Origin: Acetobacter farinalis
Lineage (GTDB): Bacteria; Pseudomonadota; Alphaproteobacteria; Acetobacterales; Acetobacteraceae
Length of the DNA: 64,000 nucleotides
Assembly (NCBI RefSeq): GCF_011516935.1
Contig: NZ_WOTF01000001.1
Coordinates: 558,001 to 622,000, forward strand
Reading direction: 5' to 3'
The position numbers and the translations under genes are program-made. Below the pieces are notes generated by a model. The model was given only the letters and a program-made list of their open reading frames with translations. It ran no database searches and was not told the DNA's origin. Every line of letters starts with the position of its first letter. The stretch's first letter is position 1. This document shows positions 1 through 64,000 of the stretch, piece after piece.

Positions 1-368
1 GTGTGCTGTCCCGTATGCAGGCGGGCTTGCAGCGTGATGCCGGGCAGGTGGTGAACAGTTTTCGCGCCCGGTGCGGCGCAGAACCCGCGGCCGCGCACGA
101 TCTGTGCGTGCCAGCACTGGCGGACGGGCTGAACGGGTTGATGACGCTGGATGCACGGCCTGTTTTGGCGCATCTGGCCGGGAATGTGAGGATTCTGGCG
201 GGCGAGCAGGACCCAATTGTTAGCCCGGATATGACACGGGCTTCCCTTCCGGCCGGTGTGCCGGTTGAATGGCAGGGCGAGGGGGGCCACATGCTGCCGC
301 TCACGCATCCGCATATCTGCGCCGGGGCTGTGCGGCGCATGATGTCTGAAACGATGGAAAAGCCATGA
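1..368 (+). CDS. bioH: BioH-like alpha/beta hydrolase, C-terminal part
   Basis: The window opens inside this gene, so only about the last 121 codons are visible. The readable part matches the C-terminal half of an alpha/beta hydrolase: an aspartate in the segment RILAGEQDPIV and a late GGH histidine sit where the acid and base of the catalytic triad are expected. BioH removes the methyl group from pimeloyl-ACP methyl ester in biotin synthesis. The assignment rests mainly on context: its TGA overlaps the ATG of the next gene, which carries the BioC methyltransferase that makes the ester. The nucleophile region and the true start lie outside the window. Confidence 0.65.
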   Translation, partial: VLSRMQAGLQRDAGQVVNSFRARCGAEPAAAHDLCVPALADGLNGLMTLDARPVLAHLAGNVRILAGEQDPIVSPDMTRASLPAGVPVEWQGEGGHMLPLTHPHICAGAVRRMMSETMEKP

Positions 369-1789
369 CTGACGCCTCTTCTCACGCCCGACACGTCCGA
401 ATTCAGCAAAGTTTTGACTCCGCTGAGGCGTATGAGGCCACCGCCGTGCTGCAACGTGTGGCGGCCCGGCGTCTGTTTGAAGAGATCCAGAGACGGCTGG
501 CAGGCCGCGTGCCGACCCGCATTCTGGAAATTGGCTGCGGCACGGGCTTTCTGACGGAGTTGCTTCACAGGGCATGGCCTCAGGCGGAGCTGGTGGCGAC
601 AGATCTGGCCCCACGCATGCTGGAGCGCGCCCGCGCGCGCGTTGGCAATACCGTGCGGTTTTATGAGATGGATGCCGCCCGCCCCGATGTTTCAGGGCCG
701 TTTGACCTGATTTGCGGTAATCTGGTTTTTCAGTGGCTGGACGCACCACAAACAGTTTTGCGCACGCTGACTGGCCTGCTGGCTCCCGGCGGGGTGGTCG
801 GGGTTTCAACCCTGCTGGCAGGGACATTTGAGGAATGGCAGAGGGCCTGCGCTGCGGAAGGGCTTGCGGCCGCAACACCGGAGTATCCCGCAGAGCAGGC
901 CCTTCAGGCATGGCAGCCCGACCTGTGTTCCGGGCGCTGGGTGGCGGAACGCTGCCTCCAGTCCTTTGAGGACGGTCTGGCTTTTGTCAGGCATCTGAAA
1001 GATACGGGGGCATCTGTGCCACGGGAAGGGCGGCGGCCGTTTTCTCCGGCGCAGTTGCGGCGTGTTTTACGGCGTTTTGAAAAAGCTGGCGCTGTTGTGA
1101 CCTGGAATCTGGCCTATGGCTGTTTTCAGAAGCCGCAGCGTGCCGGGGTTTTTGTGACCGGAACAGATACCGGTGTGGGAAAAACCCTGACGTCCGCCTG
1201 TCTGGTGCAGGCCTGGAAGGCGCTCTACTGGAAACCACTGCAAAGCGGCCTTGCGGATGAGGCGGGGGATACCGCAACGGTTCAGGCATTGAGCGGGTGC
1301 GCGGTGGAGGACTGCTTTGCTCCTGCTGGAGCTTATCAGGCACCGCTCTCCCCTCTGGCAGCGGCACAGGCGGAAGGGGCGGAGATTGACCCGGCAGGCC
1401 TAATTCTTCCTCTGGATCAGGCCGAGCGTCCTTTGGTGGTGGAAGGGGCTGGCGGCCTGATGGTGCCAGCCACAGAAACACTGATGATGATTGATCTGGC
1501 AGAACGTTGGGGGCTGCCGGTTGTGCTGGTTGCCCGCAGCGGGCTGGGCACCCTGAACCATACCCTTTTGAGTCTGGAGGCCCTGCGTGCGCGTGGGCTG
1601 GCTGTTGCGGGTGTGGTGTTCAGCGGGCCGCTTAATCCGGAAAACAGCCGTACAATTCAGGAAAAAGGACGGGTGCGCATTCTGGCAGCACTTCCGCAGC
1701 AGGAGAAGATTACGGCTCAGAGTGTTGTGGAGCTGAGCCGTTTGCTTCCCTCATGGCGTGATGTCTGCACACCCGTGCAGGATCAATGA
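365..1789 (+). CDS. bioC-bioD: Fused BioC methyltransferase / BioD dethiobiotin synthase
   Basis: This 474-residue protein joins two biotin enzymes. Residues 1 to about 255 are a class I SAM methyltransferase with the glycine-rich motif LEIGCGTGF near residue 54, matching BioC, which methylates malonyl-ACP to start pimelate assembly. From about residue 260 the sequence is BioD: P-loop GTDTGVGKT at 266-274, then KPLQSG and VEGAGG, the family's nucleotide and substrate motifs. BioD closes the ureido ring of dethiobiotin using ATP and CO2. The reading frame is continuous across the join, with no stop or frameshift visible. The start overlaps the upstream esterase stop by 4 bp, indicating one operon. 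The end overlaps the convergent lexA gene by 7 bp. Confidence 0.9.
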
Positions 1790-2448
1790 TACCGGCGGAT
1801 CAATCCGGCCAGTTTCCCCTGAATATGCAGGCGTTCGGCTGGCACAATGCGGGTTTCATAACGCGGGTTGGCGGGCTCGAGCGCGATGGTGTTGCCCTTG
1901 CGGCGCAGGCGCTTGAGCGTGACTTCACTGTTATCAATCAGAGCGACGATAATCTGGCCATTCTCAGCATCTTCCGCACGGCGGATAATCACGTGATCTC
2001 CGTCCATGATGCCGGCGTCAATCATCGAATCTCCGGCGACTTCCAGAGCGTAGAACTCTCCTGAGCCGATCATGTCTTTCGGGATATCCAGAAACGTATC
2101 GGTTTCAGCCAGAGCTTCAATCGGCAAACCCGCGGCAATGCGGCCATAGAGCGGAATTTTCAGAGCACTGTTCTGCTGGCGTACGAAATCTCCCCGGACC
2201 ACATTGGCGGGCAGGGCTTCAGACGCGGAAGCAATTTCGGGAAGGTGAATCACTTCCAGCGCGCGTGCCCGGTGATGGTGGCGGCGCAGGAAGCCGCGTT
2301 CTTCCAGTCCGGAAATCAGGCGGTGGATGCCGGACTTGGACCGCAGGCCCATGGCATCTTTCATTTCATCGAAAGAAGGAGAAAAACCCGTCTGCTTGAG
2401 GTGGGAATCAATAAAAAGCAGCAGTTTGTGCTGTTTGCGGGTCAGCAT
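1783..2448 (-). CDS. lexA: LexA SOS repressor
   Basis: LexA represses DNA-damage genes and cleaves itself when RecA is activated. The 221-residue protein has an N-terminal winged helix (residues 1-65), a self-cleavage Ala106-Gly107 bond within GRIAAGLP, and the catalytic pair Ser141 (in GDSMID) and Lys179 (in TLKR). All elements for autoproteolysis are present. An AGGTG ribosome site precedes the ATG. A GTTC-N7-GTTC operator lies 46-60 bp upstream of the start codon, so the gene is very likely autoregulated. Its 3' end overlaps bioC-bioD by 7 bp. Confidence 0.96.
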
Positions 2449-2493
2449 GCGGCACCTCGGAGCAGATATGTGTTTTTGTATTTATAGAAGTTT

Positions 2494-2508
2494 GTTCTAT
2501 ATAAGTTC
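2494..2508. promoter_or_regulatory. LexA (SOS) box in the lexA promoter
   Basis: The sequence GTTC-TATATAA-GTTC exactly fits the alphaproteobacterial LexA site GTTC-N7-GTTC. On the minus strand a TTGACC -35-like element (2517-2522) lies just upstream, and TATAGA within the box can serve as -10. A bound repressor would therefore cover the lexA promoter. The spacer downstream to oprB (2509-2705) shows no other recognisable element. Confidence 0.88.
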
Positions 2509-2705
2509 TCTTTTTTGGTCAAGGGGTTATTCTACCAGTCCTGATGTTTTCTGCATCCTTTCCGGCGTGTGTGAAATTTGCAGCCCTGTGTCCCGGTTGC
2601 TGCCTGTGGCGGGCTCGGGCAGACTGAGGGAGCGGGTTTCATCAAAATAAACAGGATTGTCTGGAAAACGGAGTATCGCCTGTTGCTGGCGGCAATATCA
2701 AAGCA

Positions 2706-4034
2706 TTGAAAAGAGTTTGTTTTAAAAAGATCCTATCGGCCCAGATGGCCTTTGTGGCGGCCGTTTTTCTCACCCCGTCCCGGGCCGGAGCCCAGAGTGC
2801 TTCATCTCCCCAGAGCACCAGTGAGACCTATAATTTTGACGGACGCCTGACACAGGACTGGGGCGGCGTGCGGCGTGTGCTGGCTGAGCATGGCGTGGAT
2901 CTGCAGCTGACAGACCAGAACGAATTCTGGGCAGTGCCCGTGGGCGGCAGCAAGCCTTCAAACACCTATATCGCCATGACAACGGCGCAGCTTTCCCTGA
3001 ACCTCGAGCATCTTGTTCATCTGCCGCTGGGCACTCTTGGCATCAGCGGCGTTGATATACGCGGGCACCCCTTCAGTAACCAGCGGCTGTATGTGTTCAA
3101 TCAGGTTTCGGGCATTGAGGCCGATGTGAACCTGAGGCTCTATGAGGTATGGTATGGGCAGACATTCCTGCACAAGCGGCTCGATATGCGGGTTGGCAGG
3201 CTCGATTTCAGCCATGACTTCATGCAGAGCGACACCAGCCAGTCCTTTCTGAACGCCTCCTTCACCTGGCCCATGGTGCCGGATAACAACCTGTATGATC
3301 AGGGGCCTGCATCCCCGCTGGGCACGCCTGCCGTCAGGGCGAAATACAGGCTTTCTGGTAACTGGACGGTTCTGGCCGCTGTGGGGGATGATAACCCGAT
3401 TGGTGCCAGCTTCCTGAATGACACCGACCCCTGGAACCAGAATCAGGACCCCGGCGGCCTGCGGTTTCACTTTGGCACCGGCGCGCTGATGTTTCTTGAG
3501 GCGCAGTATCATACCAACATGCTGGGCGAGAGCGGGACTTACAAGATTGGTGGATATGGCGATACAGGCCGTTTTCCCGATCAGGCAGACCCGACGGTGC
3601 GGCACCGGGGCAACTGGACATTTTATGTGGTGGCGGACCAGATTCTGGCCCGCCTTTCCGGTACCCGGACGGTGGCAGGCTTTGTGCGGGTCACATGGGC
3701 TCCGCCAACGGACAGGAACCAGATTGCGAATGCGGCGGATACCGGGATTGTGCTGAATGCGCCGTTTCAGAGAGCTGCCGACGTGCTTGGGCTGGGGTTT
3801 GGCTATGGAGAGGCCAGTCCTGTCCTGCGGCGTGCCAGACGGCAGGCAGGCCAGCCAGCGCCGCATGCCGAGTCTCATCTGGAACTGACCTATCTGGTTC
3901 AGGCTACACCCTGGCTTCAGATCCAGCCTGATATACAGGGCATGCTCTCCCCCAGTGGTGGTGTGCTGAGCATCTCAGGCCGGAAGGTGCGGGATGAGGC
4001 TGTTTTTGGCCTGCATTCCAACGTTGCGTTCTGA
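2706..4034 (+). CDS. oprB: OprB-family carbohydrate porin
   Basis: The 442-residue product begins with a basic N-terminus and a hydrophobic stretch ending in SRAGAQ, a plausible Sec signal peptide of about 30 residues. The rest is rich in aromatic and polar alternating segments typical of an outer-membrane beta barrel and resembles OprB porins, which admit glucose and related sugars. Family members are usually 400-470 residues. The start is a TTG; the next in-frame ATG (2745) would remove the basic signal-peptide N-region, so the TTG is preferred, although its ribosome site is weak. It is transcribed alone and ends 8 bp before the convergent moeA. Substrate specificity cannot be read from the sequence. 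Confidence 0.88.
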   Translation: MKRVCFKKILSAQMAFVAAVFLTPSRAGAQSASSPQSTSETYNFDGRLTQDWGGVRRVLAEHGVDLQLTDQNEFWAVPVGGSKPSNTYIAMTTAQLSLNLEHLVHLPLGTLGISGVDIRGHPFSNQRLYVFNQVSGIEADVNLRLYEVWYGQTFLHKRLDMRVGRLDFSHDFMQSDTSQSFLNASFTWPMVPDNNLYDQGPASPLGTPAVRAKYRLSGNWTVLAAVGDDNPIGASFLNDTDPWNQNQDPGGLRFHFGTGALMFLEAQYHTNMLGESGTYKIGGYGDTGRFPDQADPTVRHRGNWTFYVVADQILARLSGTRTVAGFVRVTWAPPTDRNQIANAADTGIVLNAPFQRAADVLGLGFGYGEASPVLRRARRQAGQPAPHAESHLELTYLVQATPWLQIQPDIQGMLSPSGGVLSISGRKVRDEAVFGLHSNVAF

Positions 4035-4042
4035 AGGGTCTT

Positions 4043-5242
4043 TTACGGCAGGCGCAGAATGCGGCAGGGCGTTCCTGCTTTTTCTGCGGGTGCGAAAGGG
4101 GCCCGGAGCAGCAGGGCCTGACTTTGCGCAAAAATATTCAACTGGGCTGAGTCCTGTGAGCTGAACGGTGTTACCAGCGGCGGGTGCCCGTTGCTCTGTG
4201 GTGTCAGGCGGCAGCGCATAAAATCCAGCCGCTGGTCATTTTCCCCCACATCCGCCCCCAGCAGGGCGGGTTCCGTCTCCATCTCTTCCGGCACCGTCTG
4301 GCCGAGCAGTTTGCGCAGGGCAGGGGCCACGAAGATGAGGCTGCACACCAGTGCTGCCACGGGGTTGCCCGGCAGGCCAAGAACCGGTGTGTGGCCAAGC
4401 TGGCCGAACATGAGCGGCTTGCCGGGGCGCATGGCAATTTTCCAGAAATCCAGCGTGAGCCCGTGAGCCTCCAGAGTGCTGCGGACGCGGTCATACGTGC
4501 CCACGCTGGCCCCGCCGATTGTCACCAGCATATCCAGTGTGTGCGTCTGCGCGATGGCGGCGGAGAGTGAGTCGGCATTATCCTGCGCGAGAGGCAGCAG
4601 GATGGCCTCTGCGCCCAGAGACTGAAGCAGGGCGATGATCATGAACGCGCCGGAATTCACGATGGAGTCCGCACTGGCCGGGTCACCCGGCAGAACAATT
4701 TCATCCCCCGTAGCCAGAACACCAATGCGCGGGCGGCGCGAGACAGGCAGCCAGATGTGCCCCCCGGCGGCGGCCAGCCCGATATCGCGCGGGCCGAGCA
4801 GCCTGCCCGCGGGCAGAAGGGTATCACCCGTATGGAAGTCCTGCCCGGCATGGCGGATAAACTGGCCCTGACGCCCGGCGCTGAGAAGGGTTGCGCTCTC
4901 ACCCTCCCGGCGCACGTTTTCCTGAATCATGACCATATCGGCCCCGGCAGGGATCTGGCTGCCGGTAAACAGCCTGAGGCAGGTGCCGCGTTCTACAGTC
5001 TGGCTGGAAGGGTGGCCTGCGGGGGCTTCCCCGATAATGCGCAGCACAGCACCTTCCCGCGCGTCTTCCGCCTTCAGGGCGTACCCATCCATGGAGGAGA
5101 CGGAAACCGGGGGATTGGAGAGGCGGGCGGAGAGCGGAGAGGCCAGTACACGGCCGCATCCATTGGCCAGAGAAACGGTTTCCAGACCACAGGGTGAGAT
5201 TTTTTCAAGGATTCGGGCGCGCGCAATAGCCACATCCAGCAT
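4043..5242 (-). CDS. moeA: Molybdopterin molybdenumtransferase MoeA
   Basis: MoeA inserts molybdate into adenylylated molybdopterin to finish the molybdenum cofactor. The 399-residue length is normal. The N-terminal part has the family segment SSMDGYALKAEDA (about residues 49-61), and the central part has GGASVGTYDRV and the conserved IAMRPGKPLMFG and GLPGNPVAA motifs. A clear AGGAG ribosome site precedes the ATG. It is divergent from rpmG and not linked to other moa or mog genes; moaA lies about 26 kb away in this window. Confidence 0.95.
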   Translation of the reverse strand: MLDVAIARARILEKISPCGLETVSLANGCGRVLASPLSARLSNPPVSVSSMDGYALKAEDAREGAVLRIIGEAPAGHPSSQTVERGTCLRLFTGSQIPAGADMVMIQENVRREGESATLLSAGRQGQFIRHAGQDFHTGDTLLPAGRLLGPRDIGLAAAGGHIWLPVSRRPRIGVLATGDEIVLPGDPASADSIVNSGAFMIIALLQSLGAEAILLPLAQDNADSLSAAIAQTHTLDMLVTIGGASVGTYDRVRSTLEAHGLTLDFWKIAMRPGKPLMFGQLGHTPVLGLPGNPVAALVCSLIFVAPALRKLLGQTVPEEMETEPALLGADVGENDQRLDFMRCRLTPQSNGHPPLVTPFSSQDSAQLNIFAQSQALLLRAPFAPAEKAGTPCRILRLP

Positions 5243-5393
5243 GTTTTTTTACTCCTTTCGGCTATTCCCACGCCAGAATGATGCAAGAATGCTTGACGTT
5301 TGGCTCTTGTATGCGCATTTTGCCGGCACTTGAACACCACCCGAACACGTGCAGGAGCGTTGCCGGGTTTAACGATGCTCTGCTGAGGACGCT

Positions 5394-5561
5394 ATGGCCA
5401 AGACCAATGTTATCAAAATCCGTCTCGTTTCCACGGCGGACACCGGTTACTTCTACGTCACCAAGAAGAACGCTCGCGCGCACACCGGCAAGATGGAACT
5501 GAAGAAGTACGATCCCGTTGCCCGCAAGCACGTCGTGTTCCGCGAAGCAAAGATCAAATAA
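5394..5561 (+). CDS. rpmG: Ribosomal protein bL33
   Basis: This 55-residue frame starts [18 protein letters not shown] and ends in the basic REAKIK tail, the size and pattern of bacterial L33 of the 50S subunit. The cysteine pair found in zinc-binding L33 forms is absent, so this is the zinc-free type. A GAGGAC ribosome site lies just before the ATG. The upstream 150 bp separate it from divergent moeA, and a strong intrinsic terminator follows 27 bp after the stop. Confidence 0.97.
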
Positions 5562-5588
5562 TCTTTTCCGTTCTGGAGAAGATCAAAA

Positions 5589-5617
5589 AGGCGGCTCCTC
5601 AGGGAGCCGCTTTTTTT
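5589..5617 (+). terminator. Intrinsic terminator of rpmG
   Basis: A perfect GCGGCTCC / GGAGCCGC stem with a 4-nt loop is followed by seven T residues, and flanking A residues on the other side make it potentially bidirectional. It separates rpmG from the convergent ftsB. Confidence 0.92.
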
Positions 5618-5715
5618 ATGCGCATTTTCCAAAGAAAAACCCCGCCAGAGAGTTCTGCGGGGTTCAGGAACGGTCGGATCAGGGAGAGACGTGCAGGCTG
5701 AAGCGGAGAACGGCT

Positions 5716-6045
5716 TCAGTAAAGCGGGTCCCGCCGGTCATACGGCACCACGATATCATTTTTGTCGGCCAGATTGAGCATGGCGCGGGCGCGCTCATCC
5801 AGCGTGTCATTATCCAGAGACTGCTCCCGCAGGCCATTCACGCGCCGGCGCCAGGCAATCTGCTCGGCTGTGGCGTCCTGCTGGGCCTGCTTTGCCTGAT
5901 CAAGCAGCACGAGCTGGCTCTGATAGGCCTTGATACCGTGGTCACCCTGCGTGGCGTTCCAGCCGAAATAGGCCGCAATGCCCAGAAAAACGGTGGGCGG
6001 AACAGTGGCGCGCACTACACGCCGGATAAAGCGGCCAATCTTCAC
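5716..6045 (-). CDS. ftsB: FtsB/DivIC-family septum formation initiator
   Basis: This 109-residue protein has a short basic N-terminus, one membrane segment (about residues 13-30, VPPTVFLGIAAYFGW) and a following Gln/Ala/Leu-rich coiled-coil stretch, the layout of FtsB/DivIC proteins of the division FtsQLB complex. The conserved C-terminal part is tied to its partners. It starts with GTG. It lies directly downstream of eno on the same strand, an arrangement known in many alphaproteobacteria, but a terminator between them suggests partly separate expression. Confidence 0.85.
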   Translation of the reverse strand: MKIGRFIRRVVRATVPPTVFLGIAAYFGWNATQGDHGIKAYQSQLVLLDQAKQAQQDATAEQIAWRRRVNGLREQSLDNDTLDERARAMLNLADKNDIVVPYDRRDPLY

Positions 6046-6138
6046 GGTCTCAGCGTCCCTTTGCCTCGGAAAATATGATCCTGTTCATAACTGTATGTCT
6101 AAACCATGAATATCTGCACAGGAAAGCTTTTCGGGTAT

Positions 6139-6170
6139 AAAAAAAGCCGTGCTCCGAAGAACACGGCTTT
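6139..6170 (-). terminator. Intrinsic terminator after eno
   Basis: On the minus strand a 9-bp AAAGCCGTG / CACGGCTTT stem with a 10-nt loop is followed by a T run. It sits about 30 bp after the eno stop codon and before ftsB. Confidence 0.85.
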
Positions 6171-6202
6171 TGTGATGCAGGGTGTGCCCGCGGGCCTGTA
6201 GA

Positions 6203-9230
<3,028 letters not shown>

Positions 9231-9234
<4 letters not shown>

Positions 9235-9314
9235 GGCTGCTGTTCCAGAAGCGGGGCATGCGCGGCAAGCGGGCTGAGCCGTTCGGCGGACATGGCGCAG
9301 CCGCAGAAGAGTGA
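9231..9314 (+). CDS. Candidate 27-residue small ORF between thiO and thiS
   Basis: An ATG overlaps the thiO stop (ATGA) and opens a 27-codon frame starting MRLLFQKRGMRGKRAEPFGG, which stops 15 bp before the thiS ATG. AAGG lies 4 nt upstream of its ATG. It fills an otherwise unexplained 95-bp gap in a tight operon and could couple translation of thiS to thiO. I recognise no homolog, the peptide is low-complexity and basic at its start, and it may be a chance frame. Confidence 0.2.
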
Positions 9315-9329
9315 AGGGGAAACGCCCAT

Positions 9330-9527
9330 ATGCAGATCATGGTCAATGATGAAGCTCATGAGGTGTCAGCCAGAACGCTGGCGGCCTTGATTGATGAGCT
9401 GGGCTATAGCGGAGCGCGGATTGCCACGGCTCTGAACGGCCGCTTTGTGCCGGTCACGCAGCGCGCCGAGACTCTCCTGCCGGATGGGGCGCAGGTTGAA
9501 ATTGTTGCTCCCATGCAGGGAGGGTGA
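9330..9527 (+). CDS. thiS: Sulfur carrier protein ThiS
   Basis: This 65-residue ubiquitin-like protein ends in the required Gly-Gly (MQGG), whose C-terminus is adenylated and thiocarboxylated to deliver sulfur to ThiG. An AAGGGG ribosome site precedes the ATG. ThiG starts 6 bp downstream, so the carrier and the synthase it serves are co-expressed. ThiF, which activates ThiS, is not in this window. Confidence 0.95.
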   Translation: MQIMVNDEAHEVSARTLAALIDELGYSGARIATALNGRFVPVTQRAETLLPDGAQVEIVAPMQGG

Positions 9528-9533
9528 GCACGC

Positions 9534-10310
9534 ATGACAAAATCCTTTTACGGCACCACGCTTTCCTCTCCGCTTATGTTGGGAACGGCGCAGTATCCTT
9601 CTCCGGATATTCTGAGGGACGCGGTGAAGGCCGCGCAGCCGGGCGTTGTGACGGTCTCTCTGCGGCGTGAGTCTGCCGGGGAGCGGGCTGGGCAGGCTTT
9701 CTGGGATCTGATTCAGGAACTGGGCGTGCCGGTTCTGCCCAACACAGCCGGGTGCCACACCGTGAAGGAAGCCGTCACCACGGCGCATATGGCGCGTGAG
9801 GTGTTCGGCACGGAGTGGATCAAGCTGGAAGTGATCGGGGAACTGGATACGCTTCAGCCAGATGTGTTCGGGCTGGTGGAAGCCGCCCGGGTGCTGGCGG
9901 AAGATGGGTTCAAGGTCTTTCCCTACACCACGGAAGATCTGGTGGTGGCGGAACGGCTTCTGGCTGCCGGGTGTGAGGTGCTGATGCCATGGGGCGCGCC
10001 CATTGGGTCAGGCAAGGGCCTGAACAATGTGTTCGGGCTCCGCGCCCTGCGTGCGCATTTTCCGGATGTGCCGCTGGTGGTGGATGCGGGCATTGGCGTG
10101 CCCTCTCACGCGGCGCAGGCGCTGGAGTTGGGGTATGACGCCGTTCTGCTCAACACAGCCGTGGCCAAGGCGGGAGATCCCGCCCGGATGGCCGAGGCAT
10201 TCCGCCTTGCCGTGCAGGCGGGGGCGCTTGCCCGCACGGCAGACCCCATGGAAGAGCGTGATATGGCTGTTCCTTCAACCCCTGTTGCCGGAAAGGCCAT
10301 GCTGGCATGA
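9534..10310 (+). CDS. thiG: Thiazole synthase ThiG
   Basis: ThiG builds the thiazole phosphate from deoxyxylulose 5-phosphate, dehydroglycine and ThiS thiocarboxylate. The 258-residue TIM-barrel protein carries the Schiff-base lysine in the segment [10 protein letters not shown] (about residues 94-103) and the phosphate-binding segments [11 protein letters not shown] and [12 protein letters not shown]. Length is typical. Its last codons overlap the thiE start by 4 bp (ATGA). Confidence 0.96.
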
Positions 10311-10930
10311 CATCCCTCCCGCAGAAAATTTATCCTGTTGTTGATACCGCCCGATGGGTGGACCGGCTGGGGGGAGCGGGTGCCCGCTTCATCCAGCTTC
10401 GTATCAAGGACCTTCCGCATGACGCGCTTCTTGCGGAAATCCGTGCGGCACATGCTTTTGCAAAAACGCACGGCGTGTGTCTGGTGCTGAATGATTACTG
10501 GCAGATCGCTCTGGACGAAGGGATTGGGTATCTTCATCTCGGGCAGGAAGATCTGGATACGGCGGACCTCGGGGCAATTCGCAAGGCGGGTATCCGGCTG
10601 GGGCTGAGCACGCACAGCCATGAAGAGCTGGACAGGGCGCTTGCCTGCAAGCCGGATTACGTAGCGCTTGGCCCCGTCTGGCCCACGCGCCTGAAAAAAA
10701 TGCCGTTCGGCCCGCAGGGAACAGAACGGCTGACAGAGTGGAAAACCCTGATTGGTGATCTGCCTCTGGTGGCGATTGGCGGCATTACACTGGACCGCCT
10801 GCGCCCGTGTCTGGAGGCCGGGGCGGACAGTGTTGCCGCCGTTTCTGCTTTCACACAGCATGCAGACCCGGAAGGGCAGGTCAAAGCCTGGCTGGCCGAG
10901 GCCGGAGAGACTGCGGAACAACCCGGCTGA
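10307..10930 (+). CDS. thiE: Thiamine-phosphate synthase ThiE
   Basis: ThiE joins the thiazole and pyrimidine halves into thiamine phosphate. The 207-residue protein shows the family's order of motifs: [11 protein letters not shown] (substrate side), [30 protein letters not shown] and the phosphate-binding [11 protein letters not shown] with [11 protein letters not shown]. It is the last gene of the operon. The pyrimidine genes thiC and thiD are not in the window. Confidence 0.93.
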
Positions 10931-11110
10931 GGCGCGGGTCAGGCTCGGGATCGGCCTGACTGAGACGGGCCAGCCTAGAAGAGCACCAGACTGAAGTGCA
11001 TCAGACTGGGATGAGCCAGACCGGGGGCGGGCTGGAGCGAGCCAGACTGGAGCACTCCAGTCTGGGCCGAGCCGGACCTCAGGGCGGACCTGAACTCCGG
11101 CAGGCTCTCT
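10931..11110. repeat. Repeat-rich spacer with a 15-bp period
   Basis: The spacer between convergent thiE and the GGDEF-EAL gene contains variant copies of CCAGACTG. Three are spaced exactly 15 bp apart (10986, 11001, 11016), a fourth starts at 11042, and further degenerate GAGCCNGAC units follow. It contains the perfect hairpin listed next. No gene was recognised in it, and there is no T run typical of an intrinsic terminator. Confidence 0.6.
11042..11065. terminator. Perfect 11-bp hairpin between convergent genes
   Basis: CCAGACTGGAG and CTCCAGTCTGG form a perfect inverted repeat separated by two bases (effectively a 4-nt loop with 10 pairs). It lies between the ends of thiE and the GGDEF-EAL gene and could stop transcripts from both sides or protect 3' ends. 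It lacks a T tract, so the terminator role is an inference. Confidence 0.5.
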
Positions 11111-11120
11111 GGCGTGGGCT

Positions 11121-12413
11121 CTAGCAGGTTTCGATGGACGGTCCTGCCACCTTGCCCTGAATTTCCTGACAGCCATTGACGGCGAGAAACGCAAACTGTT
11201 CCTGCGTTTCAACGCCGGTGGCGCAGCACCGCATGTCCAGAGAGGACACGAGATGCAGAATGGCTCTCAGGAGCGCCTGCGCCCGCCAGTCTTCAAGAAT
11301 GTTGTGCGTGAAGGTGCTGTCCAGCTTGATCTGGTCAAAAGGATAATGCTTGAGGCGTTCCAGAGAAGAATAGCCCATTCCGAAATTATCCAGCGCCAGC
11401 CGCACCCCCATGGCGCGGATACGGGCCAGTTCCTTGCGGGCAATTTCGGGGGCTGAAAAGAAGGAGCGCTCGGACAATTCCAGCTGCAGGCGCTGGGCAG
11501 GGAATCCGGTTTCCGCAAGCAGCTTGCGCAGGGTTTCGGAAAGCCGTTCATGGCTCAGCCACAGCGGAGAGATGCTGACGCTGACTCCCAGCGGCTGCGA
11601 CCATGTCAGCGCCTGAAGGCAGGCATTTTTCAGGGTCCAGATATTCAGGGTTTCAATCAGCCCCAGCCGTGTGGCCTGACGCAGGTTTACGGGAGTAGTG
11701 CGGTGCTCGTGCCGGTGCTCGGGGCGGATCCAGAGCGGTCTGGCTTCAAAGCCGATAATCCGTTCACTCGTGCTTTCCATAACAGGCAGAAACTCCAGGT
11801 GAAGGTCTGCCCGTGTTATGGCGCGGCGCAGGGCGTGATCCTGCGTAATATGGTCGCTGTAAGATTCGGTGCTGTCAGCCGAGGCTTCCTGATACGAAAC
11901 GCCCTTGCTGTGTGCCTCGAACAAGGCGGCGTTCGCAGCGGTGATCAGCGCGCTGGCGGTGGTCCCATCCTGAGGGAAAACCGCAGCGCCTGTCACGGCC
12001 TCTGCCAGGATGGGGCTCTCCTCAATCTCAACGGTGCGGGACAGGGCTTCTTCCGCATTCGCAACAAGCTCGGCCAGCGTTTCCCCATTGGGATCAGCCT
12101 GCAGGACAAGTGCCAGTTGCGTTGGAGAAATGCAGAAACTGTGGAGTGTTTGCGGCAAGGCCTTGTGCAGGCGCTCCAGAATCTGTCGGGTTAAGGAACT
12201 GGCGGCCAGCCAGTCTGTTTCAATCTCTGTAGAAGAGCCGTGGAGCAGAGCAATACGCAGGAGTGCCACGGAGGCGTCTTGCGGTGCCTGCATGACACCT
12301 TCGAGTGTCTGGGTCAGGGCGCATTCCAGAGCCTGCCACCCTGAGGAGCACCCGGGTAGAGTGTCCGCCTCGGGCTTTTGACCGTGCGAGGTGGACTGGT
12401 CTGAAAGATGCAT
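11121..12413 (-). CDS. Degenerate GGDEF-EAL domain protein
   Basis: The 430-residue protein has an N-terminal region (about 25-170) that aligns in pattern with a GGDEF domain but lacks a GGDEF signature, and a C-terminal EAL domain (about 190-425). Key EAL positions are altered: EAL reads EAR, the metal-binding Asn of the VNLS motif is Ser (VSIS), the DD pair is DN (LDNFGMGYSSL), and AEGVE reads ATGVE. The lysine of KLD and the Q of QG are kept. Known active c-di-GMP phosphodiesterases need these residues, so this one is probably non-catalytic and may bind nucleotide or a partner. No membrane segment or sensor domain is seen. Confidence 0.85.
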   Translation of the reverse strand: MHLSDQSTSHGQKPEADTLPGCSSGWQALECALTQTLEGVMQAPQDASVALLRIALLHGSSTEIETDWLAASSLTRQILERLHKALPQTLHSFCISPTQLALVLQADPNGETLAELVANAEEALSRTVEIEESPILAEAVTGAAVFPQDGTTASALITAANAALFEAHSKGVSYQEASADSTESYSDHITQDHALRRAITRADLHLEFLPVMESTSERIIGFEARPLWIRPEHRHEHRTTPVNLRQATRLGLIETLNIWTLKNACLQALTWSQPLGVSVSISPLWLSHERLSETLRKLLAETGFPAQRLQLELSERSFFSAPEIARKELARIRAMGVRLALDNFGMGYSSLERLKHYPFDQIKLDSTFTHNILEDWRAQALLRAILHLVSSLDMRCCATGVETQEQFAFLAVNGCQEIQGKVAGPSIETC

Positions 12414-12620
12414 ACGGAAAACTATCCTTGCTGGTTCAGAAAAATGCCGGACGAAATGCTTTATCTTTCGTCTTTAAAGGAGGGGTATTTAATTTAAAAT
12501 AAAAATGTAAAAAATAAGACAACAGTATTTTATTTTAGACATTTAAAAAATAACATTAATTTCCAAGGATTTGATTGTTGATGACGCGGATAGAATGAGC
12601 AGTGCGAGAGAGCGGACGCT
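12414..12620. other. AT-rich spacer between the GGDEF-EAL gene and recG
   Basis: This 207-bp spacer is far more AT-rich than its surroundings, especially about 12470-12570. It holds an imperfect AT-rich inverted repeat (AAATGT near 12505 against ACATTT near 12540). It probably contains the promoter of the GGDEF-EAL gene on the minus strand; no exact -35/-10 pair could be fixed and no gene was recognised. Confidence 0.4.
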
Positions 12621-14765
12621 CTAGCCGCCAGAGAAAATGCGGGCCGCATCCATTTTGTTGAACAGGAGCAGCAGCGTTCTGGCCGCCGGGGGCAGGGGGC
12701 GGGCCGCAGCGTTTGGCCCGGTATCCGGCAGCAGTTTTTCTGCTTCCGCATGAGCGGTTTCCAGCAGCATATCCACCAGAATTTCCGGTGCCATCCGGTA
12801 GTCCGGCAGGCCGGACTGGCGGCGGCCTGTCATGTCTCCACCGCCCCGCAGGCGGAAATCTTCATCGGCAATCAGGAAGCCATCTTCCGTTTCACGCAGG
12901 CAGGTCAGCCTGCGCCGCGCTGTCAGGCCGAGGCCTTCGTCATGCAGCATCAGGCAATAGGAGGCCGCAGCCCCCCGGCCCACCCGGCCACGGAGCTGGT
13001 GAAGCTGGGCCAGGCCAAAGCGCTCGGCATGCTCAATCACCATAATGGTCGCTGTAGGCACATCCACGCCCACTTCAATTACGGTGGTGGCAACCAGAAT
13101 ACGGGTCTTGCCCTGCGCAAACGCCTGAAGAGCGTCCTCCCGCAAGGCGGTGTCCTGCCGCCCGTGCGCCAGCCCGACAATGGGCCCGAAGCGTTCCAGC
13201 AGGCTCGCCTGCCGGGCTTCGGCAGCGGCAATGTCCAGAGCCTCACTTTCTGAAACCAGCGGGCACACCCAGAAAATCTGCCCCCCATTTGCCAGTGCGC
13301 GGGCCAGCCCCTCCACCACGTCCTCCATGGCGCTGATGGCATGGAGGGAGGTGCGTACAGGCTTGCGGCCTGCGGGTTTGCCCTCCAGCCGGCTGATCTG
13401 CATGTCACCAAAGCGGGTGATCAGCAGCGTGCGGGGGATGGGGGTTGCCGTCATCACCAGCATGTCCGTGGCGGGGCCTTTTTCGACCAGTGCGAGGCGC
13501 TGCTCCACCCCGAACCGATGCTGCTCATCAATAACAGCCAGCCCGAGGTCCGCAAATTTCACGCTGTCCTGCACCAGCGCATGCGTGCCGACCACCAGCC
13601 GGGCTGTGCCATCCTCTATGTCCTGCAAGGCCGCTTTCCGGGCTTTGCCTTTGACAGAGCTGGAAAGGAACGCCACCGGCACCGGAGAGAGGCGGGCAAA
13701 GGTTGCGGCATGCTGGCGGGCCAGAATTTCCGTGGGGGCCATCAGGGCCGCCTGAGTACCGGCCTCTACAGCCCGCAGCATGGCCAGCAGCGCCACCAGT
13801 GTTTTGCCAGCCCCCACATCCCCCTGCAAAAGGCGGCTCATGCGCCATGGGGCGGCCATGTCGGCCTCGATTTCACGAAGAGCCTTGTTCTGCCCGGGGG
13901 TGGGGCTATGGCCAAACGCGGCAAGGGCCTGCTTTTGCAGGGTGCCATCTCCCATCAGGCTGCGGCCGGGGCGGGCGCGGGAGGCATGCAGGGCAATGCG
14001 GGTGGCAAGCTGGTCCGCCAGCAGTTCATCACACGCCAGCCGGGCGTGTGCGCGGGTTTGCTCCGCGCGCCATGCGTCCCCTGTCTCGCTCTGCGGAATC
14101 TGGTCCGGGCACTGCATCCATGTCAGCGCGGTGATGAAATCTGGCCAGCGCTTCCGTTTGATCAGGCCCGCATCATGCCATTCCGGCAGGGCGGCGGGCA
14201 GGCGGGCGAGGGCCGCGGTCATGGCCTGCCGGACATGCCCGGCAAACAGCCCCGCGGTAAGGGGCCAGACCGGGTCAAGGCGCGGAATACGCTCAGCCAG
14301 GCGGGCCGGGAGCAGATAGTCGGGTGATGTCATGCACAGGCGCTCACCAAACCGTTCGATTTTGCCGGAGGCGACAAGCGATTCGCCCGCGACAACCTTC
14401 TCGGCCTGCCATCTGGAGAAAAAGGCGAGTTCCAGAAAGCCGGTGCCATCTGCCAGTGTGACACGCCACGGCTGGCGTGTGCGCGGGGCCGGGGCGCGGA
14501 TGTCCTGCACGGTGCCGGAGACTGTGGCGATGGTGTCAGCCCTGAGTTGCGCCAGAGGCGGGCGCAGGCGGCGGTCTGTCACGCTTTCAGGCAGGCAGAA
14601 CAGCAGGTCCAGCACCCGCGTGCCACCGGCAATACGGGCGAGAAGCTTCGCCCGTGCGGTGCTGACACCCGGCAGAGTGTCCAGCGCGGCCAGCACGCCG
14701 GACAGGTCCGCGCCATCAGGCGGGCGGGGTGTCGAAGCGGATGTGATGGGATCGGGGCTGGACAC
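12621..14765 (-). CDS. recG: ATP-dependent DNA helicase RecG
   Basis: RecG remodels stalled replication forks and Holliday junctions. The 714-residue protein has an N-terminal wedge/OB-fold part, Walker A GDVGAGKT near residue 313, the DEQHRFGVEQR box, ATPIPRT (motif III), and C-terminal helicase motifs including LRGRVGRG. It is divergent from sdhE and mfd, an order common in alphaproteobacteria. Length is typical. Confidence 0.96.
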   Translation of the reverse strand: MSSPDPITSASTPRPPDGADLSGVLAALDTLPGVSTARAKLLARIAGGTRVLDLLFCLPESVTDRRLRPPLAQLRADTIATVSGTVQDIRAPAPRTRQPWRVTLADGTGFLELAFFSRWQAEKVVAGESLVASGKIERFGERLCMTSPDYLLPARLAERIPRLDPVWPLTAGLFAGHVRQAMTAALARLPAALPEWHDAGLIKRKRWPDFITALTWMQCPDQIPQSETGDAWRAEQTRAHARLACDELLADQLATRIALHASRARPGRSLMGDGTLQKQALAAFGHSPTPGQNKALREIEADMAAPWRMSRLLQGDVGAGKTLVALLAMLRAVEAGTQAALMAPTEILARQHAATFARLSPVPVAFLSSSVKGKARKAALQDIEDGTARLVVGTHALVQDSVKFADLGLAVIDEQHRFGVEQRLALVEKGPATDMLVMTATPIPRTLLITRFGDMQISRLEGKPAGRKPVRTSLHAISAMEDVVEGLARALANGGQIFWVCPLVSESEALDIAAAEARQASLLERFGPIVGLAHGRQDTALREDALQAFAQGKTRILVATTVIEVGVDVPTATIMVIEHAERFGLAQLHQLRGRVGRGAAASYCLMLHDEGLGLTARRRLTCLRETEDGFLIADEDFRLRGGGDMTGRRQSGLPDYRMAPEILVDMLLETAHAEAEKLLPDTGPNAAARPLPPAARTLLLLFNKMDAARIFSGG

Positions 14766-14834
14766 GGGCGCGACAGAAGCCTCTGTTTGGCAGGCTGACA
14801 GAAGAGAACGCCAAGGCTATAGGACACCAGCGTC

Positions 14835-15158
14835 ATGCAACACAATTCAACCATTGCTCTCCCGCCCGAACAGGACTCCGAAGACCAGCTCGATCTTCGG
14901 CGCCGTCGACTGCTGTTTCGGGCCCTGCATCGCGGCACGTTCGAGACGGATGCGCTCATTGGCGGGTTTGTGGAAACCAATGTGGCGTCCATGAATGCAG
15001 CGGAGCTTGCGGATATGGAAGCTGTTCTGGAAATTCCGGACCCGGACCTGACAGACTGGCTGTTTGGCCGTCTGCCATTGCCGGTGGAACGGGAGACGCC
15101 CATGTTACGCCGGATGGTTGATGCGTGTCGCGCAAAGGGAGTTGGGATAGCCGGATGA
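14835..15158 (+). CDS. sdhE: FAD assembly factor SdhE (SDHAF2 family)
   Basis: SdhE helps attach FAD covalently to succinate dehydrogenase. This 107-residue protein has the family core LRRRRLLFRALHRGTFETD (about 21-39), where the usual RGxxE signature reads RGTFE, and the C-terminal segment DPDLTDWLFGR. A short N-terminal extension is present. Its stop overlaps the mfd ATG (ATGA), so both are likely co-translated. The gene sits between recG and mfd. Confidence 0.9.
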   Translation: MQHNSTIALPPEQDSEDQLDLRRRRLLFRALHRGTFETDALIGGFVETNVASMNAAELADMEAVLEIPDPDLTDWLFGRLPLPVERETPMLRRMVDACRAKGVGIAG

Positions 15159-18100
15159 AGGAAGAGACGAGCGCAGAGGGCCGGGTTGCGCCCATCTGGG
15201 GCGTGCCGGAAGGGTATGATGCGCTTTTGCTGGCCAGACGGGCCAGGGAACATAAAGGCCCCGTTCTGCATATTGCGCGGGATGATACCTCCACCGCCCG
15301 CCTGGCGGATATGCTGGCCTATGTGGCGGACGATGTGGAAACCCTGCGTTTTCCGGCATGGGACTGCCTGCCGTATGACCGCGTTTCTCCCAACCCTTCT
15401 CTTGTGGCGGAGCGTGTTGCCACACTGACACGCCTGCTCGAGCCGTCTGACGGCCGCCCCCGGCTGGTGCTCACAACTGTGGCCGCCGTGGTGCAGCGTG
15501 TCTCGCCGCGCGCCACGTTTGCGGGGCAGTCTCTGACAGTCAGGCAGGGGGAAAGCCTTGATCAGGCTTTCCTGATCGAACTGCTGATAGCCAATGGCTA
15601 CACGCGTACGGATACGGTGATGGAGGCTGGCGAATTTGCCTCCCGTGGCGGTATTTTTGATCTGTTCCCTGCGGGCGCGGCAGAGCCTGTCCGCCTCGAC
15701 CTGTTTGGGGATGAAGTGGAAAATATCCGCTCGTTTGACCCCGGCACCCAGCGTTCCACCGGTAAGCAGGACGCGCTGACACTCCGCCCTGTTTCAGAAT
15801 TCTCGCTTGATGCGCCAAGCATTTCCCGTTTCCGCACCGGCTGGCGGGACAGCTTTGGTCCCGCCGCTGCGTCTGACCCGCTTTACGAGCATATTTCAGA
15901 CGGCCGCCGTTATCCGGGCATTGAGCACTGGCTGCCCCTGTTCCATGAGCAGTTGGAAACCCTGTTCGATTATCTGCCGAATGCCTCTGTCTCCCTTGAT
16001 TATCAGGTGGAGGACGTGCTCCGCACGCGGCTGGAGATGATTGCTGACCATTATCAGGCGCGCCGTCAGCCCGCGCGGGAGGGGGAAACACCGTACCGCG
16101 CCCTGCCTCCGCACCGGCTTTATCTGGATTCCGCCGGGTGGGACGCCATTCTGGGCCGTCTGCCCGTTGTGGCTTTCAGCCCCTTCGCCAAGCCGGATGG
16201 CGCGGCGGGGATGGATGTGGGCGGCAGACCGGGCAAGATGTTTTCCAAGATTGTTCCCGGTGCCCAGCGTGAGCAGGTTTTCACCCTGCTTGGTGAGCAG
16301 GTGCGGGACTGGGGGCAGGTTAACCGCCGCACGTATGTTACCGCATGGACCAAAGGCTCCCGCGAGCGCATTGGCACCCTGCTGCGTGAACATGGTGTTG
16401 CCACGCAGAGTTATGAGGACTGGGCTTCGGCCAGCAAGGCCAGGCCGGGTTCCGTTGGCCTGCTGACTCTGGGGCTGGAGCGCGGCTTTGTTGCGGATGA
16501 TCTGGCATTTGTTTCCGAGCAGGATCTGCTGGGGGAACGGATTGGCCGCCCGCCGCGCCGCCGCCGCCGTGCGGATGAACTGATTGCCGAGGCTGGAGAA
16601 ATTTCCTCCGGAGATCTGGTTGTCCATCAGGATTACGGGATTGGCCGGTATGACGGGCTGGAGACTGTCAGTGTGGGTGTCGCCCCGCACGACTGTTTGC
16701 GCCTGCTGTATGATGGTGGCGAGAAACTCTATCTGCCGGTTGAGAATATCGAACTGTTGAGCCGTTTCGGTTCTGATCAGGCCGGTGTGCCGCTGGACAA
16801 GCTGGGCGGCGTGGCCTGGCAGGGCCGCAAGGCGCGGATGAAGCAGCGCATACGCGATATGGCCGGGGAGCTGATCCGTACGGCTGCCGCGCGCGCGCTG
16901 AAGGACGCTCCGGTGCTGGCCCCGGCGGAAGGGATGTGGGACGAATTCTGCGGGCGCTTCCCGTTTGTGGAAACGGATGATCAGTCCCGCGCCATTGCGG
17001 ATGTTCTGGATGATATGGCGTCCGGCAGGCCCATGGATCGTCTGGTGTGTGGTGATGTCGGCTTCGGGAAGACGGAAGTGGCGCTGCGGGCGGCCTTTGT
17101 GGCGGCCATGTCTGGCGGACAGGTGGCGGTTGTGGTGCCCACCACGCTGCTGGCGCGCCAGCACTACCGCACGTTTTCCGCCCGGTTTGAAGGGTTCCCG
17201 CTCAAGGTCGCCCAGTTGTCCCGTATGGTGACAGCCAAGGATGCAACCGCCGTGCGCAAGGGGCTGGCGGATGGGTCCGTTAACATCGTGATCGGCACAC
17301 ATGCCCTGTTGGCCAAGACCGTGCAGTTTGCCTCGCTTGACCTGCTGATTATTGATGAAGAACAGCACTTTGGCGTCTCGCATAAGGAAAAGCTCAAAGC
17401 CCTGCGGGAAGACGTGCATGTGCTGACTCTCTCCGCAACGCCGCTGCCCCGCACCTTGCAACTCTCGCTCTCCGGCGTGCGGGAGATGAGCCTGATTGCC
17501 ACCCCGCCAACGGACAGGCTGGCGGTGCGTACCTTCATCATGCCGTTTGACAGCGTTGTGATTCGTGAGGCCATTCAGCGCGAACGCTTCCGTGGCGGGC
17601 AGATTTTCTGTGTGGCGCCGCGCATTGAGGATCTGGAGCGTCTGGCAGAACGCATTGCCACCATTGTGCCCGATGCCCGGGTGGTGCAGGCGCATGGCCG
17701 CCTGACGCCGACTGATCTTGAACGGGTCATGACCGAATTTTCCGATGGCAAGTATGACATCTTGCTCTCCACCAACATTGTGGAAAGCGGACTGGACATG
17801 CCTGCGGTGAACACGCTGATTATCCACCGGGCGGATATGTTCGGTCTGGGGCAGCTCTACCAGCTGCGCGGGCGCGTGGGGCGTGGCAAGCAGAGGGGTT
17901 ATGCCTATCTGACCTGGCCGCAGACGCATGTGCTCTCGGCCTCGGCTGAAAAGCGGCTGGAAGTGATGCAGACGCTCGATACGCTGGGCGCCGGCTTCAC
18001 GCTGGCCTCGCATGATCTGGATTTGCGCGGGGCAGGCAATCTGCTGGGAGACCAGCAGTCCGGCCATGTGCGGGAGGTGGGGATCGAACTCTACCAGCAG

Positions 18101-18634
18101 ATGCTGGAAGATGCCGTGGCGGACCTGCGTTCCGAAACCAGCCGCCGCCGTGCGGAAGACCGGGACTGGACACCGAATATCATTGTCGGCCTGCCTGTTC
18201 TGATCCCGGATGCGTATGTGCCGGACCTGCCGGTGCGCCTTGGCCTTTACCGGCGTATCAGCGGGCTTGGTTCAGATGCCGAGCTGGAAGCCATGGAAGC
18301 AGAACTGGTGGACCGCTTCGGTATGGTGCCGCCGGAGGTCAAGAACCTGCTGGATATTGTGGACCTGAAGAGGCTGTGCCGCGCTGCTGGTGTTGAACGT
18401 CTGGAAGCCGGACCGAAGGGAATGGTGCTTCAGTTCCGTAATAACAGCTTCAAAAATCCTGCGGGGCTGGTGCAGTGGATGGGCCGCTGGAAAGACGGTA
18501 CCGTCCGCTTGCGCACGGATCACAAAATGGCGGTTGTGCGTGAGTTGACCAACAGCCAGCGGATTGACCTTGCCCGCCGTGTCCTGCGGGATCTGGTGGC
18601 TCTGACCCGGAAGGGCGCTGCGGCAGCCGCCTAA
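15155..18634 (+). CDS. mfd: Transcription-repair coupling factor Mfd
   Basis: Mfd removes RNA polymerase stalled at DNA lesions and recruits UvrA. The 1159-residue protein has an N-terminal UvrB-like module, an RNA-polymerase-interacting (CarD-like) domain containing GDLVVHQDYGIGRYDG, Walker A GDVGFGKTE at residue 633, the DEEQHFGV box, SATPLPRT, LRGRVGRG, and a C-terminal TRCF domain. The ATG at 15155 is preferred to an in-frame GTG 30 bp upstream because it overlaps the sdhE stop in the ATGA manner. Confidence 0.96.
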   Translation: MKEETSAEGRVAPIWGVPEGYDALLLARRAREHKGPVLHIARDDTSTARLADMLAYVADDVETLRFPAWDCLPYDRVSPNPSLVAERVATLTRLLEPSDGRPRLVLTTVAAVVQRVSPRATFAGQSLTVRQGESLDQAFLIELLIANGYTRTDTVMEAGEFASRGGIFDLFPAGAAEPVRLDLFGDEVENIRSFDPGTQRSTGKQDALTLRPVSEFSLDAPSISRFRTGWRDSFGPAAASDPLYEHISDGRRYPGIEHWLPLFHEQLETLFDYLPNASVSLDYQVEDVLRTRLEMIADHYQARRQPAREGETPYRALPPHRLYLDSAGWDAILGRLPVVAFSPFAKPDGAAGMDVGGRPGKMFSKIVPGAQREQVFTLLGEQVRDWGQVNRRTYVTAWTKGSRERIGTLLREHGVATQSYEDWASASKARPGSVGLLTLGLERGFVADDLAFVSEQDLLGERIGRPPRRRRRADELIAEAGEISSGDLVVHQDYGIGRYDGLETVSVGVAPHDCLRLLYDGGEKLYLPVENIELLSRFGSDQAGVPLDKLGGVAWQGRKARMKQRIRDMAGELIRTAAARALKDAPVLAPAEGMWDEFCGRFPFVETDDQSRAIADVLDDMASGRPMDRLVCGDVGFGKTEVALRAAFVAAMSGGQVAVVVPTTLLARQHYRTFSARFEGFPLKVAQLSRMVTAKDATAVRKGLADGSVNIVIGTHALLAKTVQFASLDLLIIDEEQHFGVSHKEKLKALREDVHVLTLSATPLPRTLQLSLSGVREMSLIATPPTDRLAVRTFIMPFDSVVIREAIQRERFRGGQIFCVAPRIEDLERLAERIATIVPDARVVQAHGRLTPTDLERVMTEFSDGKYDILLSTNIVESGLDMPAVNTLIIHRADMFGLGQLYQLRGRVGRGKQRGYAYLTWPQTHVLSASAEKRLEVMQTLDTLGAGFTLASHDLDLRGAGNLLGDQQSGHVREVGIELYQQMLEDAVADLRSETSRRRAEDRDWTPNIIVGLPVLIPDAYVPDLPVRLGLYRRISGLGSDAELEAMEAELVDRFGMVPPEVKNLLDIVDLKRLCRAAGVERLEAGPKGMVLQFRNNSFKNPAGLVQWMGRWKDGTVRLRTDHKMAVVRELTNSQRIDLARRVLRDLVALTRKGAAAAA

Positions 18635-18672
18635 GCCTGATAGCGGAAGTACGGGAGCGGAAATGGGGTGGC

Positions 18673-18694
18673 GGAGGGGGTTGAACCGCCCTCC
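18673..18694 (+). terminator. Hairpin after mfd
   Basis: GGAGGGGGTT pairs with AACCGCCCTCC (one bulged base) around a single-base centre, 39 bp after the mfd stop. There is no T run. It may end mfd transcription or separate it from the convergent gene. Confidence 0.45.
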
Positions 18695-18708
18695 GTCATG
18701 GTAACCGG

Positions 18709-18748
18709 CCTGCGTGCCTGCGTGCCTGCGTGCCTGCGTGCCTGCACC
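18709..18748. repeat. 8-bp tandem repeat (CCTGCGTG)
   Basis: CCTGCGTG occurs four times head to tail (18709-18740), followed by a partial copy CCTGCACC. It lies in the spacer between convergent mfd and a secreted-protein gene. Such perfect short tandems can change copy number by slippage; no promoter or reading frame depends on it visibly. Confidence 0.9.
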
Positions 18749-18810
18749 CCGGTCCGGTAGTCTTTATGACTGCCGGGCCGTTATGGGGCAGAGGTATGAG
18801 TGCAGGGGCT

Positions 18811-19740
18811 TTATTTGAGCGGGAGCGGGAAGCCGTTCACGGTCAGCACGCCACCTTCCCAGGTGGCATTCCAGACATTGGCGTCATTCTGGCTGTGGCT
18901 GACCAGCCGGGCCAGCACAAGGCCCGCTGCCAGTTTCATCTGCTTGGCGGTCCGGGCCTTATCAATCAATGCTGACAGATTGCTGACTTCCAGATGACCG
19001 GAGGCGGAGGTGGCCGCCACATTCCCTGTGAGGGTTGCTGTGCCGTTTCCTTTGAGATGCACGGTATCCCGCGCCGCATCAAAGCTGGAAATGGTGACAT
19101 GCACGGAAGGCGCTGTGGCGGATTTGCCGCCAATGGCGGCCATCAGGGCCGGAAGTTCAGAAGCAGGGAGGGAGAACGCGGCCTCGGCTGAGGAGGGAAG
19201 CAGCGCTTCACTGCTGATCTCATGATAGGTCAGTCCGGCCAGAGCCAGTGTTGCGGCACTGGTGTGGGCGGAAGTGCTGCCCTCGACCTTGAAATGGGCT
19301 GAGCTGGCCGTGATGCGGGTTGCCCCTTTGGTCAGGGCGAGGCTGTTCCAGCCAATGGTATATGTGCCGCCAGCCTTCAGGGCTTTGGCGGCTGTCTGGC
19401 CCTGCTGCTCAAGCCAGGCGGAACAGGCAGCCGTGTGCTGGCCCGTGATGGCGGAGAACAGCAGCAGGGACGCGGCATCAGACTGGTCATGCCCGGCTTC
19501 ACCCGAGGCGCCGGTGAAGGTTACCTTCCCGGCGTTCAGCCCGTTGCCGCCATCCGGCGTGCGGATGGTCACGTTTTCGAACGTCACCCCCTGTGCGCTG
19601 TCATGCGTGGCACCGTGTGTTATCACGGCGCAACTGGCGGGAGGAGCGGCCTGTGCTGCCCGTAACGGCACAACCGAGGCGCAAAAACCAAGGCCTACAA
19701 GAAGGAGGCCTGCGGAGGAAGGAATGGTGTGGTGTTTCAT
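18811..19740 (-). CDS. Predicted secreted protein of unknown function
   Basis: The 309-residue product starts MKHHTIPSSAGLLLVGLGFC and has a hydrophobic segment ending in RAAQAA, a good Sec signal peptide. The mature part is rich in Thr, Ser, Ala and Gly with many short alternating segments, suggesting a beta-rich periplasmic or envelope protein. The overall look, including the C-terminal segment ending NGFPLPLK, is reminiscent of DUF2125-like alphaproteobacterial proteins, but I cannot confirm this. The frame stays open far upstream, but the ATG at 19740 with its signal peptide is clearly the start. It is divergent from the SLC10-like carrier gene. Confidence 0.65.
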   Translation of the reverse strand: MKHHTIPSSAGLLLVGLGFCASVVPLRAAQAAPPASCAVITHGATHDSAQGVTFENVTIRTPDGGNGLNAGKVTFTGASGEAGHDQSDAASLLLFSAITGQHTAACSAWLEQQGQTAAKALKAGGTYTIGWNSLALTKGATRITASSAHFKVEGSTSAHTSAATLALAGLTYHEISSEALLPSSAEAAFSLPASELPALMAAIGGKSATAPSVHVTISSFDAARDTVHLKGNGTATLTGNVAATSASGHLEVSNLSALIDKARTAKQMKLAAGLVLARLVSHSQNDANVWNATWEGGVLTVNGFPLPLK

Positions 19741-19784
19741 TTCCCCGTAAAGGTGACGTATGCGGAGGCCGGGTGCAATGCAGG

Positions 19785-19801
19785 TCCTGAAAATAATACA
19801 G
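19785..19801. promoter_or_regulatory. Candidate operator copy 1 (TCCTGAAAATAATACAG)
   Basis: This 17-bp element resembles the second copy at 19832-19848. Both lie in the 129-bp divergent region between the secreted-protein gene and the SLC10-like carrier and have the inverted form TCCTG-spacer-CAG(GA). A regulator acting on both genes is possible. Confidence 0.25.
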
Positions 19802-19831
19802 CGTGCCATGTGTGCTTCCCCAAAGCGTAAT

Positions 19832-19848
19832 TCCTGAAAAATACAGGA
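19832..19848. promoter_or_regulatory. Candidate operator copy 2 (TCCTGAAAAATACAGGA)
   Basis: This copy has a 5-bp perfect inverted repeat TCCTG/CAGGA around seven A/T bases, 22 bp before the carrier start codon and overlapping where its leader should be. It matches copy 1 except for a 2-bp deletion and the final bases. Confidence 0.3.
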
Positions 19849-19869
19849 TACAAGGAAGGACTTAAACAG

Positions 19870-20859
19870 ATGTTCAGACTGGATCCGTTTCTTGTTGGCC
19901 TGATCTGCACTGTTTTGCTGGCAACGTTCCTGCCCTGCCACGGCGCGGCGGTGCCGGTTTTCCAGTGGCTTGCCATTTTTGTTATTGCCCTGATGTTTTT
20001 CCTGCAAGGCGCGCGCCTGTCCCGCAAGGCTGTGATGGATGGCGTCATGGCGTGGCGGCTGCATCTGATTATTCTGGCCTGCACCTTTGTGCTTTTCCCG
20101 CTGCTGGGGCTGGCGGCGCATGCGCTGGCGCCGGGGCTGTTGCAGAATGATGTCTGGCTGGGGGTGCTGTTCCTGTGTTGCCTGCCTTCCACCGTGCAGT
20201 CCTCTATTGCCTTCACCTCCATTGGCGGGGGGAATGTGCCGGCGGCGGTCTGCGCGGCCACGGCCTCGAACATTGCCGGTATTTTCATCACCCCCTTTCT
20301 GGTGGGGCTGGTGCTCAGCCGCCATGGCGGGGCTTCGGGCAACGTGCTGGATATCGTTTTTCAGCTCCTGCTGCCGTTCGTTCTGGGGCAGGTGCTTCAG
20401 CCCTGGATTGGCGAGTGGGCGCACCGCAACAAAAAGCTGCTGTCCCTGACAGACCGTGGGTCTGTTCTGGTGGTGGTGTACACTGCCTTCAGTGAGGCCG
20501 TGATGCAGGGCCTGTGGCACCGCCTGCCACTCAGCCAACTCGGCATGATTGCCGTGGTGGACTTCCTTCTTCTGGTGTGCGTGCTGCTGATCACGACGTA
20601 CGGGAGCCGTCTGGCCGGTGTGCCGCTGCGTGATGAGATTGCCATTGTGTTCTGCGGCTCTAAAAAAACGCTCGCCTCAGGCGTGCCAATGGCCAATGTG
20701 CTGTTCCCGCCGGCGTCTGTCGGGCTTATCGTCCTGCCGCTTATGATCTATCACCAGATCCAGTTGTTCGTCTGCGCGGTGCTGGCGAGAAAATTCGCCA
20801 GCATGACGCAGAAAAATGCTGAAAGCCTGCACCCGGCAGGAGCGCGGCAAAAGGAGTAG
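19870..20859 (+). CDS. Bile acid:sodium symporter-like (SLC10/YfeH-type) carrier
   Basis: The 329-residue protein has about nine or ten membrane segments and the pattern of SBF-like (YfeH/SLC10A7-type) carriers, including LCCLPSTVQSSIAFTS (about 102-117) and the late FCGSKKTLASGVPMA segment, which correspond to the two crossover motifs of the fold. The natural substrate in bacteria is generally unknown; the bile acid name is historical. An AAGGAAGGA site lies upstream of the ATG. The decarboxylase follows after 3 bp, so the two likely form an operon. Confidence 0.87.
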   Translation: MFRLDPFLVGLICTVLLATFLPCHGAAVPVFQWLAIFVIALMFFLQGARLSRKAVMDGVMAWRLHLIILACTFVLFPLLGLAAHALAPGLLQNDVWLGVLFLCCLPSTVQSSIAFTSIGGGNVPAAVCAATASNIAGIFITPFLVGLVLSRHGGASGNVLDIVFQLLLPFVLGQVLQPWIGEWAHRNKKLLSLTDRGSVLVVVYTAFSEAVMQGLWHRLPLSQLGMIAVVDFLLLVCVLLITTYGSRLAGVPLRDEIAIVFCGSKKTLASGVPMANVLFPPASVGLIVLPLMIYHQIQLFVCAVLARKFASMTQKNAESLHPAGARQKE

Positions 20860-20862
20860 AAC

Positions 20863-22317
20863 GTGGCGGGGCTTGATCCGGAAAACTGGGAGTCATTACG
20901 GGCACTGGGGCATCGCATGCTGGATGAGATGCTCGATAACGTGCAGGGCATTGCCTCCGGCCCTGTCTGGCAGCCCATGCCAGACCCTGTTCGGCATGAA
21001 TTTCGTCAGGCGGCGCTGCCCGCGCAGGAAACCGCACTGGAAACGCTTTATGAGCAGTTTTCCCGGTCTGTGCTTCCTTACGCCACCGGCAACCGGCACC
21101 CGCGCTTCATGGGGTGGGTGCATGGTGGCGGCACGGCGGAAGGCATGCTGGCCGAGCTTCTGGCCGCAGGCCTGAACGCCAATCTCGGTGGCCGGGATCA
21201 CGCGCCGATTGAAGTGGAGCGTATGGTGATCCGCTGGGCCGCCGCCATGCTGGGCTTTCCCGAAACAGCCACGGGGGTACTTGTTACCGGCTCCTCCATG
21301 GCCAATTTTATTGCCCTGCTGACAGCCAGCCGGGCGGTGGAAGGCGGCGTGCAGTTGCGGCGGGATGGCGTGGCTGGCCGCAGGTTGACGGGCTATGCCG
21401 CCAACACGGCACACGGCTGCATTTCCCGCGCATTTGACATGGCAGGCCTTGGCACGGAGGCCCTACGTCTGGTGCCGGTGGATGCGGATTTCCGGATGGA
21501 CATGCAGGCCCTGCGCGCGATGGTGGCGGCAGACCGCGCGGCCGGGCTGGAGCCGTTTCTGGTTGTCGGCACGGCGGGCACTGTGGACACAGGCTCCATT
21601 GATCCTCTGGAGGCTCTGGCGGACTTTGCTGAAGCAGAGAGTCTCTGGTTCCATGTGGATGGCGCATTTGGCGCGATGGCCCGCCTTTCTCCAGACTATG
21701 CCCCGGCACTGGCGGGCATGGAGCGGGCGAGCAGTATCGCATTTGATTTCCATAAATGGGCGCAGGCCCCTTATGACGCCGGATGCGTTCTGGTGCGCGA
21801 GCCGGGGCTGCAGGCGGCTGCGTTTGCGCAGTCTCTGGCCTATCTTTCACGGGAAGACCGCGGGGTTGCCGCCGGAGCCCCCTGGTTTTGTGACTTCGGG
21901 CCTGACCTCTCCCGCGGGTTCCGTGCGCTGAAGGTCTGGTTCACTCTGGCCGCGTTTGGAACGGAGCGTCTGGGCGGCGTGGTCAGCCAATGCTGTGCCG
22001 TGGCGCAGCATCTGGCCATGCGTGTTCAGGCCACGCCGAGCCTGGAGCTTCTTGCACCGGTTGCGCTGAATATTGTCTGCTTCCGCGTGCGCACGGCGGA
22101 GGGGGATGAAGACGCCCTGAATAGCGAACTGGTGAAAGACCTGCATGAAAGCGGCATAGCCGTGCCCTCACTCACGCGAATAAACGGGAAACGCGCCATC
22201 CGTGCTGCCATTATCAATCATCGCACGGTGACAGGTGATGTTGACCTGATGCTGGAGGCCCTGCTTGATCTGGCGGAAAAGCGCGTGGGGCATAAGCTGG
22301 AGCGTGTCGCGGCCTGA
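20863..22317 (+). CDS. Group II PLP-dependent amino acid decarboxylase
   Basis: The 484-residue protein belongs to the aromatic-L-amino-acid/glutamate decarboxylase family. The PLP lysine is K298 in the segment FDFHKWAQAPYD; upstream lie the cofactor-binding HVDGAFGA segment and the TAGTVDTGSIDPL motif. It begins with GTG after a strong AAGGAG site, only 3 bp behind the carrier gene. The relation is closer to aromatic amino acid decarboxylases than to GadB, but the substrate (tyrosine, tryptophan or another) cannot be fixed. Pairing with a carrier raises the possibility that it handles an imported or exported compound. Its end is 23 bp from convergent cobT. Confidence 0.85.
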   Translation: MAGLDPENWESLRALGHRMLDEMLDNVQGIASGPVWQPMPDPVRHEFRQAALPAQETALETLYEQFSRSVLPYATGNRHPRFMGWVHGGGTAEGMLAELLAAGLNANLGGRDHAPIEVERMVIRWAAAMLGFPETATGVLVTGSSMANFIALLTASRAVEGGVQLRRDGVAGRRLTGYAANTAHGCISRAFDMAGLGTEALRLVPVDADFRMDMQALRAMVAADRAAGLEPFLVVGTAGTVDTGSIDPLEALADFAEAESLWFHVDGAFGAMARLSPDYAPALAGMERASSIAFDFHKWAQAPYDAGCVLVREPGLQAAAFAQSLAYLSREDRGVAAGAPWFCDFGPDLSRGFRALKVWFTLAAFGTERLGGVVSQCCAVAQHLAMRVQATPSLELLAPVALNIVCFRVRTAEGDEDALNSELVKDLHESGIAVPSLTRINGKRAIRAAIINHRTVTGDVDLMLEALLDLAEKRVGHKLERVAA

Positions 22318-22340
22318 GTGAGGGCGCGACATGGCAGAGT

Positions 22341-24284
22341 TTAACGCCGCCCGGTTTTTCCCCGCCGGGCGGACAGGTTCTGTTTTTCATCAAACAGACC
22401 GGATAGCGCCTGAAGCATGGTGCCCCCCAGCTCTTCCGCATCGGTAATGGTGACGGCGCGCTGATAATAGCGCCCTACATCATGGCCAATCCCGATGGCG
22501 GTCAGTTCCACGGCGCTGCGGTCTTCAATATGGTGGATTACTGACCTCAGATGGTCTTCCAGATAGGACGCAGGATTGGCGGACAAGGTGCTGTCATCCA
22601 CCGGTGCGCCATCTGAAATCACCAAAAGGATTTTCCGCGCCTCCGGGCGGTTCTTCAGGCGGCGCCATGCCCAGAGCAGGGCTTCGCCATCGATATTTTC
22701 CTTCAGAAGCCCTTCGCGCAGCATAAGGCCCAGATTGGCGCGTGCGCGCCGCCACGGCATGTCCGCTGCCTTGTAGATAATATGCCGCAGGTCATTCAGG
22801 CGGCCGGGTTCCGGCGGTTTGCCGTCCTTGAGCCACATCTCGCGGCTCTGGCCGCCTTTCCAGGCGCGGGTGGTAAAGCCGAGAATTTCCACTTTCACGC
22901 CGCAGCGTTCGAGTGTGCGGGCCAGAATATCCCCGCAGGAGGCCGCAACAGAAATGGGCCGGCCCCGCATGGACCCGGAATTATCAATCAGGAGTGTCAC
23001 GACGGTATCGCGGAATTCCGTCTCACGTTCCCGCTTGTAGGAGAGGGAGAGCATGGGGTTGACCACAATGCGGGAGAGCCGCCCGGCGTCCAGCAAGCCC
23101 TCTTCAAGGTCAAACTCCCAGGAGCGCGTCTGCTGCGCCATCAGGCGGCGTTGCAGCTTGTTGGCCAGACGCGAGACAACGCCATGCAGGGTGGCCAGCT
23201 GCAAATCCAGTTGATGCCGCAGGCGTGTCAGCTCTTCCGGGTCACACAGGTTTTCCGCGTTGATTTCCTCGTCAAATGCCGTGGTAAAGGCATGATAGGT
23301 TTTTGCGGTGTCACCCGGTTCGCGCTCGGGGTTGCTGCCGGGGCCTGCGGCTTCGCCCGAGCCTGTGGCACCGGGGCCTTCGCTGTTTTCTTCCTGTTCC
23401 TCCGGCGCACTTTCGCCACTGCCGGACATCAGCTCAGGCTGTGGCACCGGCTCGGAAGAGCTGTCCGGTTCGGGGGGCGCATTCTCTTCCTGCGCGTCGG
23501 GCGGGGTTGTGTCGTTTTCTTCTTCGCTGCCTGCGGAATCGGAGCCGTTTTCATCGGCCTCCATCTCGTCCGATGGCGTATCATCCTCACTCAGGGAGCA
23601 GGCGGCCAGAAGCTGGCGGGTGGCTTTGGCGTAGGCCGCCTGATCATCCTGGCTCTGTACGAGGGCGTTGAGCGCGGCCATGGCTTTGGGGGAGAGAGAG
23701 GCCTGCCATGTGCGGAGAATGGGCTGGGCGGACTCTGGCGCAGGGTCACCCGTCATGCGTTCACGCGCCAGCAGTTCCAGCGCGACAGCGGGGGAGAGCT
23801 GGTCCGGGTCTGTTATCCTGTCCAGCCCGGCGGCCTGACAATCCTGCTCCAGCCGGTGGCGCAGATTGGCCGCCACGCCGCGCATGTGCCGCGCGCCCAC
23901 GGCTTCAATGCGGGCCTGCTCAAGGGCGTCATACACATCCCGCGCCATGGCGTCATCCGGCTGGCGGGCGCGGTGCAGGGCGGAATCGTGGTGCTTCAGC
24001 CGGAGCGCCTGCGCATCCGCCGCCCCGCGGATGCGGTCGATTTCCGCCGCATCCAGATGGCGGGAGGGCTGGGGGAGGCGGATTTTCCCCGCAAGGCTGA
24101 TCGGCCCCACGGGCATACTCCCCGCGTGGAATGAAACCTCAGTCTCCCGCTGCCCGCCAAGCGCGCGCAGTGTGGCTGCGGTGGCCTGCTTGAAGGCATC
24201 AACCAGATTTCCCTCATCTGCCTCACCGCCGGGCCGGTTATGGCCGGACAGTGGGGCGCGGGTTCCTTCCCTGCGGTCAGCCAT
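22341..24284 (-). CDS. cobT: CobT-type cobaltochelatase subunit (VWA protein)
   Basis: In aerobic cobalamin synthesis CobT works with CobS and CobN to insert cobalt into hydrogenobyrinate diamide. The 647-residue protein has an N-terminal helical region, a long acidic Glu/Asp/Pro/Ser-rich middle (about 215-320), and a C-terminal von Willebrand A domain with the MIDAS motif DNSGSMRG at about 430-438. It follows cobS after 26 bp. No cobN or other cobalamin gene is nearby; the neighbours are a J-domain protein and bolA. It may serve cobaltochelatase encoded elsewhere, or a MoxR/VWA-like role. Confidence 0.9.
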
Positions 24285-24310
24285 TGAAAAGCCGCTCTCC
24301 GTATTCTGCC

Positions 24311-25318
24311 TCAGCTACCCTTTCTGGGGAGGGGGCTCGTGTTGAAGCAGCGCTGATAATATTCCGCCACCATGCCGCGTTCGGCTTCATCGCACTTGTT
24401 GAGAAAAGTCAGGCGGAAGGCGAAGGCCGTATCCTTGAAAATCTTCTCGTTTTCCGCCCAGGCAATCACGGAGCGGGGGGACATCACGGTGGAGAGATCT
24501 CCCGCCATGAAACCGGCGCGGGTGAGTTCCGCCAGAGCCACCATGCTTTCAATGGTGCGGCGGGCTTCCTTGTCATCCGGGCTGATTCCCATGCGGGAGA
24601 GCACAATGCCCACTTCCTGCGCATGCGGCAGGTAGTTGAGGGATGTCACGATATTCCATCGGTCCATCTGCCCCTGATTGATCTGCTGCGTGCCGTGATA
24701 CAGCCCGGTGGTGTCCCCCAGCCCGATGGTGTTGGCGGTGGCGAACAGGCGGAACCACGGGTGCGGTTTGATCACGCGGTTCTGGTCCAGCAGGGTGAGC
24801 TGGCCTTCCACTTCCAGCACACGCTGGATCACGAACATCACATCCGGCCGGCCTGCGTCATACTCATCAAAAACCAGTGCGCACGGGTGCTGGAGGCACC
24901 AGGGCAGAAGCCCTTCGCGAAACTCGGTAATCTGCTGGCCATCACGCACCACAATGGCATCCTTGCCGATCAGGTCGATACGCGAGACATGGCTGTCAAG
25001 ATTGATGCGCACGCACGGCCAGTTCAGGCGCGCGCAGATCTGCTCGATATGGGAGGATTTTCCCGTGCCGTGAAACCCCTGCACCATCACGCGGCGGTTG
25101 AAGGCGAAGCCGGCCAGAATGGCCAGTGTGGTGTCATGGTCGAACAGATAGGCGGTATCAATCTCGGGCACGTGCTCCGTGCGCAGGGAGAACGCCGGCA
25201 CGATCATGTCGGATTCGATACCAAACACATCACGCACCGAAACCTGAAGATCAGGCGCAGAAAGAGCTGAAATCGGGGGAAGGTCGCCTGTGGCGGGCAG
25301 GCTGGCAGAATCAGTCAT
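24311..25318 (-). CDS. cobS: CobS-type cobaltochelatase subunit (AAA+ ATPase)
   Basis: CobS is the AAA+ motor partner of CobT. The 335-residue protein has Walker [10 protein letters not shown] at about residues 80-88 and Walker [10 protein letters not shown] near residue 150, within the fold shared with MoxR-type ATPases, and the sensor-like segment LFATANTIG. Length matches the family. It lies 97 bp downstream of the J-domain gene and immediately before cobT. Confidence 0.94.
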
Positions 25319-25415
25319 TCTTTATCCGTCTGGTAGGTGGTGCATTCCAAAAAAAGCGGCGGCTGACGCGCGGGCCATCTCGCTACAGCCCTGCAATACG
25401 TCCAGCATGGCATGA

Positions 25416-26024
25416 TCAGCCTGCTTTTTCGAGGCCCTCTGACATAAGATGTGTTCGCACAAGCGTGAACGCAACATTGATGCTTTTCAGGCGCTCTTCC
25501 GAGCTTCTGTCACCATTGTTGGCATCGGGGTGATGCTTGCGCGCCAGTGAGCGGTAACGCGCTTTTGCATCATCCAGCGTTACGGGCCAGGGCAGGCCAA
25601 GTGTGGCCAGAGGCTCGCGCAGGGCTTCCGGGGCCGCAGGTGTTGCGCGGCTTTTCATCCGGTCCGCGCGGGCGCGGCGATTCTGCCCGAGGATATCGAG
25701 CGGATCGAGCACATCCTCTTCATGAAATGTCTGGCGAGAGGGCCTCGCACTCTGGCCAAACGCCCACGATGGCCGATCCCATGCGATATCGGCACGCAGG
25801 TGCGCTTCAATCTGGCCGGGCGACATGCCTTTGTAGTAATCCCAGCGTGCGTTATACTCCCGCACATGTTCGAGGCAGAACCAGTAATACTGGTTAAGGG
25901 TCTCGCGTGAACGGGGGGCACGATAGCCTGCCGGTTTTTCACATTCAGGCATGTCACAGCAGCGCTGGGGCGCGTCCGGGTCCGGATCGAACGCCCGGTG
26001 ACGGGTATTCCTTCGCTTCATCAT
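25416..26024 (-). CDS. J-domain protein with N-terminal cysteine motif
   Basis: The 202-residue protein ends in a J domain (about 140-195) with the HPD tripeptide (KHHPDANNGD), which stimulates Hsp70 ATPase. The N-terminal half has clustered cysteines (CCDMPECEKP near 22-31 and FCLEHVREY near 49-57) that look like a small metal site. This architecture upstream of cobS-cobT is common in alphaproteobacteria. It is divergent from bolA, with only 47 bp between the two start codons. Confidence 0.88.
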   Translation of the reverse strand: MMKRRNTRHRAFDPDPDAPQRCCDMPECEKPAGYRAPRSRETLNQYYWFCLEHVREYNARWDYYKGMSPGQIEAHLRADIAWDRPSWAFGQSARPSRQTFHEEDVLDPLDILGQNRRARADRMKSRATPAAPEALREPLATLGLPWPVTLDDAKARYRSLARKHHPDANNGDRSSEERLKSINVAFTLVRTHLMSEGLEKAG

Positions 26025-26071
26025 CAGGGTTATGTGCGTGCTGAAGTGTTCTGTGCAAGAGGGAACGTATA

Positions 26072-26407
26072 ATGACGCAACGCAATGCAGCTTCCACCCC
26101 GGAGGCAGATGGCGTCCGGGCCCGCAGGGTGCGGGATGCCCTGACAGCAGCCTTTGAACCGGCCAGGCTCGAAATTCTGGATGAAAGCAGCCGTCACGCT
26201 CACCATGTGGCCATGACGCGCGGCCCGGAAGCCGGAGCCACGGAAACGCATTTTCGCGTCTACCTAGTCAGCCGCCTGTTTGAAGGCGTAAACCGAGTGA
26301 ACCGCTCCCGCATGGTGCATGACGCGTTGGGGTATGAGTTTGGCAGCGGCTTGCACGCCCTTGCCCTTACCTTGCGCACACCGGAAGAAGAAAGCGCTCT
26401 GGCATGA
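26072..26407 (+). CDS. bolA: BolA family protein
   Basis: The 111-residue protein carries the BolA fold signature: a basic helix, a central ESSRHAHH segment and HFRVYLVSRLFEGVNRVNRSRMVHDAL. BolA proteins act with monothiol glutaredoxins in iron-sulfur cluster handling and can affect transcription. An AGAGGG ribosome site lies upstream. The stop overlaps the start of the LolA-like gene (ATGA). The monothiol glutaredoxin partner is not in this window; the dithiol GrxC at 33468 is a different type. Confidence 0.92.
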   Translation: MTQRNAASTPEADGVRARRVRDALTAAFEPARLEILDESSRHAHHVAMTRGPEAGATETHFRVYLVSRLFEGVNRVNRSRMVHDALGYEFGSGLHALALTLRTPEEESALA

Positions 26408-26991
26408 CCCGCGCCCCGCACGGCAGCGCCGCACTGCGTCTGACCCGCCGGAGGGGCTTGCTGCTTGCTCCGGTTTTTCTGGCTGCCTGCGCGACAGGGC
26501 AGGGCACACGCACGGCCCCGCAGGCTGGTGATACGGCACGGGTGGAAGCCTGGCTGCGCGCCGCCCGGCTGGAGGATGCGCCGTTTACCCAGACATGGCC
26601 AAATGGGACCACCGGGGGTGGCGTGCTGACTTATCATGCCGGGTATCTACATCTGCACTACACGGCGCCGCATGTCATGGAGCTTGTGGCATCAGGCAGC
26701 CACGCCGTGTTTACGGACAGCCAGACCGGCTCCGAAACACGGATGGGGCTGGCGCATAACCCGCTGGGTGTGCTGATGGGCAATCCCCTGACGCTTTCCG
26801 GGCCGGTGACGGTGACCGATATCCAGAAAACGCCGGGTATTTTGCAAATTTCGCTCACACGCACGGAAAATCCGTCACAGGGGCTGGTGACGCTGGTTTT
26901 TCATGATGTGGCGCATGAGCTTGATCTTCGTGAAATCCGTATTCTGGATGAAAGGCAGCGCACGCTGTTCATTCGTCTGGGAGCGGTGTGA
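26404..26991 (+). CDS. LolA-like outer-membrane lipoprotein carrier
   Basis: The 195-residue product resembles LolA, the periplasmic chaperone that moves lipoproteins to the outer membrane, in its mid-region ([19 protein letters not shown]) and its beta-strand spacing. The N-terminus has twin basic residues, a hydrophobic stretch and a lipobox-like LAAC (Cys about residue 24), so the protein may itself be lipid-anchored, unlike classical soluble LolA. It could instead be a LolA-related protein of distinct role. Translationally coupled to bolA. Its 3' end overlaps the convergent lipB by 23 bp. Confidence 0.7.
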
Positions 26992-27658
26992 GGGCGGAGG
27001 GCACGCTGCCAAAAACGGCGTGCCAGTTTTCAGCCAGTGCGGCGTCAAGCTCGGCCATGGTGGTTTCAAGCCCCAGTTTTTCAAAACTGGTGACGCCGAA
27101 TTCGCGAATGCCGCAGGGAACAATGCCCTCAAAGTCAGACAGGCGCGGGTTCAGGTTGATGGAAACCCCGTGCCAGCTCACCCAGCGTGAGACGCGCACG
27201 CCAATGGCGGCAATTTTTTCTTCCAGACCGGTTTTCGGGTCGAGAATCCAGACCCCGACACGCCCTTCGCGGCACTCGCCTTTCAGGCCGAAGGCGGCCA
27301 GTGTGCGAATCACCCACTCTTCCAGCCCGTGTACGTAAGAGCGCAGGTCCCGCGCCCGCACGGTTCCGTGTGGCGTTTGCAGGTCCAGCATCGCATACGC
27401 GATTCGCTGGCCGGGGCCGTGATAGGTCCATTGCCCGCCCCGGCCTGCCTCATAGGTTGGGTAGGCGTGCGGGTTGAACAGATCTTCCGGCCGGGCGGAT
27501 GTTCCGGCGGTAAAAAGCGGAGGGTGTTCCAGCAGCCAGACGCGTTCTTCCGCCGCTTCCGCGCGGATTTCTCCGGCCAGTGTCTGCATGCGTGTCAGGG
27601 CGGCAGGGTAGGGAACAGGCTTTTTGCTGATTTCCCATAAAAATCGTGAGTTGGTCAT
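26969..27658 (-). CDS. lipB: Octanoyltransferase LipB
   Basis: LipB moves octanoate from octanoyl-ACP to lipoyl domains of 2-oxoacid dehydrogenases. The 229-residue protein contains the family order [12 protein letters not shown], the catalytic lysine in [19 protein letters not shown], and the catalytic cysteine in the GIVPCGI segment. All active-site elements are intact. It is divergent from the tRNA-Leu gene. The stop lies inside the end of the LolA-like gene. Confidence 0.95.
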
Positions 27659-27686
27659 TGCCGCGTGATCCGGGTTCGGTTATAGG
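27658..27686 (+). promoter_or_regulatory. Promoter of tRNA-Leu
   Basis: TTGCCG and TATAGG are separated by 17 bp. The start site would be near 27693, about 40 nt before the mature tRNA. The -35 touches the lipB start codon on the other strand, so the divergent units share this region. Confidence 0.45.
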
Positions 27687-27731
27687 GCTTCTCACCAAAC
27701 GGTATCGCCTTTCAGATGCCGGTTGTCACGG

Positions 27732-27818
27732 GCGGTCGTGGCGGAATGGTAGACGCGCAAGCTTGAGGTGCTTGTGGGGGAATACCCCGTGGAAGTTCGA
27801 GTCTTCTCGACCGCACCA
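27732..27818 (+). tRNA. tRNA-Leu(GAG)
   Basis: The 87-nt sequence folds as a tRNA with a long variable arm, as required for Leu. The acceptor stem is GCGGTCG/CGACCGC, the anticodon stem CAAGC/GCTTG encloses loop TTGAGGT with anticodon GAG (27765-27767), the T arm contains GTTCGAGTC, and an encoded ACCA end is present. It reads CUC and CUU leucine codons. Confidence 0.96.
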
Positions 27819-27823
27819 TTTTT

Positions 27824-27881
27824 CAGACCTCACAAAAATCAGATTAGAAATTTTTCTGGTTCTTGTGAGGTCTGTTTTTTT
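27824..27881 (+). terminator. Long intrinsic terminator after tRNA-Leu
   Basis: A perfect 12-bp stem CAGACCTCACAA / TTGTGAGGTCTG, extended by a further inner AATCAGA / TCTGGTT pairing, is followed by seven T residues. It starts 6 bp after the tRNA CCA end. Confidence 0.93.
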
Positions 27882-28125
27882 CCAAAAGATTAAAATTTTA
27901 ACGGCTATGGCAAAGAATTGGTCTGTTTGGCCATATTCAGGCCGCTCTTTCCCGGTTTAAAAGAAAAGAGAGCCTTTGTGGCGTGTAGGTCACTCTCACC
28001 AATATGCTTCTGTTAAAGGAAAGTTTTTCTGGCGGGGCAGGGGTGATTTGACGGGCGGGGTCTCCCGCTAGTACGAGCCGCAGAGTTCATTCGTGTTGCA
28101 ACTCAATTTTTAAGGTGTCGTATTC
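27882..28125. other. Leader region of galU
   Basis: The 244 bp between the tRNA terminator and galU hold no gene. A TTGACG sequence at 28048-28053 could be the galU -35, but the matching -10 (TAGTAC or nearby) is weak. A small GGCGGG/CCCGC hairpin lies just behind it. Confidence 0.3.
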
Positions 28126-29010
28126 GTGTCCAGGCCCAAGCCTTTACGTAAAGCAGTCCTGCCGGTTGCAGGGCTGGGTACACGCTTTCTTCCGGCAACC
28201 AAGGCGATGCCGAAGGAAATGCTCACGGTTGTTGACAGACCGCTGATCCAGTACGCCATTGATGAGGCGCGTGAAGCCGGGATTGAAGAATTCTGCCTGA
28301 TCACGGGGCGCGGTAAAGATTCCCTGATCGACTATTTCGATATCGCGTATGAACTCGAAGCAACGCTGCGTGAGCGCAACAAGCTGGATACGCTGAAGGC
28401 GCTCGAACCCAGCTCCATTGAGGCTGGTTCTCTTGTGGCCGTGCGCCAACAGGAGCCGCTGGGCCTTGGTCACGCAATCTGGTGCGCCCGCAGCTTCATC
28501 GGGGATGACCCGTTTGCCATCCTGCTGCCTGATGACATCGTGAAATCCGGCACCTCCTGCGTGAAGCAGCTGGTGGATGCCTACAACCAGACCGGCGGGA
28601 ACGTCGTGGCCGTTACGGAAGTGCCGCGTGAGCACACCAACCGTTACGGGATTCTGGAAGTTGGCGCGGATGATGGCCGTCTGGTTGAAGTGAAGGGCCT
28701 GGTTGAAAAGCCCAAGCCGGAAGATGCACCGTCCAACCTGTCCATCATCGGTCGTTATGTGCTGACAGCAGATGTCATGAAGCACCTGTCCAAGCTCGAA
28801 AAGGGCGCAGGTGGTGAAGTGCAGCTGACGGATGCCATGGCCAAAACCATCGGGCATGTGCCGTTCCATGGCCTGCGCTATGAGGGCGAACGCTTTGACT
28901 GCGGGAACAAGATCGGCTTCCTGGAAGCCCAGATCGCGTTTTCTCTCGAACGCCCCGATCTTGCGGATGAAGTCAGGGCTTTCCTGAAAAAATATACCTC
29001 TCAGGTCTGA
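28126..29010 (+). CDS. galU: UTP-glucose-1-phosphate uridylyltransferase
   Basis: GalU makes UDP-glucose for exopolysaccharide, cellulose and lipopolysaccharide. The 294-residue protein has the N-terminal nucleotide-binding motif VAGLGTRFLPATKAMPKEM, the VDRPLIQYAIDEA segment and the late EKPKPEDAPSNLSIIGRY motif. It starts with GTG behind AAGGTG. Its TGA overlaps the next gene's ATG by one base, so GalU and the phosphohexomutase that feeds it glucose 1-phosphate are co-expressed. Confidence 0.96.
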   Translation: MSRPKPLRKAVLPVAGLGTRFLPATKAMPKEMLTVVDRPLIQYAIDEAREAGIEEFCLITGRGKDSLIDYFDIAYELEATLRERNKLDTLKALEPSSIEAGSLVAVRQQEPLGLGHAIWCARSFIGDDPFAILLPDDIVKSGTSCVKQLVDAYNQTGGNVVAVTEVPREHTNRYGILEVGADDGRLVEVKGLVEKPKPEDAPSNLSIIGRYVLTADVMKHLSKLEKGAGGEVQLTDAMAKTIGHVPFHGLRYEGERFDCGNKIGFLEAQIAFSLERPDLADEVRAFLKKYTSQV

Positions 29011-30419
29011 TGGCATTTCTGCACACGTTCAACCCGACCAGTCTGCGCGAATATGATATTCGCGGGATTGTCGGGGAGACCCTGACGGCTGAGGATGCTT
29101 ATGCCATCGGGCGGACATTTGGCAGTGTTGTCAGCCGCCGTGGCGGCAGGACCGTTGTCACGGGGTATGATGGCCGCCTCTCTTCGCCAGAGCTTGAAAA
29201 AGCTCTGGTTGAAGGGCTTCTTGCCTGCGGGGTGCGTGTTGTGCGGGTAGGCTGCGGGCCTACGCCCATGCTGTATTTTGCCTCGGCCACCCTGGAAGCC
29301 GATGGGGCTGTCATGGTGACAGGCAGCCACAATCCCGCAGCCTATAACGGCTTCAAGATGGTCCTTGGCGGCAAGCCGTTTTTCGGGCCGCAAATTCAGG
29401 AATTGGGCACGCTCGCCAGAACTGGCGATGTGGTGCCGGATACACAAGGTGCGGTGCGCGGGCTTGATCTGCGGGCGGAGTATGTCCGCCGTCTGCTGCA
29501 CGACTGGGATGGCGGCGAAAAACCCCTGAAAATTGTGTGGGACAACGGCAATAGTGCTGCCGGTGAGGTTCTGCAAAAGCTGGTGGCCGGGCTGCCGGGT
29601 GAGCATCATATTCTGAATGGCGCGATTGATGGCCATTTTCCCGCTCACCATCCGGACCCGACGGTAGCGAAAAACCTTGAGCAACTGATTGCTGAAGTCC
29701 GCGCGCGGAAGGCGGATCTCGGCCTTGCGTTCGACGGGGATGCAGACCGGATTGGCGTGGTGGATGATCAGGGAGAGATCCTCTGGGGGGATCAGATTCT
29801 TGTGTTGCTTGCGCGGGATGTTCTGAAAACGCACCCGGGCGCCACAATCATTGCCGATGCCAAAGCCAGTCAGGTTTTGTTTTCAGAAGTTCAGAAGGCG
29901 GGTGGCGTGCCGCTCATGTGGCGCACGGGGCATTCGCTCATCAAAACAAAAATGGCCGAAACCGGTTCTCCGCTGGCCGGAGAGATGTCGGGCCACATTT
30001 TCTTTGCCGATAAATGGTATGGCTTTGATGATGCCCTGTATGCCGCTGTCAGGCTTCTGGGCCTTCTGGCCCGTCAGGACACGCCTCTTTCCGCATTGCG
30101 AGAGGCTTTGCCCCGCACGGTCTCAACCCCGGAAGTGCGCTTTGATTGTGATGATACACACAAGTTCAAGGTGATTGAGAGCATTGCGGCCCGGCTGCGG
30201 CATGAGGGGGCGGATGTTTCTGAAATTGACGGGGTGCGTGTCACCACGCCCGATGGCTGGTGGCTGCTGCGTGCGTCCAACACGCAGGCGGTTCTGGTTG
30301 CGCGGGCGGAAGGCGCGGATGCTGCGGCCCTTGAGCGCCTGAAGCAGGCTGTTGTCGCGCGACTGGCGCAGGCGGGTGTGGCGGCACCGGATTTTTCAGG
30401 CAACAACGCAGGCCACTGA
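29010..30419 (+). CDS. Phosphomannomutase/phosphoglucomutase
   Basis: This 469-residue alpha-D-phosphohexomutase has the phosphoserine loop VTGSHNPAAYNG (about residues 94-105), the metal-binding DGDADRIGV segment, a sugar-specificity GEMSGHIFF motif and the C-terminal phosphate-binding RASNTQ. The GEMSGH form fits bifunctional PMM/PGM enzymes of the AlgC/PgmG kind. Linked to galU, it most likely supplies glucose 1-phosphate for UDP-glucose and also mannose 1-phosphate. Confidence 0.92.
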   Translation: MAFLHTFNPTSLREYDIRGIVGETLTAEDAYAIGRTFGSVVSRRGGRTVVTGYDGRLSSPELEKALVEGLLACGVRVVRVGCGPTPMLYFASATLEADGAVMVTGSHNPAAYNGFKMVLGGKPFFGPQIQELGTLARTGDVVPDTQGAVRGLDLRAEYVRRLLHDWDGGEKPLKIVWDNGNSAAGEVLQKLVAGLPGEHHILNGAIDGHFPAHHPDPTVAKNLEQLIAEVRARKADLGLAFDGDADRIGVVDDQGEILWGDQILVLLARDVLKTHPGATIIADAKASQVLFSEVQKAGGVPLMWRTGHSLIKTKMAETGSPLAGEMSGHIFFADKWYGFDDALYAAVRLLGLLARQDTPLSALREALPRTVSTPEVRFDCDDTHKFKVIESIAARLRHEGADVSEIDGVRVTTPDGWWLLRASNTQAVLVARAEGADAAALERLKQAVVARLAQAGVAAPDFSGNNAGH

Positions 30420-30458
30420 GGCCTGCCCTGATCAAGGCGGTTGGGCGCCAAGGCTGAT

Positions 30459-30490
30459 GATGCAGGGTGAAGCAGGGCTGAACCTGCATC
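30459..30490 (+). terminator. Hairpin after the phosphohexomutase gene
   Basis: GATGCAGG and CCTGCATC form an 8-bp stem around a 16-nt loop, 40 bp after the stop. There is no clear T tract, so its role as terminator is uncertain. Confidence 0.35.
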
Positions 30491-30561
30491 GTCATGCACA
30501 AATGCGGATATTTTCCTTGCGGCGTTCTTGAAGTTTACCAGATGGATGGCCACTTTGGGCT

Positions 30562-30590
30562 TCGACAAAATGTTTCCCTCCGACTATATA
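30562..30590 (+). promoter_or_regulatory. Candidate moaA promoter
   Basis: TCGACA and TATATA are separated by 17 bp, close to the consensus. Transcription would start around 30597, within a few bases of the moaA ATG at 30599, which would give a leaderless or near-leaderless mRNA. Confidence 0.45.
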
Positions 30591-30598
30591 GAGGACCT

Positions 30599-31615
30599 AT
30601 GTCGTCCTGTTTAGTGGACCCTGCGGGGCGCCGCGTCTCTTATCTTCGCGTTTCGGTCACGGACCGATGTGACATGCGGTGCACGTACTGCATGTCCGAA
30701 CGCATGACCTTTCTGCCACGTGCCGATGTTCTGGATTTTGAAGAACTGCTCCGGCTGTGCAGGGTTTTTGTCAAACACGGTGTCAAACGCTTGCGGATAA
30801 CCGGGGGAGAGCCTCTGGTGCGCCGGGATATCGGCCCGTTTTTTGAAGCGCTGGGGGAATGGCTGCATCACCCGGAGCAGGCTGGTTCGCTGGAAGAACT
30901 CACGCTGACAACCAATGGCAGCAGGCTGGCTTTGTATGCGCAGACCTTGTTTCAGGCCGGGGTGAGGCGGGTCAATGTCAGTCTGGATACGCTGGATGAA
31001 GAGCGTTTTGCCACCATTACCCGCCGGGGCAAGCTTGCCGCCACGCTGGAAGGCATACAGGCGGCGCGGGATGTGGGCATGGCTGTGCGGGTTAATGCCG
31101 TGGCCATGGCGGGCGTGAATGATGATGAATTTGATGCCATGCTTGCATGGTGCGGCAAGGTTGGCGCGGATCTGTGCCTGATTGAAACCATGCCAATGGG
31201 CGATACGGGGGAGGACCGGACAGCCCGTTATCTCCCGTTGTCAGAGGTCAAGGCTGATCTCGCCAGACGCTGGACGCTGGAACCGCTGGCCGAGCGTTCA
31301 GCCGGTCCGGCGCGCTACATGCGCGTAGGGGAGACGGGCCAGCGGATCGGGTTTATCACACCGATGAGCCACAATTTCTGCGCCACCTGCAACCGTGTGC
31401 GTCTCTCCTGCACTGGCCAGCTTTATACCTGCCTCGGGCATGAAGACGGAATGGACCTGCGGGCCATCCTGCGTTCCGGCGGGGATGATGCCGCCCTGCT
31501 TGCAGGCATACAGGCGGCTCTGGACCGCAAGCCAACCGGCCATGATTTCCAGCTTGGAGCGAAGCCGGGTGAGGTGTCCGGCCCTGTCCGCCATATGAGT
31601 GTCACGGGCGGTTAA
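30599..31615 (+). CDS. moaA: GTP 3',8-cyclase MoaA
   Basis: MoaA is the radical-SAM enzyme that begins molybdenum cofactor synthesis from GTP. The 338-residue protein has the radical-SAM cysteines C24, C28 and C31 (CDMRCTYC), the SAM-binding GGEP motif, a second iron-sulfur site in CATCNRVRLSC, and the required C-terminal Gly-Gly. The ATG at 30599 is chosen because it fits the MoaA N-terminus; in-frame upstream starts (from 30494) would add about 35 residues not typical of the family. Its stop lies in a TTAA shared with the convergent methyltransferase gene. Confidence 0.95.
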   Translation: MSSCLVDPAGRRVSYLRVSVTDRCDMRCTYCMSERMTFLPRADVLDFEELLRLCRVFVKHGVKRLRITGGEPLVRRDIGPFFEALGEWLHHPEQAGSLEELTLTTNGSRLALYAQTLFQAGVRRVNVSLDTLDEERFATITRRGKLAATLEGIQAARDVGMAVRVNAVAMAGVNDDEFDAMLAWCGKVGADLCLIETMPMGDTGEDRTARYLPLSEVKADLARRWTLEPLAERSAGPARYMRVGETGQRIGFITPMSHNFCATCNRVRLSCTGQLYTCLGHEDGMDLRAILRSGGDDAALLAGIQAALDRKPTGHDFQLGAKPGEVSGPVRHMSVTGG

Positions 31616-32508
31616 GGGGCTGATTTTTCGGAAGATGTGTCGGCCACAGTGCCCGTCTCTGCCAGAGCCGTTTCCAGCGCGTGTGTGAACGCTCCGGGTT
31701 TGAGGGGCTGCTGCTGGTTTGGAGAGGGCGCCCATCCTGTCAGGATCGCCATATGGAGCGGCATGGGCAATGCGCCCTCAGCATCCGGGGCGAGGTCCGC
31801 CGCCGCGGCGGCGAACAGCATGCGGGGTGAAAAGGTGCGGGCCCGCAGTGCCAGCGCATTGTTTTCCCCGGCGGCGCGCAGATCTTTCAGAAGAGCGGTG
31901 ACAGTGCGGTAACGCAGATCAAGAACTTCCGTATCCACAACAGGCAGCGCGAACCCCGCACGCTGGAGCAGATGGGCGCAGCTCTGTTGGGTTGGCAGGG
32001 GCGAGACATGGGGTGAGACGCCATCACACAAGGCCAGCTCAGCATAATCCAGCGCCTGCTTAAGCGGGCGGAGCGTTGGCAGGACGGGCATGCTGGCAAG
32101 GAAAAGCCCGTCTGGCTTCAGAATTCGGCAAATCTGGCTGAGGGCACCGGGGAGGTCATTAATCCAGTGCAGGGAGAGGCTGGCTGTGACCAGATCAAAA
32201 CTGTGGGGCGCGAAGGGCAGGGCCTCTTCCGTCGCACAGAGCGCCGGGGGAGGGGCGGATGCGGCCAGGGCAGGAGAAAAATCGCTCGATATGACAGGAA
32301 TGCCCCGTGCGGTAAGACGCGCCGCCACGACACCACGCCCGCCCAGATCCAGAGCAGAGGTAAAACGCCGGGTGACATCGTCCAGCCGGTCCATCAGAAT
32401 ATCCGCGGCGGTCTCCAGAATGGGCATGACTGTGGTGTGCAGTCCGGCCGAGCGGGTTCTGTGTGCTTTGACAGCCTTGCGGTCAAAAATGATGGGGGCA
32501 TCATTCAT
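31612..32508 (-). CDS. NDUFAF5/BioC-like SAM-dependent methyltransferase
   Basis: The 298-residue protein has a class I methyltransferase fold: SALDLGGRGVVAARL (motif I, with Gly-Gly rather than GxGxG), FDLVTASLSLHWINDLPGAL (post-motif) and a Pro-rich C-terminal part. The N-terminal FDRKAVKAHRTRSA segment resembles the family of NDUFAF5, a complex I arginine-modifying factor, as found in many alphaproteobacteria. It is not the biotin BioC, which is fused to BioD in this genome. The ATG at 32508 is preferred; the open frame upstream is Pro- and His-rich without homology. Divergent from comF. Confidence 0.8.
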   Translation of the reverse strand: MNDAPIIFDRKAVKAHRTRSAGLHTTVMPILETAADILMDRLDDVTRRFTSALDLGGRGVVAARLTARGIPVISSDFSPALAASAPPPALCATEEALPFAPHSFDLVTASLSLHWINDLPGALSQICRILKPDGLFLASMPVLPTLRPLKQALDYAELALCDGVSPHVSPLPTQQSCAHLLQRAGFALPVVDTEVLDLRYRTVTALLKDLRAAGENNALALRARTFSPRMLFAAAAADLAPDAEGALPMPLHMAILTGWAPSPNQQQPLKPGAFTHALETALAETGTVADTSSEKSAP

Positions 32509-32585
32509 GGGGCGAAATCTGCGCGTTTCAGGCTGACTTGCCAAGGGGAAGGGGTTTGAAAACGTCTGATGCACGAGGCTTTGTG

Positions 32586-33371
32586 ATGATGTGGAAACAG
32601 GCGCGCAAGGCAGGGGGAGTGATGCTGGATGCGCTGTTTCCACCCTCCTGCCTGCTCTGCGGGGCGGATGTGGCGCAGGCGGGGCTTGTCTGTGCGGGGT
32701 GTTTTGGTCGGCTGCACCCGGTTGTGCCCCCCAGTTGTGATGGCTGTGCGATGCCACAGGTCGCGCAGGCGTACACGGGGGCGGAAGGGTTATGCCCGGC
32801 GTGTGAGCGGCATCACCCCCTCTGGGCGCGCGCCCGTGCGGCATTCGTTTATGATCAGGCCAGCCGCGATCTCATCCTGCAGTTGAAATATGCGGACAGG
32901 CTCGAAAATGCCCGGTTTCTGGCAAACAGGATGGTGCAGGCCGGGCAGGATATGCTGACACCCGGCAGTGTGCTGGTGCCTGTGCCCGTGCATCGGTGGC
33001 GGCTGATGCAGCGGCGCTATAATCAGGCCGCGGTTCTGGCGTGGGCAGTTGCGCGCAGGGCCGGGCTGCCCTGCGTGCCGGATGCGCTGGTGCGCCGCAA
33101 GGCGACATCCCGGCTGGCGGGATTTTCAGCGCGGGAACGGGAAGCCGAAATGGCGAACGCCATTGTCCTGCGTGCCAGCCGTGCGGCAGAAATTGCAGGG
33201 CGTTCTGTCGTGCTGGTGGATGATCTGCTGACAACGGGGGCCACAGCCACGGTCTGCACGCAGGTGCTGCTGGCTGCGGGGGCTGCGTCCGTCAGCCTTC
33301 TGGTTGCGGGAAGGGTGCCCGCGCAAAAAGAAGTTGATCTTGATTTTCCGCTCATGGAAACGAACTTCTAG
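32586..33371 (+). CDS. comF: ComF family phosphoribosyltransferase-like protein
   Basis: ComF proteins link DNA uptake machinery to single-strand DNA handling in competent species; elsewhere their role is open. The 261-residue protein has an N-terminal zinc-finger region with CLLC, CAGC, CDGC and CPAC pairs, followed by a phosphoribosyltransferase domain with the pyrophosphate-binding VVLVDDLLTTGAT. The ATG at 32586 follows a GAGG site at good spacing. Glutaredoxin and DUF1178 genes follow on the same strand. Confidence 0.87.
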   Translation: MMWKQARKAGGVMLDALFPPSCLLCGADVAQAGLVCAGCFGRLHPVVPPSCDGCAMPQVAQAYTGAEGLCPACERHHPLWARARAAFVYDQASRDLILQLKYADRLENARFLANRMVQAGQDMLTPGSVLVPVPVHRWRLMQRRYNQAAVLAWAVARRAGLPCVPDALVRRKATSRLAGFSAREREAEMANAIVLRASRAAEIAGRSVVLVDDLLTTGATATVCTQVLLAAGAASVSLLVAGRVPAQKEVDLDFPLMETNF

Positions 33372-33467
33372 AAGCTGATGCGTGCCAGTCGTGCATGCAT
33401 CATGAACAGTCGGGCCATGTGGAGCAGTCGGCCCCATGGTCCAGCAAGAGTGAAGGAGCGCAGCGCA

Positions 33468-33731
33468 ATGCCTGCAATAGAGATTTATACGCAGCCCGGT
33501 TGCCCGTATTGCATCCGGGCGGTCCGGCTGCTTGAGAGCAAGAATGTGCCGTTTCAGGAAATCAATGCGCCGCGAGGCACGCCAGAGCGTGAGCAGGCTT
33601 ATGAGCGTTCTGGTGGCGGGACAACCGTGCCCCAGATTTTTGTGGATGGGCGCTCTCTGGGCGGCTGTGATGATCTGATGCGTATGGAGCGGCAGGGCAC
33701 GCTTGATTCCGTTCTCGGGCTGGCAGCCTGA
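33468..33731 (+). CDS. grxC: Glutaredoxin 3
   Basis: The 87-residue protein has the dithiol active site CPYC (C12-C15) and the glutathione-binding TTVPQIFVDG and GGCDDL segments. It reduces disulfides using glutathione. The ATG at 33468 follows a strong AAGGAG site. It fits between comF and the DUF1178 gene, as in many alphaproteobacteria. Confidence 0.95.
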   Translation: MPAIEIYTQPGCPYCIRAVRLLESKNVPFQEINAPRGTPEREQAYERSGGGTTVPQIFVDGRSLGGCDDLMRMERQGTLDSVLGLAA

Positions 33732-33747
33732 TGGAAGCGTGCCGGGC

Positions 33748-34215
33748 ATGATCTGTTATCGCCTGCGGTGCGGCAGGGGGCATGAGTTTGAAGGCTGGTA
33801 CCGGAACAGTGCGACATTCGCGCAGTTGCAGGCTGATGGCTTTCTCTCCTGCCCGGAATGTGGCCATGCGGACATCCAGCAGGCACTGATGGCTCCCGCC
33901 ATTGCCAAGGGGCGGGAGGTTTCTGCCCCTGCACCGCAGGACGCAGCGCCGCCGGCGGGCATGGTGAAGGACCAGCCCGGCAGGCCGGTTCTGCCTGATC
34001 AGCTTGTGGCTGCCTTGCAGAAAATGCGACAGGTGGTGGAAGAGCGATGCGAAAATGTGGAAAATCGCTTTGCGGAAGAAGCCTTGCGCATTCACCACAA
34101 GGAAGCCCCCGAGCGCGGTATTTACGGCCATGCCTCAGAAGAAGAGCGGATCATGCTGGAAGAGGAAGGCGTGGATGTGCTGAGTATTCCATGGGTTCGC
34201 CCCGCCGATTCCTGA
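33748..34215 (+). CDS. DUF1178 family protein
   Basis: The 155-residue protein begins MICYRLRCGRGHEFEGWYRN and has a cysteine pair CPECGH near residue 34, matching DUF1178 proteins of proteobacteria with a possible small metal site. The C-terminal part (HKEAPERGIYGHASEEE) is also family-like. Function is unknown. The ATG at 33748 is chosen because family members start with this M-I-x-Y-x-L-x-C motif; the ribosome site is weak, so coupling to grxC (stop 16 bp earlier) is possible. Confidence 0.85.
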   Translation: MICYRLRCGRGHEFEGWYRNSATFAQLQADGFLSCPECGHADIQQALMAPAIAKGREVSAPAPQDAAPPAGMVKDQPGRPVLPDQLVAALQKMRQVVEERCENVENRFAEEALRIHHKEAPERGIYGHASEEERIMLEEEGVDVLSIPWVRPADS

Positions 34216-34285
34216 GTGTTGAAGGGGGTGCGGGAACGTGGCATGACCACCTGCTGGTTCCGGCCTGAAGAGGGAGAAGAGCTGC

Positions 34286-34756
34286 GTGACGATCAAGACC
34301 GCGTGGACTGCGTCGCTTTTTGGCGCGTTTCTGCTCAGTGCTTCAATCCCGGCGTCAGGCCAGACGAAAGCGGGCACACAGGAAAGTGCCTTCATGGGCT
34401 ACTGGCTCAGCCAGGGGCATGATGGCGTTTTCCGGATCGGCAAGTGCGGAGAGACAGTCTGCGGGCAGCTTGTCGGGCTGAGTTATCAGGGTGATGATGT
34501 GCCCAGAGACTATAAGGGCCGCTCTGAATGCGGCCTTCAGATGCTGACTGATTTCCGCCAGTCGTCTGATGATGGATCACGTTGGAACGGAAAGATTCTC
34601 GATCCGGATAGCGGGCGTGTCTATCAGGCCCAGATATGGTCTCCCCAGAAAGATGTTCTCAAGTTGAGAGGCTATATAGGTCTGCCACTTTTTGGTGAAA
34701 CACAGACATGGACACGGTATAGAGGAACATTGGGGCCTGTTTGCAAGATGCCCTGA
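34286..34756 (+). CDS. DUF2147 family secreted protein
   Basis: The 156-residue protein has a signal peptide (hydrophobic segment ending SIPASGQ) and a mature part of DUF2147 type: GYWLSQGHDGVFRIGKCG, CGQLVGLS and a C-terminal RYRGTLGPVCK. Cysteines may form disulfides in the periplasm. Family function is unknown. Starts with GTG behind GAGGGAG. The lactonase follows 26 bp later. Confidence 0.87.
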   Translation: MTIKTAWTASLFGAFLLSASIPASGQTKAGTQESAFMGYWLSQGHDGVFRIGKCGETVCGQLVGLSYQGDDVPRDYKGRSECGLQMLTDFRQSSDDGSRWNGKILDPDSGRVYQAQIWSPQKDVLKLRGYIGLPLFGETQTWTRYRGTLGPVCKMP

Positions 34757-34782
34757 AATAAAAAGAACAAGGCGATGACAGC

Positions 34783-36063
34783 ATGACACACTCCTTTTCC
34801 CGCCGTGCTTTTGGGCTGGGTAGTTTTGCAGGGGCTTTGACTGTAGCGGGACTGCCCGCGCAGGCAGCGGATGACACAGCAAAGGCGCCCTCCCAGGATG
34901 CAACACCAACAGGGCGGACCATCTGCTACGTTGGGGGATACACGAAGCATGGGCCGCCCGGCGGGAATGGGGACGGGATCAGCGTTTTCGAGATGAACCA
35001 GAAAACGGGCATCCTTACGCATCAGACAACGTTTACGGATATTGCCAGCCCCTCTTACATCACGCTTTCTCCTGACCGCCGCTTTCTTTACGCCGTCAAT
35101 GAAATCAGTGATTTCGACACGACGCACAGCGGAGCCGTAACGGCGTTCAAGGTGGATCAGGCAACCGGTGGCCTTACAAAGCTTAATACCGTGGCGTCAG
35201 GTGGTGCAGACCCGGCGCATCTGAGCGTTCACCCCTCTGGCCGGTTTGTCATGGTGGCCAACTATACTGGCGGCACCGTGGGGATCCTGCATGTGATGGC
35301 GGATGGCTCTCTGGGGCGGATGGTTGACCTTATTCACAATTCCGGTCCGCGCATGCCGGACAGGGCGGCTGATAATCCGCCCGGCAATTTTGCAATCAGT
35401 GATCATTCTTCCGCGCATCCGCACATGGTGAAGACTGATCCGGGCGGCAAGTTTGTGCTGGTGATGGATGCCGGGTTGGACCGCGTGTATGTCTGGACCA
35501 TCAATCTTGAGACCGGCAAGCTCACTCCTGCCGCAGTACCTTTCACGACCATGACGCCGGGCTCCGCACCGCGCCACTATGTTTTCGGGGCGGATGGGCG
35601 GAAGCTTTATCTGCTGTGTGAGCAGGACTCCAAGGTTGTTGTGGCGGATTTTGACCCCCGCACCGGCAATATCGCCCCAAAGCAGACTGTGAGCACTGTT
35701 ACCGCGCACTTCCGTGGCAGCACGCTGGCTGCGGGGATTGTCCTCTCACCAGACGGGCGTTTCCTGTACGCCTCAAACCGTCTGGGGGATTCTCTGGCAG
35801 TCTTTCAGGTTGCAAAAGACGGCAGCCTGACTCTGGTGGATGAAATCTGGACCCATGCCGATTATGGCCGATCCCTTATGTTCGATCCGTCTGGCAGCTA
35901 TCTGTATGTTGCAAACCAGAGAAGTGATTCGATCACATCTTTCCGTGTGGACAAAACCACGGGCAAGATCAGTTTCACATGGGACTTCACACCGATTGGA
36001 AGCCCCACCTGTTTCGAATTCCTGACGATTCCGGCAGATCCGGCGGGCGTCAGCCCTTCCTGA
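34783..36063 (+). CDS. Tat-exported lactonase of the YbhE/Pgl beta-propeller family
   Basis: The 426-residue protein has repeated blade motifs (SPDRRFLYAVNE, HPSGRFVMVANY, DPGGKFVLVMDAG, SPDGRFLYASNR, DPSGSYLYVANQ) of a seven-bladed propeller as in the 6-phosphogluconolactonase YbhE family. In contrast to cytosolic YbhE, it begins SRRAFGLGSFAGALTVAG and ends the leader with PAQA, a twin-arginine signal. It therefore acts in the periplasm, where glucose dehydrogenase of acetic acid bacteria releases glucono-1,5-lactone; that is the likely substrate class. Overlaps the convergent ubiG by 14 bp. Confidence 0.85.
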   Translation: MTHSFSRRAFGLGSFAGALTVAGLPAQAADDTAKAPSQDATPTGRTICYVGGYTKHGPPGGNGDGISVFEMNQKTGILTHQTTFTDIASPSYITLSPDRRFLYAVNEISDFDTTHSGAVTAFKVDQATGGLTKLNTVASGGADPAHLSVHPSGRFVMVANYTGGTVGILHVMADGSLGRMVDLIHNSGPRMPDRAADNPPGNFAISDHSSAHPHMVKTDPGGKFVLVMDAGLDRVYVWTINLETGKLTPAAVPFTTMTPGSAPRHYVFGADGRKLYLLCEQDSKVVVADFDPRTGNIAPKQTVSTVTAHFRGSTLAAGIVLSPDGRFLYASNRLGDSLAVFQVAKDGSLTLVDEIWTHADYGRSLMFDPSGSYLYVANQRSDSITSFRVDKTTGKISFTWDFTPIGSPTCFEFLTIPADPAGVSPS

Positions 36064-36790
36064 AGGCGGCGATATAATTCACGCTCAGATCCCGGCTCTC
36101 TTTCCACCCGGAAAGAGAGGGGGTCATGCCGGCAATGGCCTGAATGCGCAGGTTGGCCGCTCTGGCAAAGCGGCCAAGCTCCGCCGGGGTGAGGAACTTG
36201 CGCCATTCATGCGTGCCAATGGGCAGCAGGCGCAGGACATATTCCGCACCGATCTTGCCAACGGCCAGAGACCGCAAGGTGCGGTTCATGGTGGAGACAA
36301 TCACGACCCCACCCGGCTCAACCAGATCAGCAAGCATGGACATAAATACTTCAGGATCAGTCACATGTTCGATGATTTCGAGAGCCACCACAACATCAAA
36401 CCGCACCGTTTCAGCCACCAGCTCCTCGGCGCTGCCAACCCGGTAAGCCAGTGTGCCGGCCCCTTCCGGCAGGGGGTGGGTCTCAAGGTGCGTGCGGGCG
36501 GCTGAAATGCCATCGGCGGAGGCGTCCAGCCCCAGAACATCATGGCCTGTTTTTGCCAGCGCTTCACTGGCCAGGCCAGCACCACACCCGATATCCAGCA
36601 CACGCACCCGGCGTGTTGTGCGGCCCCGCAGGGGAAAGTGGCGGCAGGCCCAGTCAATGCGCAGCGCGTTCATGGCGTGCAGTGGGCGCATTGGGCCGGT
36701 CGGGTCCCACCACTGGTCGGCCAGCGCGCTGAAGCGGGCGATTTCTTCAGGAGAAACGGAGGACGCAGCGTCTCGGCTGGAGGGATGCAT
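36050..36790 (-). CDS. ubiG: Ubiquinone biosynthesis O-methyltransferase UbiG
   Basis: UbiG carries out both O-methylations in ubiquinone synthesis. The 246-residue protein has the family N-terminus FSALADQWWDPTGPMRPLH, SAM motif LDIGCGAGLASEALA, and VVALEIIEHVTDP. The ATG at 36790 has an AGGA site upstream. It is divergent from lysC, as often in alphaproteobacteria. Ubiquinone is the main electron acceptor of the periplasmic dehydrogenases of acetic acid bacteria. Confidence 0.95.
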   Translation of the reverse strand: MHPSSRDAASSVSPEEIARFSALADQWWDPTGPMRPLHAMNALRIDWACRHFPLRGRTTRRVRVLDIGCGAGLASEALAKTGHDVLGLDASADGISAARTHLETHPLPEGAGTLAYRVGSAEELVAETVRFDVVVALEIIEHVTDPEVFMSMLADLVEPGGVVIVSTMNRTLRSLAVGKIGAEYVLRLLPIGTHEWRKFLTPAELGRFARAANLRIQAIAGMTPSLSGWKESRDLSVNYIAAFRKG

Positions 36791-36964
36791 GGAACAAATT
36801 CCTTTCCTGCTGATCTCCCCCGCTGGACGAGAGGGGGCCGGGAAGGGTATGTGACGCGCCTTGTGCAGCTTCGCAACTGTCCTCTTGCGCTTTCTCTGGT
36901 GCTGTGGCGTGGGTGATGTGCAGAAAACGGTGTGTTTGCAGCCAGTCTGGTGGAGAAAAAAATT

Positions 36965-38218
36965 ATGCCCGGTTCCGTCCCTCGGATCGTCATGAAGTTC
37001 GGTGGAACATCCGTGGGGGATCTTGAGCGCATCAAGGCCGTGGCCGAGCGTGTGAAAAAGCAGAAGGACGCCGGCTGTGACGTGCTGGTGGTTGTCTCCG
37101 CCATGGCCGGGGAAACCAACAAGCTTGTCGGCTATTGTGACGCGCTGTCTGACCTGCATGATGCCCGGGAATATGATTCCATTGTGGCCACAGGTGAGCA
37201 GGTGACCAGCGGGCTGCTGGCTATTGCGCTGCAGAAGATTGGCGTGGCGGCCCGATCCTTTGCCGGCTGGCAGGTGCCGATCCGGACCGATTCGGTGCAT
37301 GGCAAGGCCAGTCTGGACACCATTGATGGTGAACGCCTTCTGGGGTGTATGGCTGAAGGCATTGTTCCCGTTGTTGCCGGGTTTCAGGGGGTGGGGCCGG
37401 ATGGGCGTGTGACAACGCTGGGGCGCGGTGGCTCCGATACATCCGCCGTGGCCCTTGCCGCCGCCATCCGGGCTGACAGATGTGATATTTATACCGATGT
37501 GGACGGGATCTACACGACAGACCCGCGCATAGTGGCAAAAGCCCGCAAGCTTGAAAAAATCACGTATGAGGAAATGCTTGAGCTTGCTTCTGTAGGCGCC
37601 CGGGTGCTGCAGACGCGCAGCGTTGGTCTGGCAATGCGGGAGCGGGTGCGCGTTCAGGTACTTTCAAGCTTTGAGGATGGCCCTGCGCTGGTTGAGGGTG
37701 AACTTCCCGGCTCTCTTGTGGTGGATGAGGACGAAATCGTGGAAAAAAAACTGGTTACCGGCATTGCCTACTCCCGTGACGAAGCAAAGCTGTCGGTAAG
37801 GCGCATTCCTGATCGTCCGGGTATTGCCGCGGCCATTTTTGGCCCGCTGAGCGAAGCCAACGTGAATGTGGATATGATTGTGCAGAGCACCGGGGCTGAT
37901 GGAACGACGAACATGACGTTCACCACCAGCAAGAGCGATCTGCCGCGCGCCATCAGCACGCTGGAATCCATGCGGCATGCCGTGCAGTATGAAGAGCTGG
38001 CAACCGATGCGGATGTCGTGAAAATCAGCGTGGTCGGCACCGGCATGCGCTCTCACACCGGTGTGGCGGCAACCATGTTCCGCACGCTGTCCGAACGCTC
38101 CATCAATATTCAGGTGATTTCCACCAGCGAGATCAAGGTCTCTGTTCTGGTTTCCGCCGAGTATGCGGAACTTGCCGTGCGCGCCCTGCATACTGCGTAT
38201 GGACTGGATGATGTCTGA
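36965..38218 (+). CDS. lysC: Aspartokinase
   Basis: Aspartokinase starts synthesis of lysine, threonine, methionine and diaminopimelate. The 417-residue protein has the kinase motif VMKFGGTSVGD, the substrate-binding TLGRGGSDTSAVALA, and two C-terminal ACT regulatory domains (about 265-415). The ATG at 36965 is placed 9 bp behind GGAG and fits the family N-terminus. There is no lysine-riboswitch-like leader in the 174 bp upstream, so feedback control is probably on the enzyme. Confidence 0.95.
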   Translation: MPGSVPRIVMKFGGTSVGDLERIKAVAERVKKQKDAGCDVLVVVSAMAGETNKLVGYCDALSDLHDAREYDSIVATGEQVTSGLLAIALQKIGVAARSFAGWQVPIRTDSVHGKASLDTIDGERLLGCMAEGIVPVVAGFQGVGPDGRVTTLGRGGSDTSAVALAAAIRADRCDIYTDVDGIYTTDPRIVAKARKLEKITYEEMLELASVGARVLQTRSVGLAMRERVRVQVLSSFEDGPALVEGELPGSLVVDEDEIVEKKLVTGIAYSRDEAKLSVRRIPDRPGIAAAIFGPLSEANVNVDMIVQSTGADGTTNMTFTTSKSDLPRAISTLESMRHAVQYEELATDADVVKISVVGTGMRSHTGVAATMFRTLSERSINIQVISTSEIKVSVLVSAEYAELAVRALHTAYGLDDV

Positions 38219-39296
38219 GATGTCTGTATCCGATATGAACGCCCCCCCCACTGACGCTGAAAAGGCGCGTGCGCGGAAGCGTTTTGACCATCTGTGCCAG
38301 CGCGGGACCGCATTTCTGGGAACAGAGTACGCCATCCTTGGTGGCGCGATGTCCTGGGTGAGTGAGCGGCATCTGGTTTCCGCCATTTCCAATGCCGGTG
38401 GTTTTGGCGTGATTGCCTGCGGGGCCATGCAGCCGGAGCGTCTGGCTGAGGAAATTGCTGCAACCCGCGCGCTGACAGACCGGCCGTTCGGTGTGAACCT
38501 GATTACCATGCATCCGCAGTTGGATGATCTGGTGCAGGTCTGTTTGCAGGCCGGGGTCGGGCATATCGTTCTGGCGGGCGGCATTCCACCTGCCGCGGCC
38601 ATCAAGGCAGCGAAGGACGGGGGCGCGAAGGTTATCGGGTTTGCTCCCGCTCTGGTTCTGGCCAAGCGGCTGATCAAGATGGGCGTGGATGCGCTGGTGA
38701 TTGAAGGTGCTGAAGCGGGCGGCCATGTCGGGCCTGTTTCCCTCACAGTGCTGGCGCAGGAAATCCTGCCCTATATCGATCAGGTTCCGGTGTTTGTCGC
38801 CGGTGGTCTTGGCCGGGGGGATGCCCTGCTGTCCTATCTGGAGCAGGGGGCTTCCGGCGGCCAGCTCGGAACACGCTTTGCCGCTGCGGCCGAGAGCATT
38901 GCGCACGAAAAATTCAAGCAGATCTTCGTGCGCGCCAACGCGCGTGATGCTGTGACATCCGTGCAGCTTGATGAGCGTTTCCCGGTTATTCCGGTGCGGG
39001 GGCTCGCAAATGAAGGCAGCCGCCGTTTTCTGGTGCATCAGGCAGAAGTGATCGAACGCTTCCGCAGCGGGGATGTGACGCGCGAAGAAGCACAGCTCGA
39101 GATCGAACATTTCTGGGCTGGCGCTCTGCGCCGCGCTGTGATTGATGGGGATGTTGAAAACGGATCTGTCATGGCCGGGCAATCTGTGGGTATGGTAAAG
39201 GCCGTTCAGCCTGTGGCTGAAATTATCTCTGACCTTGTTGAGCAGGCTGTAGTGGCGTTGGTGCGCCAGCAGCGGCGCATGGATTGTAATGGCTGA
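38211..39296 (+). CDS. Nitronate monooxygenase-like flavoprotein
   Basis: The protein of about 361 residues is a FMN TIM barrel of the 2-nitropropane dioxygenase/FabK family. It shows LGGAMSWVSERHLVSAISNAGG near the N-terminus, the GADALVIEG-like segment VDALVIEGAEAGGHVG with the catalytic-type His, and FVAGGLGRGDALLSYLEQGA plus GTRF for FMN phosphate. Members oxidise nitronates, or reduce enoyl-ACP (FabK); FabI in this window makes FabK unlikely. Its start probably uses the ATG at 38211 inside the end of lysC, or the ATG at 38220. Overlaps rodZ by 8 bp. Confidence 0.85.
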   Translation: MSEMSVSDMNAPPTDAEKARARKRFDHLCQRGTAFLGTEYAILGGAMSWVSERHLVSAISNAGGFGVIACGAMQPERLAEEIAATRALTDRPFGVNLITMHPQLDDLVQVCLQAGVGHIVLAGGIPPAAAIKAAKDGGAKVIGFAPALVLAKRLIKMGVDALVIEGAEAGGHVGPVSLTVLAQEILPYIDQVPVFVAGGLGRGDALLSYLEQGASGGQLGTRFAAAAESIAHEKFKQIFVRANARDAVTSVQLDERFPVIPVRGLANEGSRRFLVHQAEVIERFRSGDVTREEAQLEIEHFWAGALRRAVIDGDVENGSVMAGQSVGMVKAVQPVAEIISDLVEQAVVALVRQQRRMDCNG

Positions 39297-40731
39297 ACCC
39301 GGTTTTGTTCCCGAGCAGGACGCTCCTGTGTCCGCTCCCGCGTTACCTGATGTTGAGAGCCTCGGGGTTGGGGCGGCGTTGTGCAAGCGGCGGGAGCAGT
39401 TGGGCTGGTCTTTGGCGGATGTTGCCGCATGGCTGCGCATCCGCGAATCCTATCTGGAAGCTCTGGAAAGCGGGCGTGCCGGGGTTTTTCCGGCAGAAGC
39501 CTATGCTCTGGGGTTTTTACGGACGTATGGCTCGGCTCTGGGGTTTGATGCGTCTGTTCTCGTGCAGCGCTACAAGCGGGAAGGAAAGGGGGCGGCGCGC
39601 AAGCCGGAACTGACTTTCCCGGCACCCGTGCCGGACAGGCGTATTCCTCCGGGTGTGACCGTATCTCTCGGGCTGGCCGTTATTCTGGCAAGCTATGTCG
39701 GCTGGTACCACTTCATCGGGCATGCCCCGCCGGTGCCGGAGCATGTGCCGCCCGTTGAAGCCATTATTCCCGGCGCGCAGACAAACAACACCCCCTCTCC
39801 TCAGGTTGCATCTATCCTGCCCGGGCCCGATGCCGTGCCGGCACACAGGCCGGAAGACCAGTCTGCCGCTCCGCTCCAGCCGCAGGCGGGCACCCAGCCC
39901 GCAGTGATGGCTGAAGGCCAGACATCGGCACCCTCAACGCCATCATCCACTGCGGCAGGTCCTGCTGTGCAGGGTGGAGAGGGGCCGGGTGCTGCGGCTC
40001 AGGGCGGTTCTTCTCCGGCTGACTCTTCTCAGGCGGCTTCGTTCCTGCCATCGGTCGATCAGGCGCCGCATCCTCAGTCCGCAGACTCTGCCCAGCCAGT
40101 GACGGCGCCTGATAATCAGTCAGATAATCAGATTGTCCTGAAGGCCATCGGTTCCAGCTGGGTGCAGGTGAAGGATGCCAGCGGCAAGGTGGCCTATGAC
40201 CATGTCATGCAGCCCAATGACCAGTGGAGTGTCCCTGCGGAAGGCGGCCCGTACATCCTGACCGTGGGGAATGCGGGCGGTATTGTGCTCAGTGCTGGTG
40301 GGGTCACCACGCAGCCTCTGGGCCGCAACGGCGCTGTGCGCAGAAAGCTGGAACTGACGCCTGAAGCGGTGAAGGCTGGCTCACTGGCTGCGCTCGCGCC
40401 TTCAGGGGCTTCGGTTGGTGCTCCGGTTTCTCCTTCGGCTCCGGCTGCGCCGGCGTCCGTTCCGGCAATCCCCCCAGCCAACCCGGCCAGCGGCAGTTCT
40501 GACGGTAGTGCGGCATCCGCACCTCAGAATGACGTCCCTGCCGGTGTGAATGCGGCGGGTGCCATGCCGGGGGTGAGTGGTGAAGGGCAGAGTGGTCAGG
40601 CGTCACCTGCGGTTGATACGCCGCCGCCAGTTTTGCCCAAACCCCGGCCACGGCGGCGGCCCGCGCCGAAGCCTGAGCCGAGCGCGGATGATCTGAATGC
40701 ACGCCAGTTACAGAGCATAGCTGGGCACTGA
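39289..40731 (+). CDS. rodZ: RodZ-like cell-shape protein with long periplasmic part
   Basis: The 480-residue protein has an N-terminal helix-turn-helix domain (about 26-95), a basic juxtamembrane stretch, one membrane segment (VTVSLGLAVILASYVGWYHF, about 123-142), a long Pro/Ala/Ser/Gln-rich linker (about 150-275), a DUF4115 domain (about 280-360), and another Pro/Ala-rich tail ending in a basic PRPRRRPAPKPEP segment. RodZ anchors MreB to the elongation machinery. The low-complexity parts are much longer than in E. coli. Gene order rodZ-ispG-hisS is common in alphaproteobacteria. Confidence 0.87.
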   Translation: MAEPGFVPEQDAPVSAPALPDVESLGVGAALCKRREQLGWSLADVAAWLRIRESYLEALESGRAGVFPAEAYALGFLRTYGSALGFDASVLVQRYKREGKGAARKPELTFPAPVPDRRIPPGVTVSLGLAVILASYVGWYHFIGHAPPVPEHVPPVEAIIPGAQTNNTPSPQVASILPGPDAVPAHRPEDQSAAPLQPQAGTQPAVMAEGQTSAPSTPSSTAAGPAVQGGEGPGAAAQGGSSPADSSQAASFLPSVDQAPHPQSADSAQPVTAPDNQSDNQIVLKAIGSSWVQVKDASGKVAYDHVMQPNDQWSVPAEGGPYILTVGNAGGIVLSAGGVTTQPLGRNGAVRRKLELTPEAVKAGSLAALAPSGASVGAPVSPSAPAAPASVPAIPPANPASGSSDGSAASAPQNDVPAGVNAAGAMPGVSGEGQSGQASPAVDTPPPVLPKPRPRRRPAPKPEPSADDLNARQLQSIAGH

Positions 40732-40862
40732 GGGTCTGATTTTCGTGCTTTCATGTAGCCAACACGGATTGATTTTGGCAGGAAGGCATCAAACGTAATA
40801 GGGCAGGTGCGCGGCGGAACGCAGTTTGCCTGACAACAGTCGTCTCGACAAAAGGATGTAAC

Positions 40863-42023
40863 ATGAGTGGCTACCGGCCTTACCAGCATATCGAGCGTCG
40901 GAAATCACGGAAAATCCATGTCGGCAAGGTTGCCGTCGGTGGGGATGCGCCGATTTCCGTCCAGACCATGACCAACACCCTGACCACGGATGCACAGGCG
41001 ACAATCGAGCAGATCCGCCGTGCGGAACTGGCCGGTGTGGATATCGTGCGTGTGTCCTGCCCGGATGAAGAGAGCACCAAGGCGCTGGAAGAAATCGTGC
41101 GGGAAGTGAATGTGCCTATCGTGGCCGATATTCACTTTCACTACAAACGCGCGATTGAGGCCGCCAAGGCCGGTGCCGCCTGCCTGCGGATCAACCCCGG
41201 TAACATCGGCAGCCCGGAGCGCGTGCGTGAAGTTGTGCAGGCCGCCAAGGATTATGGCTGTTCCATCCGTATTGGTGTGAATGCCGGGTCTCTGGAAAAG
41301 CACCTTCTGGAAAAATACGGGGAACCCAACCCCGAGGCGCTGGTGGAAAGCGCTCTTGAGCACGCAAAAATTCTGGAAGATCATGACTTCCGTGAATTCA
41401 AGATCAGCGTGAAAGCGTCTGACGTGTTCATGGCTGTGGCCGCGTATCAGCAGCTTGCTGATGCCTGTGATTATCCTCTGCATATCGGCATTACGGAAGC
41501 TGGCAGCAAACGCGCCGGAACCGTGAAGTCCTCTATCGGTCTGGGCAACCTGCTGTGGGCCGGTGTGGGTGACACCATGCGCGTCTCTCTCTCCGCTGCG
41601 CCGGAAGAAGAAGTGCTGGTGGGCTGGGATATTCTGAAGTCCCTCGGCCTGCGCCACCGTGGCGTGAAGATTATTTCCTGCCCGTCCTGTGCCCGTCAGG
41701 GCTTCAACGTGGTGGAGACAGTCCAGACGCTGGAAGACCGTCTTGCCCATATCAAGACCCCGCTGACACTCTCCATCATCGGCTGCGTGGTGAATGGCCC
41801 CGGTGAAGCGCTGATGACGGATCTGGGCGTGACCGGCGGTGGCTCTGGCCGCCACATGGTCTACTCCTCAGGCAAGCAGGATCATACCGTGCCGGGGACT
41901 GATATGATCGAGCACGTGGTGGAATTGGTGGAAGCCCGCGTTGCCGCTATTCAGGCGGAAGAAGCCAAGGAAAAGGCAGAAGGCATCGTGCCGGAACTGC
42001 CGGAAATGTCTTCCGCCAAATAA
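40863..42023 (+). CDS. ispG: 4-hydroxy-3-methylbut-2-en-1-yl diphosphate synthase
   Basis: IspG is the [4Fe-4S] enzyme of the MEP isoprenoid pathway, feeding ubiquinone, hopanoids and the undecaprenyl carrier. The 386-residue protein starts near [16 protein letters not shown], has the TIM-barrel segment [13 protein letters not shown] and the cluster cysteines in CPSCARQ and CVVNGPGEA. An AAAGGA site precedes the ATG. The 131 bp upstream of it may carry its own promoter, but the elements are weak. Confidence 0.96.
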
Positions 42024-42158
42024 GAGTTCCCACCAGTGTGCGGCCGGGTCAGGCACCCGGTTTGCGCACTGGTGGAACGTTTCTTGTCTAAACCCTGTCA
42101 GGACAGGATGCCCGGCTGATCTGAAGCCGCGGCGGCATCATGTCGGAAAGAGTCATTC

Positions 42159-43430
42159 GTGAGCAGCATTCAGCCCGTAAGAGGAACGCACGACCTTATT
42201 GGGGAGCAGCAGCGCCGGCATGCCCATGTGGTCTCTGTCGCCCGCCATATTGCCGGTCTTTACGGGTTTGATGAATGGGCTACGCCTATTTTTGAGGAAA
42301 CCCGCGTTTTCTCCCGCTCTCTGGGAGATACGTCCGATGTGGTGTCCAAGGAAATGTATTCCTTTGACGATCGGGATGGGGAAAGCCTGACCCTGCGTCC
42401 GGAAGGCACCGCCGCCATCTGCCGGGCGCTGGTGACAAACGGCCTGACCCAGTCCCTGCCGCAGAAGGTGTTTTATGCCGGACCGATGTTCCGGTACGAA
42501 CGCCCGCAGAAGGGGCGGTATCGCCAGTTTCATCAGATTGGCGCGGAACTTCTGGGTGCTGCGGAACCGCTGGCCGATGCGGAGGCTATTGCTCTGGCAT
42601 ACCAGCTTCTGACAGCGCTTGGCGTTGCGGGGGATGTCACGCTGGAGCTGAACACGCTGGGGGATATGGCCAGCCGTGACGCATGGCGGGCGGCGCTGGT
42701 GGCCTATTTCTCCGGGCACAAGGACAAGCTTTCAGAAGAAAGCCGGACACGGCTGGAAAAAAATCCACTGCGGATTCTGGACAGCAAGGACGCGGGAGAC
42801 CGTGTTCTGGTTGCCGATGCGCCGATGATGGAGGAATTCCTGACGCCGGACGCACGGGTCTTCTGGGAGGGCCTGCGCCGCACGCTGGACGGGTTCGGGA
42901 TTGCATACACCATCAACCCCAGCATTGTGCGCGGTCTGGATTACTACAATCACACGACCTTTGAGTTCGTGACGCGCCGCCTTGGTTCGCAGGGTACGTT
43001 GCTGGCTGGCGGGCGGTATGACGGGCTGGTGCAGCAGATGGGCGGGCCGGAAGTGCCCTCTATCGGCTGGGCAGCCGGGGTGGAACGCCTCGCCATGCTG
43101 CTGGAGGCCGCTCCCGCCGCGCCGCGTTCCGTGGTGATTGTCCCCGTTGGCGCACCCGATGAGGCCGCCCTGCTGGGCATTCTGCAAACCCTGCGGCAGC
43201 AGGGCGTGCGGACGGAAATCGGGTATCGCGGTTCCCTGCGCAAGCGGATGGAGCGGGCTGGGAAGCAGAACGCCAGCCATGTGCTGTTCCTCGGGGATGA
43301 TGAACTGGCGCGCGGCAGCTTCCGGGTCAAGAACATGGAAACGGGTGAAGAAGCCGAAGTCTCGCGCGAGACCCTGTTTTCCAACGCAGCGAGCGTGTTT
43401 GCAAAAACGGGTGAGTCTGCTGCTCAATGA
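42159..43430 (+). CDS. hisS: Histidyl-tRNA synthetase
   Basis: The 423-residue class II synthetase has the N-terminal [11 protein letters not shown], motif 2 [18 protein letters not shown], the histidine-binding [12 protein letters not shown] and [14 protein letters not shown], motif 3 and a C-terminal anticodon-binding domain. It starts with GTG. It overlaps prfA by 4 bp (ATGA), linking two translation genes. Confidence 0.96.
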
Positions 43431-44485
43431 CTCTTGAAGAACGGTTGGACAGGATTGTTGGCCGGGCGCTGGAGCTGGAAGCCCTGCTGGCAAGTGGTGT
43501 GAGTGGAGAGGCGTTTACACAGGCTTCGCGCGAGTATGGGGAAATAGAGCCCGTTGTCTCGCGCATCAACGCGTTGCGGGCGGCGGAGCAGGAAGCACGG
43601 CAGGCGGAAGCGCTTCTGGCTGACCCGGAAATGAAAGAGCTGGCAGAAGCCGAGCTTGCGGAACTGCATGATACGCTGCCAAAGCTGCGGCAGGACGTGC
43701 GGCTTTCCATGCTGCCGCGTGATGCGGCGGATGAACGCAGCGCCATTCTGGAAGTGCGCCCCGCGGCAGGGGGGGATGAAGCCGCCCTGTTTGCCTCGGA
43801 ACTGTTTGATCTTTATCGCCGGTATGCAGACCTGCGCGGCTGGCGCTTTTCCGTCATGGATTATGATGAAAGCGAACTGGGCGGCCTGCGCTGCGGCATT
43901 GCCGAAATTAGCGGCAAGGGCGTGTTCGCGCGCCTGAAATATGAATCCGGCGTGCACCGCGTGCAGCGTGTTCCCGCGACAGAAAGCCAGGGGCGTATCC
44001 ACACATCAACCGTGACGGTGGCTGTGCTGCCTGAAGCGGAAGAAGTGGATGTCACCATTGATGACTCCGACCTGCGGATTGACGTCTATCGGGCGTCCGG
44101 CGCTGGCGGGCAGCATGTGAACAAAACGGAAAGCGCTGTCCGGATTACGCACATGCCCAGCGGCATTGTGGTGGCCATGCAGGAAGAGAAAAGCCAGCAC
44201 AAGAACAAGGCGAAAGCCATGAAAATCCTGCGGGCGCGCCTCTATGAGCAGCAGCGCGCGCAGGCGCATGAATCCCGTGCGGCGGACAGGCGTTCACAGG
44301 TGGGAACGGGTGACAGGTCCGAGCGTATCCGCACCTACAATTTCCCTCAGGGGCGTGTCACGGACCATCGTGTCAATCTGACTCTCTACAAGATCGACCG
44401 CATCATGCTGGGTGAGATTGATGACTTTGTAGACGCCCTGACGCAGGAAGAGCAGGCAGCTCTTCTGGCCGCCGAGGGTCTGTAA
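43427..44485 (+). CDS. prfA: Peptide chain release factor 1
   Basis: RF1 ends translation at UAA and UAG. The 352-residue protein has the catalytic GGQ at 227-229 within [15 protein letters not shown], and the family's stop-codon recognition region with PATESQGR just upstream. The Gln is the target of PrmC, encoded about 590 bp downstream. Translationally coupled to hisS. Confidence 0.97.
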
Positions 44486-44564
44486 GGGACGGCTTCCCCG
44501 CCTTGCGGGCCAGCCTTGCTGCGCTCTGACGGGGATGCGGGGCGCAGGGGCTTTTCCGGTGCCC

Positions 44565-45041
44565 TTAGCTGACCGGCATTGCGCAGACGTTGGACTGGCC
44601 CGGATGATGCTCCGCAGCCTCCGGGTCTTCCGGGTCATGCAGGAAGAATTCGGTGAAATTGTTGGACCCAAGCGCGTAGAAATGGTGGTGGTCAGGGTTG
44701 TGCAGGGTGCCGTCGCTATTGACCTCGTGGGTCTCAACCCGGCCTTCGGGCGTGCGGATCGTAATTTCACCGCAAAGCGTATAGGTGTGCTCAACCCGAC
44801 CGGCGGGGGTGGTGACGTGGATGGTTTTTTCCGGTGTGCGGTCATCCAGCCTGATTGTGCCCGCGAGGGCACCGTCAATATAAATGCGGGAGACTTCCGA
44901 GATTTCAGCATCAGCCTTGCCATCAGTCACCGTGAACTCACCTGCCAGTGCGGGTGTGGCACACAGCAGGGCTGTGAGAACGGCACCGCAAATCGGCAGT
45001 GCCGTGCGAGGCAGGGAACTGGGGCTGAAAAAACGCATCAT
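44565..45041 (-). CDS. Predicted secreted protein of unknown function
   Basis: The 158-residue product has a signal peptide (hydrophobic ALLCATPALAG, cleavage after ALA) and a mature part with charged beta-like segments, a His cluster (NPDHHHFYALG) and two cysteines that could form a disulfide. I do not recognise a family. It is inserted in reverse between prfA and prmC, which are otherwise often adjacent, and its start lies 32 bp from prmC, so the two share a short divergent promoter region. Confidence 0.7.
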   Translation of the reverse strand: MMRFFSPSSLPRTALPICGAVLTALLCATPALAGEFTVTDGKADAEISEVSRIYIDGALAGTIRLDDRTPEKTIHVTTPAGRVEHTYTLCGEITIRTPEGRVETHEVNSDGTLHNPDHHHFYALGSNNFTEFFLHDPEDPEAAEHHPGQSNVCAMPVS

Positions 45042-45073
45042 GAAACCGGGACCGCTGACAGGAATGCACTCTT

Positions 45074-45961
45074 GTGACTAGAGCAGAAAACAATCAGGCC
45101 AGCCAGACTTTGGAACAACTTCTTGCTCTGGGCACCCGGCAACTGGCTGATGCCGGGATTGACTCTCCCCGGCGTGAGGCGCGGCTGCTGCTGATGTATG
45201 CTCTGGGGCTGACACCCGAGCAGATGCTCTCCCGCTCTCCGCAGGATCTGGTGCCGGAGCAGCCTTTTCTGGCGTATCTGGCGCGCCGTGTGCAGCGTGA
45301 GCCAATGGCGTTCATTACCGGCAATCAGGGCTTCTGGACGCTGGATCTGGCTGTTTCTCCCGCCACACTGGTGCCGCGGGGGGATAGTGAGACGCTGCTG
45401 TCCTGCCTGCTGGATTATTGCCCTGAACCACAGGCCCCCAAAGCCATGCTGGATCTGGGCACCGGCACGGGGTGCCTGCTGCTGGCCGCGCTGGTGGAAT
45501 ACCCGCAGGCATGGGGCATTGGCGTGGATATCAACCCGGATGCCGCCCTCCTTGCGCAGGGGAATGCGCAGAGATGCGGGCTGGCCGAGCGGGCGCTTTT
45601 TATGGCCGGGGTGTGGGATAATGCCCTGCATGGACAGCGCTTTGATGTCGTGCTGAGCAACCCCCCCTACATTCCCACGGGGGATCTTGCCGGCCTGATG
45701 CCGGAAGTGCGCCTGCATGAGCCTCTGGCCGCGCTGGATGGCGGGGCGGATGGTATGGAGGCTTATCGGGTTCTGTGTGCCCGCCTGCCGTACCTGCTGG
45801 CGGAAGGCGGGATTGCCGTTTTTGAGATCGGTATCGGGCAGGGGGAGGATCTGCGCGTGATCGCGCAGGCGGCGGGCCTTGAGGTGCTGGAGATTCGGTC
45901 AGATTTTGGTGATGTGCCCAGAGCCGCCGTTTTGCGGGTCTGTCCTGACAAGGGCGTATAA
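45074..45961 (+). CDS. prmC: Release factor glutamine methyltransferase PrmC
   Basis: PrmC methylates the Gln of the GGQ motif in release factors. The 295-residue protein has a helical N-terminal domain, the SAM motif MLDLGTGTGCLLLAAL and the target-binding NPPY at 196-199. It starts with GTG, with AGGA 10 nt upstream. Its substrate RF1 is encoded just upstream. The following 248 bp (45962-46209) contain no gene I can recognise. Confidence 0.93.
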   Translation: MTRAENNQASQTLEQLLALGTRQLADAGIDSPRREARLLLMYALGLTPEQMLSRSPQDLVPEQPFLAYLARRVQREPMAFITGNQGFWTLDLAVSPATLVPRGDSETLLSCLLDYCPEPQAPKAMLDLGTGTGCLLLAALVEYPQAWGIGVDINPDAALLAQGNAQRCGLAERALFMAGVWDNALHGQRFDVVLSNPPYIPTGDLAGLMPEVRLHEPLAALDGGADGMEAYRVLCARLPYLLAEGGIAVFEIGIGQGEDLRVIAQAAGLEVLEIRSDFGDVPRAAVLRVCPDKGV

Positions 45962-46209
45962 AAAACAGGTTGGCTTTATGTGGGCACGTTGCTATTGTTC
46001 TCAAAGCTTATCCTTTAGGTAGCGATGGTCTTTTTTAGCCGCCACCCGGACAAGCCATGGGGCTTTTCACTCAGCAGCGGTTTCTCTGCGCTGGATTAAG
46101 CCCGTTCCGAAAGACAATTCGGCCTTCAGTCAGGAAACGCGTCTTAACACTACCCTTGGACTGTTTCTTCATGCGGAATGCCATGAACAGGAAAGTGCTG
46201 CGATAGCTC

Positions 46210-46653
46210 ATGAATGTAAAACGGATGCGACCCAGAAATCATCGCTCCAGCGGTGGGGGTGGTGGCACTTCCCGGCATCTGAATGGTCAGATCCCGATGA
46301 ACCGAAACCATGTTTTCGATAGCCACGGACCGGATGTCCGTGTGCGTGGGACAGCCCAGCAGCTTTTTGAAAAATATCTTCAACATGGTCGTGATGCGAC
46401 TGGCGCAGGGGACCGTGTGGCGGCTGAAGCCTATTTCCAGCATGCCGAGCATTATTTCCGCATCATGAACGCCATGGCGCAGGCAGCTCAGCAGAGCCAG
46501 CAGGAGCGTGCTGAACGTCAGGCTGTCCGCCAGTCAGCAAGCCGCTCACAAGCCAGTGGCGCGGACGAGATGGAAGATAACCGTCAGGACGCAGAAGACG
46601 CTCAGCAGCCTTATGGCGAAGCGGACCCGCAGCCGGAACTTTCTGAAAACTGA
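46210..46653 (+). CDS. DUF4167 family protein
   Basis: The 147-residue protein begins with a basic, Gly-rich region and contains the DUF4167 core VRGTAQQLFEKYLQHGRDATGAGDRVAAEAYFQHAEHYFR compressed into about residues 44-85, followed by a Gln- and acid-rich tail. This family follows prmC in many alphaproteobacteria and has no established role; the basic N-terminus suggests nucleic acid or ribosome contact. Confidence 0.85.
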   Translation: MNVKRMRPRNHRSSGGGGGTSRHLNGQIPMNRNHVFDSHGPDVRVRGTAQQLFEKYLQHGRDATGAGDRVAAEAYFQHAEHYFRIMNAMAQAAQQSQQERAERQAVRQSASRSQASGADEMEDNRQDAEDAQQPYGEADPQPELSEN

Positions 46654-46667
46654 GAAAACTTCCCGAC

Positions 46668-46695
46668 CTTCAGTCCGCTTTGCTGCGGGCTGAAG
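46668..46695 (+). terminator. Hairpin after the DUF4167 gene
   Basis: CTTCAGTCCGC pairs with GCGGGCTGAAG (11 bp with one G-T wobble) around a 6-nt loop, starting 14 bp after the stop. No long T run follows. Confidence 0.5.
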
Positions 46696-46714
46696 AACCG
46701 GGGAGGGATCTGCT

Positions 46715-46737
46715 CCATGCTGATCTGCTCAGCATGG
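46715..46737. other. Second hairpin in the DUF4167-tRNA spacer
   Basis: A perfect 9-bp stem CCATGCTGA / TCAGCATGG with a 5-nt loop follows 19 bp after the previous hairpin. A GCGCGC pair further on can also fold. The spacer 46654-46893 holds no recognised gene; a small structured RNA is possible but not shown. Confidence 0.35.
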
Positions 46738-46893
46738 AAACAGCGTGCGCGCCTGTCCTGTAGGATGCGCGCAGCATGACCATGAGCATGCTTTTATAGG
46801 AAAAAAACCGAACCCTTGTGAAACCAGAAGCAGGAAGCCTGTATAAGCTTTATGAAAGCTATAGAGGATAACTGCTTGATTTTTAAGGAAAGA

Positions 46894-46968
46894 TGGTAGC
46901 GGCGGACGGATTTGAACCGCCGACCAAGGGATTATGATTCCCCTGCTCTACCGCTGAGCTACGCCGCC
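46894..46968 (-). tRNA. tRNA-Met(CAU), elongator type
   Basis: On the minus strand the 75-nt sequence folds as a standard tRNA: acceptor GGCGGCG/CGCCGCT, D arm TAGCTCAGCGGTAGAGCA, anticodon stem GGGGA/TCCCT with loop ATCATAA (anticodon CAT), T arm with GTTCAAATC, discriminator A and encoded CCA. The start G with a pairable acceptor end fits elongator Met rather than initiator. A CAU tRNA-Ile2 cannot be excluded from the anticodon alone, but the body resembles elongator Met of alphaproteobacteria. Confidence 0.9.
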
Positions 46969-47056
46969 ATCGTTCGGTGGAGGTGATCTACTATCGGGAG
47001 GGGGAGGCCGTCAAGACGTGTGCGCTGAATTTGTTACAAAAAATGCGCAGCCGCCT

Positions 47057-47515
47057 TTACTGGTCCAGATTTCCGCCCCCGAAAATATAGTTGCTGACCT
47101 GCTGCTCCAGGCTGGAGGGTTCCAGCGTATGCGTCATCATGGTGCCGGGTGCGACCGTGGTGTGGGATGTCCCGGGCTCGATAACCAGTGCGTTATCGGA
47201 TGAGAGAGTGGTGCTGCCGATTGTCAGCAGGCTGTCTTCAGGCAGTTTGAGGTCTGCATTCAGGCGGAACCGCACGATGGCCATCTGGGAGACCGGGTCC
47301 AGGGTGATGGAGGAAACCCGGCCGACACTCACTCCGGCAAGATTCACATCCGCACCACGGTTCAGGCCGTTGGCAGAGACAAAGCGTGCGGAAAGATCAT
47401 ACCGCTCCAGCCCCGGAGCGGTCTGGGTCGCACGGGCATACAGGGCAAAAGCCAGAGTGCCCGCCAGGACAGCCCCGCTGAAGATACTCGCACCTGCGCG
47501 GCCGCGTCCAATCAT
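47057..47515 (-). CDS. mlaD: MlaD-like MCE domain protein, standing alone
   Basis: The 152-residue protein has one N-terminal membrane segment (about 9-27) and an MCE domain with LSARFVSANGLNRGADVNLAGVSVGRVSSI, the core of MlaD, the periplasmic hexameric part of phospholipid transport complexes. Length matches MlaD. The permease, ATPase and MlaC genes usually beside it are absent here; its neighbours are tRNA-Met and the UppP-like gene. They may be encoded elsewhere. Confidence 0.87.
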   Translation of the reverse strand: MIGRGRAGASIFSGAVLAGTLAFALYARATQTAPGLERYDLSARFVSANGLNRGADVNLAGVSVGRVSSITLDPVSQMAIVRFRLNADLKLPEDSLLTIGSTTLSSDNALVIEPGTSHTTVAPGTMMTHTLEPSSLEQQVSNYIFGGGNLDQ

Positions 47516-47642
47516 GCTCTACATTCTCCGTTTGTGCTTCTGTGGCCGTCTGGCCCGGTTCCATCAATGCTTGCAGCACGTAAGCACATGGTGCAAGGAC
47601 AACCTTCTTTCATCGTGCGGTCAGATCAGGGGTTTGTGACAG

Positions 47643-48491
47643 GTGTCTTTCTTTCAGGCGATGATCATAGCGCTTCTGCAAGGGGCTACAGAGCTTTTTC
47701 CAGTGAGCAGTTTGGGGCATGCCGTGGTCCTGCCGGCGCTCCTGCACTGGTCTTTTGATCAGCATGCGCCAGCCTTCCTGCCTTTTCTGGTCATGCTGCA
47801 TCTTGGCACGTCCATCGCGCTGCTGATTTTTTTCTGGAAAGACTGGTCAGCCCTGTTCCTGGGTGCGCTGGGCGGCGCGGGCCGTCGCGTGCAGAGGGAG
47901 AGCCTGCATATCCTTCTCCTGCTGGTGGTGGCCACCATCCCGGCTGTGGTGATTGGCGGGTTGTTCGAGCATATGCTGCGCAGCCTGTTCGGCTCTGCTC
48001 CGGCGGCGGCTGTCTTTCTGTTCCTGAACGGTTTGATGCTGCTGCTGGCAGAAAGGCTGCGGGGGCTTTCAGGGCGCAAAAATGTGCAGACGGTGGCGGA
48101 TATGACCACCAAGGATGCGCTGGTGATTGGCGTGTTCCAGTGCATTGCCTTTTTCCCCGGCTTTTCCCGTTCGGGAGCAACAATCTGCGGCGGGCTGCTC
48201 CGTGGGTTGCGGCATGATACCGCCGCCCGCTTTTCGTTCCTGATGGCTGAGCCTGTCATTCTCGCGGCAACGGTGCGTGAGGCCTTCAAGCTTCGCTCGG
48301 CCCCGCCGGACCCGGCTCAACTGCATCTGGCGCTGATTGCCGCTGTTGTTGCGGGGTGCACGGCCTTTGTCAGCACGGCTTTCCTGATGCGCTATTTCCG
48401 TGATCATGATAGATGGGCGCTCTCTCCGTTTGCCTATTACTGCATGGCGGCCGGAGCGATCGCGACTATAATTTTTCATTTCTATGCGTAA
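47643..48491 (+). CDS. uppP: Undecaprenyl-diphosphatase (UppP/BacA family)
   Basis: UppP recycles the lipid carrier of peptidoglycan and other envelope polymers. The 282-residue membrane protein has the first family motif QGATELFPVSSLGH (usually QGxTEFLPVSSSGH) near residues 13-26, and the second, PGFSRSGATICGGLLRGL, with the catalytic-type RSG. Seven or eight membrane segments are visible. The GTG start gives the family N-terminus. A strong hairpin follows the gene. Confidence 0.87.
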   Translation: MSFFQAMIIALLQGATELFPVSSLGHAVVLPALLHWSFDQHAPAFLPFLVMLHLGTSIALLIFFWKDWSALFLGALGGAGRRVQRESLHILLLLVVATIPAVVIGGLFEHMLRSLFGSAPAAAVFLFLNGLMLLLAERLRGLSGRKNVQTVADMTTKDALVIGVFQCIAFFPGFSRSGATICGGLLRGLRHDTAARFSFLMAEPVILAATVREAFKLRSAPPDPAQLHLALIAAVVAGCTAFVSTAFLMRYFRDHDRWALSPFAYYCMAAGAIATIIFHFYA

Positions 48492-48540
48492 ACGAAAAGC
48501 CTGACTTATATCAGGCGCTGGTTCATGATGCATTGGCGGG

Positions 48541-48566
48541 CCGGGTCGGACACTCCGGCCCGGTTT
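48541..48566 (+). terminator. Hairpin terminator after uppP
   Basis: A 10-bp stem CCGGGTCGGA / TCCGGCCCGG (one T-G wobble) with a 3-nt loop is followed by TTT. It lies 50 bp after the uppP stop and before the permease gene. Confidence 0.6.
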
Positions 48567-48591
48567 CTGGTTGGAGGTTACACAGGCTCTC

Positions 48592-50124
48592 ATGGGGATT
48601 TCATCCTGCCCGGATACAGGGCGGTCTCGTCGCAAATCACTTGAGAGAATCGAGCGGGAAAACAGCGCTCAACGGCTGAAGAGAACGCTCGGGCCTGTGC
48701 AGCTCACCATGCTGGGGGTGGGCTCCACCATCGGGGCTGGCATTTATGTCATGACGGGTACGGCTGCTGCGAATTATGCAGGGCCTTCCATTCTGCTCTC
48801 ATTTATCGTGGCCGGTCTGGCCTGCCTGTTTACGGCTCTTTCTTATGGTGAGCTGGCGTCCGCCATGCCGGTTTCAGGCTCGGCCTATACCTACGCCTAT
48901 GTGTCCATGGGCGAGGCCTGTGCCTGGGGGGTGGGGTGGCTCCTGCTGCTTGAATACGGCATTTCCTGCGCGGGTGTGGCCGCAGGGTTTTCGGGCTATG
49001 CTGTCAGCCTTCTTCAGGATTTTGGCATACAGGTGCCGCATGCGCTGGCCACTACCACCCTGGAGGTCACGTTCGACAAGGCCGGGCGGCATATCTCCGG
49101 TGCGGGGCAGGTGGATCTGGTAGGCGCCTTTTCCATTCTTGTGGTGACGGGCCTGCTGATTCTGGGCGTCAAGGAATCCCTGCGGATCAATACCGCCATT
49201 GTCTTCCTCAAAGTGGGCGTTCTGGCGGTGTTTGTGGCGTTTGGTATCTGGGAAATTCACCCGGCTTACTGGACACCGTTCATTCCGCCGCATGAAGACG
49301 GGTTCCGCTACGGTATTCCCGGAATTTTCCGCGCGGCGTCCATCATATTTTTTGCCTATGTGGGGTTTGAAGCGGTCTCGACAGCCTCATCTGAAGCACG
49401 AAACCCGCGGCGGGATATTCCGGTAGGCATTATCCTCTCCCTGCTGCTCTGCACGGCCGTATACATGATTGTGGCCGCTGTTCTGATTGGTGTCGTGCCG
49501 TGGAAGCTGCTGGATGTGGCAGACCCTCTGGCTGTGGCCGTGAATGCCATGCATCAGCCATGGCTTGCGTTTTTTGTAAAAATCGGGGCCGTGATCGGCC
49601 TGTGTTCCGTGCTGTTTGGCCTGCTTTACGCGCAAAGCCGCATTTTTTTCGCAATGGCGGAAGATGGCCTGCTCATGCCGCTGTTCAGCAAGCTGCATCC
49701 GCGCTTCAGCACCCCGTGGATAGGGACTATCCTGCTGGGCGTTGTGGTGGCTATCGCGACAGCAACGCTGCCTATTGATGTGATTGGTGATCTGGTGAGC
49801 CTCGGCACGGCCACGGCTTTCGGGATTGTCTGCTTTACCGTGATCTGGGTCCGGAACACGGCGCCGGACTTCCCCCGCACGTTCAGTGTGCCGGGGGGCG
49901 GTTTTACGGTGAAAGGCATCTGGATTGGATATGCCCCTCTGCTGGGCATCCTGTTCTGCCTGATTATGGCTGCACCACTGTTTGTTGATATGATTTTCGC
50001 GCTCTTTTCGGGTGACCCTGTCCCTGCGACGCTGCTTGTTCTCTATAGTCTCTGCGGCTGGGCCAGCTACCGCTTTTACGGGCGGAAACACTCCCGCCTT
50101 GGGCGCGAGCTGGCGGCGGACTGA
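48592..50124 (+). CDS. Amino acid permease (APC superfamily, CAT-like)
   Basis: The protein of about 510 residues has around twelve to thirteen membrane segments. The first carries the substrate-binding GVGSTIGAGIYVMTG motif, and a later segment has FFAYVGFEAVSTASSEARNPRRDIP, characteristic of cationic-amino-acid-type (CAT/YfnA) permeases. The ATG at 48592 is likely; an in-frame TTG at 48571 overlaps a GGAGG sequence that is more plausibly part of the ribosome site. Substrate is not determined. Ends against the convergent ATP-grasp gene with a hairpin between. Confidence 0.87.
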   Translation: MGISSCPDTGRSRRKSLERIERENSAQRLKRTLGPVQLTMLGVGSTIGAGIYVMTGTAAANYAGPSILLSFIVAGLACLFTALSYGELASAMPVSGSAYTYAYVSMGEACAWGVGWLLLLEYGISCAGVAAGFSGYAVSLLQDFGIQVPHALATTTLEVTFDKAGRHISGAGQVDLVGAFSILVVTGLLILGVKESLRINTAIVFLKVGVLAVFVAFGIWEIHPAYWTPFIPPHEDGFRYGIPGIFRAASIIFFAYVGFEAVSTASSEARNPRRDIPVGIILSLLLCTAVYMIVAAVLIGVVPWKLLDVADPLAVAVNAMHQPWLAFFVKIGAVIGLCSVLFGLLYAQSRIFFAMAEDGLLMPLFSKLHPRFSTPWIGTILLGVVVAIATATLPIDVIGDLVSLGTATAFGIVCFTVIWVRNTAPDFPRTFSVPGGGFTVKGIWIGYAPLLGILFCLIMAAPLFVDMIFALFSGDPVPATLLVLYSLCGWASYRFYGRKHSRLGRELAAD

Positions 50125-50131
50125 GGGGTTA

Positions 50132-50156
50132 GCCGGGCTGGCGGATGCAGCCCGGC
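50132..50156. terminator. Bidirectional hairpin between permease and ATP-grasp genes
   Basis: GCCGGGCTG and CAGCCCGGC form a perfect 9-bp stem with a 7-nt loop between the two convergent stop codons. Confidence 0.6.
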
Positions 50157-50174
50157 CTTCAAGTCTTCAGGGCG

Positions 50175-51293
50175 TCAATCGTTCAGGGGGTAGGAGGCCA
50201 GCAGGCGCTTCTGCTGCCGCCACAGGCGCACACCGTGCCATAGCCCGCTGGATTTCCAGCCTTCCTTTTTCTTCTTCGCCCCGATACGGAATGTTTCCCG
50301 GTAATGGTGAAACTGGGCCGCATAGGCTTCACGCAGCGTGGTTCTGGAATCCCAGATATGGGTGGCTTCCGAACCCACGCCGTTGATTTCGATGATCTCG
50401 AAGTTCTCACCCCGTTTCAGGGCGTCAACAGACTCGAATTTCACATCGATCCGGCCAAAATGAAAATCAGGAATATCCTGCATGATCTCGTCCACCCGCG
50501 TGACCAGAGCGGGGGTGATGTCGGCCGCGCCATTATGAAAAATGGCCCCCTTGCAGTGGTTACCGGCAAAAACGAGATCCAGCGTTTCTCCCGCAGCCAG
50601 CACCTCATTCAGGCGGGCGTGCAGGCGGGGGGTGTAAATATGGAGCAGGAGGCTGGTGCGCGGGTCCTGTTTGAGCAGATCCAGCACGGTGGCGTGGCCA
50701 TTGCCGACCAGTGTGGGGATGTCCTTGTAAGTCAGTGAGGAAATTTCGCCACGCGGGCTGTCGGGGTGGCGGATATAGAACAGTCCCGCCTCATGCCTGT
50801 AGGGAATCAGCCGCTGGAGAACCAGCTTGATCTGGCGCGGAAAGGCCGCCAGAGCGGCGCTCAGTTCGGCTTCCGTGCGGGCCAGTTTTACGCCGGTGCC
50901 GTTGCAGCCGATATCGGGTTTGACCACAACGGGCACGCTCAGCCCCTTGGCGGTCATGGCGTCCAGTGCGCGGTGTGTATCGTCCGTGCCGGTTGTCAGG
51001 GTGACGTAGGGCGCAATCCAGCGGGATGCGATGCTGCCTGCCATATCCAGAATGCCGCTCTTGCTCTCACCACACAGGCCACCGGTTTCAATGCGCGGGT
51101 TGGCGGCTGTGGGTGTGCTGAAATCTCCATACCGGATACCCAGAAGAATCCAGTACAGGACAACAGGCGTGTAGAACGCCCAGCCGGGCCAGAATTCAAA
51201 GCTGGAGAGAGGGGAGGCGGGCTTGCCTTTGGCTGCCTCTGAGGGTGTGGAAAGCGCAGCGTGAGCCTGAGAGGGGTTGGGCAGGTAGGTCAT
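50175..51293 (-). CDS. ATP-grasp protein with N-terminal hydrophobic segment
   Basis: The 372-residue protein contains an ATP-grasp fold: VVVKPDIGCNGTGVKLA (glycine-rich phosphate loop, about 121-137), LVLQRLIPY, and the metal-binding end GRIDVKFESVDALKRGENFEIIEINGVGSEATHIWD. The N-terminus has a hydrophobic stretch FWPGWAFYTPVVLYWILLG (about 34-52) that may lie in or on the membrane. It resembles proteins loosely annotated as D-Ala-D-Ala ligase-like, but key differences and the membrane segment argue for another carboxylate-amine or -thiol ligation. Its ATG overlaps the DedA gene stop by 4 bp, so the two are co-translated. Confidence 0.8.
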   Translation of the reverse strand: MTYLPNPSQAHAALSTPSEAAKGKPASPLSSFEFWPGWAFYTPVVLYWILLGIRYGDFSTPTAANPRIETGGLCGESKSGILDMAGSIASRWIAPYVTLTTGTDDTHRALDAMTAKGLSVPVVVKPDIGCNGTGVKLARTEAELSAALAAFPRQIKLVLQRLIPYRHEAGLFYIRHPDSPRGEISSLTYKDIPTLVGNGHATVLDLLKQDPRTSLLLHIYTPRLHARLNEVLAAGETLDLVFAGNHCKGAIFHNGAADITPALVTRVDEIMQDIPDFHFGRIDVKFESVDALKRGENFEIIEINGVGSEATHIWDSRTTLREAYAAQFHHYRETFRIGAKKKKEGWKSSGLWHGVRLWRQQKRLLASYPLND

Positions 51294-51865
51294 TTTCCCT
51301 GTTTCTGAATGTGGGCGGCAACGCGGCCCATAATGATAATGACCAGCACAAAGCCGAAGATGCCGACCCAGCGCCAGGTTCCGAGGTGGGCCAGAAGAAA
51401 TCCGCCAACCCGCAGCGATAGCGCAAACAGGGCAGATGTCCAGATCATGGTGGCCAGGATGGTGGCCAGGGTAAAGGTGCGCAACCCCGCATTGAAAAAA
51501 CCGCAGGCCGTATAGAGCGGCAGGCGTGTGCCCGGCACAAAGCGGCTGATGAAAACAACGCGGAACAGCTTTTCCGTCAGCCACCGGCGTTGCACATCCC
51601 GCTCCGGAGTGTTGATCCATTTGCGGGCCGGTGGCCAGTGGGCCGCAAGGTATCCGAGCCCGTAAAGCCCGACATCACCCGCAACAATTCCGACATAAAG
51701 CGCTATTAAAGCGGTGGACGGAGAGAGTGTATGTAGTTTGACCTGAATAGCGGTAAGAACTGTTGCAGCATCTTCAAGAATAAATGTGGCGATGATGACG
51801 ATGAGAACCTGAACCAACGGGTATGCGGTTGTCACTTCAAGGAAATGGTCCAGAGATCCGGGCAT
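51290..51865 (-). CDS. DedA family (VTT domain) membrane protein
   Basis: The 191-residue protein has four or more membrane segments and the DedA/VTT signature region FRVVFISRFVPGTRLPLYTACGFFNAG (about 100-126), with the conserved Arg and Pro-Gly. DedA proteins are lipid scramblases or flippases; some return undecaprenyl phosphate or phospholipid across the membrane. The overlap with the ATP-grasp gene suggests the pair work on one envelope process. A Glu-Asp pair near residue 31 fits the proton-coupled type. Confidence 0.87.
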   Translation of the reverse strand: MPGSLDHFLEVTTAYPLVQVLIVIIATFILEDAATVLTAIQVKLHTLSPSTALIALYVGIVAGDVGLYGLGYLAAHWPPARKWINTPERDVQRRWLTEKLFRVVFISRFVPGTRLPLYTACGFFNAGLRTFTLATILATMIWTSALFALSLRVGGFLLAHLGTWRWVGIFGFVLVIIIMGRVAAHIQKQGK

Positions 51866-52213
51866 CAGGCAGAAAAATCCACAATTTCAGAGTGCAGGAG
51901 GAGCGTGCTACGGCGCGGTGAAAAAGATAAGGGCGTCAGGTTAAGCCTGCGCCATGCAGGGCGTGAGTCAGAGCATGAGCCGGGGCGCCGACAATGCGCG
52001 TGGCCTAGGGTATGGCGTGCAGCTTTCTTTAATGAACAAGGCGCTAAAACAGGCGCGGCACGGAGGAATGTCAAGCAATACAGCAGGTGTTGCGTTTGTA
52101 CAGATAGCGAAACCTGCAGGATGCTGTATCTGAGAGACAGAAAAGATGCGGGAGGATAAAGTGACATTCTGTCCCGCTGGGTTCATGTGCTTAACAACAG
52201 GAGCTGGTACGGA
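51866..52213. other. Divergent spacer between dedA and mltB
   Basis: This 348-bp region must contain the promoters of both the DedA/ATP-grasp pair (minus) and the mltB operon (plus). No clear -35/-10 pair could be assigned. Near its right end a strong GGAGG site precedes a 19-codon frame, described separately. Confidence 0.4.
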
Positions 52214-52220
52214 ATGCTGA
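52161..52220 (+). CDS. Candidate 19-residue leader peptide before mltB
   Basis: A GTG lies 5 nt behind a strong GGAGG site (52151-52155) and opens the frame MTFCPAGFMCLTTGAGTEC, whose TGA (52218-52220) overlaps the mltB start codon region. The ribosome site is better than that of mltB itself (AGGAG at 10 nt spacing). It could couple translation into mltB. The peptide has no recognised relatives, so it may be incidental. Confidence 0.2.
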   Translation: MTFCPAGFMCLTTGAGTEC

Positions 52221-53218
52221 GAAGAAAGTTTCTTGTCTGTGGCGCGGTGTCTGCCGCGGTGGCGACCCCGGCCTTTGCCAAAAACCGGGGGCATCATGGC
52301 GCATCTGCCGAAGGGGAGCAGGGGAGCTATGCCGTGTTTCTTGCCGGTGTGCGGCGCGAGGCCATCAGCAAGGGGCTTTCGGCATCTCTGGTGGATGAAG
52401 CCCTGGCGCTAACCCCGGAGCCCAACCAGAAGGTTCTGAAGGCGGACAGGCATCAGCCGGAATTCACCCTGACATGGGCGCAGTACAAGGCGCGGGTGAT
52501 TACCGACAAAAAGATTTCAGACGGGCAGGCGGCTGTCAGCCGGCGCGAGGCGCTGTTGGGGCAGGTCAGCCAGCTTTACGGGGTGGATCGTGGCGTGATT
52601 GCCGGGATATGGGGGCTCGAATCCGCATATGGCACCAAGATGGGCACGTACCATGTCATCGATTCGCTCGCGACTCTGGCTTATGACGGCCGCCGCGCCG
52701 CGTTTTTCCGGGCGGAGCTCTTCAAGGCGCTGCATATTCTGGGGCAGGGGGACATAACCCCCGCGGGCATGATGGGGAGCTACGCGGGGGCCATGGGCCA
52801 GCCGCAGTTCATGCCCAGCGCCTATGAGCAGTATGCCGCCAGCTTTCCCGCCGGTGGGCGCCGCGATATCTGGAAAAATGAAGGGGATGTGTTTGCATCC
52901 ATTGGCAACTATCTGGCCAAATGCCACTGGAAAGCGGGCGAACCATGGGGTGAGGCCGTAGATGTTCCCGATTCACTGGATCAGGGGCAGATCGGGCGGA
53001 CTGCGGTGCGTCCTCTTTCCTACTGGGCGGCGCAGGGCGTGCGGCCGCAGGGCGGGGGAGACTTTACCCATATGGATCTGGATGGGGCCATTATCCGGCC
53101 TGATGGCGTTGGGGGGGAAGCCTATATGGTGTACCACAACTTCAATGTGATCCGTCGGTATAACCCCTCCGATTTTTATGCTCTGGGTGTTGGTCTTCTG
53201 GGTAGTGCGGTGGCGTGA
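52214..53218 (+). CDS. mltB: Lytic murein transglycosylase (MltB family)
   Basis: The 334-residue enzyme cleaves peptidoglycan glycan strands to anhydro-muropeptides. A signal peptide of about 22 residues ends in TPAFAK, with an RRKF motif near its start that could also suit the Tat system. The catalytic Glu is in GIWGLESAYGT, and AGAMGQPQFMPSAYEQYA is the family core. The ATG at 52214 gives the signal peptide at the N-terminus; an in-frame GTG 27 bp upstream is less likely. First gene of a long operon; its stop overlaps the rlpA GTG. Confidence 0.92.
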   Translation: MLRRKFLVCGAVSAAVATPAFAKNRGHHGASAEGEQGSYAVFLAGVRREAISKGLSASLVDEALALTPEPNQKVLKADRHQPEFTLTWAQYKARVITDKKISDGQAAVSRREALLGQVSQLYGVDRGVIAGIWGLESAYGTKMGTYHVIDSLATLAYDGRRAAFFRAELFKALHILGQGDITPAGMMGSYAGAMGQPQFMPSAYEQYAASFPAGGRRDIWKNEGDVFASIGNYLAKCHWKAGEPWGEAVDVPDSLDQGQIGRTAVRPLSYWAAQGVRPQGGGDFTHMDLDGAIIRPDGVGGEAYMVYHNFNVIRRYNPSDFYALGVGLLGSAVA

Positions 53219-54084
53219 AAAAAGCCTTTCTTCTTTGTTTTGCCGGTGTGGCGGCCTGTTCCAGACCTCAGCCCGCCGTGCAGCCCGATGTTCATTATGT
53301 GGTGGGTCCGGCCTGGAAGGCCGGGGCAGCCTGGATGTACCCACGGGAAGATTTTTCCTATCAGGCCATGGGGCTCGCCGTGCGGGATGCCCCCTCTGAC
53401 CAGCCGTTGACAACGGATGGAGAGGTGCGCAACCCGCTCTCCATGAGCGGCAGCCACCCCACCTTGCAGCTTCCCGCGGTGGTGAGGGTGACAAACCTTG
53501 AAAATGGTCGGGAAATTACCATCCGCCTGAATGATCGCGGGCCAGCGGAAGCTGGGCGTATGCTGGGCCTTTCACGCAAGGCGGCTGATCTTCTGGGAAT
53601 GGGCGCAGGCCCGGCCCGCGTGCGCGTGGTGGAAGATGAAACCGCAAGCCGCCAGTTGGCGGAAGAGCTGCCCGGTGGCCCGATGCTGCAGATCAGTGCG
53701 GCACCGCTGGAAACTGTGCAGCAGACGGCCCTTGGCCCGGTAACACAGCAGGCGGCGGGCGCGGTGGCTGGTGCGCCTCAGGCGACACCGGCGGACCAGA
53801 CGACATCCCGCCCGGCTGTCCGGCTGCCGGACCTTCCGGTTGCGTGGCGGCAGGGGCCGCCTGTGGAAACCCGGCTCTGGGTGGAAACGGCCGATTTTAC
53901 AGCGCGTGGCCCTGCAGCAAGGCAGGCCGCGCAGGAAGGAGGCACGGTCTGGCCTTCTTTCACACCACAAGGCAAGATGTGGGCTGTCCGACAAGGACCT
54001 TTTACGACTATAAGCGACGCGGATACGGCCCTGAAGCGTGCTCTTGCTGATGGCTTGACCGGATCTCATATCGTCGTCGAATAG
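53215..54084 (+). CDS. rlpA: RlpA-like lipoprotein (septal lytic transglycosylase type)
   Basis: The 289-residue protein has a lipoprotein leader with lipobox VAAC (Cys about residue 15), a double-psi beta-barrel domain (about 28-140) with VVRVTNLENGREITIRLNDRGP containing the catalytic-type Asp, and a C-terminal SPOR-like domain (about 215-288) that would bind denuded glycan at division sites. The first half of the barrel departs from the usual GxASWYG pattern, so activity is less certain. GTG start overlaps the mltB stop. Followed after 8 bp by dacC. Confidence 0.83.
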   Translation: MKKAFLLCFAGVAACSRPQPAVQPDVHYVVGPAWKAGAAWMYPREDFSYQAMGLAVRDAPSDQPLTTDGEVRNPLSMSGSHPTLQLPAVVRVTNLENGREITIRLNDRGPAEAGRMLGLSRKAADLLGMGAGPARVRVVEDETASRQLAEELPGGPMLQISAAPLETVQQTALGPVTQQAAGAVAGAPQATPADQTTSRPAVRLPDLPVAWRQGPPVETRLWVETADFTARGPAARQAAQEGGTVWPSFTPQGKMWAVRQGPFTTISDADTALKRALADGLTGSHIVVE

Positions 54085-54092
54085 GAAAGAAC

Positions 54093-55313
54093 GTGCAAAC
54101 TCGACGGTTTCTTCTCGCAGGGGGCGCTGCCCTCCTCTCAGGCAGCTACTCTCTGACTGCCTTTGCCCGCAAGCCCAAGGGAGCGCACGCTGCCGCGGCT
54201 GCGGCCGCAGGGGCACCTCAGCCTGCTGAGGCGGCTGTCGCGCAGACGCCTGCCACCACGCCTGTTGGTCCGGTGGACACCATGGCGCGCTGGGCCTGCA
54301 TCCTTGATTACAAGAGCGGGGCAACCCTGCTGGAAAAAGCAGCGGATGAGCGGATGCCTCCCTCATCCCTGACCAAGATGATGACAGCCTATGTCACCTT
54401 CAGCATGCTCAAGGCTGGCCGCCTGCGCCTGGATCAGGTGCTGCCTGTCAGTGAGCGCGCCTGGCGGATGCAGGGGTCACGCATGTTCGTGCCTCTTGGG
54501 CAGAGCATTCCGGTGCAGGACCTTATTCAGGGGATGGTGATCCAGTCCGGTAACGATGCCTGCATCGTGCTGGCCGAAGGGATTTCAGGTTCTGAAGAAC
54601 AGTTTGTCGCGCTGATGAATGATATGGCAGGCAAGCTTGGGCTCACCAATTCCCATTTCATGAACGCAACGGGCTGGCCTGCGGAAAATCATTACATGTC
54701 CGCACGCGATGTGGCCTATCTGGCCCTGCGGCTGATTCATGATTTCCCGGAATATTATCACTACTTCTCGGAAAAAGAGTTCTATTTCAACAAGATCCGT
54801 CAGGCGAACCGGAACCTTCTGGTGGTCAAGGGGCTGGCTGACGGCCTGAAGACCGGCCACACCGAGGCCGGGGGCTTCGGGCTCTGCGCCTCTTCTGACC
54901 GTGAAGGACGCCGCGTTATTCTGGCGATCAACGGCCTGCCGACAGATGGCGCGCGTGGGCGCGAAGGTGAGCGGCTTATGGGCTGGGCCTTTGCGAATTT
55001 CGAGTCTGCAAAAATTGTCTCGAAAGGTGATGTGCTTGAACAGGCCCCCGTCTGGATGGGTGTCAGCCAGACTGTCCCGCTTGTTGCTGCGCAGGATTTC
55101 ACAATGATGCTGCCGCATGGCTGGCGGAATTCCACGCACATGTCTCTGGACTATCAGGGGCCGATAGCGGCTCCCGTGCAGCAGGGGCAGGCGGTTGGGC
55201 AACTGACGGTTCTGCTGCCCGGCGGGCGGCAGGCGCAGGTGCCGGTTGTGGCTGGCCAGAGCGTGCCGGAACTCGGGCTGCTGGGGCGTGCGGCCCGCCG
55301 CCTGCATCTCTGA
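54093..55313 (+). CDS. dacC: D-alanyl-D-alanine carboxypeptidase (PBP5/6 family)
   Basis: The 406-residue serine peptidase trims peptidoglycan pentapeptides. Active-site motifs are intact: SxxK at S92-K95 (SLTK), SGN in VIQSGNDACI, and KTG in GLKTGHTEAGG. The N-terminus TRRFLLAGGAALLSGS looks like a twin-arginine signal. A Pro/Ala-rich linker precedes the catalytic domain, and the C-terminal part (from about 310) matches the beta-rich PBP5 C-domain. GTG start. Tmk begins 3 bp after its stop. Confidence 0.93.
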   Translation: MQTRRFLLAGGAALLSGSYSLTAFARKPKGAHAAAAAAAGAPQPAEAAVAQTPATTPVGPVDTMARWACILDYKSGATLLEKAADERMPPSSLTKMMTAYVTFSMLKAGRLRLDQVLPVSERAWRMQGSRMFVPLGQSIPVQDLIQGMVIQSGNDACIVLAEGISGSEEQFVALMNDMAGKLGLTNSHFMNATGWPAENHYMSARDVAYLALRLIHDFPEYYHYFSEKEFYFNKIRQANRNLLVVKGLADGLKTGHTEAGGFGLCASSDREGRRVILAINGLPTDGARGREGERLMGWAFANFESAKIVSKGDVLEQAPVWMGVSQTVPLVAAQDFTMMLPHGWRNSTHMSLDYQGPIAAPVQQGQAVGQLTVLLPGGRQAQVPVVAGQSVPELGLLGRAARRLHL

Positions 55314-55316
55314 GTC

Positions 55317-55967
55317 ATGAAGCACGGTCTGTTTGTCACACTGGAAGGAAGCGAAGGGGTGGGGAAGTCCACCCAGCTCCGCCTGCTTCACTCCGCTCTC
55401 GCGTCTTTGGGCTATGATGTTCTGACCACGCGGGAGCCGGGAGGCTCTCCCGGGGCGGAAGACCTGCGGCAGCTTTTGCTGTTTGGTAAAAACCCGCTCT
55501 CTCTGCGGGCTGAAATCCTGACGCATTTTGCCGCGCGGGCTGATCATGTTGATCAGGTCATCACACCCGCTCTCTCTGCGGGCCAGATTGTGATCTGTGA
55601 CCGGTTTACAGATTCCACCATGGCCTATCAGGGGTATGGGCGCGCCCATGGGGAAGCAGCCGTGCTGGACTTTATCACCGGCCTTCAGAACCAGCTTGGG
55701 TGCACCCCGGACCGGACCTTTCTACTGGAGGTGCCGCGTGATGTTGCCCGGCTGCGTCTGGCGGCGCGTGGGGCTCCGGTGGACCGGTATGAGCAGTCTG
55801 ACGAATCGTTCCACGCACGGGTGAGTGCCGGGTTTCGGGATATAGCCCGCCGGAACACGGACCGGATACGGTGCGTGCATACGGATGGGCAGTCAGCCGA
55901 AGAGGTTAACAGTCTGATTGTGAAAGATATTCTCTCCCGCGTGCCGCTCCGCGCATCTCAAGAGTAA
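55317..55967 (+). CDS. tmk: Thymidylate kinase
   Basis: Tmk phosphorylates dTMP to dTDP. The 216-residue protein has P-loop EGSEGVGKST (about 10-19), the DR(Y/F) motif ICDRFTDSTMAYQGYGR, and a lid region. It lies between dacC and holB in the operon, a known alphaproteobacterial arrangement linking nucleotide supply and replication genes. Confidence 0.96.
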   Translation: MKHGLFVTLEGSEGVGKSTQLRLLHSALASLGYDVLTTREPGGSPGAEDLRQLLLFGKNPLSLRAEILTHFAARADHVDQVITPALSAGQIVICDRFTDSTMAYQGYGRAHGEAAVLDFITGLQNQLGCTPDRTFLLEVPRDVARLRLAARGAPVDRYEQSDESFHARVSAGFRDIARRNTDRIRCVHTDGQSAEEVNSLIVKDILSRVPLRASQE

Positions 55968-55971
55968 GCTG

Positions 55972-56919
55972 GTGCAGGAAGACCCCCGTCTGGCGTCTCT
56001 CCATCTGCATGGGCATGAGGCTCCGCTTCAGGCCTTCCGCAGGATTTTTGAAGGGGGGCGTCTGCCACATGCCTGGCTGATTACGGGGCCGCCGGGTATT
56101 GGCAAGGCCACCTTTGCGTTTCGTCTCGCCCGGATGATTTTGGGGGGAGAGACGCCCGAAAGCCCGGCCGGGCGACGTATTTCCGCCGCCACACATGCTG
56201 ACCTGCTGGTTGTCAGCCGCAGTTTTGATGAAAAGAAGCAGCGCCACCGTGGCGAGATTGTTGCGGATGAAGTGCGGCCTATCAATGCCTTCCTGCGCCG
56301 CACGGCGGCGGAAGGCGGGTGGCGCGTGGTGATTGTGGATGGCGCGGAGTGGCTCAACCGCAGTGCAGCCAATGCCTTGCTGAAAATTCTGGAAGAGCCA
56401 CCACCAGCCGCCGTGTTGCTGCTGACCTGCTCGGCACCGGGCCGCCTCCTGCCCACCCTGCGCAGCCGCTGCCGCAGGCTTGAGCTGGAACCGCTGGATG
56501 CCCGGGCCATGATGGCTGTGCTGAAAGACATCCAGCCCGGAGCCTCCGCGGAGGATATCAGCCGTGTGCAGGCTGCAGCACATGGCGCACCCGGCCGTGC
56601 AGTGGCCTTTCTGGCGGACCAGAACGGCCAGATGGCTGGAATGGTAGAGGACGTGCTGAAAGGTGTTTCCGCCAGCCGTGAGTACGATATTGCCGAAGCC
56701 GTCCTGCGCAAGGATGAAGGTTTTAATTTATTTTTCAGCCTGTTATCGGACTTTCTTCAGGAGCGTGCGCGTCAGGCCGCCCGGCAGGGGCATCCCTCCT
56801 GCGTGGCGCTGGCGTCTGCCTGGGAAGCGATCATGAGTCTTCAGAGCGAGACGGAACGCTTTAATCTCGATAAACAGGAAACACTTCTCGAAGCCATGAC
56901 TATTGCGAGTATTGCATGA
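55972..56919 (+). CDS. holB: DNA polymerase III subunit delta'
   Basis: Delta' is part of the clamp loader. The 315-residue protein has a Walker A-like ITGPPGIGKATFAFRLA near residue 37, the sequence LLKILEEPPP, and the sensor 1-like LLLTCSAPGRLLPTLRSRCRRL. The usual zinc-finger cysteines are not evident, as in many alphaproteobacteria. It starts with GTG and overlaps metG by 4 bp. Confidence 0.92.
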   Translation: MQEDPRLASLHLHGHEAPLQAFRRIFEGGRLPHAWLITGPPGIGKATFAFRLARMILGGETPESPAGRRISAATHADLLVVSRSFDEKKQRHRGEIVADEVRPINAFLRRTAAEGGWRVVIVDGAEWLNRSAANALLKILEEPPPAAVLLLTCSAPGRLLPTLRSRCRRLELEPLDARAMMAVLKDIQPGASAEDISRVQAAAHGAPGRAVAFLADQNGQMAGMVEDVLKGVSASREYDIAEAVLRKDEGFNLFFSLLSDFLQERARQAARQGHPSCVALASAWEAIMSLQSETERFNLDKQETLLEAMTIASIA

Positions 56920-58457
56920 CCCGCCCTTTCTACGTCACGACCCCGATCTATTATGTGAATGGTGCGCCTCATATCGGCCATGCCTATACGTCCGTTGCGG
57001 CAGATGTTCTGGCACGCTTCCACCGGCTGGCCGGGGATGACGTGTTTTTCCTGACCGGCACGGATGAGCATGGCCAGAAGGTGGAGCAGGCGGCGCAGGC
57101 TGCCGGTGTCGCCCCGAAAGCCTTTGCGGACCGCGTGTCTGATGATTTTCGCAGCATGGCGGATGCCATGGCCATTTCCTATGATGATTTCATCCGCACG
57201 ACTGAGCCGCGCCATATTGAAGGCGCTCAGGCACTGTGGCGGAAAGTGGCGGATAATGATGCCATTTACCTCGGAGCCTATGAAGGCTGGTACGCCCTGC
57301 GCGATGAATGCTTCTATGGTGAGGATGAGCTGATTACCGGGCCGGATGGCCAGAAAGTGGCCCCGACAGGCGCGCCGGTGGAGTGGGTGAAGGAGCCGTC
57401 CTACTTCTTCCGGCTTTCCGCGTTTCAGGACCGGCTGCTGGCTTATTATGAGGCCAATCCGGAGTTTCTGGGCCCGCATGGCATGAAGCGGGAAATCATC
57501 AGCTTCGTGAAGCAGGGGCTGCGGGACCTTTCCGTCAGCCGTACCAGCTTCAACTGGGGCATCCCGGTGCCGGGCGATGAACAGCATGTGATGTATGTGT
57601 GGTTCGATGCTCTGGCCAATTACCTCAGCGCGCTGGATTACCCGAATACGGATGCAGCCCGGATGCGCTTCTGGCCTGCCAGCCTGCATCTGGTGGGCAA
57701 GGATATTGCCCGTTTCCACGCCATTTACTGGCCTGCCTTCCTGATGGCGGCTGGCGTTGAACTGCCGCAGAAGATCTTCGCAAACGGCTGGTGGACCATT
57801 GAAGGCCAGAAGATGAGCAAATCTCTGGGGAATGTGGTGGACCCGCGTGACCTGGTGAAAGAGTTTGGTCTGGATGCCGTCCGGTTCTTCCTCCTGCGGG
57901 AAGTGCCGTTTGGCGGGGATAGTGATCTGTCCCGCAAGTCCCTGATCATGCGGAATAATGTTGAACTTGCGAATGACCTTGGGAATCTGGCGCAGCGCAC
58001 ATTGTCGCTCGTTGCGCGCAATTGCGGGGGAATTCTGCCGGAACGCCGTGCCCTGACGGAAGAGGATACGCATCTTCTGGGTCAGGTGGCTGTTCTGCGC
58101 GAACTGATGGCCAGTCAGATGGACCGCTGCGCCCTGACTGATGCGCTGGAAGATGTGTGGAAGGTCATCCGCGCCTGTAACGCCTATATCGATCATCAGG
58201 CGCCGTGGGCTCTGAAGAAAACAGACCCGGAGCGGATGAACGATGTGCTGCGTGTGCTGGTGGATGCCCTGCGCGGCATTGCGACCATGCTCCAGCCCTT
58301 CATGCCCCAGAGCATGGAGCGGATGCTGACACAGCTTGGCGTGGCGGAAGAAGAACGGATTTTTGCAGCGCTGGAAACACCCCTGCCGGGAGGCCGCGTG
58401 CTGCCCGCGCCGCAGGGTATTTTCCCGCGTTATGTTGAAGCCGCAGACCCTGCATGA
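56916..58457 (+). CDS. metG: Methionyl-tRNA synthetase
   Basis: The 513-residue class I synthetase has the HIGH-like HIGHAYTS (about residues 14-21) and KMSKS (GQKMSKSLGN, about 297-306). It lacks the zinc-knuckle cysteines and the C-terminal tRNA-binding extension of the long forms, which fits the short form of alphaproteobacteria. Overlaps tatD by 4 bp. It charges the tRNA-Met at 46894 among others. Confidence 0.96.
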   Translation: MTRPFYVTTPIYYVNGAPHIGHAYTSVAADVLARFHRLAGDDVFFLTGTDEHGQKVEQAAQAAGVAPKAFADRVSDDFRSMADAMAISYDDFIRTTEPRHIEGAQALWRKVADNDAIYLGAYEGWYALRDECFYGEDELITGPDGQKVAPTGAPVEWVKEPSYFFRLSAFQDRLLAYYEANPEFLGPHGMKREIISFVKQGLRDLSVSRTSFNWGIPVPGDEQHVMYVWFDALANYLSALDYPNTDAARMRFWPASLHLVGKDIARFHAIYWPAFLMAAGVELPQKIFANGWWTIEGQKMSKSLGNVVDPRDLVKEFGLDAVRFFLLREVPFGGDSDLSRKSLIMRNNVELANDLGNLAQRTLSLVARNCGGILPERRALTEEDTHLLGQVAVLRELMASQMDRCALTDALEDVWKVIRACNAYIDHQAPWALKKTDPERMNDVLRVLVDALRGIATMLQPFMPQSMERMLTQLGVAEEERIFAALETPLPGGRVLPAPQGIFPRYVEAADPA

Positions 58458-59257
58458 AAGGGGCGACCGTGACCGGATTGATCGACTCCCACTGCCATCT
58501 GGACCATTACGCGGATGAAGAACTGCCGGCACTGCTGACTGCTGCCAAGGATGCTGGTGTCAGCGGGGTGGTGACAATTGGAACCCGTCTGGCGAATGCG
58601 GACGAGCAGAAGCGTCTGACAGGGTTTGCCACGCCGGACGTGCGGGTGTGGTGCACGGTGGGCACCCACCCGGACCATGTGGATGAGGCTCCGGTTCCCT
58701 CTGTGGAGGAGATCATCAGCCGTGCGGACGCGCCCTGTGTGATTGGCATCGGGGAAAGCGGTCTGGACTATTTTCATGGCATGCCAGAGGTCAGGCCGCG
58801 CCAGCAGGAAAGCTTCCGCCAGCATATCGGGGCCGCCCGTGCCCTGAATGTGCCCATTGTGATCCATGCGCGGCAGGCGGATGACGATGTGGCGCAGATC
58901 CTGCGGGAAGAAACGGAAAAGGGCGCTTTTCCCATTCTGCTGCACTGCTTTGCTTCCGGCATGGATCTGGCGCGCTGTGTGGTGGAACTTGGCGGGTATG
59001 TCAGTTTTTCGGGCATCGCGACATTTCCCAAATGCGGGGAATTCCGGGATGCCGCGCGTCACCTGCCAGCCGACCGCATTCTGGTGGAAACGGATGCGCC
59101 CTATCTGGCCCCCATGCCATACCGGGGCAAGCGTAATGAGCCGTCTTACGTGGCCTGCACCGCAGCCTGCCTTGCGCAGGAGCGGGGGCAGGAACTGGCT
59201 GAATTCATAGAGATGACGACCGGGAATTTTTTCCGTCTCTTCCGCAAGGCGGCCTGA
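58454..59257 (+). CDS. TatD family metal-dependent hydrolase
   Basis: The 267-residue TIM-barrel protein has the metal ligands of TatD nucleases: DSHCHLD near residue 13, GIGESGLDYF, VIHARQADDD, LHCFASGMD and LVETDAPYLAP. TatD enzymes act as 3'-5' exonucleases or D-aminoacyl-tRNA hydrolase-like enzymes; the exact role here is unclear. Adjacent to metG as in most alphaproteobacteria. Confidence 0.92.
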   Translation: MKGATVTGLIDSHCHLDHYADEELPALLTAAKDAGVSGVVTIGTRLANADEQKRLTGFATPDVRVWCTVGTHPDHVDEAPVPSVEEIISRADAPCVIGIGESGLDYFHGMPEVRPRQQESFRQHIGAARALNVPIVIHARQADDDVAQILREETEKGAFPILLHCFASGMDLARCVVELGGYVSFSGIATFPKCGEFRDAARHLPADRILVETDAPYLAPMPYRGKRNEPSYVACTAACLAQERGQELAEFIEMTTGNFFRLFRKAA

Positions 59258-59275
59258 GCAGGAGAGGCGGGCGCT

Positions 59276-60079
59276 ATGAAGGTGATTATTCTGGGGTGTG
59301 GCGGGTCTGCCGGAGTTCCTATGCTGGGCGGTGAGGATGGCCGCGGCATATGGGGTGACTGCGACCCGTATGAACCCCGGAATATCCGCACCCGCGCCTC
59401 GATTTTTATTCAGATGGATGATGGGGAAGGCATTCTGGTGGATACCGGGCCGGATGTCCGGGCCCAGCTTCTGGCTCACGGAATCAGCGCCTTCAAATCC
59501 ATTTTCTATACCCATGCCCATGCGGACCATATTGCCGGGCTGGATGAGGTGCGGGGGATTAACCGCGTCGTGCAGCAGCCTCTCAAGGCCTATGGCACCC
59601 CCACTGTGCTGGAAGAAATCCAGACACGGTTCAGCTATGTTTTCAAACCGTGGACACCGCCGCACTTCTTTCGCGCTGTGGTGGAGGCGCATCCTGTGCC
59701 GTTAGCGGGTGATGTGGTGATAGGGGGCTATAAGCTCTCCCTGTTTGAGCAGAGCCATGGCCGTATTCCGTCATCCGGCCTGCGGTGCGGTGATTTTGCC
59801 TACAGCACGGATGTTGTGGAGCTGCCGGAACGGTCTTTGCAGGTGCTTTCCGGAGTGGATACGTGGGTGGTGGACTGCTTTCAGAAGCAGCCGCACAGTG
59901 CCCATGCATGGCTTGAACGGGTTCTGGAGTGGAAAGAACAGATCAAGCCGCGCCGCCTGATTCTTACCCATATGGGAACAGATATGGACTGGGCCTGGAT
60001 GCAGGATAACCTGCCAGAGGGCGTGGAGGCGGCATGGGATGGCCTGACCCTTACGCGGCCCGACCCCGAACGCGGGTGA
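59276..60079 (+). CDS. Metallo-beta-lactamase fold hydrolase (PhnP-like)
   Basis: The 267-residue protein starts VIILGCGGSAGVPMLGG and has the metal-binding HAHADHIAGLDEVRG (HxHxDH) near residue 82, plus a late histidine in LILTHMGTDMDW. It resembles PhnP/RNase-Z-like phosphodiesterases of the MBL fold. It is the last gene of the operon from mltB and follows tatD, a common pair. Substrate unknown. Confidence 0.88.
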   Translation: MKVIILGCGGSAGVPMLGGEDGRGIWGDCDPYEPRNIRTRASIFIQMDDGEGILVDTGPDVRAQLLAHGISAFKSIFYTHAHADHIAGLDEVRGINRVVQQPLKAYGTPTVLEEIQTRFSYVFKPWTPPHFFRAVVEAHPVPLAGDVVIGGYKLSLFEQSHGRIPSSGLRCGDFAYSTDVVELPERSLQVLSGVDTWVVDCFQKQPHSAHAWLERVLEWKEQIKPRRLILTHMGTDMDWAWMQDNLPEGVEAAWDGLTLTRPDPERG

Positions 60080-60101
60080 CCTTTTCCTCAGGCATTTAAA
60101 C

Positions 60102-60134
60102 GCCTCTCCAGACAGTCAGACCATCTGGAGAGGC
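60102..60134. terminator. 11-bp hairpin between convergent MBL and usp genes
   Basis: GCCTCTCCAGA and TCTGGAGAGGC form a perfect 11-bp inverted repeat with an 11-nt loop between the two stop codons. No T tract follows, but a bidirectional terminator role is likely. Confidence 0.65.
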
Positions 60135-60179
60135 AAGTCCCACGGCGGGGCGTCCTTCTGAAAAATGCGCGCGTATTTT

Positions 60180-61058
60180 CTAGCGGCTCATCAGAACCGT
60201 CAGATCGGCATGTTCCAGGATGTAGCGTGTGACGCCGCCAAGAATAAGCTGGCGCAGGCGGGAGTGGGAGTAAGCGCCCATGGCCAGCATATCGGCATCA
60301 AAGTCATGGCAGGCGGCCAGAAGGCCTTTCCCGACATCCCGGTCAACCGGCGGGAATTCCACAGCATCGGCCTTGATGCCGTGGAAGGAAAGATAGTCGA
60401 TAACATCCCGCGCCTTGGGGCCACGGCGCTGATAATCCTCACAATGCAGCACGCGCACAGCCTCTGCCGTCTGTGCCCATGCCAGTGCCCCCCGCAGGGC
60501 TGATGACGATTCCGTCGTGCCGTTCCAGCCGATACAGACACGCTTGATCTCCCCCGTGGGGGGCGTGCGCGGTGCGATCACCACAGGGCGGCCACTGTCG
60601 AACAGAACGGCATGCAGTGTTTCGGAGGAAGAGACCTCTACGCCCGAGTCAGGATGCGGCACCAGCGTGAAATCGGACAGGCGGGCGTGAGACGGCACAA
60701 TCTCGCTTTCCGCGCCGTGCAGGACGTTGAAGCTGATGCTCGGCTTGTCCCACGGGAAGGGGGAGCGGGGCGGCACGACTTCAATATCCGGATGTGTTGC
60801 CACAAACTGCTCGAACAGGGCGCGGACTTCATGCGCGTGGCGGGAGCTTTCATGTTCCGCGGCGCGCATCAGGTCTTCCACCATGGCACCGGACAGGCCC
60901 TCGCCAGCCAGCGGGGCAATGTCCCGCCCATCGGGGCGCACATGCAGCACAGCCAGATGCGCCCCAAAGCGGCGCGCAAAGTTATAGCCACGGATCAGTG
61001 CGGCTTCCCCGTTTGAGGAGCTCACCATGGGAAGCAGGATCTTGCGGACGTCTTTCAT
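60180..61058 (-). CDS. Tandem universal stress protein
   Basis: The 292-residue protein begins KILLPMVSSSNGEAALIRGYNFARRFGAHLAVLHVRP, a Usp domain, and repeats the fold in the C-terminal half (VCIGWNGTTESSSALRGALAWAQ), ending with the nucleotide-site motif ADMLAMGAYSHSRLRQLILGGVTRYIL, which matches GxxGxS-type loops. Tandem Usp proteins bind ATP or act as stress regulators. A divergent partner is absent; pdxH lies upstream on the same strand. Confidence 0.88.
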   Translation of the reverse strand: MKDVRKILLPMVSSSNGEAALIRGYNFARRFGAHLAVLHVRPDGRDIAPLAGEGLSGAMVEDLMRAAEHESSRHAHEVRALFEQFVATHPDIEVVPPRSPFPWDKPSISFNVLHGAESEIVPSHARLSDFTLVPHPDSGVEVSSSETLHAVLFDSGRPVVIAPRTPPTGEIKRVCIGWNGTTESSSALRGALAWAQTAEAVRVLHCEDYQRRGPKARDVIDYLSFHGIKADAVEFPPVDRDVGKGLLAACHDFDADMLAMGAYSHSRLRQLILGGVTRYILEHADLTVLMSR

Positions 61059-61130
61059 AGTGCTGGTTCTCCCCGTTTCTGAGAATCGGACTGGCCGGTC
61101 GGACTGGCTGGCTGGTCTGTTCCGTGATGG

Positions 61131-61784
61131 TTACGGATATAAACGCGTGACATTCCAGTGGTTTCCATCCCGCGTCCATGTGGCGCGATCATGGAGGCGG
61201 TAGGGTCTTTCCTGCCAGAACTCGAAACAGGCCGGCTCAACCCGATAGCCGGACCAGTTGGCAGGGCGGGGGATCAGATCCTGCCCTTCATACCGAGCTT
61301 CGACATCCTTCAGGCGCTGTTCGAAAATAGCGCGGTCCGCCAGTGGGCGGGATTGGTCGGAGGCAACGGCTCCCATGCGGGAGATGCGGCTCCGACTCGC
61401 AAAATAGGCGTCCGCCTCTTCCGGGGTGACGGGGGTGACCACACCTTCAATCCGGATCTGCCTGCGCAGGCTCTTCCAGTGGAAGAGCAGGGCAACATGC
61501 GGGTTCTGCGCCAGTTCATCGCCCTTGCGACTATGCTGGTTGGTATAAAAAACAAAACCGTGCTCATCAGCGCCCTTCAGCAGCACGATACGCGCCGAGG
61601 GGTGGCCATCGGGCGTGCTGGTTGCCAGAACCATGGCATTCGGGTCTGAGGGTTCGGTTTTTTCCGCATCCTGCATCCACGCGGCGAACAGGGTGAACGG
61701 GTTTGCCGCAAGGTCAATCAGGGCCGGTGCGGAAGCCGATGAGGAAGATGTGGTTGTTTCAGTCATACCCGGGTCTTTCTGCAA
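61131..61784 (-). CDS. pdxH: Pyridoxamine 5'-phosphate oxidase
   Basis: PdxH makes the cofactor pyridoxal phosphate from PNP or PMP with FMN and oxygen. The 217-residue protein has the FMN-binding PSARIVLLKGADEHGFVFYTN, SRKGDELAQNPHVALLFHW and the C-terminal signature WSGYRVEPACFEFW with RLHDR. Divergent from fabI, with 149 bp between the two starts. PLP is used by the decarboxylase at 20863. Confidence 0.95.
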   Translation of the reverse strand: MQKDPGMTETTTSSSSASAPALIDLAANPFTLFAAWMQDAEKTEPSDPNAMVLATSTPDGHPSARIVLLKGADEHGFVFYTNQHSRKGDELAQNPHVALLFHWKSLRRQIRIEGVVTPVTPEEADAYFASRSRISRMGAVASDQSRPLADRAIFEQRLKDVEARYEGQDLIPRPANWSGYRVEPACFEFWQERPYRLHDRATWTRDGNHWNVTRLYP

Positions 61785-61933
61785 CGAATGGCTGTCTTCA
61801 CGCTTTGTAACGAAACGGAAGAACGGTTTGAAGCGGTACGCAAGCGCTTAGGTCTTGTTTAGCACGCTGTGGTATGCGACCAACCGGAACGGTTATCAGA
61901 CTAATATTCAAACAGACAGGTCGAGGTCACAGC

Positions 61934-62773
61934 ATGTCTTCTCACAACACCACATTGCCCGCCCAGGGCACATTGATGCAGGGCAAAAAAGGTCTGGTAA
62001 TGGGTGTTGCCAATGATCGCTCCATCGCCTGGGGTATTGCGCAGGCCGTTGCGGCGCAGGGCGGGGAGATGGCTTTCACCTATCAGGGGGAAGCGCTCGG
62101 CAAACGCGTGAAGCCGCTTGCTGAAAGCATCGGGGCTTCTCTGGTGCTGCCCTGTGACGTGACGGATGAGGCCGCGCTGGATGAGCTGTTCGCCACGCTG
62201 GAGCGCGAATGGGGCAAGCTGGACTTTGTGGTGCACGCCATTGGCTGGGCAGACAAGCAGTTTCTGCGTGGCCGCTATGTGGACACCCCGCGTGACGCGT
62301 TCCTGACCGCCATGGATATTTCCTGCTTTTCCTTCACCGCCGTCGCCCAGCGGGCTTCTGCCCTGATGAAGGATGGCGGCTCCCTGCTGACCCTGACCTA
62401 TCTGGGCGCAGAGCGCGTGATGCCGCATTATAACGTGATGGGTGTGGCCAAGGCCGCGCTGGAAGCTTCTGTCCGGTACATGGCGGCGGATCTGGGGCGT
62501 GACGGGATCCGGGTTAACGGGATTTCCGCCGGCCCGATCAAGACGCTGGCGGCCAGCGGTATTGGGGATTTCCGCTACATCCTGAAGTGGAACCAGTATA
62601 ACGCACCGCTCGAACGCAATGTGACACTGGAAGAAGTGGGCGGGGCAGGGCTGTATATGCTGTCCGACCTCTCCTCCGGCGTGACGGGTGAAATTCATCA
62701 CGTTGATTGCGGGTACAATATCGTAGGGATGAAAAACCCCTCCGCCCCTGATATCTCCGTAGCTGGCGACTGA
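61934..62773 (+). CDS. fabI: Enoyl-ACP reductase FabI
   Basis: FabI performs the last step of each fatty acid elongation cycle with NADH. The 279-residue protein has the family NAD site GVANDRSIAWGIA, FTYQGEALGKRV, and the catalytic Tyr and Lys as Y166 and K173 (YNVMGVAK). The ATG at 61934 follows a GAGGT site; the frame is open 60 bp further upstream but lacks a better start. AroC follows 8 bp later in the same direction. Confidence 0.96.
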   Translation: MSSHNTTLPAQGTLMQGKKGLVMGVANDRSIAWGIAQAVAAQGGEMAFTYQGEALGKRVKPLAESIGASLVLPCDVTDEAALDELFATLEREWGKLDFVVHAIGWADKQFLRGRYVDTPRDAFLTAMDISCFSFTAVAQRASALMKDGGSLLTLTYLGAERVMPHYNVMGVAKAALEASVRYMAADLGRDGIRVNGISAGPIKTLAASGIGDFRYILKWNQYNAPLERNVTLEEVGGAGLYMLSDLSSGVTGEIHHVDCGYNIVGMKNPSAPDISVAGD

Positions 62774-62781
62774 GGTAAACC

Positions 62782-63852
62782 GTGTCCTTCAACAGCTTTG
62801 GCCATCTTTTTCGCGTCACCACATGGGGTGAAAGCCATGGACCGGCCATTGGCTGCGTTGTGGATGGCTGCCCCCCCCGGCTCCCTCTAACGGAAGCGGA
62901 TATCCAGCCGTTTCTGGACCAGAGGCGCCCCGGACAATCGGCCTTTACCACCCAGCGCAGGGAGCCGGATGCCGTGCGTATCCTCTCCGGCGTGTTCGAG
63001 GGGCAGACCACAGGGACACCAATTTCCCTGCTGATTGAAAATACGGACCAGAGATCCCGCGATTACGGGGATATCGCCCAGACCTATCGCCCCGGCCATG
63101 CCGATCTCACCTATGACCTGAAATACGGCATCCGTGATTATCGGGGGGGCGGCCGCTCTTCCGCGCGCGAGACGGCGTGCCGTGTCGCGGCAGGTGCGGT
63201 GGCGCGTCAGGTGCTGGGGCAGGGGGTGCGTATTCGCGGGGCTCTGGTGCAGCTTGGCCCGCATAAAATTAACCGGTCCCGCTGGGATTGGGATGAAGTG
63301 ACACGCAACCCGTTTTTCTGCCCGGATGCCGCCTGCGTGCCGGAGTGGGAAGAGTATCTGGCCGGCATTCGCAAGGCAGGGCTTTCCATCGGCGCGGTGA
63401 TTGAAGTTGTGGCGGAGGGTGTGCCACCCGGTCTGGGGGCGCCGATTTACGGCAAGCTGGATTCCGATCTGGCCGCGGCTCTGATGAGCATCAATGCCGT
63501 CAAGGGCGTTGAAATTGGAGATGGCTTTGCCTCTGCCGCCCTGACCGGGCTTGAGAATGCGGATGCGCTCTCCATGCAGGATGGTCGGATTGTGTTTGGC
63601 GCCAATCATGCGGGCGGTATTCTGGGGGGCATTTCCAGCGGGCAGCCGATTGTGGTGCGGTTTGCCGTCAAACCGACCAGCTCCATGCTGGCGCCGGTGC
63701 CGTCTGTCACCCGTGATGGCCAGAACAAGGACGTAATCACCAAAGGGCGGCATGACCCGTGTGTGGGGATTCGCGCCGTGCCGGTGGGTGAAGCCATGAT
63801 GGCCTGCGTACTGGCAGACCATCTGTTACGGCATCGTGGTCAGGTGGGCTGA
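62782..63852 (+). CDS. aroC: Chorismate synthase
   Basis: AroC makes chorismate for aromatic amino acids, ubiquinone and folate. The 356-residue protein has the family motifs [19 protein letters not shown] near the N-terminus, [29 protein letters not shown] (FMN-binding) and the C-terminal [19 protein letters not shown]. It starts with GTG after GAGGT, 8 bp behind fabI. Confidence 0.97.
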
Positions 63853-63865
63853 ACTTTAGCCCACC
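63843..63865. terminator. Hairpin spanning the stop codons of aroC and the OsmC-like gene
   Basis: GGTGGGCT and AGCCCACC form a perfect 8-bp stem with a 7-nt loop. The aroC TGA (63850-63852) starts in the last base of the left stem, and the convergent gene's stop (63856-63858) ends in the first base of the right one. Confidence 0.55.
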
Positions 63866-64000
63866 AGTCTGGCGTTCAGCGTGATAGGCGCGTTGAAAAG
63901 CTTTGAGACCGGGCAGCCGGTTTTGGCCTTGTTGGCCAGAGCCTCAAACTGTTCGGGTGTCGCCCCCGGGACATCGGCTTCCAGCGTGAGGGCGATGCCA
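63856..64000 (-). CDS. OsmC family protein, C-terminal part
   Basis: The minus strand encodes the last 48 codons of a protein cut by the window edge. The visible part, with EALANKAKTGCPVSKLF followed by ITLNARLVG at the end, matches the C-terminal end of OsmC/Ohr-type peroxide reductases: the Cys in TGCPVSK is the second conserved cysteine. The OsmC rather than Ohr subgroup is suggested by the CPVSK motif. Confidence 0.8.
   Translation of the reverse strand, partial: GIALTLEADVPGATPEQFEALANKAKTGCPVSKLFNAPITLNARLVG

Follow-up and report, generated by a model that had tools for sequence, protein, structure and literature searches.

The window analysed here, a 64,000-nucleotide stretch of the Acetobacter farinalis genome (contig NZ_WOTF01000001.1, positions 558,001 to 622,000), harbors a gene for an ATP-grasp ligase (P0001) and, upstream of it on the same minus strand, a gene for a DedA/VTT membrane protein (P0002) (Table 1). 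As an earlier sequence-only reading of this stretch had stated, the two genes overlap by four bases, from which we infer that their translation is probably coupled.

Table 1 Features of the ligase–DedA gene pair (positions within the window)
Feature	Position	Strand	Basis
ATP-grasp ligase gene P0001, 372 aa	50175..51293	minus	ORF with ATG start at 51293 and stop ending at 50175; sub-threshold ATP-grasp family matches; fold match
DedA/VTT membrane protein gene P0002, 191 aa	51290..51865	minus	PF09335 match; lineage distinct from paralogues in the same genome
Stop/start overlap ATGA, 4 bases	51290..51293	minus	Sequence; 71 of 114 loci allow the same overlap
Codons of the aromatic-rich hydrophobic helix, residues 37-55	51129..51185	minus	Model helix and hydropathy in 71 rows
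Lys125 codon, invariant	50919..50921	minus	71/71 alignment rows and 9/9 left-out rows
Asp283 codon, invariant	50445..50447	minus	71/71 alignment rows and 9/9 further rows
Codons of residues 302-304, Glu302 and Asn304 invariant	50382..50390	minus	71/71 alignment rows and 9/9 further rows

P0001 exceeded no cut-off of Pfam or NCBIfam. Its best Pfam match, RimK, reached 19.7 bits against a cut-off of 21, and CPSase_L_D2, ATP-grasp_3/4 and Dala_Dala_lig_C also stayed under their Pfam cut-offs. In NCBIfam, cyanophycin synthetase and RimK-type ligases matched weakly, with the cyanophycin synthetase model TIGR02068 at 22.7 bits against a cut-off of 850. The label of D-alanine–D-alanine ligase (Ddl), which the sequence-only reading had already found unsatisfactory, is indeed unfit: P0001 scored 13.1 bits against the TIGR01205 cut-off of 245.65, and a separate Ddl (269.3 bits) is encoded elsewhere in the genome. 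The structure model of P0001, based on a 71-row alignment (mean pLDDT 92.3, pTM 0.89; residues 1-20 below 50), most closely matched cyanophycin synthetase 7wae_A (Z 17.0, rmsd 4.5, 276 aligned residues, 16% identity); next came structures of LysX/ArgX, glutathione synthetase, RimK and Ddl, with Z values from 15 to 12. A profile search of solved structures gave 8fxh as the best match (E 3.9e-12), the sequence of which is the same as that of 8fxi, titled CphA2. As modelled, P0001 has the ATP-grasp fold. The rows of the alignment were selected at 85% identity among 150 ligase loci, leaving out the short rows L059, L105 and L176 and later L129 and L160-L164; K125, D283, E302 and N304 are kept in all 71 rows as well as in the nine left out. 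By analogy, we take Lys125 to be the ATP-binding lysine, and Asp283, Glu302 and Asn304 to be metal ligands.

The ligase also carries a hydrophobic N-terminal segment, at about residues 33-57 (best 19-residue Kyte-Doolittle mean 1.23), as had been noticed from the sequence, and the model contains a well-predicted helix there. The further reading of this segment as a membrane segment fared less well. In 67 of the 71 rows, the hydropathy of the helix lies below 1.6, the usual transmembrane value (median 1.2), and a transmembrane helix was rejected because this value is reached in just four rows. Since the hydropathy is low, the helix has many Trp, Tyr and Phe residues, its interface score is strongly favourable (-10.3) and it is well predicted, it is more likely to lie at the membrane surface as part of the enzyme fold than to span the membrane.

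Of 249 genomes from the window's family (Acetobacteraceae), 100 contained a ligase match, as did 17 of 299 genomes of the phylum, with nine of these 17 matches being full length, own genome included. A DedA relative lies directly upstream on the same strand in all 38 of the best full-length loci, one of them fused. When these were combined with 80 named loci (the best 80 of 441 named), a same-strand DedA relative adjoined the ligase in 114 of 118 loci, again including one fusion; these are the best-scoring matches, some of them near copies and hence not independent, and the fraction is not a figure for the whole ligase family. The four unpaired loci comprise one at a contig edge (L105) and three on metagenome contigs of 6 to 9 kb (L154, L157 and L158). 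Because 114 of the 118 loci are paired and a ligase start with the same overlap of -4 is possible in 71 of these 114, the adjacency among the best-scoring loci is not due to chance. The closest named loci include A. malorum, with 89% identity over the ligase. In addition, at least two genomes encode a fused DedA–ligase protein: at locus L009/L066 both domains lie within a single 576-codon frame, and the other fusion is a gene of Azospirillum sp. B510 annotated as 'VTT domain-containing protein'. The sequence-only reading would have been abandoned had the pair been confined to this species, and it had proposed a search for such neighbours and fusions in other proteobacteria; the pair is conserved well beyond the species, and both were found.

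Beyond these loci, the partnership is looser. In Paracoccus denitrificans, a related DedA lies about 1 kb from the ligase on the opposite strand. A profile of the partner DedA found no match near 13 second ligase copies in Acetobacteraceae (L049-L060 and L067), of which two share 45% and 48% identity with the ligase of the window. It likewise found none near L154, L157, L158, the Variovorax locus L164, L173-L176, a Komagataeibacter plasmid copy (L165) or the Vibrio-type locus L191. Since the profile finds no DedA near these loci and most of the more distant ligase relatives are without one, DedA is a regular partner in one large branch of the ligase and optional beyond it. The idea of the two proteins as partners thus stands for close relatives and does not extend as a constant feature to the wider ligase family. 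Among viral contigs, seven stretches matched a pattern, and none of them encodes a relative.

P0002 itself belongs to the DedA/VTT family (PF09335, 47.9 bits against a cut-off of 33.9), and the genome encodes four further VTT proteins. Comparison with eight separate partner DedAs of other classes gave it 57.8-79.8 bits, and the two fusions gave 40.5 and 74.0 bits, whereas its four paralogues gave 7.2 bits at most. As the partner DedAs so far outscore the paralogues, the partner is a dedicated DedA lineage, apart from the other VTT proteins of the same genome, and the candidate reading of the partner as any generic DedA was rejected on the same scores. In a maximum-likelihood tree of 32 DedA rows, the partner rows mostly cluster; because deep support is weak and one paralogue, on a very long branch, strays into an open fork near the vibrio rows, we based the lineage on the scores rather than on the tree. 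The ligase and DedA distances are correlated (Mantel correlation 0.931, 25 taxa, 0 of 2000 shuffles as high), a value that shared descent alone could also produce. The UptA undecaprenyl-phosphate transporter models gave only 20.1 and 19.8 bits for P0002 against cut-offs of 300 and 250. In the model of a fusion protein, the DedA half is mostly below a pLDDT of 60, and no interface is readable.

The gene order outside Acetobacteraceae points to a substrate. There, the pair is followed by further genes in the order DedA, ATP-grasp, DinB_2, NRDE/TANGO2, YHS and OlsF, the last of which encodes a protein of about 590 residues with an acyltransferase domain (PF19576/PF01553) and PF13444. We take PF13444 to mark OlsB-type acyltransferases, and its combination with the acyltransferase domain to be the make-up of OlsF. 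Among 15 such loci with flanks, the whole order is present in 11 (L061-L065, L160, L171, L172, L194, L195 and L198), including two assigned to other families (L063 and L064). As for the other four, L161 is without OlsF, L190 has shortened frames, L191 has the order ATP-grasp, OlsF, DinB_2, NRDE and YHS with no DedA found, and L192 has DedA, ATP-grasp, YHS and OlsF. The linkage of the ligase to OlsF therefore survives the gene reordering in L191 and L192. Conversely, the companion genes were absent from the stretches fetched around ten OlsF genes not linked to the ligase (L182-L189, L193 and L196). An OlsF-like gene lies directly upstream of the fusion at L066; around the Azospirillum fusion, no PF13444 gene was seen. 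The ligase is immediately followed by a PF13444 gene (110.6 bits) in Variovorax L164 and adjoined by one in genome G787, both in the absence of DedA; the ligase thus keeps its link to ornithine-lipid genes even without DedA.

This association was also evident in counts across genomes. In 150 genomes of a family taken as Vibrionaceae, since the match coordinates in G870 and G812 agree with named Photobacterium and Salinivibrio records, the ligase was found in 62 and PF13444 in 112; PF13444 was present in 61 of the 62 ligase carriers versus 51 of the 88 non-carriers (Fisher p 1.5e-9, uncorrected for kinship). The carriers include three genomes with interrupted or shortened ligase frames (G815, G872 and G882). 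At least 55 of the 62 carriers have PF13444 270 to 3843 bases downstream of the ligase on the same strand, and the seven without a linked PF13444 among the matches listed are six genomes of a Salinivibrio-like genus and G839. In a Gammaproteobacteria-type class sample of 274 genomes, centred on the carrier G066, PF13444 was present in all five carriers versus 110 of 269 others (p 0.012, uncorrected for kinship); the two genes are linked in two carriers (G066 and G787) and unlinked in three (G566, G649 and G679). The sequence-only reading had envisaged a lipid-linked or envelope substrate; this linkage makes a lipid likely and narrows the proposal to ornithine lipids. A search of the literature, mostly without subscription journals, found no report tying an ATP-grasp protein or a DedA protein to ornithine lipid.

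The same gene string can be connected to Vibrio cholerae. According to the accessible part of PMC12186959, VCA0646, which is induced at low salinity, makes ornithine lipid, and VCA0649-VCA0646 form a putative operon. Of 227 genomes of the Vibrio-type genus, one contained an exact match to a primer given in PMC12186959, and this genome (L198) has the order DedA, ATP-grasp, DinB_2, NRDE, YHS and OlsF. Two VCA0649-promoter primers from the same source map to the last part of the ATP-grasp gene and the first part of the DinB_2 gene, and the pair therefore lies directly upstream of the four-gene VCA0649-VCA0646 operon. The main text of PMC12186959 contains neither the word DedA nor the word taurine. 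According to a legend there, ornithine label appeared at the origin and in ornithine lipid (OL), and the part available names no modified OL; a very polar modified lipid could have stayed at the origin in that experiment.

The surroundings of the pair in Acetobacteraceae are different. In the A. farinalis genome, the pair is not linked to PF13444, the one copy of which is on another contig. PF13444 is present in 98 of 100 carriers of the family and in 141 of 149 non-carriers (p 0.32, uncorrected for kinship), a comparison without power given that nearly all of these genomes have PF13444. In the 63 of the 80 named Acetobacteraceae-type loci that have full flanks, MlaD and UppP each occur within 8 kb in 61, and SLT2 and a D-Ala-D-Ala carboxypeptidase each within 10 kb in 57. 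No MlaD, UppP or murein gene was found in 11 Vibrio-type loci, the flanks of which are mostly shorter, and two of the 63 loci (L156 and L159) keep the pair without any of these neighbours. The UppP/MlaD/murein neighbourhood may be inherited synteny, and the presence of MlaD also fits with lipid export.

We therefore consider it somewhat probable, with appreciable room for doubt, that the pair is a module for head-group modification and translocation of ornithine lipids, the amine being most likely taurine in acetic acid bacteria. An ATP-grasp enzyme of this kind joins a carboxylate to an amine, this one is probably attached at the membrane surface, is coupled to a dedicated DedA and is linked to ornithine-lipid synthesis, and ornithine lipid has a free carboxylate; ornithine lipid is therefore the simplest substrate. 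In the proposed scheme, the ligase would sit at the cytoplasmic face of the membrane, held by its aromatic-rich N-terminal helix, and would spend ATP on activating the free carboxylate of ornithine lipid as an acyl phosphate, which would then be coupled to an amine. In acetic acid bacteria, this amine would most likely be taurine and the product the ornithine-taurine lipid cerilipin, and in vibrios another amine is perhaps used. The coupled, sometimes fused, DedA protein, where present, would move the product to the other leaflet as a flippase.

The choice of taurine derives from Gluconobacter cerinus, the source of cerilipin (Tahara 1976, as cited in the accessible parts of PMC4484230, PMC6669457 and PMC12493201), since this species has the pair: strain NBRC 3267 carries it (L129). 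By itself, this species match is weak, because the pair also occurs in many other acetic acid bacteria. Taurine transfer is listed among the modifications of ornithine lipids in a 2025 source, with no gene named in its accessible part (PMC12493201), and no gene for cerilipin synthesis was found in the literature searched, which was mostly without subscription journals and partly seen in extract. The narrower claim that the ATP-grasp gene encodes the missing synthase for lipids of the cerilipin type (ornithine-taurine or another ornithine amide), working with a dedicated and sometimes fused DedA flippase, is put forward tentatively, as possible rather than probable.

Several other readings have to be weighed against this one. 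The pair might act on undecaprenyl phosphate or on a peptidoglycan or glycan intermediate, with the ornithine-lipid link in Vibrionaceae being secondary. Some DedA proteins are undecaprenyl-phosphate transporters, P0002 has a weak match to UptA, and UppP, MlaD and murein genes lie near most of the 63 Acetobacteraceae-type loci; however, these neighbours are missing from the Vibrio-type loci within their mostly shorter flanks and from L156 and L159, which keep the pair, and the synteny may be inherited. We regard this reading as unlikely. The ornithine lipid might instead serve as the amine, the ligase adding an amino acid to its free delta-amino group and DedA moving the product. The same linkage to ornithine-lipid genes applies here. 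Cyanophycin synthetase and RimK, both ATP-grasp enzymes, join amino acids to existing chains, and the resemblance of P0001 to these two speaks for such a reaction. In cerilipin as described in the sources available, however, ornithine is joined to taurine, and taurine has no carboxylate, so on chemical grounds ornithine must supply it; a reaction at the delta-amino group is accordingly improbable to us.

Even the involvement of a lipid could be questioned, if the ligase made a small soluble amide or peptide, DedA were an unspecific partner in ion or lipid homeostasis and the lipid genes shared regulation only. This would accommodate the DinB_2, NRDE/TANGO2 and YHS genes in the same string, to which no role is assigned, and the lack of DedA beside many distant ligase relatives. 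The fusions, the regular pairing among close relatives, the lineage-specific DedA and a linkage to the lipid synthase that survives gene reordering all argue against it, and we give it little credence. An ordinary D-alanine–D-alanine ligase, finally, is already refuted as a family assignment and has next to no probability: a Salinivibrio and a Komagataeibacter record are so annotated and Ddl structures match the P0001 model with Z of about 12-13, but the TIGR01205 score is far too low, the genome has its genuine Ddl and cyanophycin synthetase is the better match. Taken together, modification of ornithine lipid at its carboxylate is the reading that we favor.

According to the accessible part of PMC12493201, ornithine lipids are membrane lipids that occur widely, contain no phosphorus and are connected with the tolerance of acid and stress. 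An amide-extended ornithine lipid has been known since 1976, and if our proposal is correct, the pair supplies a candidate enzyme for the second coupling together with a matching flippase and natural fusions of the two, and DedA proteins would gain a defined non-phospholipid cargo. Acetic acid bacteria and marine vibrios would then have a ligase–flippase unit that makes and moves a doubly substituted aminolipid, and vibrios would make modified ornithine lipids, which are not reported in the literature searched, as far as its sources were accessible. What is new here is the proposed ligase–flippase role on ornithine lipids for a fold and a transporter family that are both known; no description of such a role was found in the literature searched.

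Among known systems, the ATP-grasp part of the cyanophycin synthetases CphA1/CphA2 is closest to P0001, giving both the best fold match and the best profile match, but the identity is low and the score far under the family cut-off, and another substrate is expected for P0001. Similarly, P0002 shares PF09335 above its cut-off with the UptA-type DedA/VTT lipid transporters, but it lies far under the cut-offs of the UptA models, and its lineage is tied to the ligase. Cerilipin is what the ligase would make by coupling taurine to ornithine lipid, and its source species carries the pair, but it is a lipid and not a gene, and the accessible parts of the sources name no gene for its synthesis. OlsF/VCA0646 shares a gene string with the pair in L198 but builds the lipid with two acyltransferase domains, and the four-gene operon named in the accessible part of PMC12186959 does not include the ATP-grasp and DedA genes. 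The known modifiers of ornithine lipid, namely the hydroxylating enzymes and the N-methyltransferase OlsG, likewise act on preformed ornithine lipid, but they hydroxylate or methylate it (PMC12493201, accessible part), whereas the ligase would form an amide with ATP.

The DedA/ATP-grasp pair lies within a gene block common to acetic acid bacteria (Table), and MlaD and UppP are close to the pair in 61 of the 63 named Acetobacteraceae-type loci with full flanks. Second ATP-grasp copies also occur in Acetobacteraceae (fetched loci L049-L060, L067 and L165), near which a search with the partner-DedA profile found no DedA. On a conjugative Komagataeibacter plasmid, the ATP-grasp copy adjoins a methyltransferase and a UPF0014/ABC pair.

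Coordinates of the gene block, Vibrio-type loci and promoter fragment
Feature	Location	Positions	Content
Acetic acid bacteria block	window	47057-55313	MlaD, UppP, permease, ATP-grasp/DedA, SLT2 transglycosylase, D-Ala-D-Ala carboxypeptidase
OlsF directly after ATP-grasp gene	L191 (G928)	5920-10635	
Shortened frames	L190 (G872)	4735-6852	DedA, ATP-grasp, OlsF
VCA0649 promoter fragment	L198	6561-6869	

DinB_2, NRDE/TANGO2 and YHS genes stand alongside the ornithine-lipid synthase gene, olsF, where the pair is present (L061-L065, L160, L171, L172, L194, L195 and L198), and none of the three was found in the fetched stretches beside 10 OlsF genes unlinked to a ligase gene. The ligase is also retained in genomes that carry PF13444, a domain of OlsF, at another place: at L161, with DedA, DinB_2 and NRDE, and in the Salinivibrio-like genomes G812, G820, G824, G828, G832 and G836.

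At the Vibrio-type locus L191, no DedA was found with the partner-DedA profile. At L190, the ATP-grasp and OlsF frames are both shortened and, behind a DedA frame, the first continues into the second; this locus appears to be a degenerate version of the operon. Ligase matches are also interrupted in G882 and G815. At L198, the VCA0649 promoter fragment of PMC12186959 starts within the 3'-terminal part of the ATP-grasp gene.
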